DNA from: Flaviramulus sp.
GTDB lineage: Bacteria; Bacteroidota; Bacteroidia; Flavobacteriales; Flavobacteriaceae
Length of the DNA: 64,000 bases
Reading direction: 5' to 3'
NCBI GenBank assembly: GCA_030731745.1
Contig: JANQTJ010000037.1
Location: 2,315 to 66,314 of the forward strand
The first letter of the stretch is position 1; each line of letters opens with the position of its first letter. The position numbers and the translations under genes were made by a program. Below, piece after piece: positions 1 through 64,000 of the stretch. The notes beneath the pieces were generated by a model, which was not told where the DNA came from, searched no databases, and saw nothing but the letters and a program-made list of their open reading frames with translations.

Positions 1-11
1 ATAACATTTAT

Positions 12-46
12 AAAGACTGAAAATTGTAATTTTCAGTCTTTTTTAT
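12..46 (+). terminator. Rho-independent terminator of the upstream gene
   Basis: A perfect 14-bp stem (12-25 with 28-41) closed by a two-base loop is followed by a T-run. It ends the transcript of a gene lying before the window. The first CDS starts only a few bases downstream, so its promoter must overlap this hairpin or lie before it. Confidence 0.75.
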
Positions 47-53
47 TTTTCAA

Positions 54-1208
54 TTGATAAACTATAAAGTCTATACATCTTTTAAAGAACTACCTGATTG
101 TTGGGATGCTTTTGTATTTCATGATGTGTTTTTACAATCAAATTATATTCAAGCATTGCAACAAGCTTCACCTAATAACATCCAATGGTTTTATTTAGGT
201 GTTTTTGATGCTGATGTTTTAGTTGGTATTGCTATAATACAGCGTGTACAGTTGTATTTAAAAGATATGTTTAGGCAAACTAAAGTGTCTTGTGTTAAAT
301 CATTTTTTCAAGATTTGGTTTCAAAAGTATTAAAAGGAAATGTTTTAGTAGTTGGAAACTTAACACACACAGGTCAGCATGGGTTGTTTTTTAATCAAGA
401 TAAAATTTCCCAACCTCAATTTTTAGAGGCTATTCTTTCCGCTTTAAGCGATATTGAAAAAATGATTAAAACCAATCAAAATAAAAAGATAAGAGTAATT
501 ATGTTTAAGGATTATTTTGAAAATGATTCGATACATCTTCAGCAAACTATCTTTGACTCTCTGAAACTTCACAAGGTAACCGCACAACCTAATATGATGC
601 TTTTTATAAGGCCAGAATGGGTTAATATCGATAATTATATTGAAAATTTAAACAAAAAATATCGCGACAGATATAAACGTGCTCGAAAAAAACTATCTGC
701 ATTACATACAGTAGAATTAAACATGGAAACTATACAAGCAGAATCAAAAACCTTGTACATGTTTTACAGAAATGTATCAAACAACGCCAAGTTTAATACG
801 TTTTTGTTGCCTGAAAACCATTTTTATAGTTTGAAGTACCACCTTAAAGAAAACTTTAAAGTTTATGGGTATTATTTGAATGATAAATTGATTGGTTTTT
901 ACTCTTTAATTCTTAATAATGAAAACCTGGAAACTTATTTTTTAGGTTATGATGAAGCATATCAATACACCAATCAATTGTATTTAAATATGCTTTATGA
1001 CATGTTGATGTTTGGCATTTATAATAGGTTTAAAACCGTAGTTTATGCAAGAACAGCAATGGAAATTAAAAGCTCAATAGGAGCAGAGGCAAAACCTATG
1101 TTGGTTTACATGAAACACACAACCCCTTTTTTAAACAGCATTTTAAAGCAGCTTTTTAAATTGATGAATCCAACGCAAGATTGGGAAGAGCGGCATCCAT
1201 TTAAATAA
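54..1208 (+). CDS. FemAB/BioF2-like GNAT acyltransferase
   Basis: A 384-residue cytoplasmic protein with a TTG start; no upstream in-frame ATG is visible. The C-terminal half (about 195-360) has the look of the GNAT-fold domain of FemAB, peptidoglycan-bridge and BioF2-like families: a basic stretch NKKYRDRYKRARKKL near 200, then a strand-rich core (VYGYYLNDKLIGFYSLIL) and a late motif with SSIGAEAKP. Such proteins move an amino-acyl or acyl group from a tRNA or CoA donor to an amine. The substrate cannot be read from sequence. It stands alone, convergent with the SPFH gene and separated by a terminator hairpin. The family call is moderately secure and the function is inferred. Confidence 0.7.
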   Translation: MINYKVYTSFKELPDCWDAFVFHDVFLQSNYIQALQQASPNNIQWFYLGVFDADVLVGIAIIQRVQLYLKDMFRQTKVSCVKSFFQDLVSKVLKGNVLVVGNLTHTGQHGLFFNQDKISQPQFLEAILSALSDIEKMIKTNQNKKIRVIMFKDYFENDSIHLQQTIFDSLKLHKVTAQPNMMLFIRPEWVNIDNYIENLNKKYRDRYKRARKKLSALHTVELNMETIQAESKTLYMFYRNVSNNAKFNTFLLPENHFYSLKYHLKENFKVYGYYLNDKLIGFYSLILNNENLETYFLGYDEAYQYTNQLYLNMLYDMLMFGIYNRFKTVVYARTAMEIKSSIGAEAKPMLVYMKHTTPFLNSILKQLFKLMNPTQDWEERHPFK

Positions 1209-1246
1209 AAAAACCTCTAAAATTAATTTAAAGGTTTTATGTTTTT
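1209..1246. terminator. Probable bidirectional terminator between convergent genes
   Basis: An A-rich arm containing AAAACCT pairs with AGGTTTT across an AT-rich centre with one mismatch. It lies between two convergent stop codons, with T-rich sequence on both outer sides. It could serve both the acyltransferase and the SPFH gene. Confidence 0.55.
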
Positions 1247-1257
1247 GATCTGTTTAA

Positions 1258-2178
1258 TTACTCTTTTTTCTTTTTTGCGTTTTTCATTGCCTCTCCAATT
1301 TGGTTACTTGCGGTAAAACTAGCCACCATATCGTTTAGCATATTGCTTCCTGCTTGAGGCGAATTAGGTAATAAAATTAAATTACTATTTGTTTCGCTAC
1401 CAATAGCTTGTAACGTGTCGTAATGTTGGGTTACTACAATTAATGCCGATGCTTCTTGAGAGTTAATTCCAACACGGTTTAACACATCAACAGACTCTTC
1501 TAAGCCACGAGCAATTTCGCGTCTTTGGTCTGCAATACCTTGCCCTTGTAAACGTTTGCTTTCAGCTTCTGCTTTTGCTTTTTCAACAATTAAAATACGT
1601 GCGGCATCTCCTTCATATTGTGCAGCCGTTTTTTCTCTATCTGCAGCATTAATCCTGTTCATGGCTATTTTTACTTGAGGATCTGGGTCAATATCGGTAA
1701 CTAGGGTTCTAATAATATCATAACCATATTCCATCATCGCATCGTTTAGTTCTGTTTTAACGGCAATGGCGATATCGTCTTTTTTCACAAATACGTCGTC
1801 TAGTTTCATTTTTGGTACTTCAGCACGAACCACATCAAAAACATAAGAAGTAATTTGCTCATGCGGATAATCTAGTTTGTAAAAAGCTTCATATACTTTT
1901 TCAGGGAGTACTTTATATTGTACAGATACTTTAAGTTTCACAAAAACATCGTCTAATGTTTTAGTTTCAATGATGACATCTAATTGTTGAATTTTTAAAC
2001 TTAATCTTCCGGCAACTCTATCAATTAAAGGGATTTTTAATTGAAGTCCAGATTTTCGAATACTAATAAATTTACCAAAACGCTCAATGATGGCCGCAGT
2101 TTGTTGCTTAACCGTAAAAAAAGAAGAAATAAAAATAATTACTCCTAAAAAAATGATAACAGGAAAAAAGAAATTCAT
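1258..2178 (-). CDS. SPFH/band 7 (stomatin-like) membrane protein
   Basis: A 306-residue membrane-anchored scaffold of the stomatin/prohibitin/HflK-C superfamily. One hydrophobic segment (about residues 2-22) is followed directly by the SPFH domain (about 24-185; QQTAAIIERFGKF is the typical entry motif). An Ala/Glu/Lys-rich helical region (about 185-240, AADREKTAAQYEGDAARIL) then drives oligomerisation in this family. It resembles the QmcA/stomatin group, which organises membrane microdomains or attends membrane proteases. No NfeD or HflK partner is adjacent; it is flanked by a convergent acyltransferase and a divergent outer-membrane gene. The family call is very secure, the cellular client unknown. 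Confidence 0.93.
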   Translation of the reverse strand: MNFFFPVIIFLGVIIFISSFFTVKQQTAAIIERFGKFISIRKSGLQLKIPLIDRVAGRLSLKIQQLDVIIETKTLDDVFVKLKVSVQYKVLPEKVYEAFYKLDYPHEQITSYVFDVVRAEVPKMKLDDVFVKKDDIAIAVKTELNDAMMEYGYDIIRTLVTDIDPDPQVKIAMNRINAADREKTAAQYEGDAARILIVEKAKAEAESKRLQGQGIADQRREIARGLEESVDVLNRVGINSQEASALIVVTQHYDTLQAIGSETNSNLILLPNSPQAGSNMLNDMVASFTASNQIGEAMKNAKKKKE

Positions 2179-2225
2179 AATGTTTTATTTAAAATGGTTA
2201 AAAACTTAAGATACTAAATTTATGT

Positions 2226-2233
2226 TATATTTG
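2226..2233 (+). promoter_or_regulatory. TAnnTTTG -7 promoter element
   Basis: TATATTTG matches the Bacteroidota sigma-A -7 consensus TAnnTTTG and lies 20 bases before the barrel-protein start codon. No clear -33 TTG is seen. Confidence 0.6.
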
Positions 2234-2253
2234 GAAACTTACATCTATAAACA

Positions 2254-2937
2254 ATGAAATTTAAGCAATCCTTTTTATTAGTAGCTATAAGCACATGTTT
2301 TGTTACAAAAAGCTTCTCTCAAAAAGGGAATTTTAGGATACAAAATGGTATTGGAATTACAGGTGCTATTACAAAATTTAATATTGCAACAAATAATTTC
2401 AATACTGTTGAAGGTGATGGTTTTTTAGGAGGTTTGTCTGCCATTGTTGACATTCCTTTAAGATGGTATAATGTGAGTTTTGGTATGCAGTTATCTGAAA
2501 ATAATATTGACATTTCTGGACGTCCAACCGCAGTTAGCACCAATGAAACTTATATTAATTACAAAATGTTTGCTGCACAAGTAGCCATGTTAATGCATAT
2601 TAAAGTAATTCCAGATTATTTTACTATTGATGTTGGACCCATGTTGCAATACAATGGCAAGTTAGAGCTTAAAGACAGAACCCAAGAAGGGTATTACGTA
2701 AATAATTATAGCAATTTAACCACACAGGATATTACTAACATTTCTCAGTTTAATTTAAATGGCGCTGTTGGTGCCTCCGTTGGGGTTAGAAATTTTAAGC
2801 TAAAAGCACAATATATTTATGGGTTTACCAACATCTTAAAAAAGTTAGAAAATCAAAATTTAGATACCTCTGGAGGTGATTCGCGTTTTAAAGGCAATCA
2901 AAATATGTTGGTTTTAGGAGCGATTGTTTCTTTTTAA
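2254..2937 (+). CDS. Outer-membrane beta-barrel protein (PorT-like)
   Basis: A 227-residue exported protein. Residues 1-22 form a signal peptide (basic start, hydrophobic core FLLVAISTCFV, cleavage predicted before QKG). The mature part is built of alternating polar and hydrophobic strands separated by turns (FRIQNGIGITGA, LRWYNVSFGMQLS, FTIDVGPMLQYNG, VGASVGVRNFKLKAQYIYG) and ends in a terminal phenylalanine (VLGAIVSF), the usual outer-membrane barrel signature. This matches the small PorT/OMP_b-brl family common in Flavobacteriia, most of whose members have no known cargo. It is monocistronic with its own TAnnTTTG promoter. Confidence 0.8.
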   Translation: MKFKQSFLLVAISTCFVTKSFSQKGNFRIQNGIGITGAITKFNIATNNFNTVEGDGFLGGLSAIVDIPLRWYNVSFGMQLSENNIDISGRPTAVSTNETYINYKMFAAQVAMLMHIKVIPDYFTIDVGPMLQYNGKLELKDRTQEGYYVNNYSNLTTQDITNISQFNLNGAVGASVGVRNFKLKAQYIYGFTNILKKLENQNLDTSGGDSRFKGNQNMLVLGAIVSF

Positions 2938-2977
2938 TGGTTGAAATTTATTTTGATGAAATTTAAGTTTTCTCTTA

Positions 2978-3376
2978 TTATGGATTACAGTAGATACAAT
3001 ACATGGGGTCTTCTGTTGTTTTTTTATGTGGATACATTTCTTCCTTATTGAAATCGCATTTCGTGCAGTTATAAATATAACTTAAAGTAGAGTTGGAAGG
3101 TGAACCACATAAACTACATTTTAATCCTATTTTTATATCTTTAACTCCAAAATCCGGAATATTACATTGAGGGCAACATGAGTTTATTTTTTTAACAAGT
3201 TTTTTGGTTGCATTTTCTATTACTAACATTCTACTAGGGTTGTACATTGCTCTCATATCGGTTTCAACATAAACGTTATTGAATTTTTTATATAATAAAT
3301 AAAACGCTTCTTTTAGTTGTTCCCAGTTTGTAATGTTTTTGATTTTCGAAGAATTAGTCCGTGGGTAGGGAAACAC
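2978..3376 (-). CDS. C-terminal part of a split DUF6671-type protein (zinc ribbons)
   Basis: A 132-residue frame continuing the preceding minus-strand frame after a shift. It carries four CxxC pairs in order (CPQC, CSLC, CTKC, CIYC), consistent with two zinc-ribbon folds, and ends in the YCNP-type tail I associate with DUF6671. In an intact gene these knuckles follow directly on the segment encoded at 3313-3789. The apparent ATG lies inside the overlap and is probably not a real start. Either the two frames are one broken gene or the reading is affected by an indel; the -1 relationship of the frames fits loss of one base. The DUF number is from memory; the fragment assignment is firmer. Confidence 0.6.
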   Translation of the reverse strand: MFPYPRTNSSKIKNITNWEQLKEAFYLLYKKFNNVYVETDMRAMYNPSRMLVIENATKKLVKKINSCCPQCNIPDFGVKDIKIGLKCSLCGSPSNSTLSYIYNCTKCDFNKEEMYPHKKTTEDPMYCIYCNP

Positions 3377-3789
3377 ACTAAATTAGCAAAATCAATAAGG
3401 TCTTTTTCGTTTTCGATTTCTTTCCAATTGAAATTAGTTTCAATACTTAGTTCTCTAGCAATAATTTCAAGATTATTCTTTTTATCAATAAATATTAAAA
3501 ACTCATCATCTGCATTTGCAAAAAATATTGATGGATGCGGACTGAAAGAACCTTCACTTGCCAAACCTAAATCGAAGTTATTTAACTTCATTGCCAAAAG
3601 GCATTTTTTCATAACGGTTGCTAAAGAATCAAGTTTCCTTTCAATTTCTCCAGAAAAGGTTCCTAATATATCTGTATCAAAAGTTTTATCTTTAAAACAG
3701 GTTACTCCCAAGCTTTTTTCAAGAATTGGCGCAATTACAATTTCTTTTTTGTGCTTAGTAGCTATGATTAATTTTCGACGGTTAAACAT
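3313..3789 (-). CDS. N-terminal part of a split DUF6671-type protein
   Basis: A 158-residue frame starting MFNRRKLIIATKHKKEIVIA. The conserved blocks DTDILGTFSGEIERK, LASEGSFSPHPSIFFANADD, LIFIDKKNNLEIIAREL and CFPTHGLILRKSK are those I recall for the first domain of DUF6671 proteins. Right after RKSK the frame runs into unrelated residues and a stop, while the -1 frame continues with NITNWEQLKEAF and a four-knuckle zinc-ribbon tail at 2978-3376. The 64-bp overlap of the two frames is the scar of the shift. The function of the family is unknown; the conserved acidic and histidine blocks look enzymatic. The gene is probably a recent pseudogene unless an assembly indel explains it. Confidence 0.6.
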   Translation of the reverse strand: MFNRRKLIIATKHKKEIVIAPILEKSLGVTCFKDKTFDTDILGTFSGEIERKLDSLATVMKKCLLAMKLNNFDLGLASEGSFSPHPSIFFANADDEFLIFIDKKNNLEIIARELSIETNFNWKEIENEKDLIDFANLVCFPTHGLILRKSKTLQTGNN

Positions 3790-3814
3790 AAATTGACCAT
3801 TTCTTTATTTTGTT

Positions 3815-5158
3815 TTATGCTTTTATAGCTATTTCCATGCCTTTAACCGTTTCGTTAAACCGGCCATTATCGAAAACTAAATTTCCATTTACAAAAGTTT
3901 GTTTGATTTCTGTCTGAAACGTAGTTCCTTCTAGTGGCGACCACTTACATTTGTATAAAAGATTGTCTTTAGCAACTGTCCACTTACTGTTTAAATCAAC
4001 CAAAGTCAAGTCCGCATAATAACCTTCTCTGATGAATCCTCTATTTCTCATATTGTATAATACAGCTGGATTATGGCACATTTTCTCAACTATTTTCTCT
4101 AGCGTTATTAGACCTTGTTTGTAAAACTCTAACATACAATTCAGAGCGTGCTGAACCATTGGTGCGCCTGACATTGATTGAAAATAGGGTTTCTCCTTTT
4201 CTTCTAAAGTGTGTGGTGCATGGTCTGTAGTTATAATGTCTATCCTATCGTCAAGTAGAGCTTGTAATAAACCCTGTTTGTCTTGTTCTGTTTTTATGGC
4301 TGGATTCCACTTTATAAGCATGCCAAGTTGGTCATAATCTTTATCTGAAAACCATAAATGTTGTACAGAAACTTCGGTTGTTATTTTTTTCTCTTGTAAA
4401 GGAATGTCATTCTGAAATAGGTGAGTTTCCGCTTCGGTTGTTAAATGTAAAATATGAAGCCTTGCGTTGTGTTTTTGTGCTAAAGTAATAGCGCGTTTAG
4501 TCGCCTCATAACAACCTTCAGCACTTCTAATAATTGGATGAAATTTGGCAGGAATATTTTCTCCATACTTTTCTTTAAAATCATTTTCATTTGCTTCTAT
4601 ATTTTCTTCTTTCTCAGAATGAATAGCAATAATCGATTTGCAGTTAGCAAATAGTTTTTCCATTTTTTCTGGACTGTCAGCTAATAGATTTCCTTTTTTT
4701 GTAAAATATAAGCCGTCATCAGAAACTCCAATAAATTGACTAGTATCCAATTTTATTACATCATCAATATTATCTCCATTAACACCGAGAAAAAAGGAGT
4801 AGTTTGCTAAAGATTTTTGTGAAGCAATTTCATTTTTTTCTCTTAAACTTTCAACGGTTAAAATATTTGGTACTGTATTTGGCATATCAATAAAAGAAGT
4901 CACACCACCTGATACAGCCGCTTTGCTTTCTGTATATAAATCTCCTTTATGGGTAAGTCCAGGATCTCTAAAATGTACCTGTCCATCTATAATTCCTGGA
5001 AATAGGTGTTTACCTGCTCCGTTAATTACTATGTAATGCGGTTTACTATCAATATTTGCAATTTGGTTAATTAGTCCATCTATTAAAAGCACATCAGCTA
5101 CAAATGATTTCCCTTCGTTAACAATTGTAGAACTTTTAATTAAAATACTTTGATTCAT
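3815..5158 (-). CDS. pyrC: Dihydroorotase
   Basis: A 447-residue amidohydrolase that closes carbamoyl-aspartate to dihydroorotate in de novo pyrimidine synthesis. The metal-binding HxH lies in GQVHFRDPG (about 59-67). Further ligands sit in IAIHSEKEEN (about 176), ILHLTTEAET (about 235) and TTDHAPHTLEEK (about 310), followed by the substrate-contact block MSGAPMVQHAL. Length and motifs fit class I (AllB/PyrC-like) dihydroorotases. It lies 131 bp downstream of gltX on the same strand and may be cotranscribed. Allantoinase is the main alternative within the superfamily, but the FRDPG and GAPMVQH motifs favour dihydroorotase. Confidence 0.93.
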   Translation of the reverse strand: MNQSILIKSSTIVNEGKSFVADVLLIDGLINQIANIDSKPHYIVINGAGKHLFPGIIDGQVHFRDPGLTHKGDLYTESKAAVSGGVTSFIDMPNTVPNILTVESLREKNEIASQKSLANYSFFLGVNGDNIDDVIKLDTSQFIGVSDDGLYFTKKGNLLADSPEKMEKLFANCKSIIAIHSEKEENIEANENDFKEKYGENIPAKFHPIIRSAEGCYEATKRAITLAQKHNARLHILHLTTEAETHLFQNDIPLQEKKITTEVSVQHLWFSDKDYDQLGMLIKWNPAIKTEQDKQGLLQALLDDRIDIITTDHAPHTLEEKEKPYFQSMSGAPMVQHALNCMLEFYKQGLITLEKIVEKMCHNPAVLYNMRNRGFIREGYYADLTLVDLNSKWTVAKDNLLYKCKWSPLEGTTFQTEIKQTFVNGNLVFDNGRFNETVKGMEIAIKA

Positions 5159-5289
5159 TACCTATTTTTTGAAACTATCGTTTTTATCACATTGTCAATT
5201 AAGAATACGTATAAAGAGGTTAATTTTTAATATCTATGTCAAACGAATTTAGCTGATAATCTTTACAAAGCCAAGTAGTGTTTTTAAAT

Positions 5290-6801
5290 TTATACCAATG
5301 TTTTAATCAAATTGTTAATACGTTTTATGGTTTCGTTTTTTCCAATCATAAACATTATATCAAAAACATCGGGTCCTTGTAAAGCGCCAACAAGCGCTAA
5401 ACGCAATGGCATCATTACAGCTCCAAAACCAATATTACTCTTAGTTATCCAGCCTTTAATAGCCGTTTGTAGATTTTCTATGGTAACGTTTTCAATACTA
5501 TCAATAATATTATTTACATCAGTTAAAACAGCTTTAGTGTTTTCTTTAAATGCTTTTTTGCATGCTTTTTCATCGTATGATGAAGGTGCCATAAAAAAGA
5601 AATGACTGAGGCCCCAAAAGTCTGAAACAAAAGTGGCACGTTCTTTAATCATTCCAATCACCATCGAGATATAGTTTACATCGATATCTAAAAGTTTAGG
5701 TTCCATATTTTTATAAGCTTCAGCTAATGCATCATCATTTTGTTCTTGCATATAATGGTGATTAAACCATTTAATTTTATCAGGATCAAAACGTGCTCCC
5801 GATTTATTAACACGCTCTAGCTCAAAACTATTTATAAGTGCATCTAGATTAAAAATTTCTTGTTCTGTGCCAGGGTTCCACCCTAAAAAAGCTAAAAAGT
5901 TAACCATAGCTTCTGGGAAATAACCAGCTTCTTTATAACCGCTTGATACCTCACCATCTGGTGCAAGCCATTCTAGAGGAAATACAGGAAATCCTAATTT
6001 ATCACCATCACGTTTACTTAATTTTCCTTTACCTGTGGGTTTTAGTATAAGTGGTAAATGCGCAAATTCTGGAGTTTCCCAATCAAATGCTTTGTATAAT
6101 TGATAGTGGAGGGCTAATGATGGCAACCATTCTTCACCACGAATTACATGCGTAATTTCCATCAAATGATCATCTACAATATTTGCTAAATGGTAAGTAG
6201 GCATACCATCACTTTTAAATAATACTTTATCATCTAAAATATTGGTATCTATTTTAATATCTCCACGAATGATATCTTTTAAATGTAACGTTTCGTCTTG
6301 TGGGCTTTTAAAACGGATTACATAATCTTCTCCAGCATCAATTTTTGTTTTCACTTCTTCTGCGCTAAGCGATAAAGAATTACTTAATTTTAAACGGTTA
6401 TGCCAGTTATAGATAAATGTTTTTCCCTTTTCTTCGTGGTCTGTTCTATGAAAATCTAAAGCTTCAGCTGTATCAAAAGCATAGTAAGCATTTCCAGAAG
6501 CAATTAAATCATCAGCATATTTTTTATACAAATGCTTGCGCTCGCTTTGTCTGTAAGGGCCAAATTTTTCATTTTTTTCTGGGCCCTCATCAAAAGGAAT
6601 TCCACACCAATTCAAGGCATCAATAATATATTTTTCTGCACCTTCAACGTAACGGTTTTGGTCGGTATCTTCTATACGTAAAATAAAAGTACCTCGATGT
6701 TTTTTTGCAAATAAATAGTTAAATAACGCTGTACGCACACCACCTATATGTAAAGGACCTGTAGGACTAGGTGCAAAACGCACACGAATATTTTTTGTCA
6801 T
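5290..6801 (-). CDS. gltX: Glutamyl-tRNA synthetase
   Basis: A 503-residue class I aminoacyl-tRNA synthetase charging tRNA-Glu. The HIGH signature is HIGG at residues 18-21 (APSPTGPLHIGG) and the KMSKS loop is KLSKR at 260-264; LRIEDTDQNR at 41-50 is the family's glutamate/ATP-site block. The C-terminal anticodon-binding half is complete and the length is typical. A TATCTTTG promoter box stands 16 bases before the ATG. It runs divergently from nothing close and is followed by pyrC on the same strand. Confidence 0.97.
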   Translation of the reverse strand: MTKNIRVRFAPSPTGPLHIGGVRTALFNYLFAKKHRGTFILRIEDTDQNRYVEGAEKYIIDALNWCGIPFDEGPEKNEKFGPYRQSERKHLYKKYADDLIASGNAYYAFDTAEALDFHRTDHEEKGKTFIYNWHNRLKLSNSLSLSAEEVKTKIDAGEDYVIRFKSPQDETLHLKDIIRGDIKIDTNILDDKVLFKSDGMPTYHLANIVDDHLMEITHVIRGEEWLPSLALHYQLYKAFDWETPEFAHLPLILKPTGKGKLSKRDGDKLGFPVFPLEWLAPDGEVSSGYKEAGYFPEAMVNFLAFLGWNPGTEQEIFNLDALINSFELERVNKSGARFDPDKIKWFNHHYMQEQNDDALAEAYKNMEPKLLDIDVNYISMVIGMIKERATFVSDFWGLSHFFFMAPSSYDEKACKKAFKENTKAVLTDVNNIIDSIENVTIENLQTAIKGWITKSNIGFGAVMMPLRLALVGALQGPDVFDIMFMIGKNETIKRINNLIKTLV

Positions 6802-6817
6802 GTTTTTAGATTTGTGG

Positions 6818-6825
6818 CAAAGATA
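6818..6825 (-). promoter_or_regulatory. TAnnTTTG -7 promoter element for gltX
   Basis: On the minus strand the sequence TATCTTTG matches the Bacteroidota -7 consensus and lies 16 bases upstream of the gltX ATG. Confidence 0.6.
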
Positions 6826-6871
6826 AATATTAAGATAGAAGACAGAAGCTTGTATGAAAAACTTTTTGTTT

Positions 6872-7924
6872 TTAAATATTCATATCTTTTGGAATCCTTT
6901 TATTCATTATTTTAAACCATAAAGGCGGAAAAAGCGATAATACCATTGAAGTGGGATACCCATAAGGCATTTGAGGACTCGTTTCATGGCAATTTAAAAT
7001 CTGATACTTTTTATTTGTTTTATAATGATGATCACTATGGCGTGTTAATTCATATAAAATAATCCTGCCGATTACATGGTTTGAATTCCATGAGTGAATC
7101 TCTTTAACGCGCTCGTATCTCCCAGAGGTAGTTTTTAACCGAAGTAAGCCATAGTGCTCTATGTAATTTACAGTTTCAAGAAGGATAAACCCTGATATTG
7201 CAGAAAACATAGAAAAAACAAGTCCAGTTTTCCCAAAAAAAATGGTAACAAGTGTTAAGAATAGAATCTGTAAAAAAACATACCATAGCATATCATTTTT
7301 AAAAGAGGTTGTACTTAATTTATTTTGTAATAAAAGTGTTTTTTGAATTGTCCAAGCGCTTTTATATTGTCTGAAAACTGACGTAACCCAAAACGAATAG
7401 ACACTTTGGTTGTATCTAGCAGTTGCAGGATCTTCTTTTGTTGCGGCATGTAAATGATGTCCGTAATTATGTTCAATATAAAAATGCATATATAGCGAAG
7501 GTAGCAATAAGGCTTTCCCTAAAAAACGCTCATTTGTAGTTTGTCGGTGACCCAACTCATGTGCAACATTAATACCGTTTACACCCAAAACAATCCCCAT
7601 AGAAATGATTAGTCCAATAAACTCATACGTTTCTAATGCTTTTGTTGATGACGTTATTAAAGCCAAAAGAAGTAACCCATATACAATTGGAAAATTTAAA
7701 TATAATAACCAATCAAACAGCTTTTTAAGCTTTAAAGACTCAGCCTTAGTTTCTGAAATATTATGGTTATCAATTGGTAGAATAATTTCTAATAAAGGAA
7801 TTATAACAAATGCATAAAATGGTGTTAAAAATGAAAATATGTCTTGATATTGTAAACCGATAAAACACATTAAAGGAATGGAAAAAGAAGCTAAATATTT
7901 TAAATCTTTCATAACTAGCAACAA
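6872..7924 (-). CDS. alkB: AlkB-type alkane 1-monooxygenase
   Basis: A 350-residue integral-membrane di-iron hydroxylase. All histidine boxes of the AlkB group are present: HELGH (122-126), EHNYGHHLHAATKEDPATAR (151-170), the diagnostic NYIEHYG motif (253-259) and RHSDHHY (295-301). About six hydrophobic segments surround them. AlkB proteins oxidise the terminal carbon of alkanes or related lipids, using electrons from rubredoxin and rubredoxin reductase; neither is encoded nearby. The second ATG (7912, MKDLKYLASF) is as good a start as the first. The HYG motif separates it from plain fatty-acid desaturases, but the physiological substrate may not be an alkane. Confidence 0.88.
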   Translation of the reverse strand: MLLVMKDLKYLASFSIPLMCFIGLQYQDIFSFLTPFYAFVIIPLLEIILPIDNHNISETKAESLKLKKLFDWLLYLNFPIVYGLLLLALITSSTKALETYEFIGLIISMGIVLGVNGINVAHELGHRQTTNERFLGKALLLPSLYMHFYIEHNYGHHLHAATKEDPATARYNQSVYSFWVTSVFRQYKSAWTIQKTLLLQNKLSTTSFKNDMLWYVFLQILFLTLVTIFFGKTGLVFSMFSAISGFILLETVNYIEHYGLLRLKTTSGRYERVKEIHSWNSNHVIGRIILYELTRHSDHHYKTNKKYQILNCHETSPQMPYGYPTSMVLSLFPPLWFKIMNKRIPKDMNI

Positions 7925-8020
7925 TTTTATCGTCTAAGTGTCATATTAACTAAGTTTTAGTAAAGTTAGTAAATTGAAGTATAAAATAAAATTGTAGTTT
8001 AGTAAGTTAAATAACCTAAG

Positions 8021-11000
8021 TTGAGTAATTTCCAAAACATACAAAATAAATTAGAAGCGTTTATTAGAAGATTTTACACTAATGAATTACTTAAAGGCAC
8101 CATTTTGTTTTTTTCTATTGGGCTACTTTATTTCTTATTTACTTTATTCGTTGAGCATATTTTATGGCTAAACACAACCGCTAGAAGTATTTTATTTTGG
8201 CTTTTTATTGCAGTAGAAATTAGCTTGTTGGTTAAGTTTATTATGTTCCCACTTGCTAAATTGTTTAAACTTCAAAAAGGGTTGAATTTTGAAGAGGCTT
8301 CAAAAATTATTGGAAATTATTTTCCTGAGGTAAATGATAAGTTATTGAATGTTCTTCAACTTAATAAAAATAAGTCTAAATCAGAATTATTACTTGCAAG
8401 TATTGATCAAAAATCAATTGAGCTCAAACCAATTCCCTTTAAATTAGTTATTAATTTTAAAAAGAACATTAGGTATTTAAAATACGCTGCTATACCTGTT
8501 TCAATTCTTTTTATCACTTTTTTAACAGGCAATTCTAATTGGTTTAGTAATAGTTACGAAAGGTTTGTTCATTACAAAACAGCTTATGAGCCACCAGCTC
8601 CTTTTGAGTTTTTTGTTGTTAATGATAATTTGAACGCCATTGAAAACAAAGATTTTAAATTGATTGTTAAAACAGCAGGAGAGTTGTTGCCTGAAAGCGC
8701 TCAAATAACTTATAATAATGAAACCTATTTTCTGCAACAAACAGCCATTGGCACATTTGAATATGTCTTTTCAAGACCTAAACAGCCTATAGTATTTAGG
8801 CTAAGCGCTAATGAAGTTAACTCTAAACCTTATACCATTAATGTTGTTGAAACCCCATCAATTCTTGGCTTTGATATGGTTTTAGAATATCCTAAACATA
8901 CCAATAAAACTAATGAAGTTTTAAAAAGTACAGGGAATGCTTTAGTGCCAGAAGGTACCCGAGTTAAATGGCAAATTCAAACAAAATCTACCGACAATGT
9001 TTTTATATTTTCCGCAGATACATTGAGTTTTAATTCGAATAAACAAGATATTTTTGAAGCTTCAAAACAGTTTTTTAGTAATTATAATTATATACTTAGC
9101 TCGAGTAATAAACAGCTTAATAATTACGAAAATTTAGAATTTGCTATTGATGTGATAAAAGATCAATATCCAGAAATAGATTTAAAAGTAGAACAAGATA
9201 GTTTAGATTTACAAACGCTTTATTTTTATGGGCAATTAACAGATGATTATGGTTTTACTAAGCTTCAATTGGTTTATTATCCAGTTGATAATATTCAAAA
9301 TAAATTGTTTAAAATCTTACCAATTTCCAAGTCTAATATCTCTGATTTTACTACAGTTTTTCCTAATAATTTAAATATACAACCAGGTATTCCTTACGAA
9401 TTATATTTTCAAGTATTTGATAATGATTTTTTTCACAATTTCAAGAGCGTTAAAAGTAACATTTTTACTTACAGAAAGAGAACCAAAGATGAGGAGATTA
9501 AAAAGCAGCTTGCAGATCAAAATGAAACGATTAAAGATTTAAATAAATCTTTAGAAAAGTTTAATGAACAAGAAAAGAGTTTAGACGAAATAACTAAGAC
9601 TCAGAAAGAAAAATCTACTTTAAACTTTAATGATAAAAAAAAGCTAGAGTCATTCCTTAACCGCCAAAAGCAACAAGATGAAATGATGAAGAATTTCAAC
9701 AAAAAACTGAAAGATAATCTAGAGGATTTCCAAAAAGAATCAATTAAAGAAGATATTTTTAAAGAAGACTTAAAAGAACGATTAAAAGAAAACGAAGAAA
9801 AGCTTAAGCAAGACGAGAAGCTCTTAGAAGAACTAGAAAAGTTACAAGATAAAATTAATAATGAGGAACTAACCGAAAAGCTAGAAGATCTTGCTAAACA
9901 AAACAAGAACAAAAAAAGAAGTTTACAACAGTTATTAGAGCTTACAAAACGCTTTTACGTTGAAAAGAAACTAGATAAGTTGAAAGAGGATTTAATTAAG
10001 CTTTCAAATGACCAAGAAAAACTTTCAAATAAATCTGAAGAAGAGAATACTAAAGATAAGCAAGAAGCATTAAACAATGCATTCGAAAATTTTAAAAAGG
10101 ACATCGAACAATTAGAAAAAGATAGTAAAGAATTAAAAAAGCCTATTGATATTCCTAGAGATAAGTTAGATGAAAAAGAAGTAGTAACCGAACAAAAACA
10201 AGCTACCGATGCGCTTAATAAAAAGGAACAGGAAAAAGCTTTAGATAAAGAAAAAATTGAACCATCAGATTCTGATAATCAAAATTCAAAAAATGCTAAA
10301 AAGAGTCAAATGAAAGCTGCTCAAAAAATGAGGCAAATGAGTCAGAAAATGCAAGGTGCTATGCAGTCTGCAAGTGGAGATCAAATGCAAGAAGATGTTG
10401 AAATGCTTAGACAAGTTTTAGACAACCTAGTTTTATTTTCGTTCGATCAAGAAATTTTAATGAATCAGTTTAAAAGTATTGAAGATGATAATAGCAAGTT
10501 TGCAAACTATTTAAACAAGCAAAACAATCTTCGAGAACATTTTGAACATGTTGATGATAGTCTTTTTGCTTTATCACTTCGAAATCCTAAACTCTCAGAA
10601 AAAGTAAATAAAGAAATAACAGATGTTTATTATAATATTGAAAAATCACTTACTTTATTATCTGATAATCAAGTCTATCAAGGTGTCTCTAGTCAACAAT
10701 TTACTATAACTTCAGCTAATAATTTAGCCGATTTTCTTAGTGATGTACTAGATAACATGCAAGAAAATATGAGTATGTCAGCCGGCAAAGGCGGAGAAGG
10801 TGATATGCAAATGCCAGACATTATAATGAGTCAAGATGAACTTAATAAAATGATGGAAGAAGGCGTGAGGAAAAATCAACAAGGAAAACCTAAAGACGGT
10901 GAAGGAAAAGATGAGGGAGAAGGTGACAAAGAAGGTGATAATGGAAATAATGATAAGCAAGGTAAAAAAGGAGAAAAAAATAGAAGAAATGAGACCGATT

Positions 11001-11443
11001 CAGATGTTGAAGGTTACGGGATTAAGGAAGAATTAGACGGACTGCTTTATGAAATTTATCAGCAACAACAACAACTTCGTAATGCTTTACAAGAAAAACT
11101 ATCTAAAGATGGCAAAACAAGTAATGGTGATGTTATGCTTAGACAAATGGAAGAGATTGAAATGGACTTATTAAATGAGGGCTTTACCAATCAAACACTT
11201 CAAAAAATGATTCAACTTAAGCATCAATTATTAAAGTTAGAAAATGCATCTTTTCAACAAGGAGAAGAAGATAAAAGAGAATCTGTAACTAATAATAATA
11301 GATTCTTTAATACTAATTTGTACCAAATACCTACTAACAAACAATATTTTAATACAACTGAAATTTTGAACAAACAAGCATTACCTTTGCAACAAGTTTA
11401 TAAAAAGAAAGTTCAAGAATATTTTAAAAAGCAGAATGATTAG
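8021..11443 (+). CDS. DUF4175 family membrane-anchored coiled-coil protein
   Basis: A 1140-residue protein with a TTG start. Three hydrophobic stretches lie in the first 180 residues (LLKGTILFFSIGLLYFLFTL, the SILFWLFIAVEIS region, and YAAIPVSILFITFLTG). A beta-rich extracytoplasmic region (about 180-490) follows, then a very long Lys/Glu-rich helical region (about 490-790), a Met/Gln-rich segment, a Gly/Glu/Asp/Lys low-complexity linker (about 950-1000) and a Gln-rich helical tail. This order is that of the large Bacteroidota DUF4175 proteins, whose function is unknown. Its end overlaps the ybeY start by 8 bp, so the two are translated from one transcript. A structural or envelope-tethering role is only a guess. 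Confidence 0.85.
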   Translation: MSNFQNIQNKLEAFIRRFYTNELLKGTILFFSIGLLYFLFTLFVEHILWLNTTARSILFWLFIAVEISLLVKFIMFPLAKLFKLQKGLNFEEASKIIGNYFPEVNDKLLNVLQLNKNKSKSELLLASIDQKSIELKPIPFKLVINFKKNIRYLKYAAIPVSILFITFLTGNSNWFSNSYERFVHYKTAYEPPAPFEFFVVNDNLNAIENKDFKLIVKTAGELLPESAQITYNNETYFLQQTAIGTFEYVFSRPKQPIVFRLSANEVNSKPYTINVVETPSILGFDMVLEYPKHTNKTNEVLKSTGNALVPEGTRVKWQIQTKSTDNVFIFSADTLSFNSNKQDIFEASKQFFSNYNYILSSSNKQLNNYENLEFAIDVIKDQYPEIDLKVEQDSLDLQTLYFYGQLTDDYGFTKLQLVYYPVDNIQNKLFKILPISKSNISDFTTVFPNNLNIQPGIPYELYFQVFDNDFFHNFKSVKSNIFTYRKRTKDEEIKKQLADQNETIKDLNKSLEKFNEQEKSLDEITKTQKEKSTLNFNDKKKLESFLNRQKQQDEMMKNFNKKLKDNLEDFQKESIKEDIFKEDLKERLKENEEKLKQDEKLLEELEKLQDKINNEELTEKLEDLAKQNKNKKRSLQQLLELTKRFYVEKKLDKLKEDLIKLSNDQEKLSNKSEEENTKDKQEALNNAFENFKKDIEQLEKDSKELKKPIDIPRDKLDEKEVVTEQKQATDALNKKEQEKALDKEKIEPSDSDNQNSKNAKKSQMKAAQKMRQMSQKMQGAMQSASGDQMQEDVEMLRQVLDNLVLFSFDQEILMNQFKSIEDDNSKFANYLNKQNNLREHFEHVDDSLFALSLRNPKLSEKVNKEITDVYYNIEKSLTLLSDNQVYQGVSSQQFTITSANNLADFLSDVLDNMQENMSMSAGKGGEGDMQMPDIIMSQDELNKMMEEGVRKNQQGKPKDGEGKDEGEGDKEGDNGNNDKQGKKGEKNRRNETDSDVEGYGIKEELDGLLYEIYQQQQQLRNALQEKLSKDGKTSNGDVMLRQMEEIEMDLLNEGFTNQTLQKMIQLKHQLLKLENASFQQGEEDKRESVTNNNRFFNTNLYQIPTNKQYFNTTEILNKQALPLQQVYKKKVQEYFKKQND

Positions 11444-11846
11444 TTATAATTATGAAATTGACTTTTCTATTGACAACGAAGCTAGTTTAACTCAATGGAT
11501 TGCTAATACTTTAGAATCAGAAAACTTTATTTTAGGCGATATCAATTATGTATTCTGTGATGATGAATTTTTATTGAAATTAAACATCGAATATCTCAAT
11601 CATGATACGTTAACCGATATTATTAGCTTTGATTATTCTATAGGAAAAATTGTACATGGAGAGATTTTTATTTCAGTTGAAAGGGTAAAAGATAATGCCA
11701 TAGATTATGGTGTTTCTTTTGAAGAAGAATTAAACCGAGTTATTATTCATGGCATTTTACACTACTGTGGTTACAAAGATAAAACAGCCACTGAATCTGA
11801 GTTAATGAGGTCTACAGAAAATCACTATTTAAGTCAGTTATTTTAA
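11436..11846 (+). CDS. ybeY: Endoribonuclease YbeY (rRNA maturation factor)
   Basis: A 136-residue single-domain metalloprotein required for 16S rRNA 3'-end maturation and late 70S quality control. The zinc motif appears as HGILHYCGYKDK near residue 109: the first two histidines are kept, but the usual third ligand (GYDH) reads GYKD, a variant I recall from Bacteroidota orthologues. The upstream block LNIEYLNHDTLTDIISFDY is also typical (LN..yl..d.pTDVlsFd). The start overlaps DUF4175 by 8 bp, implying translational coupling. Confidence 0.93.
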   Translation: MISYNYEIDFSIDNEASLTQWIANTLESENFILGDINYVFCDDEFLLKLNIEYLNHDTLTDIISFDYSIGKIVHGEIFISVERVKDNAIDYGVSFEEELNRVIIHGILHYCGYKDKTATESELMRSTENHYLSQLF

Positions 11847-11864
11847 AATCTAATAAATCAATTA

Positions 11865-11872
11865 TATATTTG
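11865..11872 (+). promoter_or_regulatory. TAnnTTTG -7 promoter element for mnmG
   Basis: TATATTTG lies 60 bases upstream of the mnmG ATG, with a parS-like palindrome between it and the start codon. Transcription would therefore cross the palindrome in the 5' leader. Confidence 0.5.
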
Positions 11873-11890
11873 CACACCAGTTTTCACTAA

Positions 11891-11908
11891 GTGTTCCACG
11901 TGGAACAC
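11891..11908. promoter_or_regulatory. parS-like ParB-binding site, copy 1
   Basis: The perfect 18-bp palindrome GTGTTCCACGTGGAACAC contains TGTTCCACGTGGAACA. That differs from the widespread chromosomal parS consensus TGTTTCACGTGAAACA only by one symmetric base pair change in each half. It lies in the mnmG leader, and an almost identical site lies directly behind mnmG. ParB nucleates on such sites near the replication origin to drive chromosome segregation. The inference rests on sequence and on the common association of parS with mnmG/gidA. Confidence 0.8.
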
Positions 11909-11932
11909 GTTTAATATTACAAAGTATAAGTT

Positions 11933-13804
11933 ATGTTTAATGAAGTTTATGATGTCATTGTTGTAGGAGCTGGTCACGCTGGTAGTGAGGCTGCTGCTGC
12001 TGCTGCTAATATGGGTAGCAAAACTTTACTTGTAACCATGAATCTTCAAAACATTGCTCAAATGTCTTGTAATCCCGCTATGGGCGGTATTGCTAAAGGT
12101 CAAATTGTAAGAGAGATCGATGCTCTTGGTGGTTATTCAGGTATTGTTTCTGATACGTCTGCTATTCAGTTTAAAATGTTGAACAAGTCCAAGGGTCCAG
12201 CTATGTGGAGTCCTAGGGTTCAAAGTGATCGTATGCGTTTTGCTGAAGATTGGAGGTTGCTTTTAGAAAATACTCCTAATTTAGATTTCTATCAGGACAT
12301 GGTTTCTGGTCTTTTGATTAAACAAAATAGAGTAATTGGTGTTAAAACATCTCTTGGAACTGATATTAAAGGAAAATCTGTTGTGTTAACTAATGGAACC
12401 TTTTTAAACGGGTTAATACATATTGGAGATAAAAATTTTGGTGGGGGAAGGGCAGGTGAAAGAGCTGCTACTGGAATTACTGAACAACTTGTCGGCATAG
12501 GTTTTGACTCAGGTAGGATGAAAACTGGAACTCCTCCTAGAGTTGATGGCAGAAGTTTAGATTATTCTAAAATGATTGAACAGCCCGGTGATGATAACCC
12601 TGAAAAATTCTCGTATTTAGATGTTACAAAACCTTTAGAATTACAAAGGTCTTGTTATATGACTTATACGAGTGAATTAGTTCATGATTTATTAAGAGAG
12701 GGTTTTGATAGGTCTCCTATGTTTAATGGCCGAATTAAAAGTTTAGGTCCTCGTTATTGCCCTTCTATTGAAGATAAAATAAATCGTTTTTCGGATAAAG
12801 ATAAACACCAATTGTTTATTGAGCCTGAAGGCTGGAAAACTTGTGAGGTTTATGTAAATGGTTTTTCAACGTCTTTACCTGAAGATGTTCAGTTTAAAGC
12901 TCTCAGATCTGTAGTTGGTTTTGAAGATGTTAAATTTTTCAGACCTGGCTATGCGATAGAATATGATTATTTTCCACCAACACAGTTAAAGCATACCTTA
13001 GAAACTAAACTAGTAGATGGTTTATATTTTGCCGGTCAAATAAACGGTACTACTGGCTATGAAGAAGCTGCATCTCAGGGTTTAATGGCTGGTATTAATG
13101 CTAGTTTAAAAGTACAAGAAAAAGATCCCTTTATATTAAAAAGAGATGAAGCTTACATAGGAGTTTTAGTCGATGATTTAATCACAAAAGGTACTGATGA
13201 GCCATACAGAATGTTTACTTCAAGAGCAGAATATAGAACTTTGTTACGTCAAGATAATGCTGATTTAAGATTAACCCCAAAAGGTTTTGAGCTAGGTTTA
13301 GCCTCAGAAAAACGTCTTAAACGTATGGAGGAAAAGCACAATGCAGCTGAAAAGTTTGTAGAGTTCTTTGGAAGCACAAGTGTTAAACCAGAAGAAATTA
13401 ACCCTATTTTAGAAGAAAAAGAATCTGCACTTGTCACTCAATCTGGTAAGCTTTTTAAGGTTTTTTCTAGGCCTAACATTGTTATGGATGATATTAGAAA
13501 AATTGAATCTGTTGAGAATTACATTCAGCAAAATGATTTAGATAGAGAGGTTATTGAACAAGCTGAAATTCAAGTTAAATATTCTGGATATATTAGCAAA
13601 GAAAAAAATAATGCTGATAAATTGACGCGTTTAGAGTACGTAAAGATTCCTTTAGACTTTGACTATTCTCAAATTAAATCCATGAGTTTTGAAGCGCGTG
13701 AAAAACTCAAGAAAATCCAACCAACAACAGTCTCTCAGGCATCTCGAATTAGTGGTGTCTCTCCAAATGATATTTCTGTTTTATTGGTTTATATGGGTAG
13801 ATAA
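11933..13804 (+). CDS. mnmG: tRNA U34 5-carboxymethylaminomethyl modification enzyme MnmG
   Basis: A 623-residue FAD protein that, with MnmE, builds the cmnm5 group on wobble uridine 34 of several tRNAs. The dinucleotide fold GAGHAG is at residues 12-17, followed by the family blocks MSCNPAMGGIAKGQIVREID, GRMKTGTPPRVDGRSLDYS, YCPSIEDKINRF and INGTTGYEEAASQGLMAGIN. The C-terminal MnmE-binding helical domain ends in SGVSPNDISVLLVYMGR. Length is normal. The gene is monocistronic and bracketed by two parS-like palindromes; rsmG, parA and parB, frequent neighbours elsewhere, are not here. Confidence 0.98.
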   Translation: MFNEVYDVIVVGAGHAGSEAAAAAANMGSKTLLVTMNLQNIAQMSCNPAMGGIAKGQIVREIDALGGYSGIVSDTSAIQFKMLNKSKGPAMWSPRVQSDRMRFAEDWRLLLENTPNLDFYQDMVSGLLIKQNRVIGVKTSLGTDIKGKSVVLTNGTFLNGLIHIGDKNFGGGRAGERAATGITEQLVGIGFDSGRMKTGTPPRVDGRSLDYSKMIEQPGDDNPEKFSYLDVTKPLELQRSCYMTYTSELVHDLLREGFDRSPMFNGRIKSLGPRYCPSIEDKINRFSDKDKHQLFIEPEGWKTCEVYVNGFSTSLPEDVQFKALRSVVGFEDVKFFRPGYAIEYDYFPPTQLKHTLETKLVDGLYFAGQINGTTGYEEAASQGLMAGINASLKVQEKDPFILKRDEAYIGVLVDDLITKGTDEPYRMFTSRAEYRTLLRQDNADLRLTPKGFELGLASEKRLKRMEEKHNAAEKFVEFFGSTSVKPEEINPILEEKESALVTQSGKLFKVFSRPNIVMDDIRKIESVENYIQQNDLDREVIEQAEIQVKYSGYISKEKNNADKLTRLEYVKIPLDFDYSQIKSMSFEAREKLKKIQPTTVSQASRISGVSPNDISVLLVYMGR

Positions 13805-13812
13805 TTTTAAAC

Positions 13813-13828
13813 GTTCCACGTGGAACAT
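13813..13828. promoter_or_regulatory. parS-like ParB-binding site, copy 2
   Basis: GTTCCACGTGGAAC (13813-13826) is a perfect 14-bp palindrome. With its flanks it matches copy 1 (TGTTCCACGTGGAACA) at 15 of 16 positions. It lies 9 bp after the mnmG stop and just before the methyltransferase start. Two copies of this motif 1.9 kb apart make chance unlikely. Confidence 0.8.
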
Positions 13829-13836
13829 CAAAATTT

Positions 13837-14718
13837 TTGAAAAATATTTGTGAATTCGTGGTAAAAGAGAACTCAAAATCACTTTACATTAAGGTTAAAG
13901 ATTATTCCGTTTCGGGTGAATATTTTGAATTAATTACTAATTTAAAATATGGATTTTTAGAAACTACACCGCAACCTATTTTAGAAAAACTATCCGATTA
14001 TTATCAAAGTGAAGATTACATTTCTCATACAGATTCAAAACGAAATCTTTTTGAAAAAGCTTATCATTTAGTTAGAAAAATTTCTTTAAAAAAGAAGTTG
14101 AATTTAATTAATAAGTATTCAAAAGATAGTAAAAATTTATTAGATATTGGATCTGGAACGGGAGATTTTTTACAAACAGCACAGCAGAACAATTGGAATG
14201 TTTCAGGAATTGAACCAAACGAACAAGCTAGAAATATTGCTAACATAAAAACAAATAATTCTGTTTTTAAAACAGAACAACTTACAAAACTTGAAGCATT
14301 TAGTTTTGACGTCATTACTCTTTGGCATGTTTTAGAGCATTTGCCAAATTTGCAACAACAGATAAAAGAAATAAAAAACAAATTGAAACCAAATGGTGTT
14401 TTAGTTGTTGCTGTACCAAATCATATGAGCTATGATGCAAAATATTATAAAAATTATTGGGCGGCTTATGATGCCCCAAGGCATCTTTGGCACTTTAATA
14501 AAGATTCAATAGCTAGGTTGTTTTTAAATGAATCGATGAAAGTTGTAAAAATTAAGCCTATGCTTTTTGATGCTTTTTATGTTAGTATGCTTTCAGAAAA
14601 ATATAAGTCCGGTAAAATGAAATTTATTAAAGGTTTTTTGATTGGTTTGATTTCAAATTCAAAGGCAATGATATCTAAAGAACATTCTTCTCTAATTTAT
14701 ATCATCAAAAACAATTAA
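13837..14718 (+). CDS. Class I SAM-dependent methyltransferase
   Basis: A 293-residue protein with a TTG start immediately after a parS-like palindrome; a GTG at 13858 is an alternative start. The Rossmann motif I is LLDIGSGTGDF (101-111), the acidic residue binding the adenosyl ribose is in SGIEPNE (123-129), and the post-II block is WHVLEHLP (163-170), as in Methyltransf_23-type enzymes. A later VAVPNHMSYDAKYY segment resembles methyltransferases acting on small molecules or surface sugars. The substrate is unknown and no neighbour gives a pathway. It may be read from the mnmG promoter, though parS intervenes. Confidence 0.88.
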   Translation: MKNICEFVVKENSKSLYIKVKDYSVSGEYFELITNLKYGFLETTPQPILEKLSDYYQSEDYISHTDSKRNLFEKAYHLVRKISLKKKLNLINKYSKDSKNLLDIGSGTGDFLQTAQQNNWNVSGIEPNEQARNIANIKTNNSVFKTEQLTKLEAFSFDVITLWHVLEHLPNLQQQIKEIKNKLKPNGVLVVAVPNHMSYDAKYYKNYWAAYDAPRHLWHFNKDSIARLFLNESMKVVKIKPMLFDAFYVSMLSEKYKSGKMKFIKGFLIGLISNSKAMISKEHSSLIYIIKNN

Positions 14719-14781
14719 TAATTGATTTAAAGCGCGTGTTTTGAAGATTTCAACATCGAATAGATAAATATTAGGTTTATT

Positions 14782-14799
14782 ATTTAAAAGCTTTTAAAT
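14782..14799. promoter_or_regulatory. 18-bp perfect palindrome in intergenic region
   Basis: ATTTAAAAGCTTTTAAAT is an exact palindrome in the 245-bp gap between the methyltransferase and the OmpH-like gene. It has no T-run of terminator type and lies about 115 bp before the next TAnnTTTG box. It could be an operator or a chance AT-rich palindrome. Confidence 0.3.
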
Positions 14800-14914
14800 C
14801 GTTTCTAAACGCTTTGTTTTTAATAGTTAAAGATTATTGTTTTCGTTTTTTCTATAATATTTTACTATATGTTAATTTCAAAATAATTTCACTTTAAATT
14901 AGGTCTTACTTTAT

Positions 14915-14922
14915 TACATTTG
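14915..14922 (+). promoter_or_regulatory. TAnnTTTG -7 promoter element
   Basis: TACATTTG lies 41 bases before the start of the OmpH-like lipoprotein gene and matches the Bacteroidota -7 consensus. Confidence 0.55.
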
Positions 14923-14963
14923 TTCCGCTTAAAAAACAAAATCAAACTAATAAACAAAAACAG

Positions 14964-15482
14964 ATGAAAAGTATATTTTACGTAGCTTTAGTTATGTGCA
15001 TTTTAACTTCTTGCGAAAAACCAAAAAAAATTGGTTTTGTTAATAACAGTACAGTTATTAATGATTATCAAGAGAAAAAAGATTTAGAGACTAAATATCA
15101 AGTAAAAGAGGAATCTTTTAGAAAAAGAGCTGATAGTATTGGTAGAGCATTTCAAATAGAAGTGCAATCTACTCAAAGCATTGCTCAAAAAGCTTCTCAA
15201 CAAAAAGCTCAAGAATTAATGGGTGGTTTGCAACAAAAACAACAATTATTACAACAACAAATGCAATTTGAACAACAAGAGTTAACTCAAGCTTTTCAAA
15301 ATGATATTGATTCCGTTATTGTTAAAGTTAAAGATTTTGTTAAAGACTATGGTATAACAAATGGCTATACTTATATTTTGGGAACAAGTGATGCAGCTTC
15401 AACGGTTATGTATGGTACCGATGAAAACGATTTAACTAAAACTATTTTAGATGCTCTAAATGCTAATTACAAAAAAGATTAA
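14964..15482 (+). CDS. OmpH/Skp-like periplasmic chaperone lipoprotein
   Basis: A 172-residue exported protein. The signal peptide ends in a lipobox, ILTSC, with the lipidated cysteine at residue 17. The mature chain starts with the short strand KIGFVNNSTVINDYQ, then two long Gln/Lys/Glu-rich helices (about 40-125), then a closing domain (DYGITNGYTYILGTSDAASTV). That is the OmpH/Skp layout of a small core with long coiled-coil arms, used to hold unfolded outer-membrane proteins. Skp itself is not lipidated, so this is a membrane-tethered relative. It is monocistronic, with a promoter box upstream and a strong terminator downstream. Confidence 0.85.
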   Translation: MKSIFYVALVMCILTSCEKPKKIGFVNNSTVINDYQEKKDLETKYQVKEESFRKRADSIGRAFQIEVQSTQSIAQKASQQKAQELMGGLQQKQQLLQQQMQFEQQELTQAFQNDIDSVIVKVKDFVKDYGITNGYTYILGTSDAASTVMYGTDENDLTKTILDALNANYKKD

Positions 15483-15500
15483 TTAGAATTAAATAATATT

Positions 15501-15530
15501 AAAAAGCTGGCTTTATGCCAGCTTTTTTTA
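15501..15530 (+). terminator. Rho-independent terminator
   Basis: An 11-bp perfect stem (AAAAAGCTGGC with GCCAGCTTTTT), a TTTAT loop and a following T-run stand just after the OmpH-like gene. Confidence 0.92.
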
Positions 15531-15554
15531 TTCGATTTAAAGTTAAATAAACAT

Positions 15555-15562
15555 TATTTTTG
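15555..15562 (+). promoter_or_regulatory. TAnnTTTG -7 promoter element
   Basis: TATTTTTG lies 16 bases before the MFS transporter ATG, directly after a terminator, so the transporter has its own promoter. Confidence 0.6.
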
Positions 15563-15578
15563 GTAGGTAGATTATTTT

Positions 15579-16715
15579 ATGGAAACAAAAACTTTACAAC
15601 GAATAGCTTTAAGCACTTACTTTTTTTTGTCTGGATTGTGCTTTGCTTCATGGGCATCAAGAATACCAACTATAAAAGATTTATTTACCTTAAATGATGC
15701 CCAATTAGGTTCTATTTTGCTCATTATGCCACTTAGTGCTTTATTCGGAACAGTTGCTTCAGGGTGGCTGGTTTCAAAGTTTGATAACAGAGATCCTTTA
15801 GTAATTTCATTTATATTTTTTGGATTATCATTACTTGGTATTTCATTTGTTGACACCACATTTTTATTGTTGATTTTATTAGCTATTTTTTCTATAAGCA
15901 TGCGTGTTCTTAATATTGCGATGAACGCACAATCTATAACGCTTCAAAAGGGATTTAAAAACAATATTATAGGATCCTTTCATGGTATTTGGAGTATGGG
16001 AGGCGTTGTTGGAGTGTTGTTTTCTACTATTATGGTAAAAGCAGACATGACCATGAAAACGCACCTATTTATTATATCTGTTTTAACTATTTTAGGTTCA
16101 ATCTTAGCTTATAAATATTCATTAACAAACGATAAGTCTCCAACAGGAAATAAATTGATTTTAGGAAAACCAGACACCTTTATTTTATATTTAGGACTTC
16201 TCATATTTTTTGCTGCAATTTGTGAAGGAGGTATGTTTGATTGGAGTGGTATTTATTTTAAAGAAGTCGTTAAAGAAGATGTGTTTACATATGGGTATTT
16301 GTTGTTTATGGTTTGTATGGCTATTTCTAGATTTTTTATAGATAAATTAATTGACAGAATAGGAATGCCAATTATGTATATTGTGAGTGGGATATTAATT
16401 TCTATAGGTTTATTATTAGCAGTTTTATTACCAGAATTTTGGACAGCTTTAATAGGTTTTTGTTTAATAGGTATTGGTGTATCTCCTATTTTTCCAATTA
16501 CCTATATGTTGGCAGGAAAATCAGAAAAATACTCTCCAGGAATGGCAATTTCAATAATTGGAACGTATGCTATTGTGGGAATGTTTATTGGTCCACCGTT
16601 AATTGGTTATTTATCATATACCTTTGGTTTGCAAAAAGCATTTTTTATAATAATGTTTTGTGGTATTATGTTTATACCTATTTCTAAGTTATTTTTTAGA
16701 AGATTAAATAAGTGA
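15579..16715 (+). CDS. MFS transporter
   Basis: A 378-residue inner-membrane carrier with about twelve hydrophobic segments. The loop between segments 2 and 3 carries SKFDNRDPLV, a loose form of the MFS motif A, and the N terminus (GLCFASWASRIPTIKDLFTLNDAQLG) is that of the FucP/YbjJ-like subgroup. Segment 5 (SFHGIWSMGGVVG) also fits that group. The substrate is unknown. Its stop codon directly abuts the stop of the convergent lipid kinase gene with no space for a terminator. Confidence 0.9.
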   Translation: METKTLQRIALSTYFFLSGLCFASWASRIPTIKDLFTLNDAQLGSILLIMPLSALFGTVASGWLVSKFDNRDPLVISFIFFGLSLLGISFVDTTFLLLILLAIFSISMRVLNIAMNAQSITLQKGFKNNIIGSFHGIWSMGGVVGVLFSTIMVKADMTMKTHLFIISVLTILGSILAYKYSLTNDKSPTGNKLILGKPDTFILYLGLLIFFAAICEGGMFDWSGIYFKEVVKEDVFTYGYLLFMVCMAISRFFIDKLIDRIGMPIMYIVSGILISIGLLLAVLLPEFWTALIGFCLIGIGVSPIFPITYMLAGKSEKYSPGMAISIIGTYAIVGMFIGPPLIGYLSYTFGLQKAFFIIMFCGIMFIPISKLFFRRLNK

Positions 16716-17645
16716 TTATAACGATTTTGATGTGTAAAAAGCCAAGGCTTTTGGCAGCAAAGTTATCTTAAAATCACCTGAACCAACGAGTTCACCATCA
16801 GCCTGTATTAATGGTAAATTATCAATATCAAACTCTATTTTTATACCCCTAGTTTTAAAACATTTAACTTTTTCAATTCTGTCAATTTTACCATTAAAAA
16901 GTGATATTATGTTTTTTATAATATCAATTGAATGAAAATTATTACCCATACTTATATCAAATAAACCATCAAAGGGACTCGGGTTGTTTGTAAGTTGCAT
17001 GCCTCCACCGGAATATTTGCATAAACCAATAGTAATCATTAAAGTTTTTACCGAAAACTCATTTGTATTAATAGTTGCATTAAAGTTTTTAAAAGAAAAC
17101 ATACAAGCAATGGCTCCTATCAAATAGGATAAAGCTCCTAAATATTTATATTTATTAACATAGCTAACAACATAGCCATCAAAACCAACACCCGCAGAAT
17201 TGTTGAAAAAAACAGGAGAACCATTATAGTTTTGAAATTCAATTTTACCCAAATCCTGATTTGCTATAAAACCCTTTTTAATAATTTTTATTGAAGATTC
17301 TATGTGTTTTGGAATGTTGTGCGTTTTAATCCAATCATTTCCGGTACCTATTGGAATTATGCCAATCGTTATATCAGAAGGATTTGAAAAACTTTGATTA
17401 AAAATTCCATTAACAATATTGTGCAAAGTTCCATCTCCGCCAATACAAATAATATTTTTAAACCCATTTTTTATCGCCTTTTGAGCAAGTTCTTTACTAT
17501 GTTTGTCGAACTCAGTGTAAGCAAACTCAAACTCAAAATTATATTGAGTTAATAAGGTTTTTATTTTAGGCCATTTTTTTTTAGCAGAACCATTTCCAGA
17601 AGTTGGATTAATAATTACATACCAATTTTGTATAGCGTTTTCCAC
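16716..17645 (-). CDS. Diacylglycerol/lipid kinase family protein (YegS/BmrU-like)
   Basis: A 309-residue cytoplasmic lipid kinase of the DAGK catalytic family. The nucleotide-binding motifs are NPTSGNGSA (13-21), GGDGT (69-73) and PIGTGND (98-104), and the C-terminal half is the beta-sandwich domain (FNNSAGVGFDGYV onwards). The start is GTG and overlaps the holB stop codon by one base (TAGTG), so both are read from one message. The substrate may be diacylglycerol or phosphatidylglycerol, as in YegS; this is not decided by sequence. Confidence 0.9.
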   Translation of the reverse strand: MENAIQNWYVIINPTSGNGSAKKKWPKIKTLLTQYNFEFEFAYTEFDKHSKELAQKAIKNGFKNIICIGGDGTLHNIVNGIFNQSFSNPSDITIGIIPIGTGNDWIKTHNIPKHIESSIKIIKKGFIANQDLGKIEFQNYNGSPVFFNNSAGVGFDGYVVSYVNKYKYLGALSYLIGAIACMFSFKNFNATINTNEFSVKTLMITIGLCKYSGGGMQLTNNPSPFDGLFDISMGNNFHSIDIIKNIISLFNGKIDRIEKVKCFKTRGIKIEFDIDNLPLIQADGELVGSGDFKITLLPKALAFYTSKSL

Positions 17646-18799
17646 TAATCAGGCTTTTTATGAAGAAGTCTTGTTAATTTTATTGATAAATCAGTCAAAA
17701 TTATTTTAGCATTACCGTTACGCTCAATATGGTATATAGCGTCTTGAATATCATTGCTTATTTCCATGATGTTGTTTCCGTGCACATAAGGAGCAAAATT
17801 TTCTAGTTTAAACTTTTCTGTTTTAGGCTCAAAAAACACCAAATCTTTAGTGTTATAATTTAACAGTAAAGCCTGACGGAAAAAATCTAAACAAAAATTT
17901 AAAAATTGTTTTTGTGTCTCTCTTCCCGTTTTAGAAATATCATCACTCCATGAAATTAAATCATGAATAGCAGCTTTGTTTCCTTTTGCTTTGAAAGCGC
18001 TTCGTATCCAAAAAATAAACCACGTTTCAAACTGTATGTCTTCAGAATCCTGATAAACTAGATCGCAGGCTTTATTATAATTACCATTTGATTGATGAGC
18101 AATTTTTTTAGCAACAGCGGCTTCTAAATTATACTCATTAATTAAAGACGCTATTATAACTTGTTCTGCTAAAGGAGGAAAATGTAAAACTTGGCATCGA
18201 GAACGAATTGTATTTATAATCTGTTCTTCATCTTCAGCTATTAATATAAAAACAGTTTTATTAGGTGGTTCTTCAATAAGTTTAAGAAGTTTATTTGCAG
18301 CAGCAGTATTCATCTTTTCAGCCATCCAAATAAGCATCACTTTAAAACCACCTTCATAAGCTTTTAAAGAGAGTGATTTTACAATATCTTGAGCTTCATC
18401 TACACCAATTTGCCCCTGTTTATTATCAACATCAAGTATTTTGTACCAATCAAATAAATTTCCATAGGGCTGATCTTTTATAAGTTGGCGCCATTCTTCT
18501 AAATAATGACTTGAAACAGGATGACTTTTAGCTTTATCACTTGTTGTTACAGGAAAAGCAAAATGTAAATCAGGGTGCGAAAAGCTCTTAAACTTTAGGT
18601 TACAAGCTTCATTACCGTTAATATTTTCACCATTAGAGTTACTACATAAAATATATTGTGCATACGCAATAGCCATTGGCAAAGTGCCACTACCTTCAGG
18701 ACCTACAAATAATTGAGCATGCGGAATCCTACCATTATCAACACTTTGTGTTAAATGATTTTTTATATGATTTTGACCTAAAATATTTTCAAAAAGCAT
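17645..18799 (-). CDS. holB: DNA polymerase III delta' subunit-like clamp loader ATPase
   Basis: A 384-residue AAA+ protein of the sliding-clamp loader. The N terminus (LFENILGQNHIKNHLTQSV, then IPHAQLFVGPEGSGTL) has a degenerate P-loop at 33-40. LKLIEEPPNKTVFILIAEDE and the SRC arginine-finger motif (RSRCQVLHFPPL) follow at about 165-205. Delta' typically has lost ATP binding, and the loose P-loop agrees. A cysteine/asparagine-rich insertion after residue 50 replaces the usual zinc module. It heads a two-gene unit with the lipid kinase. The -7 box TAGGTTTG ends only four bases before the ATG. Confidence 0.9.
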   Translation of the reverse strand: MLFENILGQNHIKNHLTQSVDNGRIPHAQLFVGPEGSGTLPMAIAYAQYILCSNSNGENINGNEACNLKFKSFSHPDLHFAFPVTTSDKAKSHPVSSHYLEEWRQLIKDQPYGNLFDWYKILDVDNKQGQIGVDEAQDIVKSLSLKAYEGGFKVMLIWMAEKMNTAAANKLLKLIEEPPNKTVFILIAEDEEQIINTIRSRCQVLHFPPLAEQVIIASLINEYNLEAAVAKKIAHQSNGNYNKACDLVYQDSEDIQFETWFIFWIRSAFKAKGNKAAIHDLISWSDDISKTGRETQKQFLNFCLDFFRQALLLNYNTKDLVFFEPKTEKFKLENFAPYVHGNNIMEISNDIQDAIYHIERNGNAKIILTDLSIKLTRLLHKKPD

Positions 18800-18973
18800 A
18801 TGACAAACCTACATAAATTTTTTGGTTTTGCTAAAAAGGAAGATTTAACTTCAATAAAAATTATTAAGTTGCGTCAAGAGTGTTCTTTAAAACTAAAATA
18901 TATAAATAATTATAGTTTTTTTATAATTCTTTATAAGCTATATCGTTTTCGTTTAAAAACACGTTTTAAATAG
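18800..18973 (+). CDS. Candidate small basic protein (57 aa), doubtful
   Basis: An open frame of 57 codons starts at an ATG that forms the palindrome CATATG with the divergent holB start and ends 13 bp before the pgk promoter box. The product would be strongly basic (C terminus [13 protein letters not shown]) with a short hydrophobic stretch SFFIILY. Codon choice is like that of the neighbours, but a frame of this size can arise by chance in AT-rich DNA. It also overlaps the holB promoter, and no family is recognised. Confidence 0.2.
18804..18811 (-). promoter_or_regulatory. TAnnTTTG -7 promoter element for holB
   Basis: TAGGTTTG on the minus strand ends four bases before the holB ATG. A transcript from it would start at or within a base or two of the initiation codon, that is, leaderless. 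Confidence 0.45.
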
Positions 18974-18986
18974 CTTTTTAATTAGT

Positions 18987-18994
18987 TACATTTG
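18987..18994 (+). promoter_or_regulatory. TAnnTTTG -7 promoter element for pgk
   Basis: TACATTTG lies 25 bases before the pgk ATG and matches the Bacteroidota -7 consensus. Confidence 0.6.
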
Positions 18995-19019
18995 TGTAAC
19001 TAATAGTAAAATTATTACA

Positions 19020-20207
19020 ATGAAGACTTTAAATGATTTTAATTTTGAAAATAAAAAAGCGATTATTCGAGTAGATTTTAACGTGCCTTTAAACGACGCT
19101 TTTGAAGTAACTGATGCAACAAGAATAGTATCAGCTAAACCAACTATCATAAAAATTTTAGAAGATGGTGGTAGTTGTATTTTAATGTCGCATTTAGGAC
19201 GGCCAAAAGGTGTTCAAGATGAGTTTTCGTTAAAACATATTGTTAAAAAAGTTGAAGATGTTTTAGGCGTTGAAGTTAAATTTGTAGAAGCATGTGTTGG
19301 AGAAAAAGCAGAAGCTGCAGCTGCAAATTTACAACCAGGACAAATTTTATTGTTAGAAAATTTACGTTTTCATAAAGAAGAAGAAGCTGGTGATGAGGCT
19401 TTTTCTAAACAACTTTCAAACCTAGGAGATATTTATGTAAATGATGCTTTTGGAACAGCTCATAGAGCACATGCCTCAACAACTATTGTTGCTCAATTTT
19501 TTGAGGGTAAAAAATGTTTTGGATATTTATTAGAGCAAGAAATACAGAGTATAGATAAAGTTATGAAAACTGGAGAAAAACCAGTTTTAGCGATTCTTGG
19601 AGGCGCTAAAGTATCTTCAAAAATCACCATCATCGAAAATATTTTAGATGCCGTAGATCATTTAATTATAGGTGGTGGTATGGCATTTACATTTGTAAAA
19701 GCGCATGGAGGAAAAATAGGAAATTCTATTTGTGAGGATGATAAAATGCCGTTAGCCTTGGATATTTTAAAACAAGCTAAAGAAAAAGGTGTTCAAGTTC
19801 ATATTCCTGTTGATACCATTGCTGCCGATGCTTTTAGTAATGATGCAAATACACAAATAGTTGATATTGATGCAATTCCAGATGGATGGGAAGGTGTAGA
19901 TGCAGGGCCAAAATCTAGAGCTCAATTTCACGATGTAGTGATGCAATGCAAAACCATACTTTGGAATGGGCCACTCGGTGTTTTTGAAATGGAGAAGTTT
20001 GCTAGAGGAACCATAGAATTAGGAAACTCTATTGCTGAAGCTACAAAAAATGGAGCATTTTCTTTAGTTGGAGGAGGCGATTCTGTTGCTGCTGTGAAAC
20101 AGTTTGGTTTTGAAGATAAAGTGAGTTATGTAAGTACCGGTGGTGGCGCTATGTTAGAAAGCTTAGAAGGCAAAATACTACCTGGAATTGCTGCTATTTT
20201 AGATTAG
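19020..20207 (+). CDS. pgk: Phosphoglycerate kinase
   Basis: A 395-residue glycolytic enzyme transferring phosphate from 1,3-bisphosphoglycerate to ADP. The substrate loop [10 protein letters not shown] is at 17-26, and [34 protein letters not shown] and the nucleotide-site block GGAKVSSKI follow. The C-terminal STGGGAMLE phosphate loop is intact. Full length, with its own promoter; the next gene on the strand follows after 68 bp. Confidence 0.98.
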
Positions 20208-20275
20208 TTATAAAAAGTTTTTAAATTAAATTAAAAAATACGAATTTAGCCATAACATCGTTCAATACTAAATGA

Positions 20276-21841
20276 ATGGATTTTATGGCTTTTCGATTTT
20301 TTGTGTTAGTATTATTTTTAAGTTTTGGAATTTCTTTTTCTCAAAACAAAGATTCTTTAACATCTCAAAGACTCTATAATAAAGACACTTTGATTGATGG
20401 AAAACTCCAAAGTATTAAAATTATTGAAGCTCAACTAGATAGCACTTCAATAAAAAATTTAGAAGACCACGAATTAGCTTCTAAATTAGACGAGAAATGG
20501 CTTGAAGAGCTTTATAATAGCACCCTATTTGATACTATTTATAAAAGTGTAACTGAGTTAAACTTTGATGAGGTTGATTATCCTGAGTTATCAACAGACA
20601 CCCTGAAGGAAAGATTAAAAAGATTAGATGCAAAAACACCATTTAATGTAGCTTATAATCCTTCTCTTGAAAACGTTATTAAATCCTATTTAAAAAATCG
20701 TAGAAATACCCTTCAAAATTTAATGAGTTTAAGTGGGTTTTATTTCCCAATGTTTGAGAGAGAATTAGATAATCAAGACATACCTTTAGAAATAAAATAT
20801 TTAGCTATTGTAGAGTCAGCTTTAAAACCTAGAGCTAAATCTAGAGTAGGCGCAACAGGTTTGTGGCAATTTATGTTTAGTACTGGTAAAATGTACGGAT
20901 TAGATGTAAGCAGCTATGTTGATGAACGTAGCGATCCTATAAAATCTACGGTTGCTGCATCAAAATATCTGGCAAAACTTTATGAAATTTTTGGCGATTG
21001 GGATTTAGCTTTAGCTGCCTACAACTCTGGCCCTGGCAACGTTACAAAAGCCATTCGACGTTCTGGAGGTTACCAAAATTATTGGAATATTAGACATAAT
21101 TTACCTAGAGAGACTGCGGGTTATTTGCCAGCATTTTTAGCTACTATGTATATTTTTGAGTATGCTGAAGAACATGGTTTTAAAAAAATAAAACCAGAAT
21201 TTGCACTTTTTGAAACAGATACGATACGCGTTAAGCAAATGATAACTCTTGATCAAGTTTCCGAGGTAACAGGGACTTCAATTGAAGAACTTCAGTTTTT
21301 AAATCCTTCTTATAAATTAGATATTATTCCTTTTATCCAAGGGGAGAATTATGCGTTAAGACTTCCTAAAAGCGCTATTGGTAATTTTGTAAATAATGAA
21401 GATAAAATTTATGCTTTTGCTAAAGAAGAATTTGATAAACGAGAAAAACCGCTACCACAATTTTTCAATGCTAATGATAAAATAACTTATAGAGTAAAAT
21501 CTGGAGATTATTTAGGTAGAATTTCCAGATTTTATGCGGTAAGGGTAAGCGATATTAAAAGATGGAATGGTTTACGCAGTAACGAGTTAAAAATAGGACA
21601 ACGTTTAACAATTTATCCTAAAAACCCGCAAGCAGCAAATGTATCACAAGTTTCTATCGTTCAAACACAAACTAAGCCAATATCAGGAAACATAGAAACC
21701 TATATTGTTAAAAGCGGAGACTCTCTTTGGAGCATATCTCAAAAATTTCCCGGAGTTTCTGTTCAAAATATTAAAGATTGGAACGGTATTAGTGGTAGTA
21801 ATTTGAAACCAGGAATGAAACTTAAAATATCAAAAGGTTAA
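20276..21841 (+). CDS. Membrane-bound lytic transglycosylase with LysM repeats (MltD-like)
   Basis: A 521-residue exported murein hydrolase. A signal peptide covers about residues 1-22 (cleavage before QNKD; initiation may be at either of two close ATGs). The SLT domain lies at about 150-290: catalytic Glu180 in YLAIVESALKP, GLWQFM at 195-200 and AAYNSGPGN at 247-255. Two clear LysM peptidoglycan-binding repeats follow (404-447 and 475-519), with a degenerate one near 318-363. It cleaves glycan strands to 1,6-anhydromuramyl ends. The DUF4837 lipoprotein gene follows after 27 bp and is probably cotranscribed. Confidence 0.93.
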   Translation: MDFMAFRFFVLVLFLSFGISFSQNKDSLTSQRLYNKDTLIDGKLQSIKIIEAQLDSTSIKNLEDHELASKLDEKWLEELYNSTLFDTIYKSVTELNFDEVDYPELSTDTLKERLKRLDAKTPFNVAYNPSLENVIKSYLKNRRNTLQNLMSLSGFYFPMFERELDNQDIPLEIKYLAIVESALKPRAKSRVGATGLWQFMFSTGKMYGLDVSSYVDERSDPIKSTVAASKYLAKLYEIFGDWDLALAAYNSGPGNVTKAIRRSGGYQNYWNIRHNLPRETAGYLPAFLATMYIFEYAEEHGFKKIKPEFALFETDTIRVKQMITLDQVSEVTGTSIEELQFLNPSYKLDIIPFIQGENYALRLPKSAIGNFVNNEDKIYAFAKEEFDKREKPLPQFFNANDKITYRVKSGDYLGRISRFYAVRVSDIKRWNGLRSNELKIGQRLTIYPKNPQAANVSQVSIVQTQTKPISGNIETYIVKSGDSLWSISQKFPGVSVQNIKDWNGISGSNLKPGMKLKISKG

Positions 21842-21868
21842 ATTCCATAAAACAATAAAAATAAACGT

Positions 21869-22846
21869 ATGAAATATTTTATTCTTTCATTTTTATCATT
21901 AACACTTTTAACGGCTTGCGCAGACAAGAAAAAATCTAACGAGCGATACTTAGCTGATGCTTCAGGAGCCATAAATAATGTATCTGTAGTAGTTGATAAT
22001 GAGTTATGGGACGGTAGTATTGGAGAGGCTATAAGAAACATTTTAGCTAAACCAATTTACGGTTTGCCTCAAGATGAACCTACATTTACGATTAGTCAAA
22101 TTCCACCATCTGTTTTCTCTGGTTTTGTAACTAAAAACAGAACGGTTTTAAAAATAGAACCAAATAAAGAACCGGGTATTGAAATTTCTGAAAATGTTTA
22201 CGCAAAACCTCAAAAAGTGATTGTAATTTCAGGTAAAACTAAAAATGAAATTATAGGTATTTTAGTTGAAAATGAATCAAAAATAATTGAAACATTTAGA
22301 AATCAAGAATTGGAAGAAAGGTTACGACAAATGTCTAAATCGCCTCACCAGTTTACTTCAATAAAAGAAAAACTGGGATTAACCATTCAATTTTCATCCA
22401 TTTACAGAATCGCTAAAGAAGATGATAATTTTTTCTGGGTAAGAAAAGATATAACTACAGGAACAAATAATTTATTGATTTATGTATTACAGGGAAATGC
22501 GATAATAAGAAATGATAGCGTAATAAATCAAATAATAAAAATAAGAGACTCTATAGGCAAACAATATGTTGAAGGAGCTGTAGAGGGTTCATATATGGTA
22601 ACTGAAAATGCTTATACACCTTTTCATGGAGAAACGATTTTAGATAATAAATCTGCTCTAGAAACAAAAGGTATTTGGGATCTAAAAAATGGTTTTATGG
22701 GCGGGCCATTTATAAATTATGCTATTGAAGACAAAATAAACAATAGATGGGTTGTTATTGAAGGATTTGCATTTGCTCCTTCTGTTGAAAAAAGAAACTA
22801 CATGTTAGAGCTTGAAGCTATTATTAAGTCTGTTAAAATTGATTAA
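21869..22846 (+). CDS. DUF4837 family lipoprotein
   Basis: A 325-residue exported protein. The signal peptide ends in the lipobox LLTAC (cysteine near residue 17). The mature chain has the blocks I associate with DUF4837: DNELWDGSIGEAIRNILAKPIYGLPQDE split over 50-75, FWVRKDITTGTNNLLIYV, and the C-terminal GFMGGPFINYAIEDKINNRWVVIEG region. The function is unknown. It follows the MltD-like gene by 27 bp and is closed by a strong terminator, so the pair may act together in envelope maintenance; that link is inferred from position only. Confidence 0.85.
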   Translation: MKYFILSFLSLTLLTACADKKKSNERYLADASGAINNVSVVVDNELWDGSIGEAIRNILAKPIYGLPQDEPTFTISQIPPSVFSGFVTKNRTVLKIEPNKEPGIEISENVYAKPQKVIVISGKTKNEIIGILVENESKIIETFRNQELEERLRQMSKSPHQFTSIKEKLGLTIQFSSIYRIAKEDDNFFWVRKDITTGTNNLLIYVLQGNAIIRNDSVINQIIKIRDSIGKQYVEGAVEGSYMVTENAYTPFHGETILDNKSALETKGIWDLKNGFMGGPFINYAIEDKINNRWVVIEGFAFAPSVEKRNYMLELEAIIKSVKID

Positions 22847-22863
22847 AACATAGCATTACAAAT

Positions 22864-22897
22864 AAAAAAAGACCAACGTTATTGTTGGTCTTTTTTT
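22864..22897. terminator. Bidirectional Rho-independent terminator
   Basis: A perfect 14-bp stem (arms 22864-22877 and 22884-22897) with a GTTATT loop, seven A before and seven T after. It lies between the convergent DUF4837 and tatA genes and works in both orientations. Confidence 0.95.
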
Positions 22898-22924
22898 ATT
22901 TGTAATGAAGCTAAAAGAATACTC

Positions 22925-23101
22925 TTATTTATCTTCTTTTTTATCTTCTTCTTTACTGGCATCTTTAAATTCTTTGATACCACTCCCAAGGCCACGCATT
23001 AATTCTGGTATTTTTTTACCTCCAAATAATAATAACACAACCACTACAATTAATGCTATTTGCCAAGGTCCAATTGCCAACGGTAATATATATAAACTCA
23101 T
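22925..23101 (-). CDS. tatA: Sec-independent protein translocase TatA
   Basis: About 58 residues starting [14 protein letters not shown] at 23101; an upstream in-frame ATG at 23122 is less likely because it falls beside the promoter box. One membrane helix ([14 protein letters not shown]) is followed by the hinge [14 protein letters not shown], an amphipathic helix with [10 protein letters not shown], and an acidic/lysine tail. These are the hallmarks of TatA/TatE, the pore-forming subunit for folded, twin-arginine-signal proteins. No tatC is adjacent, as is usual in this group. Confidence 0.95.
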
Positions 23102-23119
23102 AATATTAGTTTTAAAAAA

Positions 23120-23127
23120 CAAAGTTA
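23120..23127 (-). promoter_or_regulatory. TAnnTTTG -7 promoter element for tatA
   Basis: TAACTTTG on the minus strand lies 18 bases before the preferred tatA ATG at 23101, which supports that start over the longer reading at 23122. Confidence 0.6.
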
Positions 23128-23172
23128 ATAATTAAAGTTAAATAAAATCGTTTTATGCATAACTTTAGCAAA

Positions 23173-23250
23173 ATGAGTTTAACTAGCGAATTATATATAA
23201 TAAGTGCAGCAATATGTTTAATAAATTCTATTTATTTTTGTTTTAAATGA
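23173..23250 (+). CDS. Candidate 25-aa membrane peptide coupled to M23 peptidase, doubtful
   Basis: An open frame MSLTSELYIISAAICLINSI plus five residues ends in TGA overlapping the ATG of the M23 peptidase (ATGA). It would be a single hydrophobic helix. A seven-of-eight promoter box (TAACTTTA) ends five bases before its ATG. The frame is short enough to be chance; the stop/start overlap and the position are the only support. Confidence 0.18.
   Translation: MSLTSELYIISAAICLINSIYFCFK
23233..23240 (+). promoter_or_regulatory. TAnnTTTG -7 promoter element for the M23 gene
   Basis: TATTTTTG ends six bases before the M23 peptidase ATG, predicting a leaderless or near-leaderless transcript. Confidence 0.4.
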
Positions 23251-24119
23251 AAGATAAGAAGAATAAACCCAAAAAAATAAAAAAGAAATTACTTGATAAG
23301 TACCGTTTATTAATACTTAATGAACATACTTTTGAAGAACGCCTGTCATTTAAGCTTACTCGTTTAAATGTTTTTGTATTAGGCTCTTTATTAGCTATTT
23401 TTTTAATTTCATTAACTTATTTACTCATAGCGTTTACACCTCTTAGAGAGTATATTCCAGGATATTCTTCAACAGCTCTAAAAAAGCAGGCAATAGAGTT
23501 AAATTATAAAACAGATTCGTTACAAAAAGTTATTTCGATGAATGAGCTTTATTATGCGTCTATAAGAAAAGTATTAAAAGGCGATGTAAGTGCTGCTGAT
23601 TTTAATAAAGATTCTATTATAGAAGCCGTTAAGTTAGAAGCCAACGAAGTAGATTTGAATCCAAGTGCTGAAGATTCATTATTAAGAGATAAGGTTGACA
23701 AAGAAGATAAATATAATTTGTTTGAGTCAGCTACATCTGCAACAAACTTTGTTTTATTTCCTCCTGTAAATGGCACAATTAGTGAAGATTATAATGCGAA
23801 AGAAAGGCACTATGCCGTAGATATTGTAGTGGCAAAAGATACACCAGTAAAATCAACAGCAGATGGTGTTGTAATTTTTTCTGAATGGACTGCAAATACA
23901 GGTTATGTAATTATTATAGAACATGGTTATGGGCTAATTTCAATTTACAAGCACAATGCATCTTTAACAAAAACACAAGGCGATTTAGTTAAAGCAGGAG
24001 AAGTTATTGCAACAGCTGGCAATACTGGCGAATTATCAACTGGACCCCATTTGCATTTTGAACTTTGGAACGATGGCTATCCAATTAATCCTAATAATTT
24101 TATAGATTTTAATAAATGA
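23247..24119 (+). CDS. M23 family metallopeptidase (LytM domain)
   Basis: A 290-residue inner-membrane protein with a long basic cytoplasmic start (KDKKNKPKKIKKKLLDK), one membrane helix at 41-62, a short periplasmic helical linker, and the LytM domain from about 165. Zinc ligands are His188 and Asp192 (HYAVDIV) and the HLH of GPHLHFEL (268-270), so it looks catalytically competent. Such proteins cut peptide cross-links in peptidoglycan or, with coiled coils, activate amidases. It overlaps the GH3-family gene by four bases (ATGA), a conserved-looking pair. Confidence 0.92.
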   Translation: MKDKKNKPKKIKKKLLDKYRLLILNEHTFEERLSFKLTRLNVFVLGSLLAIFLISLTYLLIAFTPLREYIPGYSSTALKKQAIELNYKTDSLQKVISMNELYYASIRKVLKGDVSAADFNKDSIIEAVKLEANEVDLNPSAEDSLLRDKVDKEDKYNLFESATSATNFVLFPPVNGTISEDYNAKERHYAVDIVVAKDTPVKSTADGVVIFSEWTANTGYVIIIEHGYGLISIYKHNASLTKTQGDLVKAGEVIATAGNTGELSTGPHLHFELWNDGYPINPNNFIDFNK

Positions 24120-25603
24120 TATCCCTTAAATCTGCTTTAGCAAAACCTTTTGCAAAATATATTTATAAAAAAATTCAAAAGTGGGCAAACAACCCTGTTG
24201 AAACTCAAGAAAAAGTTTTTCAAGATTTAATATCAAAAGCAACATCTACGGAGTTTGGCAAAGATCACGACTTTGTTAGTATAAACAATCATCAAGATTT
24301 TATAAAACGGGTTCCTGTAAAAGATTATGAAGCTTTAAAAACTTATGTTGATAAGGTAGTTGCAGGAGAAATGGATATACTTTGGAAAGGTAAACCTATT
24401 TATTTTGCAAAAACATCAGGAACTACCTCCGGATCAAAATATATTCCAATCACAAAAGAAAGTATGCCAAATCATGTTGAAGCCGCAAGAAATGCTATTT
24501 TATTGTACATCAACGAAACTGGTAAAAGTAAGTTTGTTGATGGTAAAATGATTTTTTTACAAGGAAGCCCAATTCTTAAAGAACAAAATGGAATTCAATT
24601 AGGTCGTTTATCGGGAATTGTGGCTCATTATGTTCCAAACTACTTACAAAAAAACAGATTACCTTCATGGGAAACCAATTGTATTGAAGATTGGGAAACT
24701 AAAGTTGATGCGATAGTTGAAGAAACACTTCCAGAAAATATGACGATTATTTCTGGGATACCTTCTTGGGTACAAATGTATTTTGAAAAAATACAACTAA
24801 AAACAGAAAAAAAGGTAGGCGATATTTTTAAAAATTTCAACCTTTTTATTTTTGGAGGTGTTAACTACGAGCCTTACCGAGCTAAATTCGAAAGTTTAAT
24901 AGGAAGAAAAGTTGATAGTATAGAATTATATCCTGCAAGCGAAGGGTTTTTTGCTTTTCAAGACAAACAAAATGATAAGGGTATGTTACTTCAGTTAAAC
25001 TCTGGGATATTTTATGAGTTTATTAAAGCAGATGATTTTTTTACTGAAAACCCAAAACGAATAACTATTAAAGATGTTGAGGTTGGCGTAAATTATGTAA
25101 TGATTATTTCAACTAATGCAGGTTTATGGGCTTACAATATTGGAGATACTGTTGAGTTTACTTCAACAAAACCTTATAAACTTATAGTTTCTGGAAGGAT
25201 TAAGCATTTTATTTCAGCTTTTGGAGAACATGTTATAGGAAAAGAAGTTGAACAAGCCATGCAAGAGGCTATTATAGATTCAGACGTTCGTGTTTCAGAG
25301 TTTACGGTGGCACCTCAAATAAACCCAAAAGAAGGGTTACCTTATCATGAATGGTTTATAGAGTTTGAAAATGAGCCAGAAGATATGTTCGCTTTAGCGA
25401 AAAAAATTGATGAATCACTTCAAAAACAGAATAGTTATTATTTTGATTTGATAAAAGGCAAGGTGTTACAACCTCTTAAAATAACGCAAGTAAAAAAAGG
25501 CGGGTTTCAAGATTACATGAAATCTATTGGTAAACTTGGAGGTCAAAACAAACTTCCTAGATTATCGAACGATAGAAAAATTGTAGAGGGTTTTCCAAAG
25601 TAA
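24116..25603 (+). CDS. GH3-family acyl-adenylate-forming protein
   Basis: A 495-residue member of the ANL superfamily resembling plant GH3 auxin/jasmonate-amino acid conjugases. The ATP phosphate loop is TSGTTSGSK (100-108), the A4/A5-like block is SIELYPASEGFFAFQ, and the hinge/C-domain start is VSGRIKHFISAFGEHVIGKE. Plant enzymes adenylate a carboxylic acid and join it to an amino acid. Bacterial homologues are common in Bacteroidota but their acids are unknown. It is translationally coupled to the M23 peptidase, hinting at an envelope substrate. The family is secure, the reaction only inferred. Confidence 0.9.
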   Translation: MISLKSALAKPFAKYIYKKIQKWANNPVETQEKVFQDLISKATSTEFGKDHDFVSINNHQDFIKRVPVKDYEALKTYVDKVVAGEMDILWKGKPIYFAKTSGTTSGSKYIPITKESMPNHVEAARNAILLYINETGKSKFVDGKMIFLQGSPILKEQNGIQLGRLSGIVAHYVPNYLQKNRLPSWETNCIEDWETKVDAIVEETLPENMTIISGIPSWVQMYFEKIQLKTEKKVGDIFKNFNLFIFGGVNYEPYRAKFESLIGRKVDSIELYPASEGFFAFQDKQNDKGMLLQLNSGIFYEFIKADDFFTENPKRITIKDVEVGVNYVMIISTNAGLWAYNIGDTVEFTSTKPYKLIVSGRIKHFISAFGEHVIGKEVEQAMQEAIIDSDVRVSEFTVAPQINPKEGLPYHEWFIEFENEPEDMFALAKKIDESLQKQNSYYFDLIKGKVLQPLKITQVKKGGFQDYMKSIGKLGGQNKLPRLSNDRKIVEGFPK

Positions 25604-25621
25604 AATTACGTTTAATAGTAC

Positions 25622-25629
25622 TATATTTG
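25622..25629 (+). promoter_or_regulatory. TAnnTTTG -7 promoter element
   Basis: TATATTTG lies 18 bases before the following ATG, so the nucleoside-phosphorylase-like gene, and possibly the polysaccharide locus behind it, starts here. Confidence 0.6.
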
Positions 25630-25647
25630 TATCGTCCAAATTAAACA

Positions 25648-27336
25648 ATGAGTAACAAAAAGCAACATGCAAGAACAAGAGCTCAAGAAAGCTCGAATGC
25701 CATTGAGCGCATGTATATTACTATGCGTCATCTATTTAATAGAGGGTTTTACAAACCGATGGGTATTTCTGGTGAAACACTTAGGCAAGCTTTACTACTT
25801 TTAAGACCGGAGATTTATGGTTCTATTGGTGAAGAAAAAGCAGAACTTGAAGGGTTGCTTTATGTAATTGATAGACTCCCTGTTGGTATTGAAGAATGCA
25901 CTTTTATTAATTTAACAAGTGATGAAGGCTACTCTAACTCGCATTTTAAACCCATAATTCCGGAAAAAAGAAGACGTAATTGTTACAGAATTGATGCTGA
26001 ACAAATGAATATAGAGATTACCAGAGGACGCTCTGAAATCTATGATATTTTAACACATCTTACCTTTCTTTTTATTGAATCTCATAAAATAAGTAATCGT
26101 GTTATTATAAATGAAGAAGGGCAAACAACCCGAGATTGGATAAAACTTGAAAAAGCAGTTTTATTAAAAAAGAAACTCACACAAGAAGAACGCGAAGTAG
26201 CTATAACTCATACGGCTAATATTTTGGGTAGAACTTTTAATGAGTTGAGCAGCGTTTATAATGAGTTTGCAACAAATACCCAACCAGAAAGATTACTACA
26301 TATTGTTTATTGGTTAGGGAAACTAGCCATAGAAGAACAAATTAATAATAATAAGAGAACAGTTACGTTTAGTCCTGTTTTAAGAGAACGAATAGGACAT
26401 CATATCCATGGTGAGATATGGGCAGATACAATAAAAGAAGTACTTTTTAAAAATGATTTTCTAGATAGACCGTTGCATATTATTAGTGCTAATATGCATA
26501 GCGTTATGAACACCTTATTTTCTTCAAGTGCCTTAAAAACAAATACTGCCAAAAAAGATAGTTTTGAGGTGTATGAATCTTTAAGTAAAAAAGAAAATCA
26601 AGATCTCCGCAATATAGTTACTAATGAAGCGTTGCAAAAAGGGATGATTTATATAAAAGATGCTTCGGGTGTAAATATTGATGTTCAAATTTTTGACACG
26701 ACTAAGCTAGATGTTTCTGAAATTGATATCAAAATATCTGATGAGGTTTTAAAAGAAAAAAAGCCGGTAATAATAGTTATGGATTATGCTTTTGGAGAGC
26801 AAGCCTATGAAACTATTGATGAGTTATTAAAACCATATAAAACAAAAGGGAGTAAAACTCATTTAAATGTACAATCGGTATCTATAATGGGTAAAGCAGG
26901 CATTTTAGAAGGAGGTAAAGGCGATATCATGATACCATCAGCCCATATTTTTGAGGGAACAGCTGATAATTATCCATTTAAAAACGAGCTTAAAAAACAA
27001 CATTTAGAAGGTCAAGGAGTAGCAGTTTATGAGGGTTCTATGATTACTGTTTTAGGCACTTCATTACAAAACAAAGATATCTTAAAGTTTTTTTATAACT
27101 CTACCTGGCAAGTAATTGGTTTAGAGATGGAAGGTGCACATTATCAAAAAGCTATTCAGGCAGCATCAAAGGTAAGAGGTAGCATCAGCTCTAAAGTAAA
27201 AGTTAGATATGCATATTACGCCAGCGATAATCCTTTAGAAACAGGAGCAACATTAGCTTCAGGAGGGTTAGGAACTTCTGGAGTAAAACCAACTTATTTA
27301 ATAACTAGAACCATATTAGAACAAATATTAAATTAA
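25648..27336 (+). CDS. DUF6909-type protein with nucleoside-phosphorylase-like C-terminal domain
   Basis: A 562-residue cytoplasmic protein of a family I associate with the label DUF6909 (number from memory). Residues 1-300 are helical with no recognised fold (ERMYITMRHLFNRGFYKP, ESHKISNRVIINEEG). From about 370 a second domain appears: IVMDYAFGEQAYE, SIMGKAGILEGGKGDIMIP, GLEMEGAHY (491-499) and YYASDNPLET (522-531). The EMEG and SD motifs are those of the NP-I (purine nucleoside phosphorylase/MTAN/AMP nucleosidase) fold, where they bind the ribose and act as acid. A nucleoside- or nucleotide-cleaving activity is plausible but unproven. The Wzz-like gene begins 4 bp later. Confidence 0.75.
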   Translation: MSNKKQHARTRAQESSNAIERMYITMRHLFNRGFYKPMGISGETLRQALLLLRPEIYGSIGEEKAELEGLLYVIDRLPVGIEECTFINLTSDEGYSNSHFKPIIPEKRRRNCYRIDAEQMNIEITRGRSEIYDILTHLTFLFIESHKISNRVIINEEGQTTRDWIKLEKAVLLKKKLTQEEREVAITHTANILGRTFNELSSVYNEFATNTQPERLLHIVYWLGKLAIEEQINNNKRTVTFSPVLRERIGHHIHGEIWADTIKEVLFKNDFLDRPLHIISANMHSVMNTLFSSSALKTNTAKKDSFEVYESLSKKENQDLRNIVTNEALQKGMIYIKDASGVNIDVQIFDTTKLDVSEIDIKISDEVLKEKKPVIIVMDYAFGEQAYETIDELLKPYKTKGSKTHLNVQSVSIMGKAGILEGGKGDIMIPSAHIFEGTADNYPFKNELKKQHLEGQGVAVYEGSMITVLGTSLQNKDILKFFYNSTWQVIGLEMEGAHYQKAIQAASKVRGSISSKVKVRYAYYASDNPLETGATLASGGLGTSGVKPTYLITRTILEQILN

Positions 27337-27340
27337 AATT

Positions 27341-28414
27341 ATGAGTAAAGATTTACCACAACCACAACAATCTGAAGAAGTAGATTTAGGGCAGTTGTTT
27401 AAGATAATAGGAAACGCTTTCGATCGTTTTTTCAAATTTATAGGAGGTATTTTTAACAAGCTGTTTTTGGCTTTTGTTTGGTTTGTTTTTTTTGTAAAAA
27501 AGCACATCATAAAATTGGCAATTGCCGGAGTTTTAGGTTTAGGATATGGCTTTTTTAAACAAATAAAAGGAGAGCCTATTTTTAAATCTACATCAGTTGT
27601 AAAACAAAATTATAATACAGGAGAAAATCTCTATAGAGCAATAAGTTATTATAATGAGTTAATTGCAGAAAAAGATCTATCTACTTTAGCTAAAGTTTTA
27701 GATATAGATCCTACAAAAGTTACCGCTATTAAAGAGTTTGAGGTAGTGCCTGTTGTTACAGAAAATGAAAAGCTTAAAAGTTTTGACAACTATATTAAAA
27801 CGCTAGATTCAACTATAGCTTCTACTATTACTTTTGAGAAGTATCAAGAAAATGTTAAAGATTTTCAACATGCCAATCAACGTATTATAATAAAAGCAAC
27901 AGAAAAAAATGTATTTGAAGAAGTTGTTTCAACCATAGTTAGTAAAATTGAGGATACGGAATATTTTGTCACAGAACAACAAAAGGATTTGGATGAGTTG
28001 ACAAATCTAGAAAATTCTTTAAAAGAATCATTATCGGCTTCAAAAGATTTACAGGATGTTTATAAGAGAGTTTTAGAAGCTCCAATTGATAATAAAACGG
28101 GATCTCAAACAAGTATTAGTATTGACAATACTGAAGATAAAAGTAAGACAAAGGAGTTTGAATTATACACAAATGATATTAATCTTCGTAGAGAATTAGT
28201 TAGTATTCAGAGGCAAAAAGAAGAAAAGCAGTTTATTATAGAAATAGTATCTACTCAAGAAAACCAAGGAACTATTGATAACTCTAAAAGCCTTTTCAAT
28301 ATAGCTCTAGACGTTAAAATTTATTATGCTTTTATATTAATAATGGCAACGCTCATGGTATTGCTTGTAATTAATTTTATTAAGTTTTTAGAAACTTACA
28401 AAGAAAAAATATAA
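27341..28414 (+). CDS. Wzz-like polysaccharide chain-length/co-polymerase protein
   Basis: A 357-residue inner-membrane protein. Hydrophobic segments at about 36-72 and at 328-350 bracket a periplasmic region rich in charged helix, with a coiled-coil stretch near 200-240 (EQQKDLDELTNLENSLKESL). This is the two-anchor topology of Wzz-type polysaccharide co-polymerases, which set chain length with Wzy. No cytoplasmic tyrosine-kinase domain (Wzc/BY-kinase) is present, and no PxxP-rich C-terminal motif of classic Wzz was seen. It starts the long plus-strand locus and leads into rfbB with one base between. Confidence 0.75.
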   Translation: MSKDLPQPQQSEEVDLGQLFKIIGNAFDRFFKFIGGIFNKLFLAFVWFVFFVKKHIIKLAIAGVLGLGYGFFKQIKGEPIFKSTSVVKQNYNTGENLYRAISYYNELIAEKDLSTLAKVLDIDPTKVTAIKEFEVVPVVTENEKLKSFDNYIKTLDSTIASTITFEKYQENVKDFQHANQRIIIKATEKNVFEEVVSTIVSKIEDTEYFVTEQQKDLDELTNLENSLKESLSASKDLQDVYKRVLEAPIDNKTGSQTSISIDNTEDKSKTKEFELYTNDINLRRELVSIQRQKEEKQFIIEIVSTQENQGTIDNSKSLFNIALDVKIYYAFILIMATLMVLLVINFIKFLETYKEKI

Positions 28415-28415
28415 C

Positions 28416-29465
28416 ATGACAATTTTAATAACCGGTGGCGCAGGATTTATAGGTTCTCACGTAGTAAGATTATTTGTAAAAAAATATCCTAATTATAAAA
28501 TCTATAATTTAGATTTGCTTACTTATGCAGGTAATTTAGAGAATTTAAAAGATATTCAGAATACTCCAAATTACACGTTTATCAAAGGAGACATTAATGA
28601 TAGCGAATTTATAGATACGCTCTTTGAAGCCTACAAATTTGATACCGTGATTCACCTTGCTGCAGAATCTCATGTTGATAGATCCATTAAAGATCCAATG
28701 GCTTTTGTTAAAACAAATGTTTTTGGAACTGTAAACCTGCTTAATGCATCAAAAAAAATATGGGACAACAATTTTGAAAACAAACTGTTCTATCACATAA
28801 GTACGGATGAAGTATATGGGACTTTAGGAGATACAGGGTTATTTACAGAAACAACACCATACAGTCCAAATTCTCCTTATTCAGCATCCAAGGCAAGTTC
28901 TGATCATTTTGTTAGAGCGTATGGAGAGACTTACGGCCTTCCTTTTATAATTTCAAACTGCTCAAATAACTATGGGCAAAACCAATTTCCAGAAAAATTA
29001 ATACCCTTATTTATTAATAATATAATTAATATGAAGCCACTTCCAGTTTATGGGGATGGTAATTACACAAGAGATTGGTTGTATGTAGTAGATCATGCCA
29101 TTGCTATTGAGTTGTTGTTTTCCAAAGGAAAAAAAGGGGAAACCTACAATATTGGAGGTTTTAATGAGTGGAAAAATATTGATTTAGTAAAGGTTTTATG
29201 TAAACAAATGGACCTTAAATTAGGAAGAAAAAAAGGAGACTCAGAAAAATTAATAACTTATGTAAAAGATAGGCCAGGGCACGATTTACGATATGCCATT
29301 GATGCCTCTAAAATAAATAGAGAGCTAGGTTGGAAGCCTTCAGTAACCTTTGAGGAAGGGCTGTCTATAACTATAGATTGGTATTTAAGCAATAAAGAGT
29401 GGTTAAAAAATGTAACCTCAGGAGAATATCAAAATTATTATGAAAAACAGTACAAACAACACTAA
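28416..29465 (+). CDS. rfbB: dTDP-glucose 4,6-dehydratase
   Basis: A 349-residue extended short-chain dehydrogenase catalysing the second step to dTDP-L-rhamnose. The NAD fold is TGGAGFIGSH (6-15), the active-site Asp/Glu pair lies in STDEVYGTLG, and the catalytic YxxxK is YSASKAS. ESHVDRSIKDP and RDWLYVVDHA are typical RmlB blocks. It is the first of four consecutive rhamnose genes. Confidence 0.97.
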   Translation: MTILITGGAGFIGSHVVRLFVKKYPNYKIYNLDLLTYAGNLENLKDIQNTPNYTFIKGDINDSEFIDTLFEAYKFDTVIHLAAESHVDRSIKDPMAFVKTNVFGTVNLLNASKKIWDNNFENKLFYHISTDEVYGTLGDTGLFTETTPYSPNSPYSASKASSDHFVRAYGETYGLPFIISNCSNNYGQNQFPEKLIPLFINNIINMKPLPVYGDGNYTRDWLYVVDHAIAIELLFSKGKKGETYNIGGFNEWKNIDLVKVLCKQMDLKLGRKKGDSEKLITYVKDRPGHDLRYAIDASKINRELGWKPSVTFEEGLSITIDWYLSNKEWLKNVTSGEYQNYYEKQYKQH

Positions 29466-29506
29466 TTATAATATTCATTTTCAATATTTAATCCAATAAA
29501 ATACAT

Positions 29507-30373
29507 ATGAAAGGAATTATACTAGCAGGAGGTTCTGGAACCCGGTTACACCCTTTAACCTTATCAGTAAGTAAGCAATTAATGCCTATTTATGATAAAC
29601 CTATGATTTATTATCCTTTATCAACTTTAATGTATGCTGGTATAAGTGAAATTTTAATTATCTCAACACCTAAAGATTTGCCTTTATTTAAAGATCTATT
29701 AGGAGATGGCAAGAAATATGGTTGTAAATTTGAATATGCAGTACAAGAACATCCAAACGGATTAGCCGAGGCATTCCTAATTGGAGAAAATTTTATTGGC
29801 GATGATAAAGTTGCATTAATATTAGGTGATAATATTTTTTATGGCACGGGTTTAGCAGCACTTTTGCAAGCTAATAACAATCCAGAAGGCGGTATTATTT
29901 ACGCTTACAGAGTGCATGATCCAGAGCGTTATGGTGTTGTTGAGTTTAACGGTGAAGGAAAGGCAATTTCAATAGAAGAGAAACCTGAGAATCCAAAATC
30001 AAATTATGCTGTGCCAGGCATTTATTTTTACGATAATTCTGTTGTGCAAATCGCTAAAAATATCCAACCAAGTCATAGAGGAGAATTGGAAATTACAGAT
30101 GTTAATAGAGTGTATTTAGAAAAAGAAAAACTACATGTAAGTATTCTTGATAGAGGCACAGCTTGGTTAGATACTGGCACATTTCAATCTTTAATGCAAG
30201 CTTCACAATTTGTTGAGGTTATAGAAGAACGACAAGGTTTAAAAATAGGCGCTATAGAGGGAGCTGCTTTTGAAATGGGATTTATTAATAAAGAACAATT
30301 TAAAGCCTTGGCAGAACCCTTACTTAAAAGTGGATATGGAAAAAATTTGTTAGGTCTTTTGAATAAAAATTAA
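29507..30373 (+). CDS. rfbA: Glucose-1-phosphate thymidylyltransferase
   Basis: A 288-residue nucleotidyltransferase joining dTTP and glucose-1-phosphate. The nucleotide loop is [12 protein letters not shown] (6-17), with [20 protein letters not shown] and [10 protein letters not shown] as further RmlA signatures. Length is standard. Its stop codon overlaps the ATG of rfbC by one base (TAATG). Confidence 0.97.
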
Positions 30374-30918
30374 TGAAAGCAATAGAGACAAAATTAAAAG
30401 ATTGTTTTGTAATAGAACCAAAAGTTTTTAATGACGAAAGAGGCTATTTTTTTGAAAGTTTTAATCAAAAAGCTTTTAACGAATTAATAGGCAGTAAAAT
30501 AAACTTTATTCAAGATAATGAGTCTTTCTCGACAAGAGGTGTATTAAGAGGCATACATTTTCAAACAGGAGACTATGCGCAAGCAAAATTAGTTAGAGTT
30601 ATTAAAGGCAGCGTTTTAGATGTTGCAGTAGATTTAAGAAAAGATTCCAAAACATATGGCGAGTATCTTTCAATTGAATTGAATGAAGACAATAAAAGGC
30701 AACTTTTTGTTCCACGAGGGTTTGGTCATGGATTTATTGTTTTGAGTGAAACTGCTATTTTTTCTTATAAATGTGATAATTTTTATAACAAGGAAGCAGA
30801 AGGCGGTATTATTTATAATGATTTGGATTTAAACATCGATTGGAAATTATCTCCAAATCAATTTTTAATATCACCAAAAGATACCATATTACCAAAATTT
30901 AAAGACATCAGAGGATGA
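30373..30918 (+). CDS. rfbC: dTDP-4-dehydrorhamnose 3,5-epimerase
   Basis: A 181-residue cupin-fold enzyme. The signature RGVLRGIHFQTG carries the catalytic histidine; DVAVDLRKDSKTYGEY and FVPRGFGHGFIVLSE are the other RmlC blocks. It overlaps rfbA by one base and rfbD by four, so the three are translated together. Confidence 0.97.
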   Translation: MKAIETKLKDCFVIEPKVFNDERGYFFESFNQKAFNELIGSKINFIQDNESFSTRGVLRGIHFQTGDYAQAKLVRVIKGSVLDVAVDLRKDSKTYGEYLSIELNEDNKRQLFVPRGFGHGFIVLSETAIFSYKCDNFYNKEAEGGIIYNDLDLNIDWKLSPNQFLISPKDTILPKFKDIRG

Positions 30919-31781
30919 GAACAATTTTAATTACTGGTGGAAAAGGGCAACTAGCTTCTTGCATAAAAGATGTTGCAAAAAACTTGGTTGGCTTCAATTT
31001 TATTTATGTTGATTACGATGAGCTAGATATTACTAATGAGTTAGAAGTAATAAATTTTTTTAATAAAACAAAAATTGATTACTGTGTGAACTGTGCTGCT
31101 TATACGGCTGTTGATAAAGCAGAATATGATCAAACGTTAGCGAAGTCAGTTAATGAAATTGGCGCAAAAAATTTAGCCGAAGCTTGTAAAAAGAGTAACG
31201 CTATTCTAATTCAAATATCTACAGACTTTGTTTTTGATGGTACAAAGTCATCTCCTTATTTAGAATCAGATAAAACCAATCCTATAAGTGTATATGGTTT
31301 AACAAAATTACATGGAGAACATGCAGTTACCTCAACCTTACAAACGTATTTTGTATTAAGAACTTCTTGGTTATACTCAGAGCATGGCAATAATTTTTTA
31401 AAGACGATGCTGAGATTAGCCAAAGAAAGAGATGAACTTAACATTATTTTTGATCAAGTAGGCACACCTACTTATGCAGGAGATTTAGCAAAAGTTATTT
31501 TTATATTAATTACGACTAATAATGCATCCTTTGGGACTTACCATTACAGTAATGAAGGCGTTGCCGGATGGTATGATTTCTCTAAGGCTATTTTTGATAT
31601 ATCTGGATTAAAAGTAAAAATAAATCCTATTAAAACAGAAGCGTATAAAACAGATGCAGAAAGGCCAAAGTATAGTGTTTTAGATAAATCAAAAATTAAA
31701 AATACTCTAGAACTTGAAATTCCTTATTGGAGAGAAAGTTTAAAAAATGCTCTTTCAAACCTAGAAGAATTAAACAGTTAG
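30915..31781 (+). CDS. rfbD: dTDP-4-dehydrorhamnose reductase
   Basis: A 288-residue NAD(P)H-dependent reductase that finishes dTDP-L-rhamnose. The nucleotide loop is TGGKGQLA (6-13), the catalytic motif YGLTKLHGE, and STDFVFDG and LRTSWLYSEHGNNF are RmlD blocks. It starts by an ATGA overlap with rfbC. Confidence 0.96.
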   Translation: MRTILITGGKGQLASCIKDVAKNLVGFNFIYVDYDELDITNELEVINFFNKTKIDYCVNCAAYTAVDKAEYDQTLAKSVNEIGAKNLAEACKKSNAILIQISTDFVFDGTKSSPYLESDKTNPISVYGLTKLHGEHAVTSTLQTYFVLRTSWLYSEHGNNFLKTMLRLAKERDELNIIFDQVGTPTYAGDLAKVIFILITTNNASFGTYHYSNEGVAGWYDFSKAIFDISGLKVKINPIKTEAYKTDAERPKYSVLDKSKIKNTLELEIPYWRESLKNALSNLEELNS

Positions 31782-31816
31782 TTACAGATTATTTAATAAA
31801 TATAATTAAAATTTAA

Positions 31817-33067
31817 ATGGATAAAATTGCAATTATTGGGTTAGGATATGTGGGTTTGCCTTTAGCAGTAGAGTTTGGTAAAAACAATTTTAATGTTATA
31901 GGTTTTGATATTAACGAAAAACGAATTAAAGAGTTAAATAAAGGACAAGATCACACATTAGAAGTTTCTGAGAAAGAACTTCAAAATATAGATAAAGTTA
32001 AGTTTTCTTCAAACCCAGATGTTTTAGAGCATGCAAATATTTATATTGTTACGGTACCTACCCCAATTGATAAATATATGCAACCAGATTTAAGTCCCAT
32101 TATCTCTGCAAGTAAATTAATTTCAAAATATATCAAAAAAGGAGACCTTATTATATATGAATCAACTGTTTTTCCCGGATGTACAGAAGATGTCTGTGTT
32201 CCCTTACTAGAATCAATAAGTGGTTTAAAATTTAATAAAGATTTTTACTGTGGTTACTCACCAGAACGTATAAATCCTGGAGATAAAGAACGTAGAGTGC
32301 ATAATATTGTGAAAGTAACCTCAGGAAGCACACCAGAAATTGCAGAAAAAGTAGATAATTTATATAAATCTATAGTTGTTGCTGGCACACACAAAGCATC
32401 CTCTATAAAAGTTGCAGAAGCCGCTAAGGTTATAGAAAATACTCAACGCGATTTAAACATCGCTTTTGTTAACGAACTCTCATTAATTTTTGATAAAATG
32501 GAAATTAATACCTTGGAGGTTTTAGAAGCCGCAGGAACAAAATGGAACTTTTTACCATTTAGACCAGGGCTTGTAGGAGGCCACTGTATAGGGGTAGATC
32601 CTTATTACTTAACCTATAAAGCACAAAGTTTAGGATATAACCCAGAAGTTATTTTAGCAGGTAGACGTATTAATGATAGTATGGGAAGCCAGGTGGTTAA
32701 AAAGTATATAAAAAGATTACTTTCTTTAAAAAAAGCGGGTAATAACTTTAAAACCTTGATACTAGGGTTTACATTTAAAGAGAACTGCCCAGATATAAGA
32801 AACACGAGAGTTATTGATATTTATAATGAATTAAAGGACTACGGTATAGAGGCCGATATTTATGACCCAATTGCCGATGTTAATGAAATAGAAGAAGAGT
32901 ATCGCATAAAAGTAAAGGCTGAAGACATTAACAATTATAATGGTATAATAATAGCCGTAGGGCACGAAGAGTTTTTAAATTATGATTGGAAGTCTATTGT
33001 GAAGGGAAAAATAGTTTTTGATGTAAAAAACATATTAGAAAAAGGCTTAGCAACAGATAGCTTGTAA
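31817..33067 (+). CDS. tviB: UDP-N-acetylglucosamine 6-dehydrogenase (TviB/WbpO type)
   Basis: A 416-residue nucleotide-sugar dehydrogenase performing the two-step oxidation of a UDP-HexNAc to its uronic acid. The N-terminal NAD fold is IGLGYVGLPLAVEFG (7-21), ENTQRDLNIAFVNEL follows the central helix, and the catalytic cysteine is Cys257 in GGHCIGVDPYYL. Blocks such as QPDLSPIISASKLI and GFTFKENCPDIRNTR agree closely with TviB of the Vi-antigen pathway. The matching TviC-type 4-epimerase is two genes downstream, so UDP-GalNAcA is the expected product. Confidence 0.92.
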   Translation: MDKIAIIGLGYVGLPLAVEFGKNNFNVIGFDINEKRIKELNKGQDHTLEVSEKELQNIDKVKFSSNPDVLEHANIYIVTVPTPIDKYMQPDLSPIISASKLISKYIKKGDLIIYESTVFPGCTEDVCVPLLESISGLKFNKDFYCGYSPERINPGDKERRVHNIVKVTSGSTPEIAEKVDNLYKSIVVAGTHKASSIKVAEAAKVIENTQRDLNIAFVNELSLIFDKMEINTLEVLEAAGTKWNFLPFRPGLVGGHCIGVDPYYLTYKAQSLGYNPEVILAGRRINDSMGSQVVKKYIKRLLSLKKAGNNFKTLILGFTFKENCPDIRNTRVIDIYNELKDYGIEADIYDPIADVNEIEEEYRIKVKAEDINNYNGIIIAVGHEEFLNYDWKSIVKGKIVFDVKNILEKGLATDSL

Positions 33068-33083
33068 ATTTAAAGCAAAGAGA

Positions 33084-33665
33084 ATGAAGATAAAAAAACG
33101 CTTAGTTATTTTTATTTTAGGTTTTTTGATATCATGTAATAGTAAAAACAAATCTGAAGAAAAACAGGTTGAAGATAAATTGTTGCAATCACTGGTTAGA
33201 AAGGGTGTTGATAATAAAGATTTAAAAAACACTTTTTTAGTAATTCTTAATGTTTTGGCCAATAAAAACGACAACTTTCAATTGTTTTATACCGAAGATT
33301 ATATGTTGTCATTTAATGAAGATCAATCAATTATAAAACTGATTTCAGGCGCTAATGACTATCAAAATATAGTTTTTACATTACCAAGCAATGTATTACC
33401 AGATAGACTTAGAATAGATGTGGGTAGTAACAGAAACCAAAAAGTAATTAAAATAAAATCGTTACTATTTCGATATAACGATAAAGAGGTTTTTATTCCT
33501 TCAGAACTCATATCAAAATTATTGGTTCCAAATGAGTTTGTTAATTATCGTTTAGGTGAGGACACTTATAATCTATTAACCTTAAATGTGGAGGATAAAA
33601 CCATATACGATCCAGCCTTTACATGTTCACCTGAATTGGTTAGATTATTACTAGCAATAAAATAA
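33084..33665 (+). CDS. Unknown lipoprotein inside the uronic-acid gene pair
   Basis: A 193-residue exported protein with a basic start (MKIKKR), a hydrophobic core and lipobox LISC, giving a lipidated cysteine at residue 18. The mature protein is mixed alpha/beta without transmembrane segments (VILNVLANKNDNFQLFYTED, RLRIDVGSNRNQKVIKIKSL, EVFIPSELISKLLVPNEFV). No family is recognised. It lies 16 bp after tviB and 7 bp before the tviC-like gene, so it is in the same transcript. Its place suggests a role in polysaccharide assembly or export, but nothing in its sequence proves it. Confidence 0.8.
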   Translation: MKIKKRLVIFILGFLISCNSKNKSEEKQVEDKLLQSLVRKGVDNKDLKNTFLVILNVLANKNDNFQLFYTEDYMLSFNEDQSIIKLISGANDYQNIVFTLPSNVLPDRLRIDVGSNRNQKVIKIKSLLFRYNDKEVFIPSELISKLLVPNEFVNYRLGEDTYNLLTLNVEDKTIYDPAFTCSPELVRLLLAIK

Positions 33666-33672
33666 TAAAATT

Positions 33673-34659
33673 ATGAACTCAAGAATTATTGAAAATAAAA
33701 AGGTTTTAGTTACTGGAGGTGCTGGCTTTATAGGTTCTAATCTAATAGACGTATTAATAAAACAGAATAATAACGTCGTTTGTCTAGATAATTTGGCTAC
33801 TGGACATCTCAAAAACATACAGCGTCATTTAAGCCATCCTAACTTCAAATTTATTGAAGGCGATATTAGAGACATGGAAACCTGTTTAAAAGCTTGTAGT
33901 GGTGCAGATATAGTGCTCCATCAAGCTGCTTTAGGATCCGTACCAAGATCTATTAACAACCCAATGCTCACCAACGATGTTAATATTTCTGGATTTTTAA
34001 ATATGCTTTGGGCCGTTAAAGAAAATAAAGTAAAGAGGTTTGTTTACGCTGCAAGTTCTTCAACTTACGGTGATCATCCTGGTTTACCAAAAAAAGAAGA
34101 ATCCATTGGTAATCCCCTCTCACCTTATGCTGTAACTAAATATGTAAATGAGTTATATGCTCAGGTTTTTGCAACCACTTATGGTGTTGAAACCATAGGC
34201 TTAAGATATTTTAATGTATTTGGGCCAAAACAAGATCCTAATGGCGCCTATGCTGCCGTGATACCTAAGTTTATAAATTTATTTTTAAAAGGCGAATCGC
34301 CAACTATAAATGGTGATGGTTCTCATTCTAGAGATTTTACTTTTATTGATAATGTGGTTCAAATAAATCAATTGGCAGCCCTCACAAACAACGATAAAGC
34401 AATTAATAGTGTTTTTAATGTGGCCTGTGGAGATAATACAACCTTGAATCAATTAATACTAGCCATTAAATCAGGGTTAAATAAATTTGAATATAACACG
34501 GATATAGAAGTAAACTATGGGCCTGAGCGTGCTGGAGATGTAAAACACTCTTTAGCTTCAATTGATAAAGCATTGACCCTACTAGGATATAAACCAACCG
34601 TTAAGTTTAAAGAAGGTATTGAATTAACTTTAAATTATTTTTTAAATAATGAGGGATGA
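33673..34659 (+). CDS. tviC: UDP-HexNAc(A) 4-epimerase (TviC/WbpP type)
   Basis: A 328-residue extended SDR epimerase. The NAD loop is TGGAGFIGSN (15-24), the catalytic motif is SPYAVTKY, and HQAALGSVPRSI plus RYFNVFGPKQDPNGAYAAV are blocks of the WbpP/TviC group, which prefers N-acetylated sugars. With TviB it supplies UDP-GalNAcA from UDP-GlcNAc. It overlaps the next gene by 11 bp. Confidence 0.92.
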   Translation: MNSRIIENKKVLVTGGAGFIGSNLIDVLIKQNNNVVCLDNLATGHLKNIQRHLSHPNFKFIEGDIRDMETCLKACSGADIVLHQAALGSVPRSINNPMLTNDVNISGFLNMLWAVKENKVKRFVYAASSSTYGDHPGLPKKEESIGNPLSPYAVTKYVNELYAQVFATTYGVETIGLRYFNVFGPKQDPNGAYAAVIPKFINLFLKGESPTINGDGSHSRDFTFIDNVVQINQLAALTNNDKAINSVFNVACGDNTTLNQLILAIKSGLNKFEYNTDIEVNYGPERAGDVKHSLASIDKALTLLGYKPTVKFKEGIELTLNYFLNNEG

Positions 34660-36001
34660 ACCAGGTAAGTCTTTTTTGGATAAATTAAAAACTAAATTCT
34701 TCTTAATTTTAATAGCTTTAGTTTTTGCGTTTCCTATACTTCCCAATGCCATTCAATCTATATCTATTATAGCGCTCTTATGTTTATCCGTTACAATTTT
34801 TTTAAAAAATAAAAAATTTAATCTAGATAGAAAACAAGTTGTTTTTTATACCCTAATAACATCATGGGCGTTTTTTTTGTGTCTAACAATTTTTTACTCT
34901 AAGGACACCATTTATGGTATAGCCACAGCGCAGCGTTACATAAATATAATAGCGATACCTTTAGTTTTGATTTTTTTTGTACCTAAAAATTTCATTAAAA
35001 AGGCTCATATTTTTTATTTGTCTTTTATTATATCCAATTTACTATTCGTTTTTATAATTTACTATAAAGCTATTATCGTCATAGAAACAACCTGTTTTCC
35101 AGAAATTTATTATGACAATTTTTTTAGTAAACTAAATTTTATTTTAAAAAAACCAAATCATATTATTTTCTCTTGTTTTGAAAACGAATCGAAGCATTCT
35201 TTTTTTATTCATAGAGTTTATAATTCAATGAATTTTTTGTTTTCAATACTTTTATTGATTGAGCTTATTTTTATGAATAAGTTTAAAAAAAATATAGGTT
35301 TTTATCTTTTATCAATAATAAGTTTTATTGTTTTTGGGTATTTAATATTCTACCAATTTTCTGTTGTAAATGTAGTTTTAGCGCTTGTACTAATCCCAAC
35401 ATTTATTATCACAATAACACCAATAAATAAAGTCAAGAAATCAATATTTGTGTCAGTTATCTTTGTAGTTGTTTGTTTTGTAGTAATTAATTTAAACAAG
35501 ACATCAAATAATGTTGCATCAAAATATTTAATTCCGGCCGTTAATATGGTTAAGAAAGTTTTTACTGGGAATAACTATGGTAGTATTGATGAGCGTTATG
35601 AAATTAATATTGCAAGTAAAAGTTTAATAGAAGACGCATTTTTATTTGGATATGGTATAGGAGATGTTCAATCTAAACTAAACGAATATTATTTTCTTAA
35701 TAAAAATAATTCAGAAGCCTATGCAATAGCTTATAAGAATGAATTAAACACCCATAATAATTATGCTTTTTTGATGCTTTCAGGAGGTATAGTTGTAATT
35801 ATTTTGTTTTTAATAAACGTTATATTTTCTTTTTCTAAGGGAATAAATTCCAAAGAATGGATATATGTATATTTTCTAATTATTATCTTGGCTAACCTAG
35901 CCTCGGAGAATATTTTATCTAGAATTCATGGCAATCTATTTTATGCTATTTTTAATGGCTTTTTTATAGCAAAAATGTTAAATACAAAAAACTACGAGTG
36001 A
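34649..36001 (+). CDS. O-antigen ligase/polymerase-like membrane protein
   Basis: A 450-residue inner-membrane protein with ten or more hydrophobic segments and one large periplasmic loop toward the C terminus. That loop holds DERYEINIASKSLIEDAFLF, GYGIGDVQSK and LNTHNNYAFLMLSGG, the pattern of the WaaL/Wzy_C domain whose histidine and arginines contact undecaprenyl-linked glycan. It may ligate the glycan to its acceptor or polymerise repeat units. Two other polymerase candidates lie in the locus, which makes ligase a reasonable reading here. Overlaps at both ends tie it to its neighbours. Confidence 0.82.
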   Translation: MRDEPGKSFLDKLKTKFFLILIALVFAFPILPNAIQSISIIALLCLSVTIFLKNKKFNLDRKQVVFYTLITSWAFFLCLTIFYSKDTIYGIATAQRYINIIAIPLVLIFFVPKNFIKKAHIFYLSFIISNLLFVFIIYYKAIIVIETTCFPEIYYDNFFSKLNFILKKPNHIIFSCFENESKHSFFIHRVYNSMNFLFSILLLIELIFMNKFKKNIGFYLLSIISFIVFGYLIFYQFSVVNVVLALVLIPTFIITITPINKVKKSIFVSVIFVVVCFVVINLNKTSNNVASKYLIPAVNMVKKVFTGNNYGSIDERYEINIASKSLIEDAFLFGYGIGDVQSKLNEYYFLNKNNSEAYAIAYKNELNTHNNYAFLMLSGGIVVIILFLINVIFSFSKGINSKEWIYVYFLIIILANLASENILSRIHGNLFYAIFNGFFIAKMLNTKNYE

Positions 36002-37242
36002 GTTTTAAAACAAAATATAAGCTAGAATTCAATTTTATTATTTACTTAATAGGAAAGGTCATTAGTGCAGGTGTGATGATAGGTTCTATACCATTGTTTA
36101 TTAAATACTTTGGGATTCAAGAATATGGAGACTTTGTTTTATACTATACTACCTTTTTAATGCTTTTTGCTGGTTCCTCGGGTTGGATTGTGCAAGGAAT
36201 ACTCAGGTTTTACACTTTAGAAAAAAATAAAGAAAAAATTAGAAGTGAGATAAACCAAATGGTTTTAAACTCTTTTGTGATTTCTGCACTTATCTTGATA
36301 GGGGTTTTTAGCTATTATGATGCAGATATTACGCTACTAATAATTGCAGTTTGCAGTCTTTTTTTTAGTTTATTTTATACAAGTAAAATAACAATCGAAC
36401 AGGCGCTGTTAAAATCAAAAAACTATATCATTACAGATATTATTAGGGTTTCGATTTTTTTAATAGTTCCATTAAGCTTAAAATATTTTATCCCATCTAT
36501 TAGCGCAATACATACCTTGTTTTTAGGCGTATTGTTTAGTTACGTTTTAGGCAGTTTATGGCTATCTAAATTCAGAATTATTATTCCTACTATAAGGTTT
36601 AGAGGAAAAACGAGATGGCGTAAAATTTTTTTAAAATATGGATTGCCTTTAAGTTTATGGATGGTTTTTTCGCCAACTACCAATGGCGTTGATAGATATG
36701 TAATAGAATACAGTTTAGGCACCATTATGTTAGCAAAGTATACGGCGGTATTTGATATTATTTTTAAAGTTTTTTCTAGTATCGCTATTCCCTTTAACAA
36801 TATTGTTCAACCCATGCTAATTCAAAATTACAACGAAAAAAATTATTCAGAATATAAAAAAACAGTAAATAAATCGTTGCTGTACCTTACGATAATCTTT
36901 CTGGTTTTTATCTCGGGCGCCATTTTATTACAAGATTTTATTATATGTAAATACCTAGGTTTTTGTGAGCAATCTGCAATGCTTTCAAAATTAATAATTC
37001 CATTCGCATTTAGTAGTTATATTTGGCAAATAGCCATTTTGATTCAGAAAAATTTAGAAGTCTCGAATAAGACCATTGAAATGACTATTTACATGATAGT
37101 TGTTGTTATTGCTATAGTTATATTGGGAATTATTTTTGTTCCCTTGTACGGTTTAATAGCGTCTGCATATATTTCGGTATTCGCAGCTTGTGTTTATCTA
37201 TTATTGATAATTTATGGAACAAAAAAACATTTTAAATTATGA
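35998..37242 (+). CDS. Wzx-type polysaccharide flippase
   Basis: A 414-residue protein with about twelve membrane segments. The N terminus (FIIYLIGKVISAGVMIGSIPLFIKYFGIQEYGDF) has the layout of polysaccharide transport/MATE-like flippases that carry undecaprenyl-pyrophosphate oligosaccharides to the periplasm. The start is GTG, overlapping the preceding stop by four bases (GTGA). It ends in an ATGA overlap with the next gene. It is the only flippase candidate of the locus. Confidence 0.88.
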   Translation: MSFKTKYKLEFNFIIYLIGKVISAGVMIGSIPLFIKYFGIQEYGDFVLYYTTFLMLFAGSSGWIVQGILRFYTLEKNKEKIRSEINQMVLNSFVISALILIGVFSYYDADITLLIIAVCSLFFSLFYTSKITIEQALLKSKNYIITDIIRVSIFLIVPLSLKYFIPSISAIHTLFLGVLFSYVLGSLWLSKFRIIIPTIRFRGKTRWRKIFLKYGLPLSLWMVFSPTTNGVDRYVIEYSLGTIMLAKYTAVFDIIFKVFSSIAIPFNNIVQPMLIQNYNEKNYSEYKKTVNKSLLYLTIIFLVFISGAILLQDFIICKYLGFCEQSAMLSKLIIPFAFSSYIWQIAILIQKNLEVSNKTIEMTIYMIVVVIAIVILGIIFVPLYGLIASAYISVFAACVYLLLIIYGTKKHFKL

Positions 37243-38465
37243 TTTTATATTTTATTTTTATTGCCCTTACAACAGTAATAGCATATATAAATAATAGTGT
37301 TTCAAAAAAGCTTTTTTATCCAGCAACTTACGTGTCCTTCCTCTGGGTTTTGTTTGTTACTATTCATTTACTGTATTTACTTTTTTCTGATAGAAAGCCA
37401 TTTCCATTATCCTTTATTGTACTTTCTTATTTTTTTTTAGCACTACTGCTATTTTCTTTAGGAGGTTTAATAGCTAAAGGACTTCATAAAAACAATTTAA
37501 AAGCAGACGTTAAAACAGTTTTCTCTACTACTTTTTTAAATGTTATTTTAATAGTAAATATTTTCTCTTTGATTTTTTACTTCATTAAAATTAAAGAATT
37601 GACTGGCTATTATTTCAATCTTCTTTTATTTAGATACTACACTTCCGTGGAAGGGATCGATATTGGCTTCATTAAATATAGTTTAACATTTTCCATCTTT
37701 TCTTTGTTACTGGTTCTAATCGATTTTTATAATAAAGAACGAAAAACCTATTTCACCAGTTTTAGATTGTTTTTAATTTTTTTGTTGAGTTTCACCATAT
37801 CTTTTTTATCTGCATCAAAGGGAGCGTTTCTGTTTTTATTAATAAGTACCTTAGGTGTTTACTCGGTTTACAGAAGAATTAATATCAAGTTAGTATTAAA
37901 AACCGTTGGTATTACACTAGCAGTTTTTTTAATAATGGGGAACTTATTAAAAAAATCTATCCCTAATGAGCATACTAGCAAAATTGAGTATACAGTGTTC
38001 GATAAGGTAGAATATTTATTGTATTCTTATGCAACTTTACCATTAAGTGCTTTTGATAAGTTTTTAAATGAGCCCTATAAAATTACCTATGGTGATATAG
38101 CTTTTAGGTTTCCAAAGGCAGTATTTTATAAAATAGGTTTAACAGATACACCTCCAAAGGATTTAGTTGAAAAATATGTGAAAGTACCAGATTTAGTTAA
38201 TGTTTACACCGCCTATTACAAGTTAATTAAAGATTTTGGTATTATTTATTCTTTAACAGCGATGTTTCTTTTTGGATATTTACACACGTATTTTTTTATT
38301 CATTCAAAAAAATCATTTGGAAGCCTCATAGGATTCTCTATGTTGTTGTTTCCTTTAACTATGACTTTTTTTGAAGAAAATTATACATCGCTATTATCTA
38401 CTTGGATACAGGTAATACTATTTGTTTATGCAACGAAATTTTTTATGAAATATAAATATGATTAA
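37239..38465 (+). CDS. Oligosaccharide repeat-unit polymerase (Wzy-like)
   Basis: A 408-residue membrane protein with about eleven hydrophobic segments. FTISFLSASKGAFLFLLIST in the middle and a soluble region from about 235 to 320 (KYVKVPDLVNVYTAYYKLIKDFG) fit the O-antigen polymerase family, which joins repeat units on the periplasmic face. Sequence conservation in the family is low, so the assignment rests on topology, the SKG-type motif and location between the flippase and a glycosyltransferase. It overlaps the next gene by 8 bp. Confidence 0.78.
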   Translation: MILYFIFIALTTVIAYINNSVSKKLFYPATYVSFLWVLFVTIHLLYLLFSDRKPFPLSFIVLSYFFLALLLFSLGGLIAKGLHKNNLKADVKTVFSTTFLNVILIVNIFSLIFYFIKIKELTGYYFNLLLFRYYTSVEGIDIGFIKYSLTFSIFSLLLVLIDFYNKERKTYFTSFRLFLIFLLSFTISFLSASKGAFLFLLISTLGVYSVYRRINIKLVLKTVGITLAVFLIMGNLLKKSIPNEHTSKIEYTVFDKVEYLLYSYATLPLSAFDKFLNEPYKITYGDIAFRFPKAVFYKIGLTDTPPKDLVEKYVKVPDLVNVYTAYYKLIKDFGIIYSLTAMFLFGYLHTYFFIHSKKSFGSLIGFSMLLFPLTMTFFEENYTSLLSTWIQVILFVYATKFFMKYKYD

Positions 38466-39378
38466 TGAGACCCTAGGCATTGTAATAGTTAATTATAACT
38501 CTGCAGAGTTGTTAGAACAATGTGTAAGCGCTATTTTTAACAGTAATATCCAAAATTTATTATTAAAAGTAGTAATTGTTGATAATAATTCTAATGATGG
38601 TTCTTTTGAGTTAGATATGCCATACAATCAACAATTAATACTTATAAAAAACACAGATAATAAAGGTTTTGGTTACGCTTGTAACCAAGGTGTTGAAGTG
38701 TTAAAAAGCATGAAGTATCTTTTATTTTTAAATCCTGATACTCAAGTTGGATTGAATACTTTTACAGAAAGCATTACTTTCTTGAAGAGTAGTAGCGATG
38801 TTTCTATTTTAGGAACCATGCACAAGAATGAAATAGGAGAAATACAAACTAGTTGTTCATACACGCCTAAACCTATCCCTATGATTTGGGACATATTAGG
38901 CTTATCAAAAGTATTACCAAACGTTTTTAGACCAGCGACACTAATGATAAATTTTAATCATAAAGAATCTCGTTTTGTAGATCAGGTAATGGGCGCTTAT
39001 ATGTTAATGGAGAAAGATGTTTTTGATAAATTAAATGGTTTTGATAACCGGTTTTTTGTTTATTACGAAGATGCAGACTTCGCCCTTCGGGCAAAAAAAA
39101 TAGGTTTTTTAAGTTACTATAACTCAACTATTGAAATTATGCATAGCGGTAGAGGCACAACAAAAAAAATTTTCCATATCACCTTATTTTACAATTTAAG
39201 AAGCAGGATACAGTTTGCATATAAACATTATGGTAAGTTCTGTGGTGCTTTAATATTATTTTTAACATTAACTCTAGAGCCAATAACAAGGGGTCTGTAT
39301 AACTTAATTAAGAATCCTTCTGAGAACAAAAACACCTTTAAAGCTTTTAAATTATTATACAGGGATACTTTTAAATAA
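38458..39378 (+). CDS. Family 2 glycosyltransferase
   Basis: A 306-residue GT-A enzyme. The N terminus LGIVIVNYNSAELLEQCV with VVDNNSNDGS marks the nucleotide-sugar site. The DxD-like motif is LNPDTQVG, and MGAYMLMEKDVFDKLNGFD with YYEDADFALRAKK gives the catalytic ED. These are typical of GT2 rhamnosyltransferase-like members, which fits the upstream dTDP-rhamnose genes. A single hydrophobic stretch near the C terminus may sit on the membrane. Its stop overlaps the next ATG by one base. Confidence 0.92.
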   Translation: MINETLGIVIVNYNSAELLEQCVSAIFNSNIQNLLLKVVIVDNNSNDGSFELDMPYNQQLILIKNTDNKGFGYACNQGVEVLKSMKYLLFLNPDTQVGLNTFTESITFLKSSSDVSILGTMHKNEIGEIQTSCSYTPKPIPMIWDILGLSKVLPNVFRPATLMINFNHKESRFVDQVMGAYMLMEKDVFDKLNGFDNRFFVYYEDADFALRAKKIGFLSYYNSTIEIMHSGRGTTKKIFHITLFYNLRSRIQFAYKHYGKFCGALILFLTLTLEPITRGLYNLIKNPSENKNTFKAFKLLYRDTFK

Positions 39379-40457
39379 TGAGAATACTTTTTTATCCAAA
39401 ATATAACGAAAAAGGCGCTAGCAGTAGATATAGAGTCTATCAATATCTTGATTATTTTAAAGACTATAAGGTTGAAGTATATCCTTTTTTCGATGACAGA
39501 TATATACCATCTCAGTCGTTCAAAAGTATTAAAGGTGTTTTTTATGTTGTATTTTGTTATTTCAGGAGAAGTTTAAATATGCTTCGAATTAAAAGAAGCG
39601 ATTTGGTATTTCTTGAAAAAGAATTTATCCCTTATTTGCCTTTTAACACGTTTTTTTTTAAACTAGTTAAGATAAATTATATTGTTGATTATGATGATGC
39701 CATTTTTCATAATTATGATTTACATCCAAACAAGATTATTCGATTTCTATTAAAAGATAAAGTTTCAAAAGTTATAAAATTTTCTAAAACTGTAATTACG
39801 GGTAGTCCTTATTTAACATCCTATGCAAAAAAATATAATGTAAATGTAATTGAAATTCCTACTGCTATTAATTTACAAACTTATCAATCAGTGTTCCAAA
39901 AAGAAACAAATAACAATTTTGTAATTGGTTGGATAGGATCAAAAACCACGTCGGTTAATTTAATTAGTTTAATTCCTTCTTTCAAAGCTTTTAAGGAACT
40001 GCATAGTAATTTTGAAATAAGATGCATAGGTTTTGATAGGGATTTAGAGCATCATTTTAATGATTTACCCTTTCATGTACAAGATTGGAGCTCTGAGACA
40101 GAAGTGGAAGATATTAAAAATTTTACCGTTGGTATAATGCCGCTAGAGAATAATCCATTCAATAAAGGTAAATGTGCCTTCAAACTTATTCAATATATGG
40201 CTTGTGGAATTCCAACTATCTCTTCACCTTTAGAGGCGAATATTAAGGTTAATAGAGATAATAATAACTTATTTGCAAACACAGAAGAGGAATGGACAAA
40301 TGCATTTATTAAAGTATTTGAAAACACAATAGATTTAAAGAAAACAGGAGAAGCAAATAAAGTAATAGTTGAGCATTATTATACAATACAGGCTAATAAA
40401 GACACCTATTTAGAAATTTTTTCCAGTATTATTGCAAATAAAATAAGATTTAAGTAA
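39378..40457 (+). CDS. GT-B fold glycosyltransferase
   Basis: A 359-residue cytoplasmic enzyme. The N-terminal domain begins FYPKYNEKGASSRYRVYQYL. The C-terminal domain holds NFVIGWIGSKTTSVNL, GIMPLENNPFNKGKCAFKLI and YMACGIPTISSPL, the donor-phosphate region of GT4-like retaining transferases, with a KCAFK variant of the usual E-x7-E block. Donor and acceptor are unknown. It lies 5 bp before asnB. Confidence 0.85.
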   Translation: MRILFYPKYNEKGASSRYRVYQYLDYFKDYKVEVYPFFDDRYIPSQSFKSIKGVFYVVFCYFRRSLNMLRIKRSDLVFLEKEFIPYLPFNTFFFKLVKINYIVDYDDAIFHNYDLHPNKIIRFLLKDKVSKVIKFSKTVITGSPYLTSYAKKYNVNVIEIPTAINLQTYQSVFQKETNNNFVIGWIGSKTTSVNLISLIPSFKAFKELHSNFEIRCIGFDRDLEHHFNDLPFHVQDWSSETEVEDIKNFTVGIMPLENNPFNKGKCAFKLIQYMACGIPTISSPLEANIKVNRDNNNLFANTEEEWTNAFIKVFENTIDLKKTGEANKVIVEHYYTIQANKDTYLEIFSSIIANKIRFK

Positions 40458-40462
40458 ATAGT

Positions 40463-42325
40463 ATGTGCGGTATATTAGGTACAATTAACATAGATAGATT
40501 AAGGAAAGAGAGTTATAAGAATCTTATGATTCATCGTGGTCCAGACGCACAATTGCATTTAGAAATTGATAACATCAATTTTTATCATTATAGGTTAGCT
40601 ATACAAGATCTTTCAGATCAAGCCAATCAGCCCATGAATTATAATGAGTATACAATTATATTTAATGGCGAAATTTACAATCATCACGAATTAAGAAAAA
40701 AATTTAATCTCAAGTGCCATACCAGTTCAGATACAGAAACCATACTTCAGCTATATCACCTTTTAGGTGAAGAGATGTTAAATGAATTTGACGGAATGTT
40801 CGCAGTAGCGATTTATAACAAAAAAAAAGAAAAATTATTTTTGGCCAGAGACAGAGCCGGAGAAAAACCTTTATATTTTTTTAAAAAAGATAAAAAGTTT
40901 GCATTTGCCTCAGAATTAATCGCGTTAAACACCATTTTATCATTAGAAATCAATCATTCTGTAATTAATGATTATTTTTTTATTGGCAGCCAATTTCAAG
41001 CCAATACGGTTTATAAAAACGTTTTTGAGTTAAAAAATGGTACTTTTTTAACCATTGATTTAAAGTCTTTCGAGATTAGAGAAAACACTTGGTGGCATGT
41101 TATTGACGGCTTTAAAAAAAAGGCAGATCTTAGTTTTGAATCTGCAAAAGTAGAATTCTCTAAACTTTTTGATATTTCTATAAAAAGAAGGTTAGAATCC
41201 TCGGATTTAGAAGTAGGTACTTTTTTAAGTGGTGGTATTGATAGTGGACTTGTTACAGCATTTGCATCCAAGTATAACAAAAATATAAAAACATTTACGG
41301 TGGCTTTTGAAGGCGCTTATAATGAAGCACCTTTGGCAGAAAAAGTAGCTAAAAAATTTAATACAACACTCACTAAAATTGACATAAATTTTTCGAATTT
41401 AAAAAACGACTTAGAAAAGATTATCATCAATTATGGAGAACCCTTCATGGATAGTTCTGCCATACCAAGTTATTACGTGTCGCAAGAGGCTAAAAAGCAT
41501 GTTACGGTTATTTTAAATGGCGATGGTGCCGATGAGTTATTTGGCGGTTATAGAAGGTATGTGCCTTTTATGAAGTATGATTTTTTTCAGAATCCTAAAT
41601 TTATTCAAGTTTTTTGCCGCATTATTTTAAAATTATTACCAAACGCCAACAATAAAAAGTCTTCTTATAATTATTTTCACAGATTGTTAAGTTTATCTTC
41701 ACAAAATGGTATAAATACTTATTTATCTGCAACTGTAGATGTTTTTACGAACTTCGAAAAATATTTCCATAAGCAACCAGAACTTAGAGAAATAACATTT
41801 CTTTTTAATAGAATTAACAACGAGCTTGACTCTGGGGTAGATAAAATAATGTGCATGGATTTCTTAACACTTTTATTTGGAGATCTATTAGTTAAAATGG
41901 ATATTGCCACAATGGCAAATTCTTTAGAGGGTAGAAGTCCTTTCTTATCTAAAGAACTTTTAGATTTTGGAATTTCATTAGATACCAAATATAAAATAAA
42001 TGGAAAAATAACGAAGCATTTGTTGCGAAGTGTAGCTAAAGATATTTTGCCAATCGAAATTTTCTCTCAACCAAAAAGAGGTTTTGAAATACCTTTAAAA
42101 AACTGGATAAATAACGATTTTAAAGATATTACTAATGACTACATCTATAGTAACAATGCTTTTTATAAAGATTTTGTAGACGAAACATTCATAAAAAATT
42201 TATTGAGTAATAAGGTCAATGTATCTCAAGAAAAAAGAGCAAAAATGTTATATAATATTCTGTGTTTGGAAATTTGGTATAAAAATCACAAACAGAATTC
42301 TTTAATTACATCTAATTTGAATTAA
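40463..42325 (+). CDS. asnB: Asparagine synthase-type glutamine amidotransferase
   Basis: A 620-residue two-domain enzyme. The N-terminal nucleophile is Cys2 (MCGILGTI), followed by RGPDAQ, FNGEIYNH and RDRAGEKPLYF of the class II glutaminase. The synthase domain has the ATP loop SGGIDSG (256-262), GDGADELFGGY and MANSLEGRSPF. Genuine asparagine synthesis is possible. In polysaccharide loci, however, such proteins (WbpS-like) amidate hexuronic acids, and the TviB/TviC genes supply a uronic acid here. The choice between the two roles is inference from context. Confidence 0.92.
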   Translation: MCGILGTINIDRLRKESYKNLMIHRGPDAQLHLEIDNINFYHYRLAIQDLSDQANQPMNYNEYTIIFNGEIYNHHELRKKFNLKCHTSSDTETILQLYHLLGEEMLNEFDGMFAVAIYNKKKEKLFLARDRAGEKPLYFFKKDKKFAFASELIALNTILSLEINHSVINDYFFIGSQFQANTVYKNVFELKNGTFLTIDLKSFEIRENTWWHVIDGFKKKADLSFESAKVEFSKLFDISIKRRLESSDLEVGTFLSGGIDSGLVTAFASKYNKNIKTFTVAFEGAYNEAPLAEKVAKKFNTTLTKIDINFSNLKNDLEKIIINYGEPFMDSSAIPSYYVSQEAKKHVTVILNGDGADELFGGYRRYVPFMKYDFFQNPKFIQVFCRIILKLLPNANNKKSSYNYFHRLLSLSSQNGINTYLSATVDVFTNFEKYFHKQPELREITFLFNRINNELDSGVDKIMCMDFLTLLFGDLLVKMDIATMANSLEGRSPFLSKELLDFGISLDTKYKINGKITKHLLRSVAKDILPIEIFSQPKRGFEIPLKNWINNDFKDITNDYIYSNNAFYKDFVDETFIKNLLSNKVNVSQEKRAKMLYNILCLEIWYKNHKQNSLITSNLN

Positions 42326-43456
42326 ATGAATGAGAGTATAATTATAGCATTAATTTTTCTAAACATTTATTTGGTTTTAAAAAAAATCAAACAACAAGAT
42401 AAAGTATCACATAAGTATTTCTTAGCTGCTATTTTTTTGCTTCATTATATAGCTTTTATAGCGTACTATAAATTTAGTGTTGTTCAACAAAAAGATTCTT
42501 TTCTTTTTTATCAAAATGCCCTAGAAGCTAACTCAATATTAGATTTTAAAATTTATGGGAGCCAATTAATGTCCATAATTTGCTACCCATTTAGCAAAGT
42601 AGGTGTCAATTATTTTGTGTTATCCTTAACATTTGCAACAATTGGCTTTATAGGCTTTTTAAAATACTTCCAATTTTTAATTTCAAGATTAGATAAGAAT
42701 TTTTATGGCAACTTTATCGCTTTATTCTTACTAATACCATCATTACATTTTTGGACTGCCGGATTAACAAAAGAGACGATTATTTTTTACTTAATGAGTA
42801 TTATATTTGTTAGCACATTTAAAAATCATCGACCTACACTTTTAGTAGTTGTTTCTTTATTCATTGTATTTTTGATTAGGCCGTATTTGTTATTTATTTT
42901 AATTATTGCTTTTTCCATAGACTATTTTTTAAATTTTAAGGGCAGTTTAAAAGAAAAACGGATTACAATGTTTGTTGTGTCTTTTATTGCCATTTTGCTA
43001 ACACCAATTTTATTAAACTTTTTAAAATTAACTGAATTTAATCTAGAGAGAATCAAATATAATTTCGCATCACTAGTAAAATATAGTCAAAATTTTGGAG
43101 GATCTTCTATAGATTTAAAAAATTCAACTTATTTAGAAAGACTGTTCTTGGTATTTTTCCGGCCATTATTTTATGATGCAAAAACCTTATTTCAATACTT
43201 TATTTCTTTTGAAAATCTCATAGCCTTTTTTCTTCTAATAAATTTCTTAAAAGATATCTTTATAAGAAAAGTAAAACTTAATGCAATGAAAAATGAACTA
43301 TTTTTGCTTGTAACAGTAATTTTATTAATACTGTTTTATGGTATTTATATGTATAACCTAGGTCTTGCTTCAAGGATGAGGGTGATGTTTATTCCATATA
43401 TGTTTATATTTTTGTTTGTAGTGTATTTTAAAAATCATAAAAATAGAAGTGAATAA
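42326..43456 (+). CDS. EpsG-like polytopic membrane protein, putative polymerase
   Basis: A 376-residue protein with about ten hydrophobic segments. The central block FLLIPSLHFWTAGLTKETII and the following segments resemble EpsG/Wzy-type polysaccharide polymerases. It begins directly at the end of asnB and overlaps the next glycosyltransferase by 8 bp. It is the third polymerase- or ligase-like protein of the locus; its own role could also be acyl or sugar side-branch transfer. Confidence 0.65.
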   Translation: MNESIIIALIFLNIYLVLKKIKQQDKVSHKYFLAAIFLLHYIAFIAYYKFSVVQQKDSFLFYQNALEANSILDFKIYGSQLMSIICYPFSKVGVNYFVLSLTFATIGFIGFLKYFQFLISRLDKNFYGNFIALFLLIPSLHFWTAGLTKETIIFYLMSIIFVSTFKNHRPTLLVVVSLFIVFLIRPYLLFILIIAFSIDYFLNFKGSLKEKRITMFVVSFIAILLTPILLNFLKLTEFNLERIKYNFASLVKYSQNFGGSSIDLKNSTYLERLFLVFFRPLFYDAKTLFQYFISFENLIAFFLLINFLKDIFIRKVKLNAMKNELFLLVTVILLILFYGIYMYNLGLASRMRVMFIPYMFIFLFVVYFKNHKNRSE

Positions 43457-44600
43457 AAAAAAACTTATAAGAGTTACTACTGTACCTCTATCATTTGATA
43501 AACTTTTAGGAGGTCAAATGAATTTTATGAATTCTCATTATGATGTTACAGCCGTATCTTCAGAAGAAGATTATTTAAAAGAGATAGGCATTAAGGAACA
43601 AGTAAAAACGCTTACATTAAGATTAACAAGAAAGATAACACCTTTACGTGATGTTATAGCTGTTTTTCGTCTATATCTTTTTTTAAAGAAAGAAAAACCA
43701 TTTATTATTCATTCACATACACCTAAAGCTGGTATAGTGGCTATGTTGGCAGGGAAATTAGCAAATACGCCTAATAGACTTCATACCGTTGCAGGTTTAC
43801 CATTATTGGAAGCAAGAGGTTTAAAACGAATACTTTTAAATAAAGTAGAAAAGCTGACATATGCTTGTGCTACAAATGTTTATCCCAATTCTAATCAACT
43901 TTTACGAATTATATTAGAGAATAATTTTCTGCCAAATGGAAAAGCAAAAGTAATAGGAAATGGTAGTTCTAATGGAATAGATACAACATTTTTTGATACA
44001 GCCCAAATAGCTGATCAAAAATTACTAGAACTAAAAAAAGAACTAAAAATATCAGATACTGATTTTGTGTTTATTTTCGTTGGCAGATTGGTGTCAGATA
44101 AGGGTATTAACGAATTAGTATCTAGTTTTTTAAAGCTTTACAGAAACAAATTACAATTTAAGCTACTTTTAGTGGGACCGTATGAAGATGAATTAGATCC
44201 ATTACTTCCGAATACTAAAACTGAAATTAAACGTAATATAAATATAATTACTACAGGGTATATCAATGATGTTAGACCTTTTTTTGCCATTTCTGAAGCT
44301 TTAGTTTTTCCAAGTTATAGAGAAGGTTTTCCAAACGTAGTGATGCAGGCTGGAGCAATGGGGCTTCCCTCAATAGTTACCAATATTAATGGTTGTAATG
44401 AAATAATTATTCAAAATAAAAATGGTTTGATAATTGAAACTAAAAATGAAGAACAACTATATCTAGCTATGGAGAATTTAGCTTCAAATGTTAAACTTTT
44501 CAATAGCTTGAAATCTAACGCAAGAAGGTTAATTTTAGAGAGATTTGAGCAAAATTTTTTGTGGAATAAATTACTAGAAGAATACAAAAACCTTGAATAA
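43449..44600 (+). CDS. Family 4 glycosyltransferase
   Basis: A 383-residue GT-B enzyme with a GTG start. The acceptor domain has IIHSHTPKAGIVAMLAGKLA and NRLHTVAGLPLLEARG. The donor domain has FIFVGRLVSDKGINELVSSF and ALVFPSYREGFPNVVMQAGA, the E-x7-E region of retaining GT4 transferases. It is placed before the pglC-F block and resembles PglA/CapM-type enzymes that add the second sugar to diacetylbacillosamine on lipid. That specificity is inferred from position. Confidence 0.9.
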   Translation: MNKKKLIRVTTVPLSFDKLLGGQMNFMNSHYDVTAVSSEEDYLKEIGIKEQVKTLTLRLTRKITPLRDVIAVFRLYLFLKKEKPFIIHSHTPKAGIVAMLAGKLANTPNRLHTVAGLPLLEARGLKRILLNKVEKLTYACATNVYPNSNQLLRIILENNFLPNGKAKVIGNGSSNGIDTTFFDTAQIADQKLLELKKELKISDTDFVFIFVGRLVSDKGINELVSSFLKLYRNKLQFKLLLVGPYEDELDPLLPNTKTEIKRNINIITTGYINDVRPFFAISEALVFPSYREGFPNVVMQAGAMGLPSIVTNINGCNEIIIQNKNGLIIETKNEEQLYLAMENLASNVKLFNSLKSNARRLILERFEQNFLWNKLLEEYKNLE

Positions 44601-45210
44601 AATAATGTATAGATTCTTTTTTAAGTATATAATTGATTTTGTAATTGCATTAATCGCATTGTTTTTTTTATTACCAATACTACTGTTAATTATTTTAATA
44701 TTGAGTATTCAAAACAATGGCAATCCATTTTTCATTCAAAAAAGACCAGGTAAGGGAGGTGAAATATTTAAAGTCATCAAATTCAAAACCATGAATGATA
44801 GAAGAGACTTGAAAGGAGAATTACTTCCAGATTCTGAACGTTTAACGAAAATTGGAATTTTTATTAGAAAAACGTCACTAGATGAGATTCCTCAATTATT
44901 AAACGTATTAATGGGTAATATGAGTTTAATAGGACCCAGACCATTGTTACCAGAATATTTAGATTTTTATAATAAATCTCAAAAAAAAAGACATGATGTA
45001 AAACCTGGGATCACAGGTTGGGCACAAGTTAATGGAAGAAATGCAATAAGTTGGAAGAAAAAATTTGAATATGATGTTTGGTATGTAGAAAATATTAGTT
45101 TTATGCTTGACTTAAAAATTATATATAAAACGATAATAAAAGTTTTAAAATCAGAAGACATAAACACTGAAAATCAAGCTACTACAATAAAATTCACAGG
45201 TAATGAGTAA
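44593..45210 (+). CDS. pglC: Small monotopic phosphoglycosyl transferase (PglC-like)
   Basis: A 205-residue membrane enzyme of the PglC group, which moves a phospho-sugar, here probably diacetylbacillosamine-1-phosphate, onto undecaprenyl phosphate. One re-entrant hydrophobic segment (10-38) precedes the catalytic domain: QKRPGKGGEIFKVIKFKTM, the Asp97-Glu98 pair in KTSLDEIPQLLN, LIGPRPLLPEYL and VKPGITGWAQVNGRN. Initiation may be at the TTG given or at ATG 44605, which lies after the stop of the preceding gene. It is followed by pglD, pglE and pglF homologues. Confidence 0.9.
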   Translation: MNKIMYRFFFKYIIDFVIALIALFFLLPILLLIILILSIQNNGNPFFIQKRPGKGGEIFKVIKFKTMNDRRDLKGELLPDSERLTKIGIFIRKTSLDEIPQLLNVLMGNMSLIGPRPLLPEYLDFYNKSQKKRHDVKPGITGWAQVNGRNAISWKKKFEYDVWYVENISFMLDLKIIYKTIIKVLKSEDINTENQATTIKFTGNE

Positions 45211-45814
45211 GATTTGTCTATTTGGAGCAAGCGGTCACGGAAAAGTGGTAAAAGACTTGGCTTTAAGTTTGAATACTGAGATAAAGATATTTGTTGATGA
45301 TAATCCAAAAAGAGATCTATTACAAGATATTCCAGTAATCAAATATCAAGAAATTGAACACTATAAAAAGTATAAATTTATTATCAGTATTGGAGATAAT
45401 ACTATACGAAAAAGGATAAGTGAAAAATTAGAAAGCACTTTCGCAATGCTAATTCACAAAACCGCAATAATCTCATCTTCCGCAAAAATTTTAGAGGGTA
45501 CAGTTGTTATGCCTGGAGCTATTATTAATGCTGAAACATCCATTGGTAAACACGTTATAATTAATACTGCAGTTATAATTGAACACGATTGTATAATAGA
45601 TGATTTTGTTCATATTTCTCCCAACGCAACTATTACAGGAAATGTTTCTATTGGAGAAGGATCGCATATTGGCGCCGGTGCTATTATCATACCAAATATT
45701 TCAATAGGTAAATGGGTAACAATTGGAGCCGGTACCGTAGTTATTGAAAACGTACCTGACTTTGCTATTGTAGTAGGAAACCCAGGGAAAATAAAAAAAT
45801 ACAATAAATATTAA
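45203..45814 (+). CDS. pglD: PglD-type UDP-amino-sugar N-acetyltransferase
   Basis: A 203-residue left-handed beta-helix enzyme. The N-terminal domain binds the UDP-sugar (FGASGHGKVV, 7-16). Hexapeptide repeats follow from about 85, with the catalytic His128 in IIEHDCII and the CoA-contact coils GEGSHIGAGAIIIPN. PglD acetylates the C4 amine made by PglE to give UDP-diacetylbacillosamine. It overlaps pglC by 8 bp and lies 2 bp before pglE. Confidence 0.92.
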   Translation: MSKICLFGASGHGKVVKDLALSLNTEIKIFVDDNPKRDLLQDIPVIKYQEIEHYKKYKFIISIGDNTIRKRISEKLESTFAMLIHKTAIISSSAKILEGTVVMPGAIINAETSIGKHVIINTAVIIEHDCIIDDFVHISPNATITGNVSIGEGSHIGAGAIIIPNISIGKWVTIGAGTVVIENVPDFAIVVGNPGKIKKYNKY

Positions 45815-45816
45815 CT

Positions 45817-46953
45817 ATGAACTCAAAAATTTGGCTATCGTCTCCTCATATGGGAGGAAATGAATTAAAATATATTCAAGAAGCTTTTGATACTAATTGG
45901 ATTGCACCTTTAGGGCCAAATGTTTCAGGGTTTGAAAACGATTTAAATTTTTTTTTAAATACAAACAAAGAAGTTGGAGCCTTAATTTCTGGCACATCAG
46001 CATTACATTTAGCTTTAATATTATCAGGAGTTGAATATGGCGATGAGGTTATTTGCCAAAGCATGACGTTTTCTGCTTCTGCAAACCCAATTCTTTATTT
46101 AGGTGCTAAACCCGTATTTATAGATAGCGAAAAAGATACCTGGAATATGTGCCCAAATTATCTAGAAGAAGCTATTCAAGAAAGAATTTCAAAAGGCACA
46201 AAGCCTAAAGCTATTATATTGGTTCACCTTTATGGGATGCCAGCTAAATTGGATGAGATAGTTGCCATTGCAAAAAAATATGAAATAGTATTAATTGAAG
46301 ATGCTGCTGAGGCCTTAGGCTCTACTTACAAAGGACAAAAGTGTGGTACGTTTGGTAATTTTGCTGCTTTATCATTTAATGGAAATAAAATCATAACAAC
46401 CTCTGGAGGGGGTGCAATAGTTTGTGATAATTTAGAAACTAAAAACAAAGCTATTTTCTTGGCAACACAAGCAAGAGATGATGCGCCACATTATCAACAT
46501 TCAGAAATAGGGTATAATTATAGAATGAGCAATATTGTAGCTGGAATTGGAAGAGGACAAATGGAGGTTTTAGATAAACATATTGAACTCCGAAGAGAAA
46601 TGAATAAGTTTTACATAGATCTTTTTAAAAATGTAAATGGTGTAACAGTTTTTCAAGAACCAGATTTAGATTATTTTTCTAATCATTGGCTAAGTTGCAT
46701 AGTTATTGAAAGTGAAATAACTGGTTTTAATCGAGAAGATTTAAGATTAGAATTATTAAGCTATAATATTGAATCAAGACCTTTATGGAAACCTATGCAT
46801 TTGCAACCAATATTTAGTAACTATCCTTTTTTTGGAAGCAATGTGTCGGAAAATCTTTTTGAAAAAGGATTATGTTTACCATCTGGATCTAATCTAACAA
46901 AGAATGATAAAGAGTTTATTACAAAAACAGTGTCTAATTATTTAAATCCTTAA
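45817..46953 (+). CDS. pglE: PglE-type UDP-4-keto-sugar aminotransferase
   Basis: A 378-residue DegT/DnrJ/EryC1/StrS aminotransferase. PLP contacts are SGTSALHLAL (58-67), EDAAEALGS (161-169) and the Schiff-base lysine Lys191 in SFNGNKIITTSGGG. The neighbours PglD and PglF indicate that it installs the C4 amine of bacillosamine, using glutamate as donor. Full length. Confidence 0.93.
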   Translation: MNSKIWLSSPHMGGNELKYIQEAFDTNWIAPLGPNVSGFENDLNFFLNTNKEVGALISGTSALHLALILSGVEYGDEVICQSMTFSASANPILYLGAKPVFIDSEKDTWNMCPNYLEEAIQERISKGTKPKAIILVHLYGMPAKLDEIVAIAKKYEIVLIEDAAEALGSTYKGQKCGTFGNFAALSFNGNKIITTSGGGAIVCDNLETKNKAIFLATQARDDAPHYQHSEIGYNYRMSNIVAGIGRGQMEVLDKHIELRREMNKFYIDLFKNVNGVTVFQEPDLDYFSNHWLSCIVIESEITGFNREDLRLELLSYNIESRPLWKPMHLQPIFSNYPFFGSNVSENLFEKGLCLPSGSNLTKNDKEFITKTVSNYLNP

Positions 46954-46974
46954 ATTTGTATCAATTAAGATTAT

Positions 46975-48927
46975 ATGATAAAGGATAGCCTTACGAAAAT
47001 TAAAGAAATAATCAAGTTATTTTTACGGTATACGCCATTCAATTTTAGTTTTGAAAATATAGGATATATCCCTAGGTGGTTAGTTTTTTGGTTTGATTTA
47101 CAAATAACAGCAATTGTCCTTGTTTTTGTTGGAATAATTACAAATGACTTTTCTCTTCTATTCTTAAACAAACAGTTTATCCCTTTGATTTTTATTGCTT
47201 TATCTAGCACTTCTGTCTGTTTTATTATTTTCAAAACATATGTAGGGTTAATAAGACACTCTAGTTACATTGATGCTGTAAAATTATTTTTTGCGTCTTT
47301 TTGTTCAGCCCTTTTTTTATTAATAATAAATTTTATATTCTTTAAAGTAAAAGGATATTTTTTGTTTGAACATTTATTTCTAATCTTATTTTCTTTAGGC
47401 CTTTTTGTGAGTTTATTTTTATTTAGAGGATTAGTAAAAGTTGTTTATACACAATACTTATCAAAAAACCCATCTAGTAATGAAAAAGTATTTGTTCTCG
47501 GAACTTCTCAAAATTCAATTTCAATTGCTGTAGCAATTGAAAATGAGTTTCCAAAAAGATTTAAAGTTGTTGGTTTTTTGGATAAGGATGAAAAAATAGC
47601 AAATAAAAGAATCTTTGGAATGCCCATATTAGTTCTAAAAAGAAAAGCGCATGTGTTAATAAGAGCAAACAATGCAACTGGGCTTATAGTTTTAGAAAAT
47701 GATTTAAAAAGTGAAGAGAATATTCAACATATTGAGGATTGTTTAGAACATAATCTAAAAATTTATAGAGCACCATCCATATCAGAATTAGATTTGAATG
47801 AAGGTATTAATAAAAGTATTCAAAACATTCAAATTGAAGATTTACTCGAGCGCAAACCAATCGAAATAAGTAACAATAAGATTTTAGGTTTAATTGAAGG
47901 TAAAACCATTTTTGTTACAGGAGGAGCTGGCTCAATAGGTTCTGAAATAGTAAATCAATTAGGTAAGTACAGTCCTAAAAGTCTCATAGTAATTGATCAA
48001 GCAGAGACCCCCCTACATAGTTTAACTCTTAAAGTTGAAAATAAATTTCCCGAATTGAATTTTATTCCAATAATATGTGACATTAGAAACAAGGAAAGGT
48101 TGGATTATTTATTTAAAACCCTTAAACCCGATATAATTTATCATTGTGCAGCTTATAAACACGTACCTATGATGGAGAAAAACCCCTCAGAATCGGTATC
48201 GGTTAATATTTTAGGAACAAAAATTTTAGCAGACTTAGCTGCCAAATTCGATGTAGAGCGTTTTATAATGATTTCAACCGATAAAGCAGTTAATCCTAGT
48301 AATGTTATGGGTGCTACAAAACGAGTTGCAGAGATGTATGTCCAATCACTACACAATTTCTTGAAAGATAGGTCAAGAACAAAATTTATTACTACAAGAT
48401 TTGGAAATGTTTTAGGTTCTAATGGTTCTGTTGTTCCATTGTTTAAAAAGCAAATTCAAGAAGGAGGCCCAGTTACTATAACACACCCAGACATCATTAG
48501 ATACTTTATGACGATACCTGAAGCATGTCAGTTAGTTATGGAGGCTAGTACTATGGGTTCAGGAGGAGAGATTTTTATTTTTGATATGGGTAAAGCTGTA
48601 AAAATTATAGATCTAGCAAGAAAAATGATTCTTTTGGCTGGCTTTATACCAGAAAAAGAAATTAAAATTAAAGCTATTGGGTTAAGGCCAGGAGAAAAAC
48701 TTTATGAAGAGTTATTGAATGATAAATCTATAACGCTTCCTACTTATCACGATAAAATAATGATTGTTAAAGTAAATAATGATCAATTTGATTATATAGA
48801 AAAAGAAGTAGATCAAATTATTAAAGTTTCTAATAATAATGAATCAATAAAAATTGTAAAAAGAATAAAAAAACTTGTACCAGAGTATAAAAGTTTAAAT
48901 TCCAGTTTTGAGAAATTAGATAACTGA
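46975..48927 (+). CDS. pglF: PglF/WbpM-type UDP-GlcNAc 4,6-dehydratase
   Basis: A 650-residue membrane-bound dehydratase. Four hydrophobic segments lie in residues 36-155, followed by a CoA-binding-like domain (KVFVLGTSQNSISI) and the SDR domain with TGGAGSIGSE (315-324). The catalytic set is Ser434, Met445 and Lys449 (STDKAVNPSNVMGATKR), the SMK version typical of WbpM/PglF/CapD in place of the SYK triad. It makes UDP-4-keto-6-deoxy-GlcNAc, the substrate of the upstream aminotransferase. The operon order C-D-E-F is thus complete. Confidence 0.94.
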   Translation: MIKDSLTKIKEIIKLFLRYTPFNFSFENIGYIPRWLVFWFDLQITAIVLVFVGIITNDFSLLFLNKQFIPLIFIALSSTSVCFIIFKTYVGLIRHSSYIDAVKLFFASFCSALFLLIINFIFFKVKGYFLFEHLFLILFSLGLFVSLFLFRGLVKVVYTQYLSKNPSSNEKVFVLGTSQNSISIAVAIENEFPKRFKVVGFLDKDEKIANKRIFGMPILVLKRKAHVLIRANNATGLIVLENDLKSEENIQHIEDCLEHNLKIYRAPSISELDLNEGINKSIQNIQIEDLLERKPIEISNNKILGLIEGKTIFVTGGAGSIGSEIVNQLGKYSPKSLIVIDQAETPLHSLTLKVENKFPELNFIPIICDIRNKERLDYLFKTLKPDIIYHCAAYKHVPMMEKNPSESVSVNILGTKILADLAAKFDVERFIMISTDKAVNPSNVMGATKRVAEMYVQSLHNFLKDRSRTKFITTRFGNVLGSNGSVVPLFKKQIQEGGPVTITHPDIIRYFMTIPEACQLVMEASTMGSGGEIFIFDMGKAVKIIDLARKMILLAGFIPEKEIKIKAIGLRPGEKLYEELLNDKSITLPTYHDKIMIVKVNNDQFDYIEKEVDQIIKVSNNNESIKIVKRIKKLVPEYKSLNSSFEKLDN

Positions 48928-48960
48928 TTTTTATTTATTTATAAGTTTATTTTCAAGATT

Positions 48961-49006
48961 AATTCATTTTTACATAGATGAATTTAGAATTACTTTCATA
49001 TTTTTA
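48961..49006 (+). promoter_or_regulatory. Inverted repeat and weak promoter box before the UDP-xylose synthase gene
   Basis: AATTCAT and ATGAATT (48961-48967, 48978-48984) form a 7-bp inverted repeat with a ten-base spacer. A seven-of-eight promoter box TATTTTTA follows at 48999-49006, 20 bases before the next ATG. This 99-bp gap is the largest inside the plus-strand polysaccharide locus, so a secondary promoter is plausible. Confidence 0.3.
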
Positions 49007-49026
49007 CTCGTAATAAATATTTAGAT

Positions 49027-50013
49027 ATGAAAAAAATATTAATCACTGGAGCAGCAGGTTTTTTAGGATCGCATCTTTCAGATCGTTTTATAAAAGAAGG
49101 ATACAAAGTTATCGGGATGGACAACTTCATTACTGGTGATAAGAAAAATATAAGTCATTTATTAGAACATCCAAATTTTGAGTTTATTAATCATGATGTT
49201 ACAGAGTATATTGATATTTATGGAGATCTTGATTACATATTACATTTTGCTTCACCTGCTAGCCCTATTGATTACTTAAAAATACCAATTCAAACATTAA
49301 AAGTAGGATCATTAGGGACTCATAATTTACTTGGCGTTGCAAAAGCTAAAAACGCTAGAATGTTAATCGCTTCTACATCAGAAGTTTATGGAGATCCTTT
49401 AGTGCATCCACAAACAGAAGATTACTATGGAAATGTAAATACCATTGGACCAAGAGGCGTTTATGATGAAGCAAAGCGTTTCCAAGAATCAATTACAATG
49501 GCTTATCACAGATTTCATGGAGTTGAAACACGTATTGTACGTATTTTTAATACATATGGACCTAGAATGCGACTTAACGATGGTAGAGTAATACCAGCAT
49601 TTATGGGTCAAGCACTGCGTGGTGAAGATTTAACTGTTTTCGGTGATGGATCTCAAACACGTTCTTTTTGTTATGTAGATGATCAAGTGGAAGGCATTTA
49701 TAGATTGCTACTTAGTGATTATGCTGAGCCTGTAAATATTGGAAACCCACACGAAATAACAATTAAGGATTTTGCTGAAGAAATTATTAAACTTACAGGC
49801 ACTACTCAAAAAATAATTTATAAAGATTTACCTATCAATGACCCCATGCAGAGGCAACCAGATATATCTTTAGCTAAAAAGTTACTAGGATGGGAGCCCA
49901 AAGTTGATAGAGCAGAAGGCATGAAAATAACGTACGACTATTTTAAAAACCTTACCGAAGACGAGCTCTATAAAAGTGAACACAAAGATTTTACAAGTTT
50001 TATTAATAAGTAG
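49027..50013 (+). CDS. UDP-glucuronate decarboxylase (UDP-xylose synthase)
   Basis: A 328-residue extended SDR enzyme of the UXS family. The NAD loop is [10 protein letters not shown] (7-16), the catalytic pair is Tyr146/Lys150 (RGVYDEAKR), and [32 protein letters not shown] and [19 protein letters not shown] are UXS blocks. It turns UDP-glucuronic acid into UDP-xylose. A UDP-glucose dehydrogenase to make the substrate is not in the window. Confidence 0.93.
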
Positions 50014-50024
50014 TAAGTTAGCTT

Positions 50025-51431
50025 ATGGATTATAAGCGTGGAAGATATTCATGGCTACTAAGACCTATATTAATTATATACGATCTTTTAGTCATAAATA
50101 TTTTTGCTTTTTATCTTCTAAGTTTTAATGAAGAAAATCTTTATTTCTTTTCCGAATCAATTTTTAACGACAAAAATTTACTTTACATAATTTATTCAAC
50201 CATATTATGGTTATTATCTACATTTTTCATCAAGTTTTATAATGTATATAGATATACATCTATACTTAACATATTAATATTACTTACAAAACAGTTTGTA
50301 GCGTATTCAATAATTACTTATGCGTTTATAGGTGTATTTAGAAGTATAAATCTACAAGCATTTACTGTTTTAAAATATCTTATCTATTCATTTACCGCTA
50401 TCACGAGTATCAAAATTTTAAGTTTTTATATTTTAAAATCAATCAGATCATTTTTAAAAGGAAATTTAAGACATGTTGTTATTATCGGAAATAGTGAAAG
50501 TGTTTATGAATTAAAGAGTGTTTTTTCAAAAAAAGAATTAGGTTACCGTGTTGAAGCCATTTTTAGTAATTTTTCTCAAGAAAAGTCAAAAGAAAGTATT
50601 AAAGAAAGTTTTAAATTTTTAGATGAAAATAAACACATCGATGAAATTTATTGCGCAATTGATGAATTATCCGAAAAGCAAGTAAATGAATATGTTAAGT
50701 ACGCTAATCTTAATCATTGCAATATCAAGTTTATTCCAAATACTTTAAAGCTTTTTACAAAACGTCTTCACACAGATTATTATAATTATTTACCTGTTTT
50801 ATCTATACAAGAAGCGGCTTTAAACAATGAGTTAAATAAATTTTTGAAACGAGTTTTTGATGTTTTATTCTCTTTATTTATTATTGTATTTGTATTTTCA
50901 TGGCTTTCAATTTTGTTATTTATTCTTATCAAGTTAGAGTCTAAAGGACCACTATTTTATAGGCATAAAAGAAATGGAATTAATTACAAAGAGTTTTATT
51001 GTTATAAATTTCGTTCGTTAACTACAACAAAAGAAATAGAAGGGACTTATGTGCAAGAAAATGATAACCGAGTTACTAAAATAGGTAAGTTTTTAAGGAA
51101 AACAAGTATTGATGAATTACCTCAATTTGTAAACGTTTTAATGGGTGATATGAGTGTAGTTGGACCTAGACCTCATATGTTGTCATACACCGATGATTAC
51201 TCAAGGAAGATAGATAAGTATAATTTTATTTTCAGACATCATGTAAAACCAGGAATAACAGGTTTAGCACAAATAAAAGGCTACCGAGGCGAAGTTGAAA
51301 TAGATACTGATATTATTAATAGAATAAAATACGACAATTTTTATATTGAAAATTGGTCTTTACTTTTAGATCTAAAAATCATTTTTCAAACAATAATAAA
51401 TATGTTTAAAGGTGATAAAAAAGCTTATTAA
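50025..51431 (+). CDS. Polytopic undecaprenyl-phosphate sugar phosphotransferase (WcaJ/WbaP-like)
   Basis: A 468-residue membrane protein with four N-terminal hydrophobic segments (about 12-145), a Rossmann-like central domain (RHVVIIGNSESVYELKS), one further segment (about 275-305) and the catalytic domain. The last holds KGPLFYRHKRNGINYKEFYC, the Asp-Glu pair in KTSIDELPQFVN, VVGPRPHMLSYTDDY and KPGITGLAQIKGYRG. Such enzymes start repeat units by moving hexose-1-phosphate to undecaprenyl phosphate. It is the second initiating transferase in the locus. Its stop overlaps that of the convergent GT4 gene by four bases. Confidence 0.92.
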   Translation: MDYKRGRYSWLLRPILIIYDLLVINIFAFYLLSFNEENLYFFSESIFNDKNLLYIIYSTILWLLSTFFIKFYNVYRYTSILNILILLTKQFVAYSIITYAFIGVFRSINLQAFTVLKYLIYSFTAITSIKILSFYILKSIRSFLKGNLRHVVIIGNSESVYELKSVFSKKELGYRVEAIFSNFSQEKSKESIKESFKFLDENKHIDEIYCAIDELSEKQVNEYVKYANLNHCNIKFIPNTLKLFTKRLHTDYYNYLPVLSIQEAALNNELNKFLKRVFDVLFSLFIIVFVFSWLSILLFILIKLESKGPLFYRHKRNGINYKEFYCYKFRSLTTTKEIEGTYVQENDNRVTKIGKFLRKTSIDELPQFVNVLMGDMSVVGPRPHMLSYTDDYSRKIDKYNFIFRHHVKPGITGLAQIKGYRGEVEIDTDIINRIKYDNFYIENWSLLLDLKIIFQTIINMFKGDKKAY

Positions 51432-52591
51432 AGCTTATTTATTAGTTTGATTAACTGCATATTAAAATCAAATTCCTCAATAGCTATTTGTTGAATTTTA
51501 TTCTTATAATTTAGATTAATGTCTGAAGTATTAATTTTAGAAATTACTTTATTTAAATCAATGTAATTTCCTGCTTCTGCAATCCAACCTAATTGGTGTT
51601 TTTTAATAATAGTTTCACCTTCTCCACCACCAAAATATATCATTGGCAAACCTAAACGGGCATATTCAAATATTTTTGATGGAAGCGACCCATAAATTCT
51701 ATTTAATAATGGGATAATTGTTATATCGTATTTCATTAACTCTTGGTGTAATTCCAGCCTTGAAACTTCGCCATGATATATAATATCTAATTGAGGATTA
51801 CCAGAAATTAGATTTTCAATTTTATTTTTTTCTGCACCAGCACCATAAATATGAAGTTGAATGTTTGAGTAATCTAATTCCTTGCACAATTTATAAACAC
51901 CTTGAGCAATTCCTAGTAAACCAGCGTAAACCAATTTTAATTTACCATTTTCACAAGTTTTTTCTTCAATAGTTGGCGCTTTAAAATCCGGATAGTTTCT
52001 GTATAAAATCGTTTCTTTTTTCTGGAATAGTAAAGTTACATGATATAAAATTTCTTCACTTTGTCCCAAAACTAAATCAGCATTTTTGTAAATAAATCTT
52101 TCTATTTTTTCTAATAAAGCATAGCTAAAATTCTTTTTTAAAGCACCTAATTCTAAACCGGCAATTGGCCATAAATCACTTACATTAAGAATAAGTTTTC
52201 TTTTTTTAGAACGTAAAAAAAAGACTGAGGTAAATGCCACTAGTAAAGGAGGAGATTGAATAATTACTGTTTTTGGTATTTTGTTAAAAGCAAAAAACCA
52301 TATCAAACTAAAACTATAAGACAACATGGCAATTATCCGTAAAAGCTTGTTTTTAGAATTACTAGCAAAAATCCAAAGGCGATGCATGGTTATATTATTC
52401 TCTAAAGTGGACTTTTTAAAATATCCTTTATATGCTTTAAACACTTTTCCAGTAGGATAATTAGGAAGAGGTGTAAGAACTGATACATTGTATTGATGAT
52501 TTTTCAAACCTTCAGCAAGATGAAAAATTCGATTTGATGCAGCTCCTGTTTCTGGAGGAAAATAGTTTGTTATTATAAGAATATCTTTCAT
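51428..52591 (-). CDS. WbuB-like family 4 glycosyltransferase
   Basis: A 387-residue GT-B enzyme. The N terminus ITNYFPPETGAASNRIFHLA and LTPLPNYPTGKVF are hallmarks of the WbuB/WcaI-like subgroup that often uses N-acetyl-fucosamine or similar donors. The donor domain contains KLVYAGLLGIAQGVYKLC and IYGSLPSKIFEYARLGLPMI. A hydrophobic stretch (LSYSFSLIWFFAF) may attach it to the membrane. Its ATG abuts the wecB stop by a one-base overlap, so the two are cotranscribed. Confidence 0.9.
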   Translation of the reverse strand: MKDILIITNYFPPETGAASNRIFHLAEGLKNHQYNVSVLTPLPNYPTGKVFKAYKGYFKKSTLENNITMHRLWIFASNSKNKLLRIIAMLSYSFSLIWFFAFNKIPKTVIIQSPPLLVAFTSVFFLRSKKRKLILNVSDLWPIAGLELGALKKNFSYALLEKIERFIYKNADLVLGQSEEILYHVTLLFQKKETILYRNYPDFKAPTIEEKTCENGKLKLVYAGLLGIAQGVYKLCKELDYSNIQLHIYGAGAEKNKIENLISGNPQLDIIYHGEVSRLELHQELMKYDITIIPLLNRIYGSLPSKIFEYARLGLPMIYFGGGEGETIIKKHQLGWIAEAGNYIDLNKVISKINTSDINLNYKNKIQQIAIEEFDFNMQLIKLINKL

Positions 52592-53685
52592 TATAAATCA
52601 AATAGATTTATTAATTGATTTACAATTCTTTCTGCAGCATAACCATCCCATAATTCAGGGATTTTACCTTGTTTCCAATTTCCTGAAAGTAAAATTTCAA
52701 AGTTGTTTTTAATTTTTTCAGAATCATTTCCAACTAAAACATTGGTTCCAATGTCACAAGTTTCAGGGCGTTCTGTGGTATCACGTAACGTTATGCATGG
52801 AATATTCATTACGGTTGCTTCTTCTGTAATTCCTCCAGAATCCGTTATTACAGCTAATGAGTTTTTTACTAAATAATTAAACTCTAAATACCCTAATGGA
52901 TTAACATAATGTAGGTTTTCGAAATTTAAATTTAAGGCACTTAAAAGCTTTTGAGTTCTGGGGTGTACCGGGAAAATAATGGGATATTCTTTACCTAAAG
53001 ATACAATATGTGTTATTAGAGATTTTAGTTGTGTTTCTTCATCTACATTACTTGGTCTGTGAAGTGTCATTACCAAATAATTTTTATTTGATAGTTTTAA
53101 ATCATGCCACAAATTAGGTTTTTTTAAACGAGCTTCGTTTTTAAGAAGCGTATCAATCATTACGTTCCCAACAAAGAAAATATTTGATTTTGAAAACCCT
53201 AATTTTTCTAAATTTTCGTTCGCGTAGGTTGATGTGGTAAAAAAGTAATCGGTTAAACTATCTGTTACGATTCTATTTATTTCTTCAGGCATTTTCATAT
53301 CACCAGACCGAATTCCAGCCTCAATATGGGTTACTTTTATATGTGCTTTTTTTGCAACAATAGTACAAGCCATCGTAGAAGTTACATCACCTACCACCAT
53401 TACTAAATCGCAAGGATTTTCTATTAATTCTTTTTCAAAACCAATCATTATAGCAGCAGTTTGTTCTGCTTGTGTGCCACTTTTCACCTCTAGATTTGTA
53501 TTTGGAAACGGAATATGAAGTTCCTCAAAAAAAGTACTGCTTAGGTTTTTATCGTAATGTTGCCCCGTATGAATTAATCTATAATTAATATTAAAACCTT
53601 GCTTTTTTTTATTCTGAATTGCTTCAATAATTGGGGCTATTTTCATAAAATTAGGTCTTGCTCCAGCTACAATAGTAATATTCAT
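52591..53685 (-). CDS. wecB: UDP-N-acetylglucosamine 2-epimerase (non-hydrolysing)
   Basis: A 364-residue GT-B-like epimerase interconverting UDP-GlcNAc and UDP-ManNAc. GARPNFMKIAPII (8-20), HTGQHYDKNLS, VVGDVTSTMA, HIEAGIRSG, and DSGGITEEATVMNIPCITLRD split near 280-300 are the family signatures. It overlaps the CapK-like gene by four bases. A WecC-type UDP-ManNAc dehydrogenase is not adjacent, so UDP-ManNAc may be used directly or altered elsewhere. Confidence 0.95.
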   Translation of the reverse strand: MNITIVAGARPNFMKIAPIIEAIQNKKKQGFNINYRLIHTGQHYDKNLSSTFFEELHIPFPNTNLEVKSGTQAEQTAAIMIGFEKELIENPCDLVMVVGDVTSTMACTIVAKKAHIKVTHIEAGIRSGDMKMPEEINRIVTDSLTDYFFTTSTYANENLEKLGFSKSNIFFVGNVMIDTLLKNEARLKKPNLWHDLKLSNKNYLVMTLHRPSNVDEETQLKSLITHIVSLGKEYPIIFPVHPRTQKLLSALNLNFENLHYVNPLGYLEFNYLVKNSLAVITDSGGITEEATVMNIPCITLRDTTERPETCDIGTNVLVGNDSEKIKNNFEILLSGNWKQGKIPELWDGYAAERIVNQLINLFDL

Positions 53686-55088
53686 GGGTTTTGTTTTAAG
53701 TAGGATGAAAATTGTTTCAATTTACCACTTTTTGAGCGGATTAATTTCTCCTGTTTTTCAAATAAAATGGTCAAGCCTTTTTCTAAGTAGTTTTCCATTT
53801 CATTAATGATTCTTATTCTTTTTTCTTCTGAAAGTTCATTAGTACTCACATAATTAATCTTGAAAGTATCAACTTTTAATTGCTCAATAACAAACTCTTT
53901 TACATGGCCATCATCTTCAATGATGCTTTTTGTAATGTAATAAAAAGTTAAGCCAGCCGCTTTTTTCCCACTTGGTAAAATCACGATATCGTTAGTTCTA
54001 CCAGTAAGCTTTTCAAGAATGGGTTTTTTAAGCGTACTTTTTTTTGATAGTATTCCAATATCACCAATATCGTATCGAATAAAAGGTTGAGATTTATTGT
54101 AAAGCGATGTTATTACCAATCGCCCTTCCTCTCCGTAAGGCAATACATTATTTTTATCATCTAATATTTCAACAAAAAGCGTTTCACTATTTACTTGCCA
54201 TTCCCTTTCAGGATTTTCAAAAGCAATCAAATCCAACTCTGATGCACCATACTCATTAACTATAGGTACGCCAAATTGTGTTTCCATAAGTTTTTTATCC
54301 TCATAAAAAAGCATTTCAGAAGTTACAATACAGACTTTTAAAGATGGACAAATAGTTTTTAAATTTAGATTTTTTTGTTGAAGAAATTTAGCAAACTGCA
54401 CAATAGAGCTCGTGTAACCATTTATATATTCTAGTTGTTTTTTTTTAAAGATAGTTATCCAATTTTCAAAAGCATTATCGCTTAAATCAAATACATTAAA
54501 ACGCACTCTATTACTTAAAAAATCTTTTAATTTTTCTCTGTAATAACCTTTTTTATCAAACGGAATCCCATAAAATCGAGCCTGTTTAGAATGGTTAAAA
54601 TCGATATGAAACCATCCAAACCTATTTTGAATAATAGCCCAAGTTAAAGCGTGAGAAAACTTACTTTTAGAAAAAATAAATGGTGTTCCAGAAGCCCCCG
54701 ATGTTTTATCTATATAAATATTATCTACAGCATACCCTTCACTTAAAAGAGATTTTAAAGGTTGTTGTAAATCCTTTTTTGTCATTACAGGAATACGATT
54801 CCAATTAGAATTTTTAGTGTTTTTTACAAAACTTTTGTAAAACGAATTATGTTTTAAATGAAAATCAAAAACTTCTCGTTTTTTTAGTTCTACATAAGTA
54901 TTAAAATCAGTATCATTTTTACTTTGAATTTCTTTCAATACAAGTTTTGCTTTATCTATAGCAAAGCCGTTAAGTTTTAAAGTAAGGTCGAATAAATTCA
55001 AAATAAAATACAATTTAAGATGTAAAGTAAATAAAAAATATTCGTGTAATAGAACCATTAGTTTTATTTTTGCGCAAACAACAAACAC
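53682..55088 (-). CDS. CapK/PaaK-like adenylate-forming enzyme
   Basis: An ANL-superfamily protein of the phenylacetate-CoA ligase-like (CapK) group. DKTSGASGTPFIFSKSKFS is the ATP loop, NEYGASELDLIAFENP the A5-like block, and PFIRYDIGDIG with LEKLTGRTNDIVILPSG the hinge region. The longest reading gives 468 residues, but its first 30 or so are hydrophobic, unlike the family, and cover the purD promoter. ATG 55058 or TTG 55001 (giving MNLFDLTLKLNGF) are likelier starts. CapK-type proteins in capsule loci are thought to activate an acid for glycan decoration; the substrate here is unknown. Confidence 0.85.
   Translation of the reverse strand: MFVVCAKIKLMVLLHEYFLFTLHLKLYFILNLFDLTLKLNGFAIDKAKLVLKEIQSKNDTDFNTYVELKKREVFDFHLKHNSFYKSFVKNTKNSNWNRIPVMTKKDLQQPLKSLLSEGYAVDNIYIDKTSGASGTPFIFSKSKFSHALTWAIIQNRFGWFHIDFNHSKQARFYGIPFDKKGYYREKLKDFLSNRVRFNVFDLSDNAFENWITIFKKKQLEYINGYTSSIVQFAKFLQQKNLNLKTICPSLKVCIVTSEMLFYEDKKLMETQFGVPIVNEYGASELDLIAFENPEREWQVNSETLFVEILDDKNNVLPYGEEGRLVITSLYNKSQPFIRYDIGDIGILSKKSTLKKPILEKLTGRTNDIVILPSGKKAAGLTFYYITKSIIEDDGHVKEFVIEQLKVDTFKINYVSTNELSEEKRIRIINEMENYLEKGLTILFEKQEKLIRSKSGKLKQFSSYLKQNP
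55065..55072 (+). promoter_or_regulatory. TAnnTTTG -7 promoter element for purD
   Basis: TATTTTTG lies 17 bases before the purD ATG. It falls inside the longest reading of the divergent CapK-like gene, arguing for a shorter start of that gene. Confidence 0.6.
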
Positions 55089-55089
55089 T

Positions 55090-56361
55090 ATGAATATTTT
55101 AATATTAGGTTCTGGCGGAAGAGAACATACTTTTGCTTGGAAAATAGCTCAAAGTCCAAAATGTAACAAATTATATGTAGCACCAGGAAATTCTGGTACC
55201 TCTGAAATTGCTAAGAATGTAAATATTGGAGTTACCGATTTTGAAGCTATTAAGAAGTTAGTTTTAGATGAAAGTATTGATATGGTTGTTGTTGGTCCAG
55301 AGGATCCTTTAGTTCAAGGAGTTCACGACTTTTTTTTAAATGATGATGCTATTAAACACGTCTCAGTCATCGGACCACAAAAAGTAGCTGCTGAGTTAGA
55401 AGGAAGTAAAGAGTTTGCCAAAGAGTTCTTATATCGTCATCATATTCCAACAGCTGCATACGAGAGTTTCACGAAAGAAACAGTAGAAAAAGGTTATCAA
55501 TTTTTAGAAACCTTAAAGCCACCTTATGTTTTAAAAGCAGATGGTTTGGCAGCAGGTAAAGGTGTTGTTATTTTAAATGATTTAGATGAAGCTAAATTAG
55601 AATTAAAAAGTATGCTGGTTGATGCTAAATTTGGTGATGCTAGTAATAAAGTAGTTATTGAAGAATTTCTAGATGGCATTGAGTTAAGTTGTTTTGTTTT
55701 AACTGATGGTAAAAATTATAAAATATTACCAACTGCAAAAGATTATAAACGCATTGGTGAAGGGGATACTGGTTTAAACACAGGAGGTATGGGAGCGGTT
55801 TCTCCAGTGCCTTTTGCAACCCGTGAATTTTTGAATAAAATAGAAGAACGCATTGTTAAACCAACCATTGATGGATTTAAAAAAGATAATTTACCATATG
55901 TTGGTTTTGTGTTTATTGGACTTATAAAGGTTGGAGACGACCCAAAAGTTATAGAATATAATGTTCGTATGGGAGATCCTGAAACCGAGGTAGTTTTGCC
56001 AAGATTGAAAAATGATTTCGTTGAAATTCTTCAAGCTATGTCTACCGGAACTCTAGACAAGATAAATATTGAGATTGACGAGCGTGCTGCAACTACTATT
56101 ATGCTAGTTTCTGGTGGTTACCCAGAAGCTTACGAAAAAGGTAAAGAAATAACGGGAGTTCACTTAATTGAAGATTCTATCGCTTTTCATGCTGGAGCAC
56201 AAATAACAGATGGTAAAATTGTAACATCTGGCGGTCGTGTTATGGCGATAACTTCTTATGGAAATACTTATCAAGAAGCCATAAAAAAATCTTATCAAAA
56301 TATAGAAAAGCTACATTTTGATAAGATGTATTATCGTAAAGACATTGGATTTGATTTATAA
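55090..56361 (+). CDS. purD: Phosphoribosylamine--glycine ligase
   Basis: A 423-residue ATP-grasp enzyme of purine synthesis joining phosphoribosylamine and glycine. GSGGREHTFAWK (7-18), VGPEDPLVQG, KADGLAAGKGVVI, EEFLDGIELSCF and the metal-binding EYNVRMGDPETEVV are all present. Full length. Its stop overlaps the convergent DUF6341 gene by six bases, and its promoter faces the polysaccharide locus. Confidence 0.97.
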   Translation: MNILILGSGGREHTFAWKIAQSPKCNKLYVAPGNSGTSEIAKNVNIGVTDFEAIKKLVLDESIDMVVVGPEDPLVQGVHDFFLNDDAIKHVSVIGPQKVAAELEGSKEFAKEFLYRHHIPTAAYESFTKETVEKGYQFLETLKPPYVLKADGLAAGKGVVILNDLDEAKLELKSMLVDAKFGDASNKVVIEEFLDGIELSCFVLTDGKNYKILPTAKDYKRIGEGDTGLNTGGMGAVSPVPFATREFLNKIEERIVKPTIDGFKKDNLPYVGFVFIGLIKVGDDPKVIEYNVRMGDPETEVVLPRLKNDFVEILQAMSTGTLDKINIEIDERAATTIMLVSGGYPEAYEKGKEITGVHLIEDSIAFHAGAQITDGKIVTSGGRVMAITSYGNTYQEAIKKSYQNIEKLHFDKMYYRKDIGFDL

Positions 56362-56583
56362 GTAAGAGTGCGCAGAGACGCTTTTATCTTCTTCGTTATT
56401 TTGGTCGAAAATTCTAAGTTGCAACATCCAATAAACCATGGCAACAAAACCAATGATTACGAATAGCCAAGACATGGTATTAGCGGCAAACCAGTTTTCT
56501 AACTCTAAAGCTCTTAAAGCATCAAAAGGCGCAAAAAGCACATCAACAAATAAATCTTGTATAGCGTATAAAAAATCTTTCAT
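56356..56583 (-). CDS. DUF6341 family small membrane protein
   Basis: A 75-residue protein. An amphipathic start (MKDFLYAIQDLFVDVLFAPF) leads to RALELENWFAANTMSWLF and one hydrophobic helix (about 39-58), then a short acidic tail. This is the pattern of the flavobacterial family I know as DUF6341, regularly found beside purD, DUF6427 and upp. The function is unknown. It is divergent from DUF6427 and overlaps the purD end. Confidence 0.82.
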   Translation of the reverse strand: MKDFLYAIQDLFVDVLFAPFDALRALELENWFAANTMSWLFVIIGFVAMVYWMLQLRIFDQNNEEDKSVSAHSYL

Positions 56584-56631
56584 AAATCTTCTTTATTATT
56601 TTCTAACGGTTTAGTTAGTATATTTACATAG

Positions 56632-56639
56632 CAAAAATA
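56632..56639 (-). promoter_or_regulatory. TAnnTTTG -7 promoter element for DUF6341
   Basis: TATTTTTG on the minus strand lies 48 bases before the DUF6341 ATG, in the short divergent region shared with DUF6427. Confidence 0.45.
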
Positions 56640-56651
56640 CAAAAACAGTTA

Positions 56652-57575
56652 ATGATAGCAAGCTTTTTTAATAAATCTAAACCAATAAATTTTGTTATTG
56701 TTTTTTTTATTACGCTTTTGTCTTTTTCAATAGCTAATTTTAATTTGGTAAACGATGCTATCACTTTTTTGCTTATTGTAAAGCAAACAGTTTTATTGTT
56801 TATAGTATTAACTTCTATTTTACTGCTAAATTTTATAGTAAGTAAAAATAGTTTGACTAAGAAAAACAATTATGAAATGCTTTTGTTCAGTTTGTTTTTG
56901 CTTATGATAACCCAAACTACAGCTGATTCATATATACTAATTTCTAACTTTTTAGTTTTATTAGGACTTAGGAGGTTATTAAGTTTACGCTCGCAAAAAG
57001 ACATAAAAAAGAAACTTTTTGATGCCGCTTTTTGGATAGCACTTGCATCATTATTTTATTTTTGGGCCATTTTATTTTTTCTGTTGATTTTGATTTCTCT
57101 TGTTTTATATGTAGATAACAATATTAGACATTGGATAATACCTTTTTTAGGTATTTCTACAGTTTTTATTATTTGTGTGTCTACTTCTATTATAATGAAT
57201 AATACTTACTTTAATACTTTAAATATTTCAACTCAAATCAGTTATGATTTTAGCAGTTATAATTCTATTAAATACCTTATATCAATTACACTTCTTTTAT
57301 CTTTTGGTACTTGGGCATCTATTTTTTATTTGAATAATATTAAAAAGAAAAAGAAAGCTTCAAGAGCCTCTTTTAAAATAATTATAATAGCGGCTATAGT
57401 GGCGTTTTTTATAGTAATTCTAGCACCAAATAAAAAGGGTAGCGAGTTTTTATTTTTATTTGCTCCATTGGCAATTATAATAACAAATTATATAGAAATC
57501 ATTCAAGAAAAATGGTTTAAAGATGTGTTTTTAGGCGCGTTATTTGTCGCTCCTTTTATACTGTTATTGTTGTAG
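56652..57575 (+). CDS. DUF6427 family polytopic membrane protein
   Basis: A 307-residue protein with about nine hydrophobic segments and small loops. It begins MIASFFNKSKPINFVIVFF, and the segment ILISNFLVLLGLRRLLSLRS followed by KKKLFDAAFWIALASLFYFW is typical of the DUF6427 family of Flavobacteriia. No catalytic motif is visible. It sits between DUF6341 and upp and overlaps the convergent upp gene by 12 bases. The function is unknown. Confidence 0.85.
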   Translation: MIASFFNKSKPINFVIVFFITLLSFSIANFNLVNDAITFLLIVKQTVLLFIVLTSILLLNFIVSKNSLTKKNNYEMLLFSLFLLMITQTTADSYILISNFLVLLGLRRLLSLRSQKDIKKKLFDAAFWIALASLFYFWAILFFLLILISLVLYVDNNIRHWIIPFLGISTVFIICVSTSIIMNNTYFNTLNISTQISYDFSSYNSIKYLISITLLLSFGTWASIFYLNNIKKKKKASRASFKIIIIAAIVAFFIVILAPNKKGSEFLFLFAPLAIIITNYIEIIQEKWFKDVFLGALFVAPFILLLL

Positions 57576-58223
57576 TTTTACGCCAAAAGCCAAATCGCCA
57601 GCATCCCCAAGTCCAGGTAAAATATAGCCTTTTTCATTTAGCTTTTCATCAACGGCACCAATCCATAAATGCACATCCGTATCAAAATGTTTATTAATAA
57701 AATCGATGCCTTCTTGAGCACCAATAACACTAATCAAATGTACTTCTTTGGGTATTCCGAAAGGTTTTAAAGCTTCATAAGTAGCTACCATAGATTGTCC
57801 AGTGGCAAGCATAGGGTCTGCTAATACAAGTGTTTTATTATTTAAATCCGGACAAGCTAAATATTCAACAATTATTTCAAAGCTCTCAGGATTATGTTTG
57901 TGATGTCTGTAAGCAGAAATGAAAGCATTCTCAGAAGTATCAAAACAATTTAATAAGCCATTGTGTAAAGGTATTCCAGCCCTTAAAATGGAACATAAAA
58001 CAATATTGTTTTTAGGTAATTGGATGTTAGCAGTACCTAAAGGGGTTTCAATCGCAGAATCTTCATATTTTAAAACTTTACTCATTTCATAGCCTAAAAC
58101 CTCTCCAATACGCTCAATATTTCTTCTAAAGCGCATGCTATCTTTTTGGATATCTTTATTTCTTATTTCAGAAATGAAGGTGTTTAAAATAGAGTTTTGT
58201 TGAGATATATTATGAATATGCAT
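57564..58223 (-). CDS. upp: Uracil phosphoribosyltransferase
   Basis: A 219-residue salvage enzyme making UMP from uracil and PRPP. The PRPP loop is ADPMLATGQSMV (about 134-145), and ILRAGIPLHNGLLNCF and the C-terminal GLGDAGDLAFG (uracil site) are conserved. Upstream, a TAACTTTA box on the minus strand (58248-58255) deviates from the promoter consensus in one base and lies back to back with the DUF4254 promoter. Confidence 0.96.
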   Translation of the reverse strand: MHIHNISQQNSILNTFISEIRNKDIQKDSMRFRRNIERIGEVLGYEMSKVLKYEDSAIETPLGTANIQLPKNNIVLCSILRAGIPLHNGLLNCFDTSENAFISAYRHHKHNPESFEIIVEYLACPDLNNKTLVLADPMLATGQSMVATYEALKPFGIPKEVHLISVIGAQEGIDFINKHFDTDVHLWIGAVDEKLNEKGYILPGLGDAGDLAFGVKLQQ

Positions 58224-58267
58224 ATTTGTAATGAATTTTTTGAATAGTAAAGTTAATTAATATGGAC

Positions 58268-58275
58268 TATATTTG
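58268..58275 (+). promoter_or_regulatory. TAnnTTTG -7 promoter element
   Basis: TATATTTG lies 20 bases before the DUF4254 ATG and serves the DUF4254-GT9 pair. Confidence 0.6.
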
Positions 58276-58295
58276 TGCATTAAATTTTATACATC

Positions 58296-58901
58296 ATGTT
58301 TACAAGTAAAGCCAATAAAATATTTCAAGAGGTAATTAAAAAATATCATATTATAAATACAGTTGATCAACCTTTTGAAAATGCTTACCCAAAAAGTGAT
58401 TTAATAGAACATTTGTTATACAGAAAATGTTGGATTGATACGGTACAATGGCATTATGAAGATATTATTCGCGATCCGCAAATTGATCCTGTCGCTGCTT
58501 TAAAGTTGAAAAGACAAATAGATGCTTCAAACCAGGACAGAACAGATATGGTTGAGTATGTTGATGGTTTTTTTCTTGAGAAATACAATCAGATAACTCC
58601 AAAAGAAAATGCTACAATCAATACTGAAAGTCCAGCCTGGGGAATTGATAGACTATCTATTTTAGCTTTAAAAATATATCATATGAATGAAGAAGCTACT
58701 CGAAAAGATGCGTCAGAATTACACCGAGAGGCTTGCCAAAAAAAATTAAATATTTTATTAGAGCAACGTGTAGATTTATCTGCAGCAATTGATACACTTT
58801 TAAGTGATATTGAAAATGGAGATAAATATATGAAGGTTTATAAGCAAATGAAAATGTATAACGATGATGAGTTAAACCCTGTACTTCGTTCGCAGAAATA
58901 A
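58296..58901 (+). CDS. DUF4254 domain-containing protein
   Basis: A 201-residue all-helical cytoplasmic protein. LLYRKCWIDTVQWHYEDIIR, LKRQIDASNQDRTDMVEYVD and WGIDRLSILALKIYHMNEEA are the conserved blocks of DUF4254, a Bacteroidota family often next to family 9 glycosyltransferases. Here the GT9 gene follows after 39 bp. A role in lipopolysaccharide core synthesis is inferred only from this neighbourhood. Confidence 0.9.
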   Translation: MFTSKANKIFQEVIKKYHIINTVDQPFENAYPKSDLIEHLLYRKCWIDTVQWHYEDIIRDPQIDPVAALKLKRQIDASNQDRTDMVEYVDGFFLEKYNQITPKENATINTESPAWGIDRLSILALKIYHMNEEATRKDASELHREACQKKLNILLEQRVDLSAAIDTLLSDIENGDKYMKVYKQMKMYNDDELNPVLRSQK

Positions 58902-58902
58902 A

Positions 58903-58922
58903 ATTCCTGAATTAGCAGGAAT
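58903..58922 (+). other. Small hairpin between DUF4254 and GT9 genes
   Basis: ATTCCTG and CAGGAAT form a perfect 7-bp stem with a six-base loop. No T-run follows, so it is not a standard terminator; it could stabilise or process the transcript between the two genes. Confidence 0.35.
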
Positions 58923-58940
58923 CTCATCCTAAATGTTTAG

Positions 58941-59963
58941 ATGTTAAAACAAACCAAACATATCCTAGTTATCCGTTTTTCTGCTATGGGAGATGTTGCT
59001 ATGATGGTTCCTGTTTTACGAGCAATCACGCAGCAGTATCCAGAATTAAAAATCACGGTATTAACGAAACCTTTTTTTAAACCCTTTTTTAGAGATTTAG
59101 AAAATGTGACTGTTTTTACTGCCGATTTAAAAGGTAAGTACAAGGGTGCTTTTGGTATTTACAAATTAGCAAAAGAATTAAATAAAAACAATCGTTTTTA
59201 TGCTGTTGCCGATTTACACAGTGTTTTACGAACCAAGATTTTAAAGAAATTTATCAGATGTAAACGATTTGTTTCTATTGATAAAGGACGAAAAATGAAG
59301 AAGGCTTTAACCTTAGGTGCTTTTTTCTCTCCTTTAAAAACAACACATCAACGTTACGCTGATGTTTTTAAAACATTAGGATACCCCTTAGATTTATCGA
59401 ATCCTCAATTTCCAAAAAAAGTCGTTTTAAAACCAGAGACTCAAAACTTTGTTGGGTTAAATTTAAAAACAACTATTGGTATTGCTCCTTTTGCTGCTCA
59501 TGAGGGAAAAATGTATCCATTAGATTTATTGAAACAGGTGGTTGAAGCGCTTTCAAAAGAATATAAAATACTTTTATTTGGAGGGGGAATTGGAGAAATA
59601 AATGCATTAAACGAGTTTCAAAAAAGTTTCGAAAACGTTACAAATATTGCAGGAAAATTATCGATTGATGAAGAATTAGATCTTATTTCAAATTTAGATG
59701 TCATGCTTTCTATGGATTCTGGTAATGCACATATTGCCGCCATGTTAGGAATTAAAGTGGTAACTATTTGGGGAGTTACGCATCCGTTTGCAGGATTTGC
59801 ACCATTTAATCAACCTGAAGATTTTGCTTTGTTGGCAGATAGAATTACATACCCAAAGATTCCAACCTCCATTTACGGAAATAAATATCCTGAAAGTTAC
59901 AAAGGAGCCTCTGGAAGTATACTTCCAGAAACCATAATACAAAAGATTAAATCCTTAGTTTAA
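58941..59963 (+). CDS. Family 9 glycosyltransferase (heptosyltransferase-like)
   Basis: A 340-residue GT-B enzyme resembling WaaC/WaaF. ILVIRFSAMGDVAMMVPVLRA is the N-terminal acceptor block, IGIAPFAAHEGKMYPLDLL starts the donor domain, and SMDSGNAHIAAMLGIKVVTIWG with THPFAGFAP binds the ADP-sugar phosphate. Such enzymes add heptose or another sugar to the lipopolysaccharide core. It follows DUF4254 in a two-gene unit and is convergent with the reductase gene. Confidence 0.92.
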   Translation: MLKQTKHILVIRFSAMGDVAMMVPVLRAITQQYPELKITVLTKPFFKPFFRDLENVTVFTADLKGKYKGAFGIYKLAKELNKNNRFYAVADLHSVLRTKILKKFIRCKRFVSIDKGRKMKKALTLGAFFSPLKTTHQRYADVFKTLGYPLDLSNPQFPKKVVLKPETQNFVGLNLKTTIGIAPFAAHEGKMYPLDLLKQVVEALSKEYKILLFGGGIGEINALNEFQKSFENVTNIAGKLSIDEELDLISNLDVMLSMDSGNAHIAAMLGIKVVTIWGVTHPFAGFAPFNQPEDFALLADRITYPKIPTSIYGNKYPESYKGASGSILPETIIQKIKSLV

Positions 59964-60002
59964 AAATCTTAAATGAAGTCTTATAGCTATCTAAAAAGCT
60001 TA

Positions 60003-61061
60003 CTAAACATCATCAAAATCAATGACAATACTTGGTGTAGTTGGATGTGCTTGACAGGTTAAAATTAAACCTTCTGCTACTTCATTCTCAGTTAAAATAT
60101 TATTCTGTCTCATAGTAGCACTACCTTCTTTTACACGTGCTAAACAACTGCTACAAATACCGCCTTGACAAGAATAAGGTGCATCTAAATCTTCATCTAA
60201 TGCAGCTTCAAGGATGGTTTGTTTTTGAGACATTTCAAAAGTAGTTGTCTCGTCATCAACAGTAACTGTTATTTTAGTTTTTCCGCTAGCGATATCATCC
60301 TCATCTATTGTTTTATCGGCTTTTGAAGCTTTAAATAATTCGAAATGAATTCTGCTTTCATCAATATCATGCTCAGTTAAAACATTTTTAACTGTATGAA
60401 TCATGGCTTCTGGACCACAAAGATAGAAGGCATCAACGTCTACGTGTTTGTGTTTATTTTTCATAACATAATTAACGGTGCTTTTTTCAATACGACCAAA
60501 AATCGAATCCGTTTCGTCTTGTTGACTAAATACAAACTGAATAGAAAAACGCTCTTTATATTGATGTTGAAGCTCTAAAAGCTCATTTAAAAACATGGTG
60601 TCGTCAGTAGTTTTGTTACCATAAACTAAAATCACTTGACTATGCACTTCTTCTTCCAAAGCACATTTTATAATACTTAAAACAGGAGTTATACCACTAC
60701 CAGCTGCAAAAGCAGCAATATTTTTTGTTTTTGAGTCGTTTGGTTCAAAAATAAATCGCCCTTTTGGTGATGCCACTTCCAGCGCATCTCCAACTTTCAA
60801 AACGTTATTTGCATAGGCCGAAAATGTACCATCAACAACTTCTTTAATCGCTATTTTTAACATACCACTTTTTGGAGAAGCACAAAGCGAATAATCTCTT
60901 CTAACTTCTTTGTCATTAATAGTAGTTTTTAACGTAATATATTGTCCAGCTTTAAATATAAAAGTATCCTGTAGATGATCAGGAACATCAAAAGCAACAC
61001 TGATAGATTTACTGGTTTCTCTAATTATTTCTTTGATTGAAAGTTTATGAAATGACAACAT
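60003..61061 (-). CDS. PaaE-type ferredoxin-NAD(P)H oxidoreductase
   Basis: A 352-residue flavo-iron-sulfur reductase. FAD contacts are RDYSLC (55-60), the NAD(P) loop is GSGITP (121-126), and a C-terminal plant-type [2Fe-2S] domain has Cys298, Cys303, Cys306 and Cys336 (CQGGICSSC). This order is that of PaaE, the reductase of phenylacetyl-CoA epoxidase, and of related electron donors for oxygenases and desaturases. No paaABCD genes are near, so the partner could be a fatty-acid desaturase or the AlkB-like enzyme. It is divergent from a PadR regulator with an inverted repeat between them. Confidence 0.92.
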   Translation of the reverse strand: MLSFHKLSIKEIIRETSKSISVAFDVPDHLQDTFIFKAGQYITLKTTINDKEVRRDYSLCASPKSGMLKIAIKEVVDGTFSAYANNVLKVGDALEVASPKGRFIFEPNDSKTKNIAAFAAGSGITPVLSIIKCALEEEVHSQVILVYGNKTTDDTMFLNELLELQHQYKERFSIQFVFSQQDETDSIFGRIEKSTVNYVMKNKHKHVDVDAFYLCGPEAMIHTVKNVLTEHDIDESRIHFELFKASKADKTIDEDDIASGKTKITVTVDDETTTFEMSQKQTILEAALDEDLDAPYSCQGGICSSCLARVKEGSATMRQNNILTENEVAEGLILTCQAHPTTPSIVIDFDDV

Positions 61062-61076
61062 CTGTTCTTTTTTTTA

Positions 61077-61084
61077 CAAAAATA
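61077..61084 (-). promoter_or_regulatory. TAnnTTTG -7 promoter element for the PaaE-type gene
   Basis: TATTTTTG on the minus strand lies 15 bases before the reductase ATG. The left arm of a divergent inverted repeat (61098-61108) falls in the -33 region. Confidence 0.55.
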
Positions 61085-61097
61085 CTAAAGCGTAAAG

Positions 61098-61162
61098 ATA
61101 TACATAAACATTACTTAAAAAAAAATACCTATAATTCTTATGCATAAGAGATTTATGTATAT
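61098..61162. promoter_or_regulatory. Divergent inverted repeat, candidate PadR operator
   Basis: ATATACATAAA (61098-61108) and its exact complement TTTATGTATAT (61152-61162) face each other across 43 bases between the reductase and padR genes. The right arm overlaps the padR -7 box and the left arm the reductase -33 region. PadR proteins commonly bind ATGT...ACAT-type repeats at their own promoters, so autoregulation and control of the reductase are plausible. Confidence 0.5.
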
Positions 61163-61167
61163 ATTTG
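61160..61167 (+). promoter_or_regulatory. TAnnTTTG -7 promoter element for padR
   Basis: TATATTTG ends four bases before the padR ATG, predicting a leaderless message. It overlaps the right arm of the inverted repeat. Confidence 0.5.
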
Positions 61168-61171
61168 AATT

Positions 61172-61510
61172 ATGGGAAATTCTAATTTATATAAAGGTAG
61201 TTTAACCACCATAATTCTTAAACTACTTGAAGAACATCATAAAATGTACGGTTACGAAATAACCCAAAAAGTTAAAGAACTAACTAAGGGAGAACTTAAA
61301 ATAACTGAAGGCGCTTTGTATCCGTCGCTTCACAAATTGGAGGCAGAAGGACTGTTAGATGTGGAAGTTACTAAAGTTGATAATAGATTAAGAAAATATT
61401 ATAAACTTACGGAGCAAGGAACTAAAGAAACTGTAAATAAATTAAGTGAATTACAAGAATACATTAAAACCATGCAAGCCTTAGTAAATCCTAAATTTGT
61501 TGTAAAATAA
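61172..61510 (+). CDS. PadR family transcriptional regulator
   Basis: A 112-residue winged-helix repressor. LTTIILKLLEEHHKMYGYEI is the first helix pair, ELKITEGALYPSLHKLEAEGL the recognition helix and VDNRLRKYYKLTEQGTKE the wing; the last helix (about 85-107) dimerises. It is the first gene of a unit with two membrane proteins that carry HAAS-like domains; its stop overlaps the next ATG by one base. PadR-HAAS pairs are a known arrangement in which the membrane partner is thought to relay a signal. Confidence 0.94.
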   Translation: MGNSNLYKGSLTTIILKLLEEHHKMYGYEITQKVKELTKGELKITEGALYPSLHKLEAEGLLDVEVTKVDNRLRKYYKLTEQGTKETVNKLSELQEYIKTMQALVNPKFVVK

Positions 61511-62133
61511 TGCAAAGGCTTTCCAGAGAAAATATTCAGTTTATTGATAATTACCTAAAAAATTCGGATGTTTTATTTACAGATATTAGAGTTGAAATGG
61601 TAGATCATGTGGCTTCAGATATGGAAGCTTTAATGAATGAAGGAGATAGCAGGGAGTTTTATTATATTTTCAAGGATTATATGATTAAAAACAAATCTGG
61701 TCTTTTAAAAGATAATAAACAATATTACAAAGCTTCTGATAAGAAAATATTAAGATCCCTCACTAAAAAAGTATGTTCATTTAAAGGGGTTACATTGTTT
61801 TTTTTAATTCTTTTTATTTTTAATTTTATTAATGAATTTTCATTCGTAAAAAATGCGCCAATTGTTGTTATTATTCTTATTGGGATACTTTACTTTTTCT
61901 CAGTCAATAAAAACAAAGAACGCTATTCTTCAGTCGAGCGCATTACTTTTTATTTTATGATAATTTATTATATAATCAATGTTTTTAAAATTACTAATTT
62001 TAATTATGAGACAGTCATAATTATGAATTTAACAAGATTGAAAATAGTATCGGCACTCATCATTTTTGTTTTAATCATGTTGTTTATTACAGGATTTGAG
62101 TTTAAAAAAGAATATGAACTGAAGTATAAATAG
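61510..62133 (+). CDS. HAAS-like membrane protein, first paralogue
   Basis: A 207-residue protein. The N-terminal helical domain (1-80) contains VEMVDHVASDMEA (28-40), the same core as in the next gene, and resembles the HAAS domain that accompanies PadR regulators. Four hydrophobic segments follow (about 93-200). It is translated by a TAATG junction with padR. The sequence of the membrane part is not conserved with the second paralogue. A signalling or anti-regulator role is inferred from context. Confidence 0.72.
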   Translation: MQRLSRENIQFIDNYLKNSDVLFTDIRVEMVDHVASDMEALMNEGDSREFYYIFKDYMIKNKSGLLKDNKQYYKASDKKILRSLTKKVCSFKGVTLFFLILFIFNFINEFSFVKNAPIVVIILIGILYFFSVNKNKERYSSVERITFYFMIIYYIINVFKITNFNYETVIIMNLTRLKIVSALIIFVLIMLFITGFEFKKEYELKYK

Positions 62134-62201
62134 TTTATTACGGATGAACTAAACTAAAGAAGTAATAAAATTTATAAAGAAAGTTATAGGTTATTTATTT
62201 A

Positions 62202-62891
62202 ATGAAAATTAGTCAAGAACAAATAGAAGATTTGTATGCTTTTACAAGAAAGCATTTTGTAGAATGGTATGATTTACAATCAGAATTGGTAGATCATTTA
62301 GCTAATGATATTGAAGCGGTCTGGGAAGAAACGCCAACATTATCTTACACCGAAGCAAGAGACCGTGCATTTAAAAAATTTGGTGTTTTTGGTTTTATGG
62401 ATGTTATTGAAAAACGTCAAAAATCCATTAGTAAGCGTTATACTAAATACTTGTTTACAGAATTAAAAAAATGGTTTCAAATCCCCCAAATAGTAGCAAC
62501 TCTGGCTTTGTTTTTATTTTTTTTCGTATCATTTTCATCTGGTATTTCAGAGTATTTATTAATAAGCTATTACATAATCGCTATAATATGGAGTAGTTAC
62601 AAAGGTATTCAATTAAACAGAGAATTTAGAAGAAGAAAAGAACAATCAAATAAAAAATGGTTGTTAGAAGAGATTATTTTTAGACAAGCAGGAGGTATTG
62701 GTTTTTTGTTTGTTGCTCAAATAGGTAATATTTACAATATGTCAGATTGGTTATTTAACGAAACTTATGTGATAATAATAACGTCTTTAGTTGCAACATT
62801 ACTGTGCTTAATTAATTATATTAGCTTTCAAGTAATACCAAACAAAGCAGAAAATTTATTAAAAGAAACCTATCCTGAGTTTGTTTTGTAA
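62202..62891 (+). CDS. HAAS-like membrane protein, second paralogue
   Basis: A 229-residue protein with an N-terminal helical domain (1-75) containing SELVDHLANDIEAV (27-40) and TEARDRAFKKFGVFGF, and about four hydrophobic segments from residue 96. The shared E-[ML]-V-D-H-[VL]-A-[SN]-D-[MI]-E-A core with the preceding gene shows duplication of the module. It is separated from it by 68 bp without a clear promoter, so cotranscription from padR is likely. Confidence 0.72.
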   Translation: MKISQEQIEDLYAFTRKHFVEWYDLQSELVDHLANDIEAVWEETPTLSYTEARDRAFKKFGVFGFMDVIEKRQKSISKRYTKYLFTELKKWFQIPQIVATLALFLFFFVSFSSGISEYLLISYYIIAIIWSSYKGIQLNREFRRRKEQSNKKWLLEEIIFRQAGGIGFLFVAQIGNIYNMSDWLFNETYVIIITSLVATLLCLINYISFQVIPNKAENLLKETYPEFVL

Positions 62892-62946
62892 CATTTTTAA
62901 TTTTTTTAATACTTATCTAATATTAACATTAACCAAAAAAAAGAAT

Positions 62947-63354
62947 ATGAAAAAAATTTTATTATTATGCACATTTGTTTTAGCAATTTCTACTCAAGTT
63001 AACGCACAAGACAATACAGATTTTAAAAAAGAAACCGTAGAGTTTTTAAAACTTACTGGTGCTGGTGAAGCTTTTGAAAATGCCATTGGTCAAATTGGTG
63101 CTATGGTTTCTGAAGAAAATAAAGCGGCTTATATTAAAGAAGCTCTAGGCACACTAGACAGGTTATATGATAAAATGGCGAACCTTTATATGGAAGAATT
63201 TACTCAAAACGAAATTAAAGAACTCGTAACATTTTATAATACAGATTTAGGTAAAAAATTAGCAACCAAACAATTGGACTTAACACAAAAAGCGATGATG
63301 TTTGGTCAGTCTTGGGGTATGGAAGTACAGGGCATTGCTCAAAAATATAACTAA
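62947..63354 (+). CDS. DUF2059-type periplasmic protein
   Basis: A 135-residue protein read from ATG 62947; an upstream in-frame ATG would add 22 residues before an obvious signal peptide (MKKILLLCTFVLAISTQVNA, cleavage before QDN) and is rejected. The mature helical part has ETVEFLKLTGAGEAFENAIG and LYMEEFTQNEIKELVTFYNT, typical of DUF2059, and lacks further motifs. The function is unknown; it follows the HAAS pair on the same strand. Confidence 0.85.
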   Translation: MKKILLLCTFVLAISTQVNAQDNTDFKKETVEFLKLTGAGEAFENAIGQIGAMVSEENKAAYIKEALGTLDRLYDKMANLYMEEFTQNEIKELVTFYNTDLGKKLATKQLDLTQKAMMFGQSWGMEVQGIAQKYN

Positions 63355-63363
63355 CAAAATCGT

Positions 63364-64000
63364 ATGATAAAGCTTTTTTTAAGTTTAGAATGGAAATCTT
63401 TTTTAAGATCAGCAAGCTTTGGTAAAAGCTTAGGAATTAAAATTTTTATGGGATTTCTTTCACTTTATTTCATAGGTGTTTTTTTAATTATGGGTATAGC
63501 TTTGTATCCAGGGTTAAAAAAAGCATTCCCAGATAATGATCCCTTACTCATTGTTAATAGCATTATTTTTTATTGGATTTTAGCCGATTTAGTTTTGAGG
63601 TTTTTTTTCCAGAAACTCCCAGTAATGAGTGTAAAACCACTTTTAATACTACCCATAAAACGCAGAAATGTTGTAAATTTTGTGTTAGGAAAATCGGCCT
63701 TATCATTTTTTAACTTTCTACCGTTATTTGCAATATTTCCTTTCGGAATTACCTTAATATTGAAAGATTATCCAACAGGTTCTGTTTTAGTTTGGATGTT
63801 GGCATTGATTTTAGTAACCCTCATCATCAATTTTTTAAACTTTATTTTAGAAAGTTTTTCCGCGGAGACAGAGCTGTCTTTTCTGCCTATTATTCTCTTA
63901 ACTGGAGGTTTGTATGCGCTTAATCATTTTAATATTATTTCTTTTAATGAAATAATTGGGCAAGGATTTAATGCTATTTACCAATCTCCAATGCTTGTTT
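63364..64000 (+). CDS. DUF5687 family membrane protein, truncated by window end
   Basis: At least 212 codons, open to the last base. It begins MIKLFLSLEWKSFLRSASFG and shows hydrophobic segments around 30-50, 64-80, 110-130 and 140-160. KPLLILPIKRRNVVNFVLGK between the second and third is the cytoplasmic block I associate with DUF5687, a Bacteroidota permease-like family usually followed by an ABC ATPase gene. It starts 9 bp after the DUF2059 gene. The rest and any ATPase partner lie beyond the window. Confidence 0.8.
   Translation, partial: MIKLFLSLEWKSFLRSASFGKSLGIKIFMGFLSLYFIGVFLIMGIALYPGLKKAFPDNDPLLIVNSIIFYWILADLVLRFFFQKLPVMSVKPLLILPIKRRNVVNFVLGKSALSFFNFLPLFAIFPFGITLILKDYPTGSVLVWMLALILVTLIINFLNFILESFSAETELSFLPIILLTGGLYALNHFNIISFNEIIGQGFNAIYQSPMLV

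Follow-up and report, generated by a model that had tools for sequence, protein, structure and literature searches.

A double-palindrome element at the padR promoter of Flavobacteriaceae, between putative membrane-partner genes and a divergent reductase

Several described systems pair a PadR regulator with membrane proteins. HAAS-PadR-like wHTH systems combine a standalone PadR with a neighbouring protein whose N-terminus is a helical domain and whose membrane part has several helices, and such HAAS-PadR pairs have been proposed as an alternative to two-component signalling (PMC11237479), although no tested mechanism is found in the available text of that paper. In Listeria, the main targets of repression by LltR and LstR are the operons to which these regulators belong, which encode membrane proteins (PMC6624303), and the promoter of the Clostridioides difficile cdPadR1 gene holds two inverted repeats, with a 21-bp motif, to which cdPadR1 itself binds (PMC5050560). 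Here we compare with these systems a padR locus in a 64,000-nucleotide stretch of Flaviramulus sp. DNA, the whole of which is referred to below as the window. In the reading that we favour, with a probability of roughly 0.62, PadR would autorepress through a double palindrome, the products of the adjoining VDH genes would serve as its membrane partners, and the adjacent reductase would be controlled as well.

The padR locus and its candidate operator

The padR gene (61172-61510, plus strand) matches PF03551 with an E-value of 4.1e-21 and 75.2 bits against a curated cut-off of 27, and PadR chains of known structure match its product with E-values down to 2.3e-10. Its stop overlaps by one base the gene for a HAAS-like membrane protein, VDH protein 1 (61510-62133, plus strand), which is followed on the same strand by genes for a second one, VDH protein 2 (62202-62891), a DUF2059 protein (62947-63354; PF09832), homologues of which occur in 9 of 80 relatives, and a DUF5687 membrane protein (63364-64000; PF18940, E-value = 2.8e-191), cut by the window end. 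Divergently from padR, a PaaE-type flavin/2Fe-2S NAD(P)H reductase is encoded on the minus strand (60003-61061). ORFs and domain matches thus confirm the gene layout of the original prediction, namely, a PadR, two membrane paralogues and a divergent PaaE-type reductase. The window genome consists of 46 contigs and is 75% complete, and its closest padR relatives are Flavobacteriaceae. For comparison we used the 80 relatives, out of 209, whose PadR is most similar (79-93% identity), a sample rich in Winogradskyella and Tenacibaculum.

Comparison of the window with the 80 padR loci revealed an element at 61125-61160 that is composed of two overlapping 21-bp palindromes, each of 9-3-9 design, with centres 15 bp apart (consensus ATACCTAAGnnnCTTATRCATAAGnnnATTATGTAT). 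In the window, palindrome A (ATACCTATA-ATT-CTTATGCAT, 61125-61145, plus strand) is complementary at 5 of 9 positions and palindrome B (ATGCATAAG-AGA-TTTATGTAT, 61140-61160, plus strand) at 7 of 9, the family mean being 7.4/9. Of the 81 loci, 80 have an element upstream of padR with a score of 22/32 or higher, whereas shuffled sequences reach 20 at most; in the single miss, L034, the spacer is shorter. Here the half-sites run ACAT...ATGT, opposite to the ATGT/ACAT repeats that PMC5050560 cites for other PadR regulators, a point against the favoured reading.

The flavobacterial -7 consensus, TAnnTTTG, is located at -12 to -5 (PMC9723704), and together with the sequence itself it defines the predicted padR -7 box, TATATTTG (61160-61167, plus strand). 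The element spans the padR -33 region and reaches this box. Because it lies on padR's own promoter, we infer first of all autorepression: the layout at padR is that of an autorepressor, and PadR would be expected to bind there and to repress. As a separate observation, given this -7 box, transcription would start at the first base of the padR ATG (61160-61172), and the padR mRNA is accordingly predicted to be leaderless; the element lies 44-50 bp from the padR ATG in many relatives, which would also be nearly leaderless.

We consider it improbable that a regulator other than PadR occupies the element, or that UP-like and -33 sequence make it chiefly an elaborate promoter. Such a reading would fit the overlap with -33 and -7 sequence and the A/T tract that flanks the element. 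However, the element is palindromic, its half-sites ATACATAA and ATACCTAA interchange between loci, and a further complete palindrome follows the -7 box in seven Tenacibaculum-group loci. Furthermore, it is essentially confined to padR: the core pattern TATRCATAAGNNNNTTATGTAT, with at most one mismatch, is found in 71 of 299 family genomes, and of its 74 occurrences 64 precede a padR homologue by 9-161 bp, the other ten carrying one mismatch. In the window genome the core pattern occurs only once, a looser search otherwise returning background. We examined 76 of the 93 padR matches (75 plus the window), leaving out those weaker than 1.5e-41 and one (G250:C1) at a contig edge with an internal stop; 29 of the 93, partly distant paralogues, are without the element at the pattern used.

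The original prediction had placed the operator elsewhere, in an exact 11-bp inverted repeat with 43 bp between its arms, each arm overlapping a promoter element of one gene. The arms, ATATACATAAA (61098-61108, plus strand) and TTTATGTATAT (61152-61162), are indeed present, and the claimed overlaps hold, since the right arm touches the padR -7 box and the left one is found near -33 of the reductase promoter. That they form an operator closed by a DNA loop is nevertheless very hard to credit. The arms are exact, an 11-bp repeat of such kind arises in just 1.8% of 3000 dinucleotide shuffles (110-bp gap), and the left arm includes the half-site-like ATACATAA. Yet this arm is an isolated 11-mer conserved no better than shuffled DNA, on which ground we rejected the 11-bp repeat as the operator: among 74 paaE-bearing relatives, 7, 8, 9 and 10 of its 11 bases are matched upstream of the element in 21, 37, 13 and 3 loci, against 27, 35, 10 and 2 after shuffling, and by eye it is absent from the closest relative (L033, PadR 93% identical). 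The right arm is conserved as part of the stronger element, its larger portion falling within the right half of palindrome B, and the sequence conserved as its partner is that at 61140-61148, 3 bp off, rather than that at 61098-61108. The arms are therefore not confirmed as a functional pair. Where relatives keep the gene order the 11-bp repeat is missing, which is not the case for the corrected element, and it is from the latter that PadR would act in the reading favoured here.

The divergent reductase and its distance from the element

The reductase ORF has FAD, NAD and 2Fe-2S domains (PF00970, PF00175 and PF00111). It shares domain order with PaaE, the phenylacetyl-CoA epoxidase reductase, and matches TIGR02160 over the full length, but at 344.8 bits stays below the family cut-off of 420.8. 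PF05138, which would indicate PaaA/PaaC, has no match in the 75% complete window genome, leaving a role in phenylacetate metabolism unsupported. The paaE gene is divergent to padR in 74 of the 80 relatives, six loci having no paaE within 600 bp; in the set of 76, 14 loci are without a reductase in the 1.8 kb upstream, some of them with a weak element. In five loci (L084, L097, L106, L110 and L112), the place of paaE is taken by a same-strand ORF of 119 aa (seen in three), behind a divergent gene of ~700 aa; judging from its WCGPC motif, the 119-aa product is presumably thioredoxin-like.

The predicted -7 box of the reductase, TATTTTTG (61077-61084, minus strand), is based on the sequence and on a TAnnTTTG box being present in 65 of the 74 relatives whose paaE is divergent, a survey in which the element of L034 was misplaced owing to its shorter spacer. 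To measure distances we selected 41 loci in which the element scores at least 24, paaE is no more than 160 bp away and a single TAnnTTTG box occurs within 45 nt of the paaE ATG. The element lies 48-51 bp from the reductase -7 box in 37 of them (SD 0.8 among the 37), in contrast to an SD of 4.8 for the distance from box to paaE ATG and of 32 for that from element to padR ATG. Even loci with the element 151, 162 or 183 bp from the padR ATG retain a reductase spacing of 49-50 bp. A distance so constant despite variable leaders suggests that the element matters for the reductase promoter too. In the wider set of 65 loci with a box (from the best 80 of 209), the spacing is 48-52 bp in 40. The Winogradskyella group supplies 26 of the 65 loci but only 6 of these 40, the other 34 coming from the 39 loci of different affiliation; its remaining 20 loci show 61-118 bp, and this drift means that coupling to paaE is not universal. 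The tight geometry probably reflects selection on distance, in which case whatever binds the element would control the reductase, the constraint being relaxed in Winogradskyella; shared ancestry is the chief competing explanation. What comparison of related loci shows is that the element exists, that it is tied to padR, that it overlies the predicted padR promoter and that it keeps a constant spacing to the predicted reductase -7 box.

Alternatively, PadR may control its own operon only, the reductase spacing being a product of inherited gene order with few indels or of two promoters avoiding collision; we regard this as possible, though doubtful. In its favour, the element is kept beside padR where paaE is absent, and 16 unlinked paaE-like genes, found in 12 of the 14 genomes without an adjacent reductase and some of them paralogues, have no element in the 500 bp upstream, with best scores of 17-21. 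The drift in Winogradskyella points the same way, and shared ancestry may partly account for the constant spacing. Against it, the spacing holds within ~1 bp across many genera, while both leaders vary and the spacer near the -33 zone is almost at background identity (0.36 versus 0.31 shuffled), only the A/T tract beside the element being conserved; moreover, collision avoidance would need just a minimum length. Helical phasing of the 18 distinct spacing values outside 48-51 bp is a hint and no more: at 10.5 bp R is 0.47 (p 0.008), but grouping the values into 10 clusters raises p to 0.10, and a period of 11.5 bp gives a higher R. On balance, PadR probably switches both its own operon and the neighbouring reductase. 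The original idea of a PadR/membrane module with shared divergent control survives in the shared element (37/41 loci at constant spacing); the operator it named does not, and it was incomplete in that the padR operon is the more direct target.

Two further features of the intergenic region were noted. On the paaE strand (61060-61125), GCTTC is conserved just upstream of the -7 box and an A/T tract is found at ~-50; they may form a promoter element of extended or UP-like type. Several Winogradskyella loci (L037, L046, L051 and L058, for example) contain short inverted repeats of the GACCT...AGGTC type between paaE and the element, which may be insertions behind the drifted spacing.

VDH membrane proteins and the downstream operon

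The two membrane proteins share an N-terminal VDH domain (VDHVASDMEALM in protein 1 and VDHLANDIEAVW in protein 2), and profile analysis placed the relatives of both in one family. Residues D24, E28, D31 and H32 (protein 2 numbering) are invariant in 89 family sequences, both window proteins included. An AlphaFold2 model of protein 2 (pLDDT 92.1) predicts helices 5-17, 23-43 and 49-91, obtained again for the N-domain alone; this three-helix domain would be cytosolic, and the further long helices are likely to be four membrane passes. A match to VDH protein 2 is encoded in 24 of the 119 genomes searched, its own among them. One to four VDH ORFs are found in the 3-kb flank downstream of padR in 78 of 80 loci, the first almost abutting padR in most; of the two misses, one (L112) ends soon after padR. 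In Flavivirga jejuensis (L062, 3339-3800), padR and the element are present without a VDH gene, and ~460 bp without recognisable ORF precede DUF2059; this, too, tells against the favoured reading.

The original prediction regarded these paralogues as HAAS-like. The three-helix plan agrees with the three core helices proposed for HAAS (PMC11237479), but it does not establish membership in that family. Neither window protein matches Pfam HAAS or HAAS_TM, scans of 30 full-length members and of 58 N-domains (E-value up to 10) show no Pfam HAAS among the top 25 families by frequency, and PF08006 is not found in the window genome. Classical HAAS proteins from the relatives have invariant G80 and P82, whereas the GxP motif of the third helix is missing from VDH proteins, whose consensus there is KKFGxFGF with no conserved proline. 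The HMM comparison that had been suggested as a check produced no Pfam match, and hhalign of VDH against classical HAAS, although it aligned helices 1-2 in register, gave E-values of only 0.03-0.09 (0.093, 0.028 and 0.036) at a probability below 2%. PDB fold searches with the whole model and the N-domain returned nothing at E-value up to 0.001, the VIA-align rows being helical look-alikes, and the best PDB hit of the VDH profile in a sequence search had E-value = 0.3. VDH genes adjoin a standalone PadR, as HAAS genes do. Given the three-helix plan on the one hand, and the lack of a Pfam match and of GxP together with the weak profile score on the other, it is reasonable to say that VDH proteins work like HAAS, not that they are HAAS.

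PF22564 was also considered as the VDH family (99 relatives) and discarded, since the translated matches above its cut-off are classical HAAS proteins, mostly of ~580 aa and HAAS-PspC-like, not VDH. Elsewhere in the window genome (L002, G000:C38), a second, classical PadR is followed by a HAAS-PspC-LiaI/LiaF-ToastRack protein.

Past the window end, the DUF5687 gene is complete (L113, 2679-4157) and is followed 12 bp on by an ABC ATPase gene (4169-4864; PF00005, E-value = 2e-22), so that, as read from the sequence, the padR operon extends into a predicted ABC-type exporter composed of DUF5687 and the ATPase. For DUF5687, nothing was found in the literature searched. Downstream of padR, 61 of the 80 loci encode it, but other genes occupy the position in many from Tenacibaculum, and the minimal unit is thus padR plus the VDH proteins. 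Beyond the exporter (L113, 4991-7552 and on) lie genes for a TPR protein, which we take to be SprE/PorW, a small ORF and genes that are ATP synthase-like by sequence.

A putative membrane-to-DNA circuit and its relation to known PadR systems

In the favoured reading, PadR dimers would bind the two overlapping palindromes, over the -33 region and touching the -7 box of their own gene, and repress padR, the VDH genes and then, in the window genome, DUF2059 and the DUF5687/ATPase exporter. Of the steps proposed, this is the one that comparison backs well, the rest being more conjectural. The VDH proteins, most likely PadR's membrane partners, would hold or release PadR upon a membrane or envelope cue, and derepression would yield more VDH protein, PadR and exporter. 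The element would lie at ~-55 to -90 of the reductase promoter, where PadR, or PadR together with RNA polymerase, could control the reductase. More tentatively, one may envisage a membrane-to-DNA switch, distinct from the classical HAAS system of the same cell, in which one operator represses the exporter operon and, at a constant rotational setting on the DNA, governs the reductase, export and electron supply thereby answering an envelope cue jointly.

Conserved among numerous marine Flavobacteriaceae, the locus is a compact case: its candidate operator is defined, its putative partners belong to an unannotated family and the predicted spacing is sharp, so that simple mutants could test membrane-to-PadR signalling and dual promoter control. 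The literature searched, most subscription papers lying outside its scope, yielded no description of the family-wide operator, of the reductase spacing or of the VDH family. Compared with HAAS-PadR-like systems, VDH proteins lack GxP and, among the members scanned, a Pfam HAAS match, and a classical PadR-HAAS-PspC-ToastRack locus exists separately in the same genome. With LltR and LstR the locus would share a PadR repressor and an autoregulated membrane-protein operon, but those regulators are Gram-positive, act with other membrane proteins and, in the available text, are not described with a divergent reductase at fixed spacing (PMC6624303). The cdPadR1 motif is TACT/AGTA with ~200 genomic matches (PMC5050560), whereas the pattern described here is almost restricted to one place per genome. 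The VDH family, which would supply PadR's partners, is unannotated, and the system is a variation on the known kind in which PadR is joined to a membrane partner.
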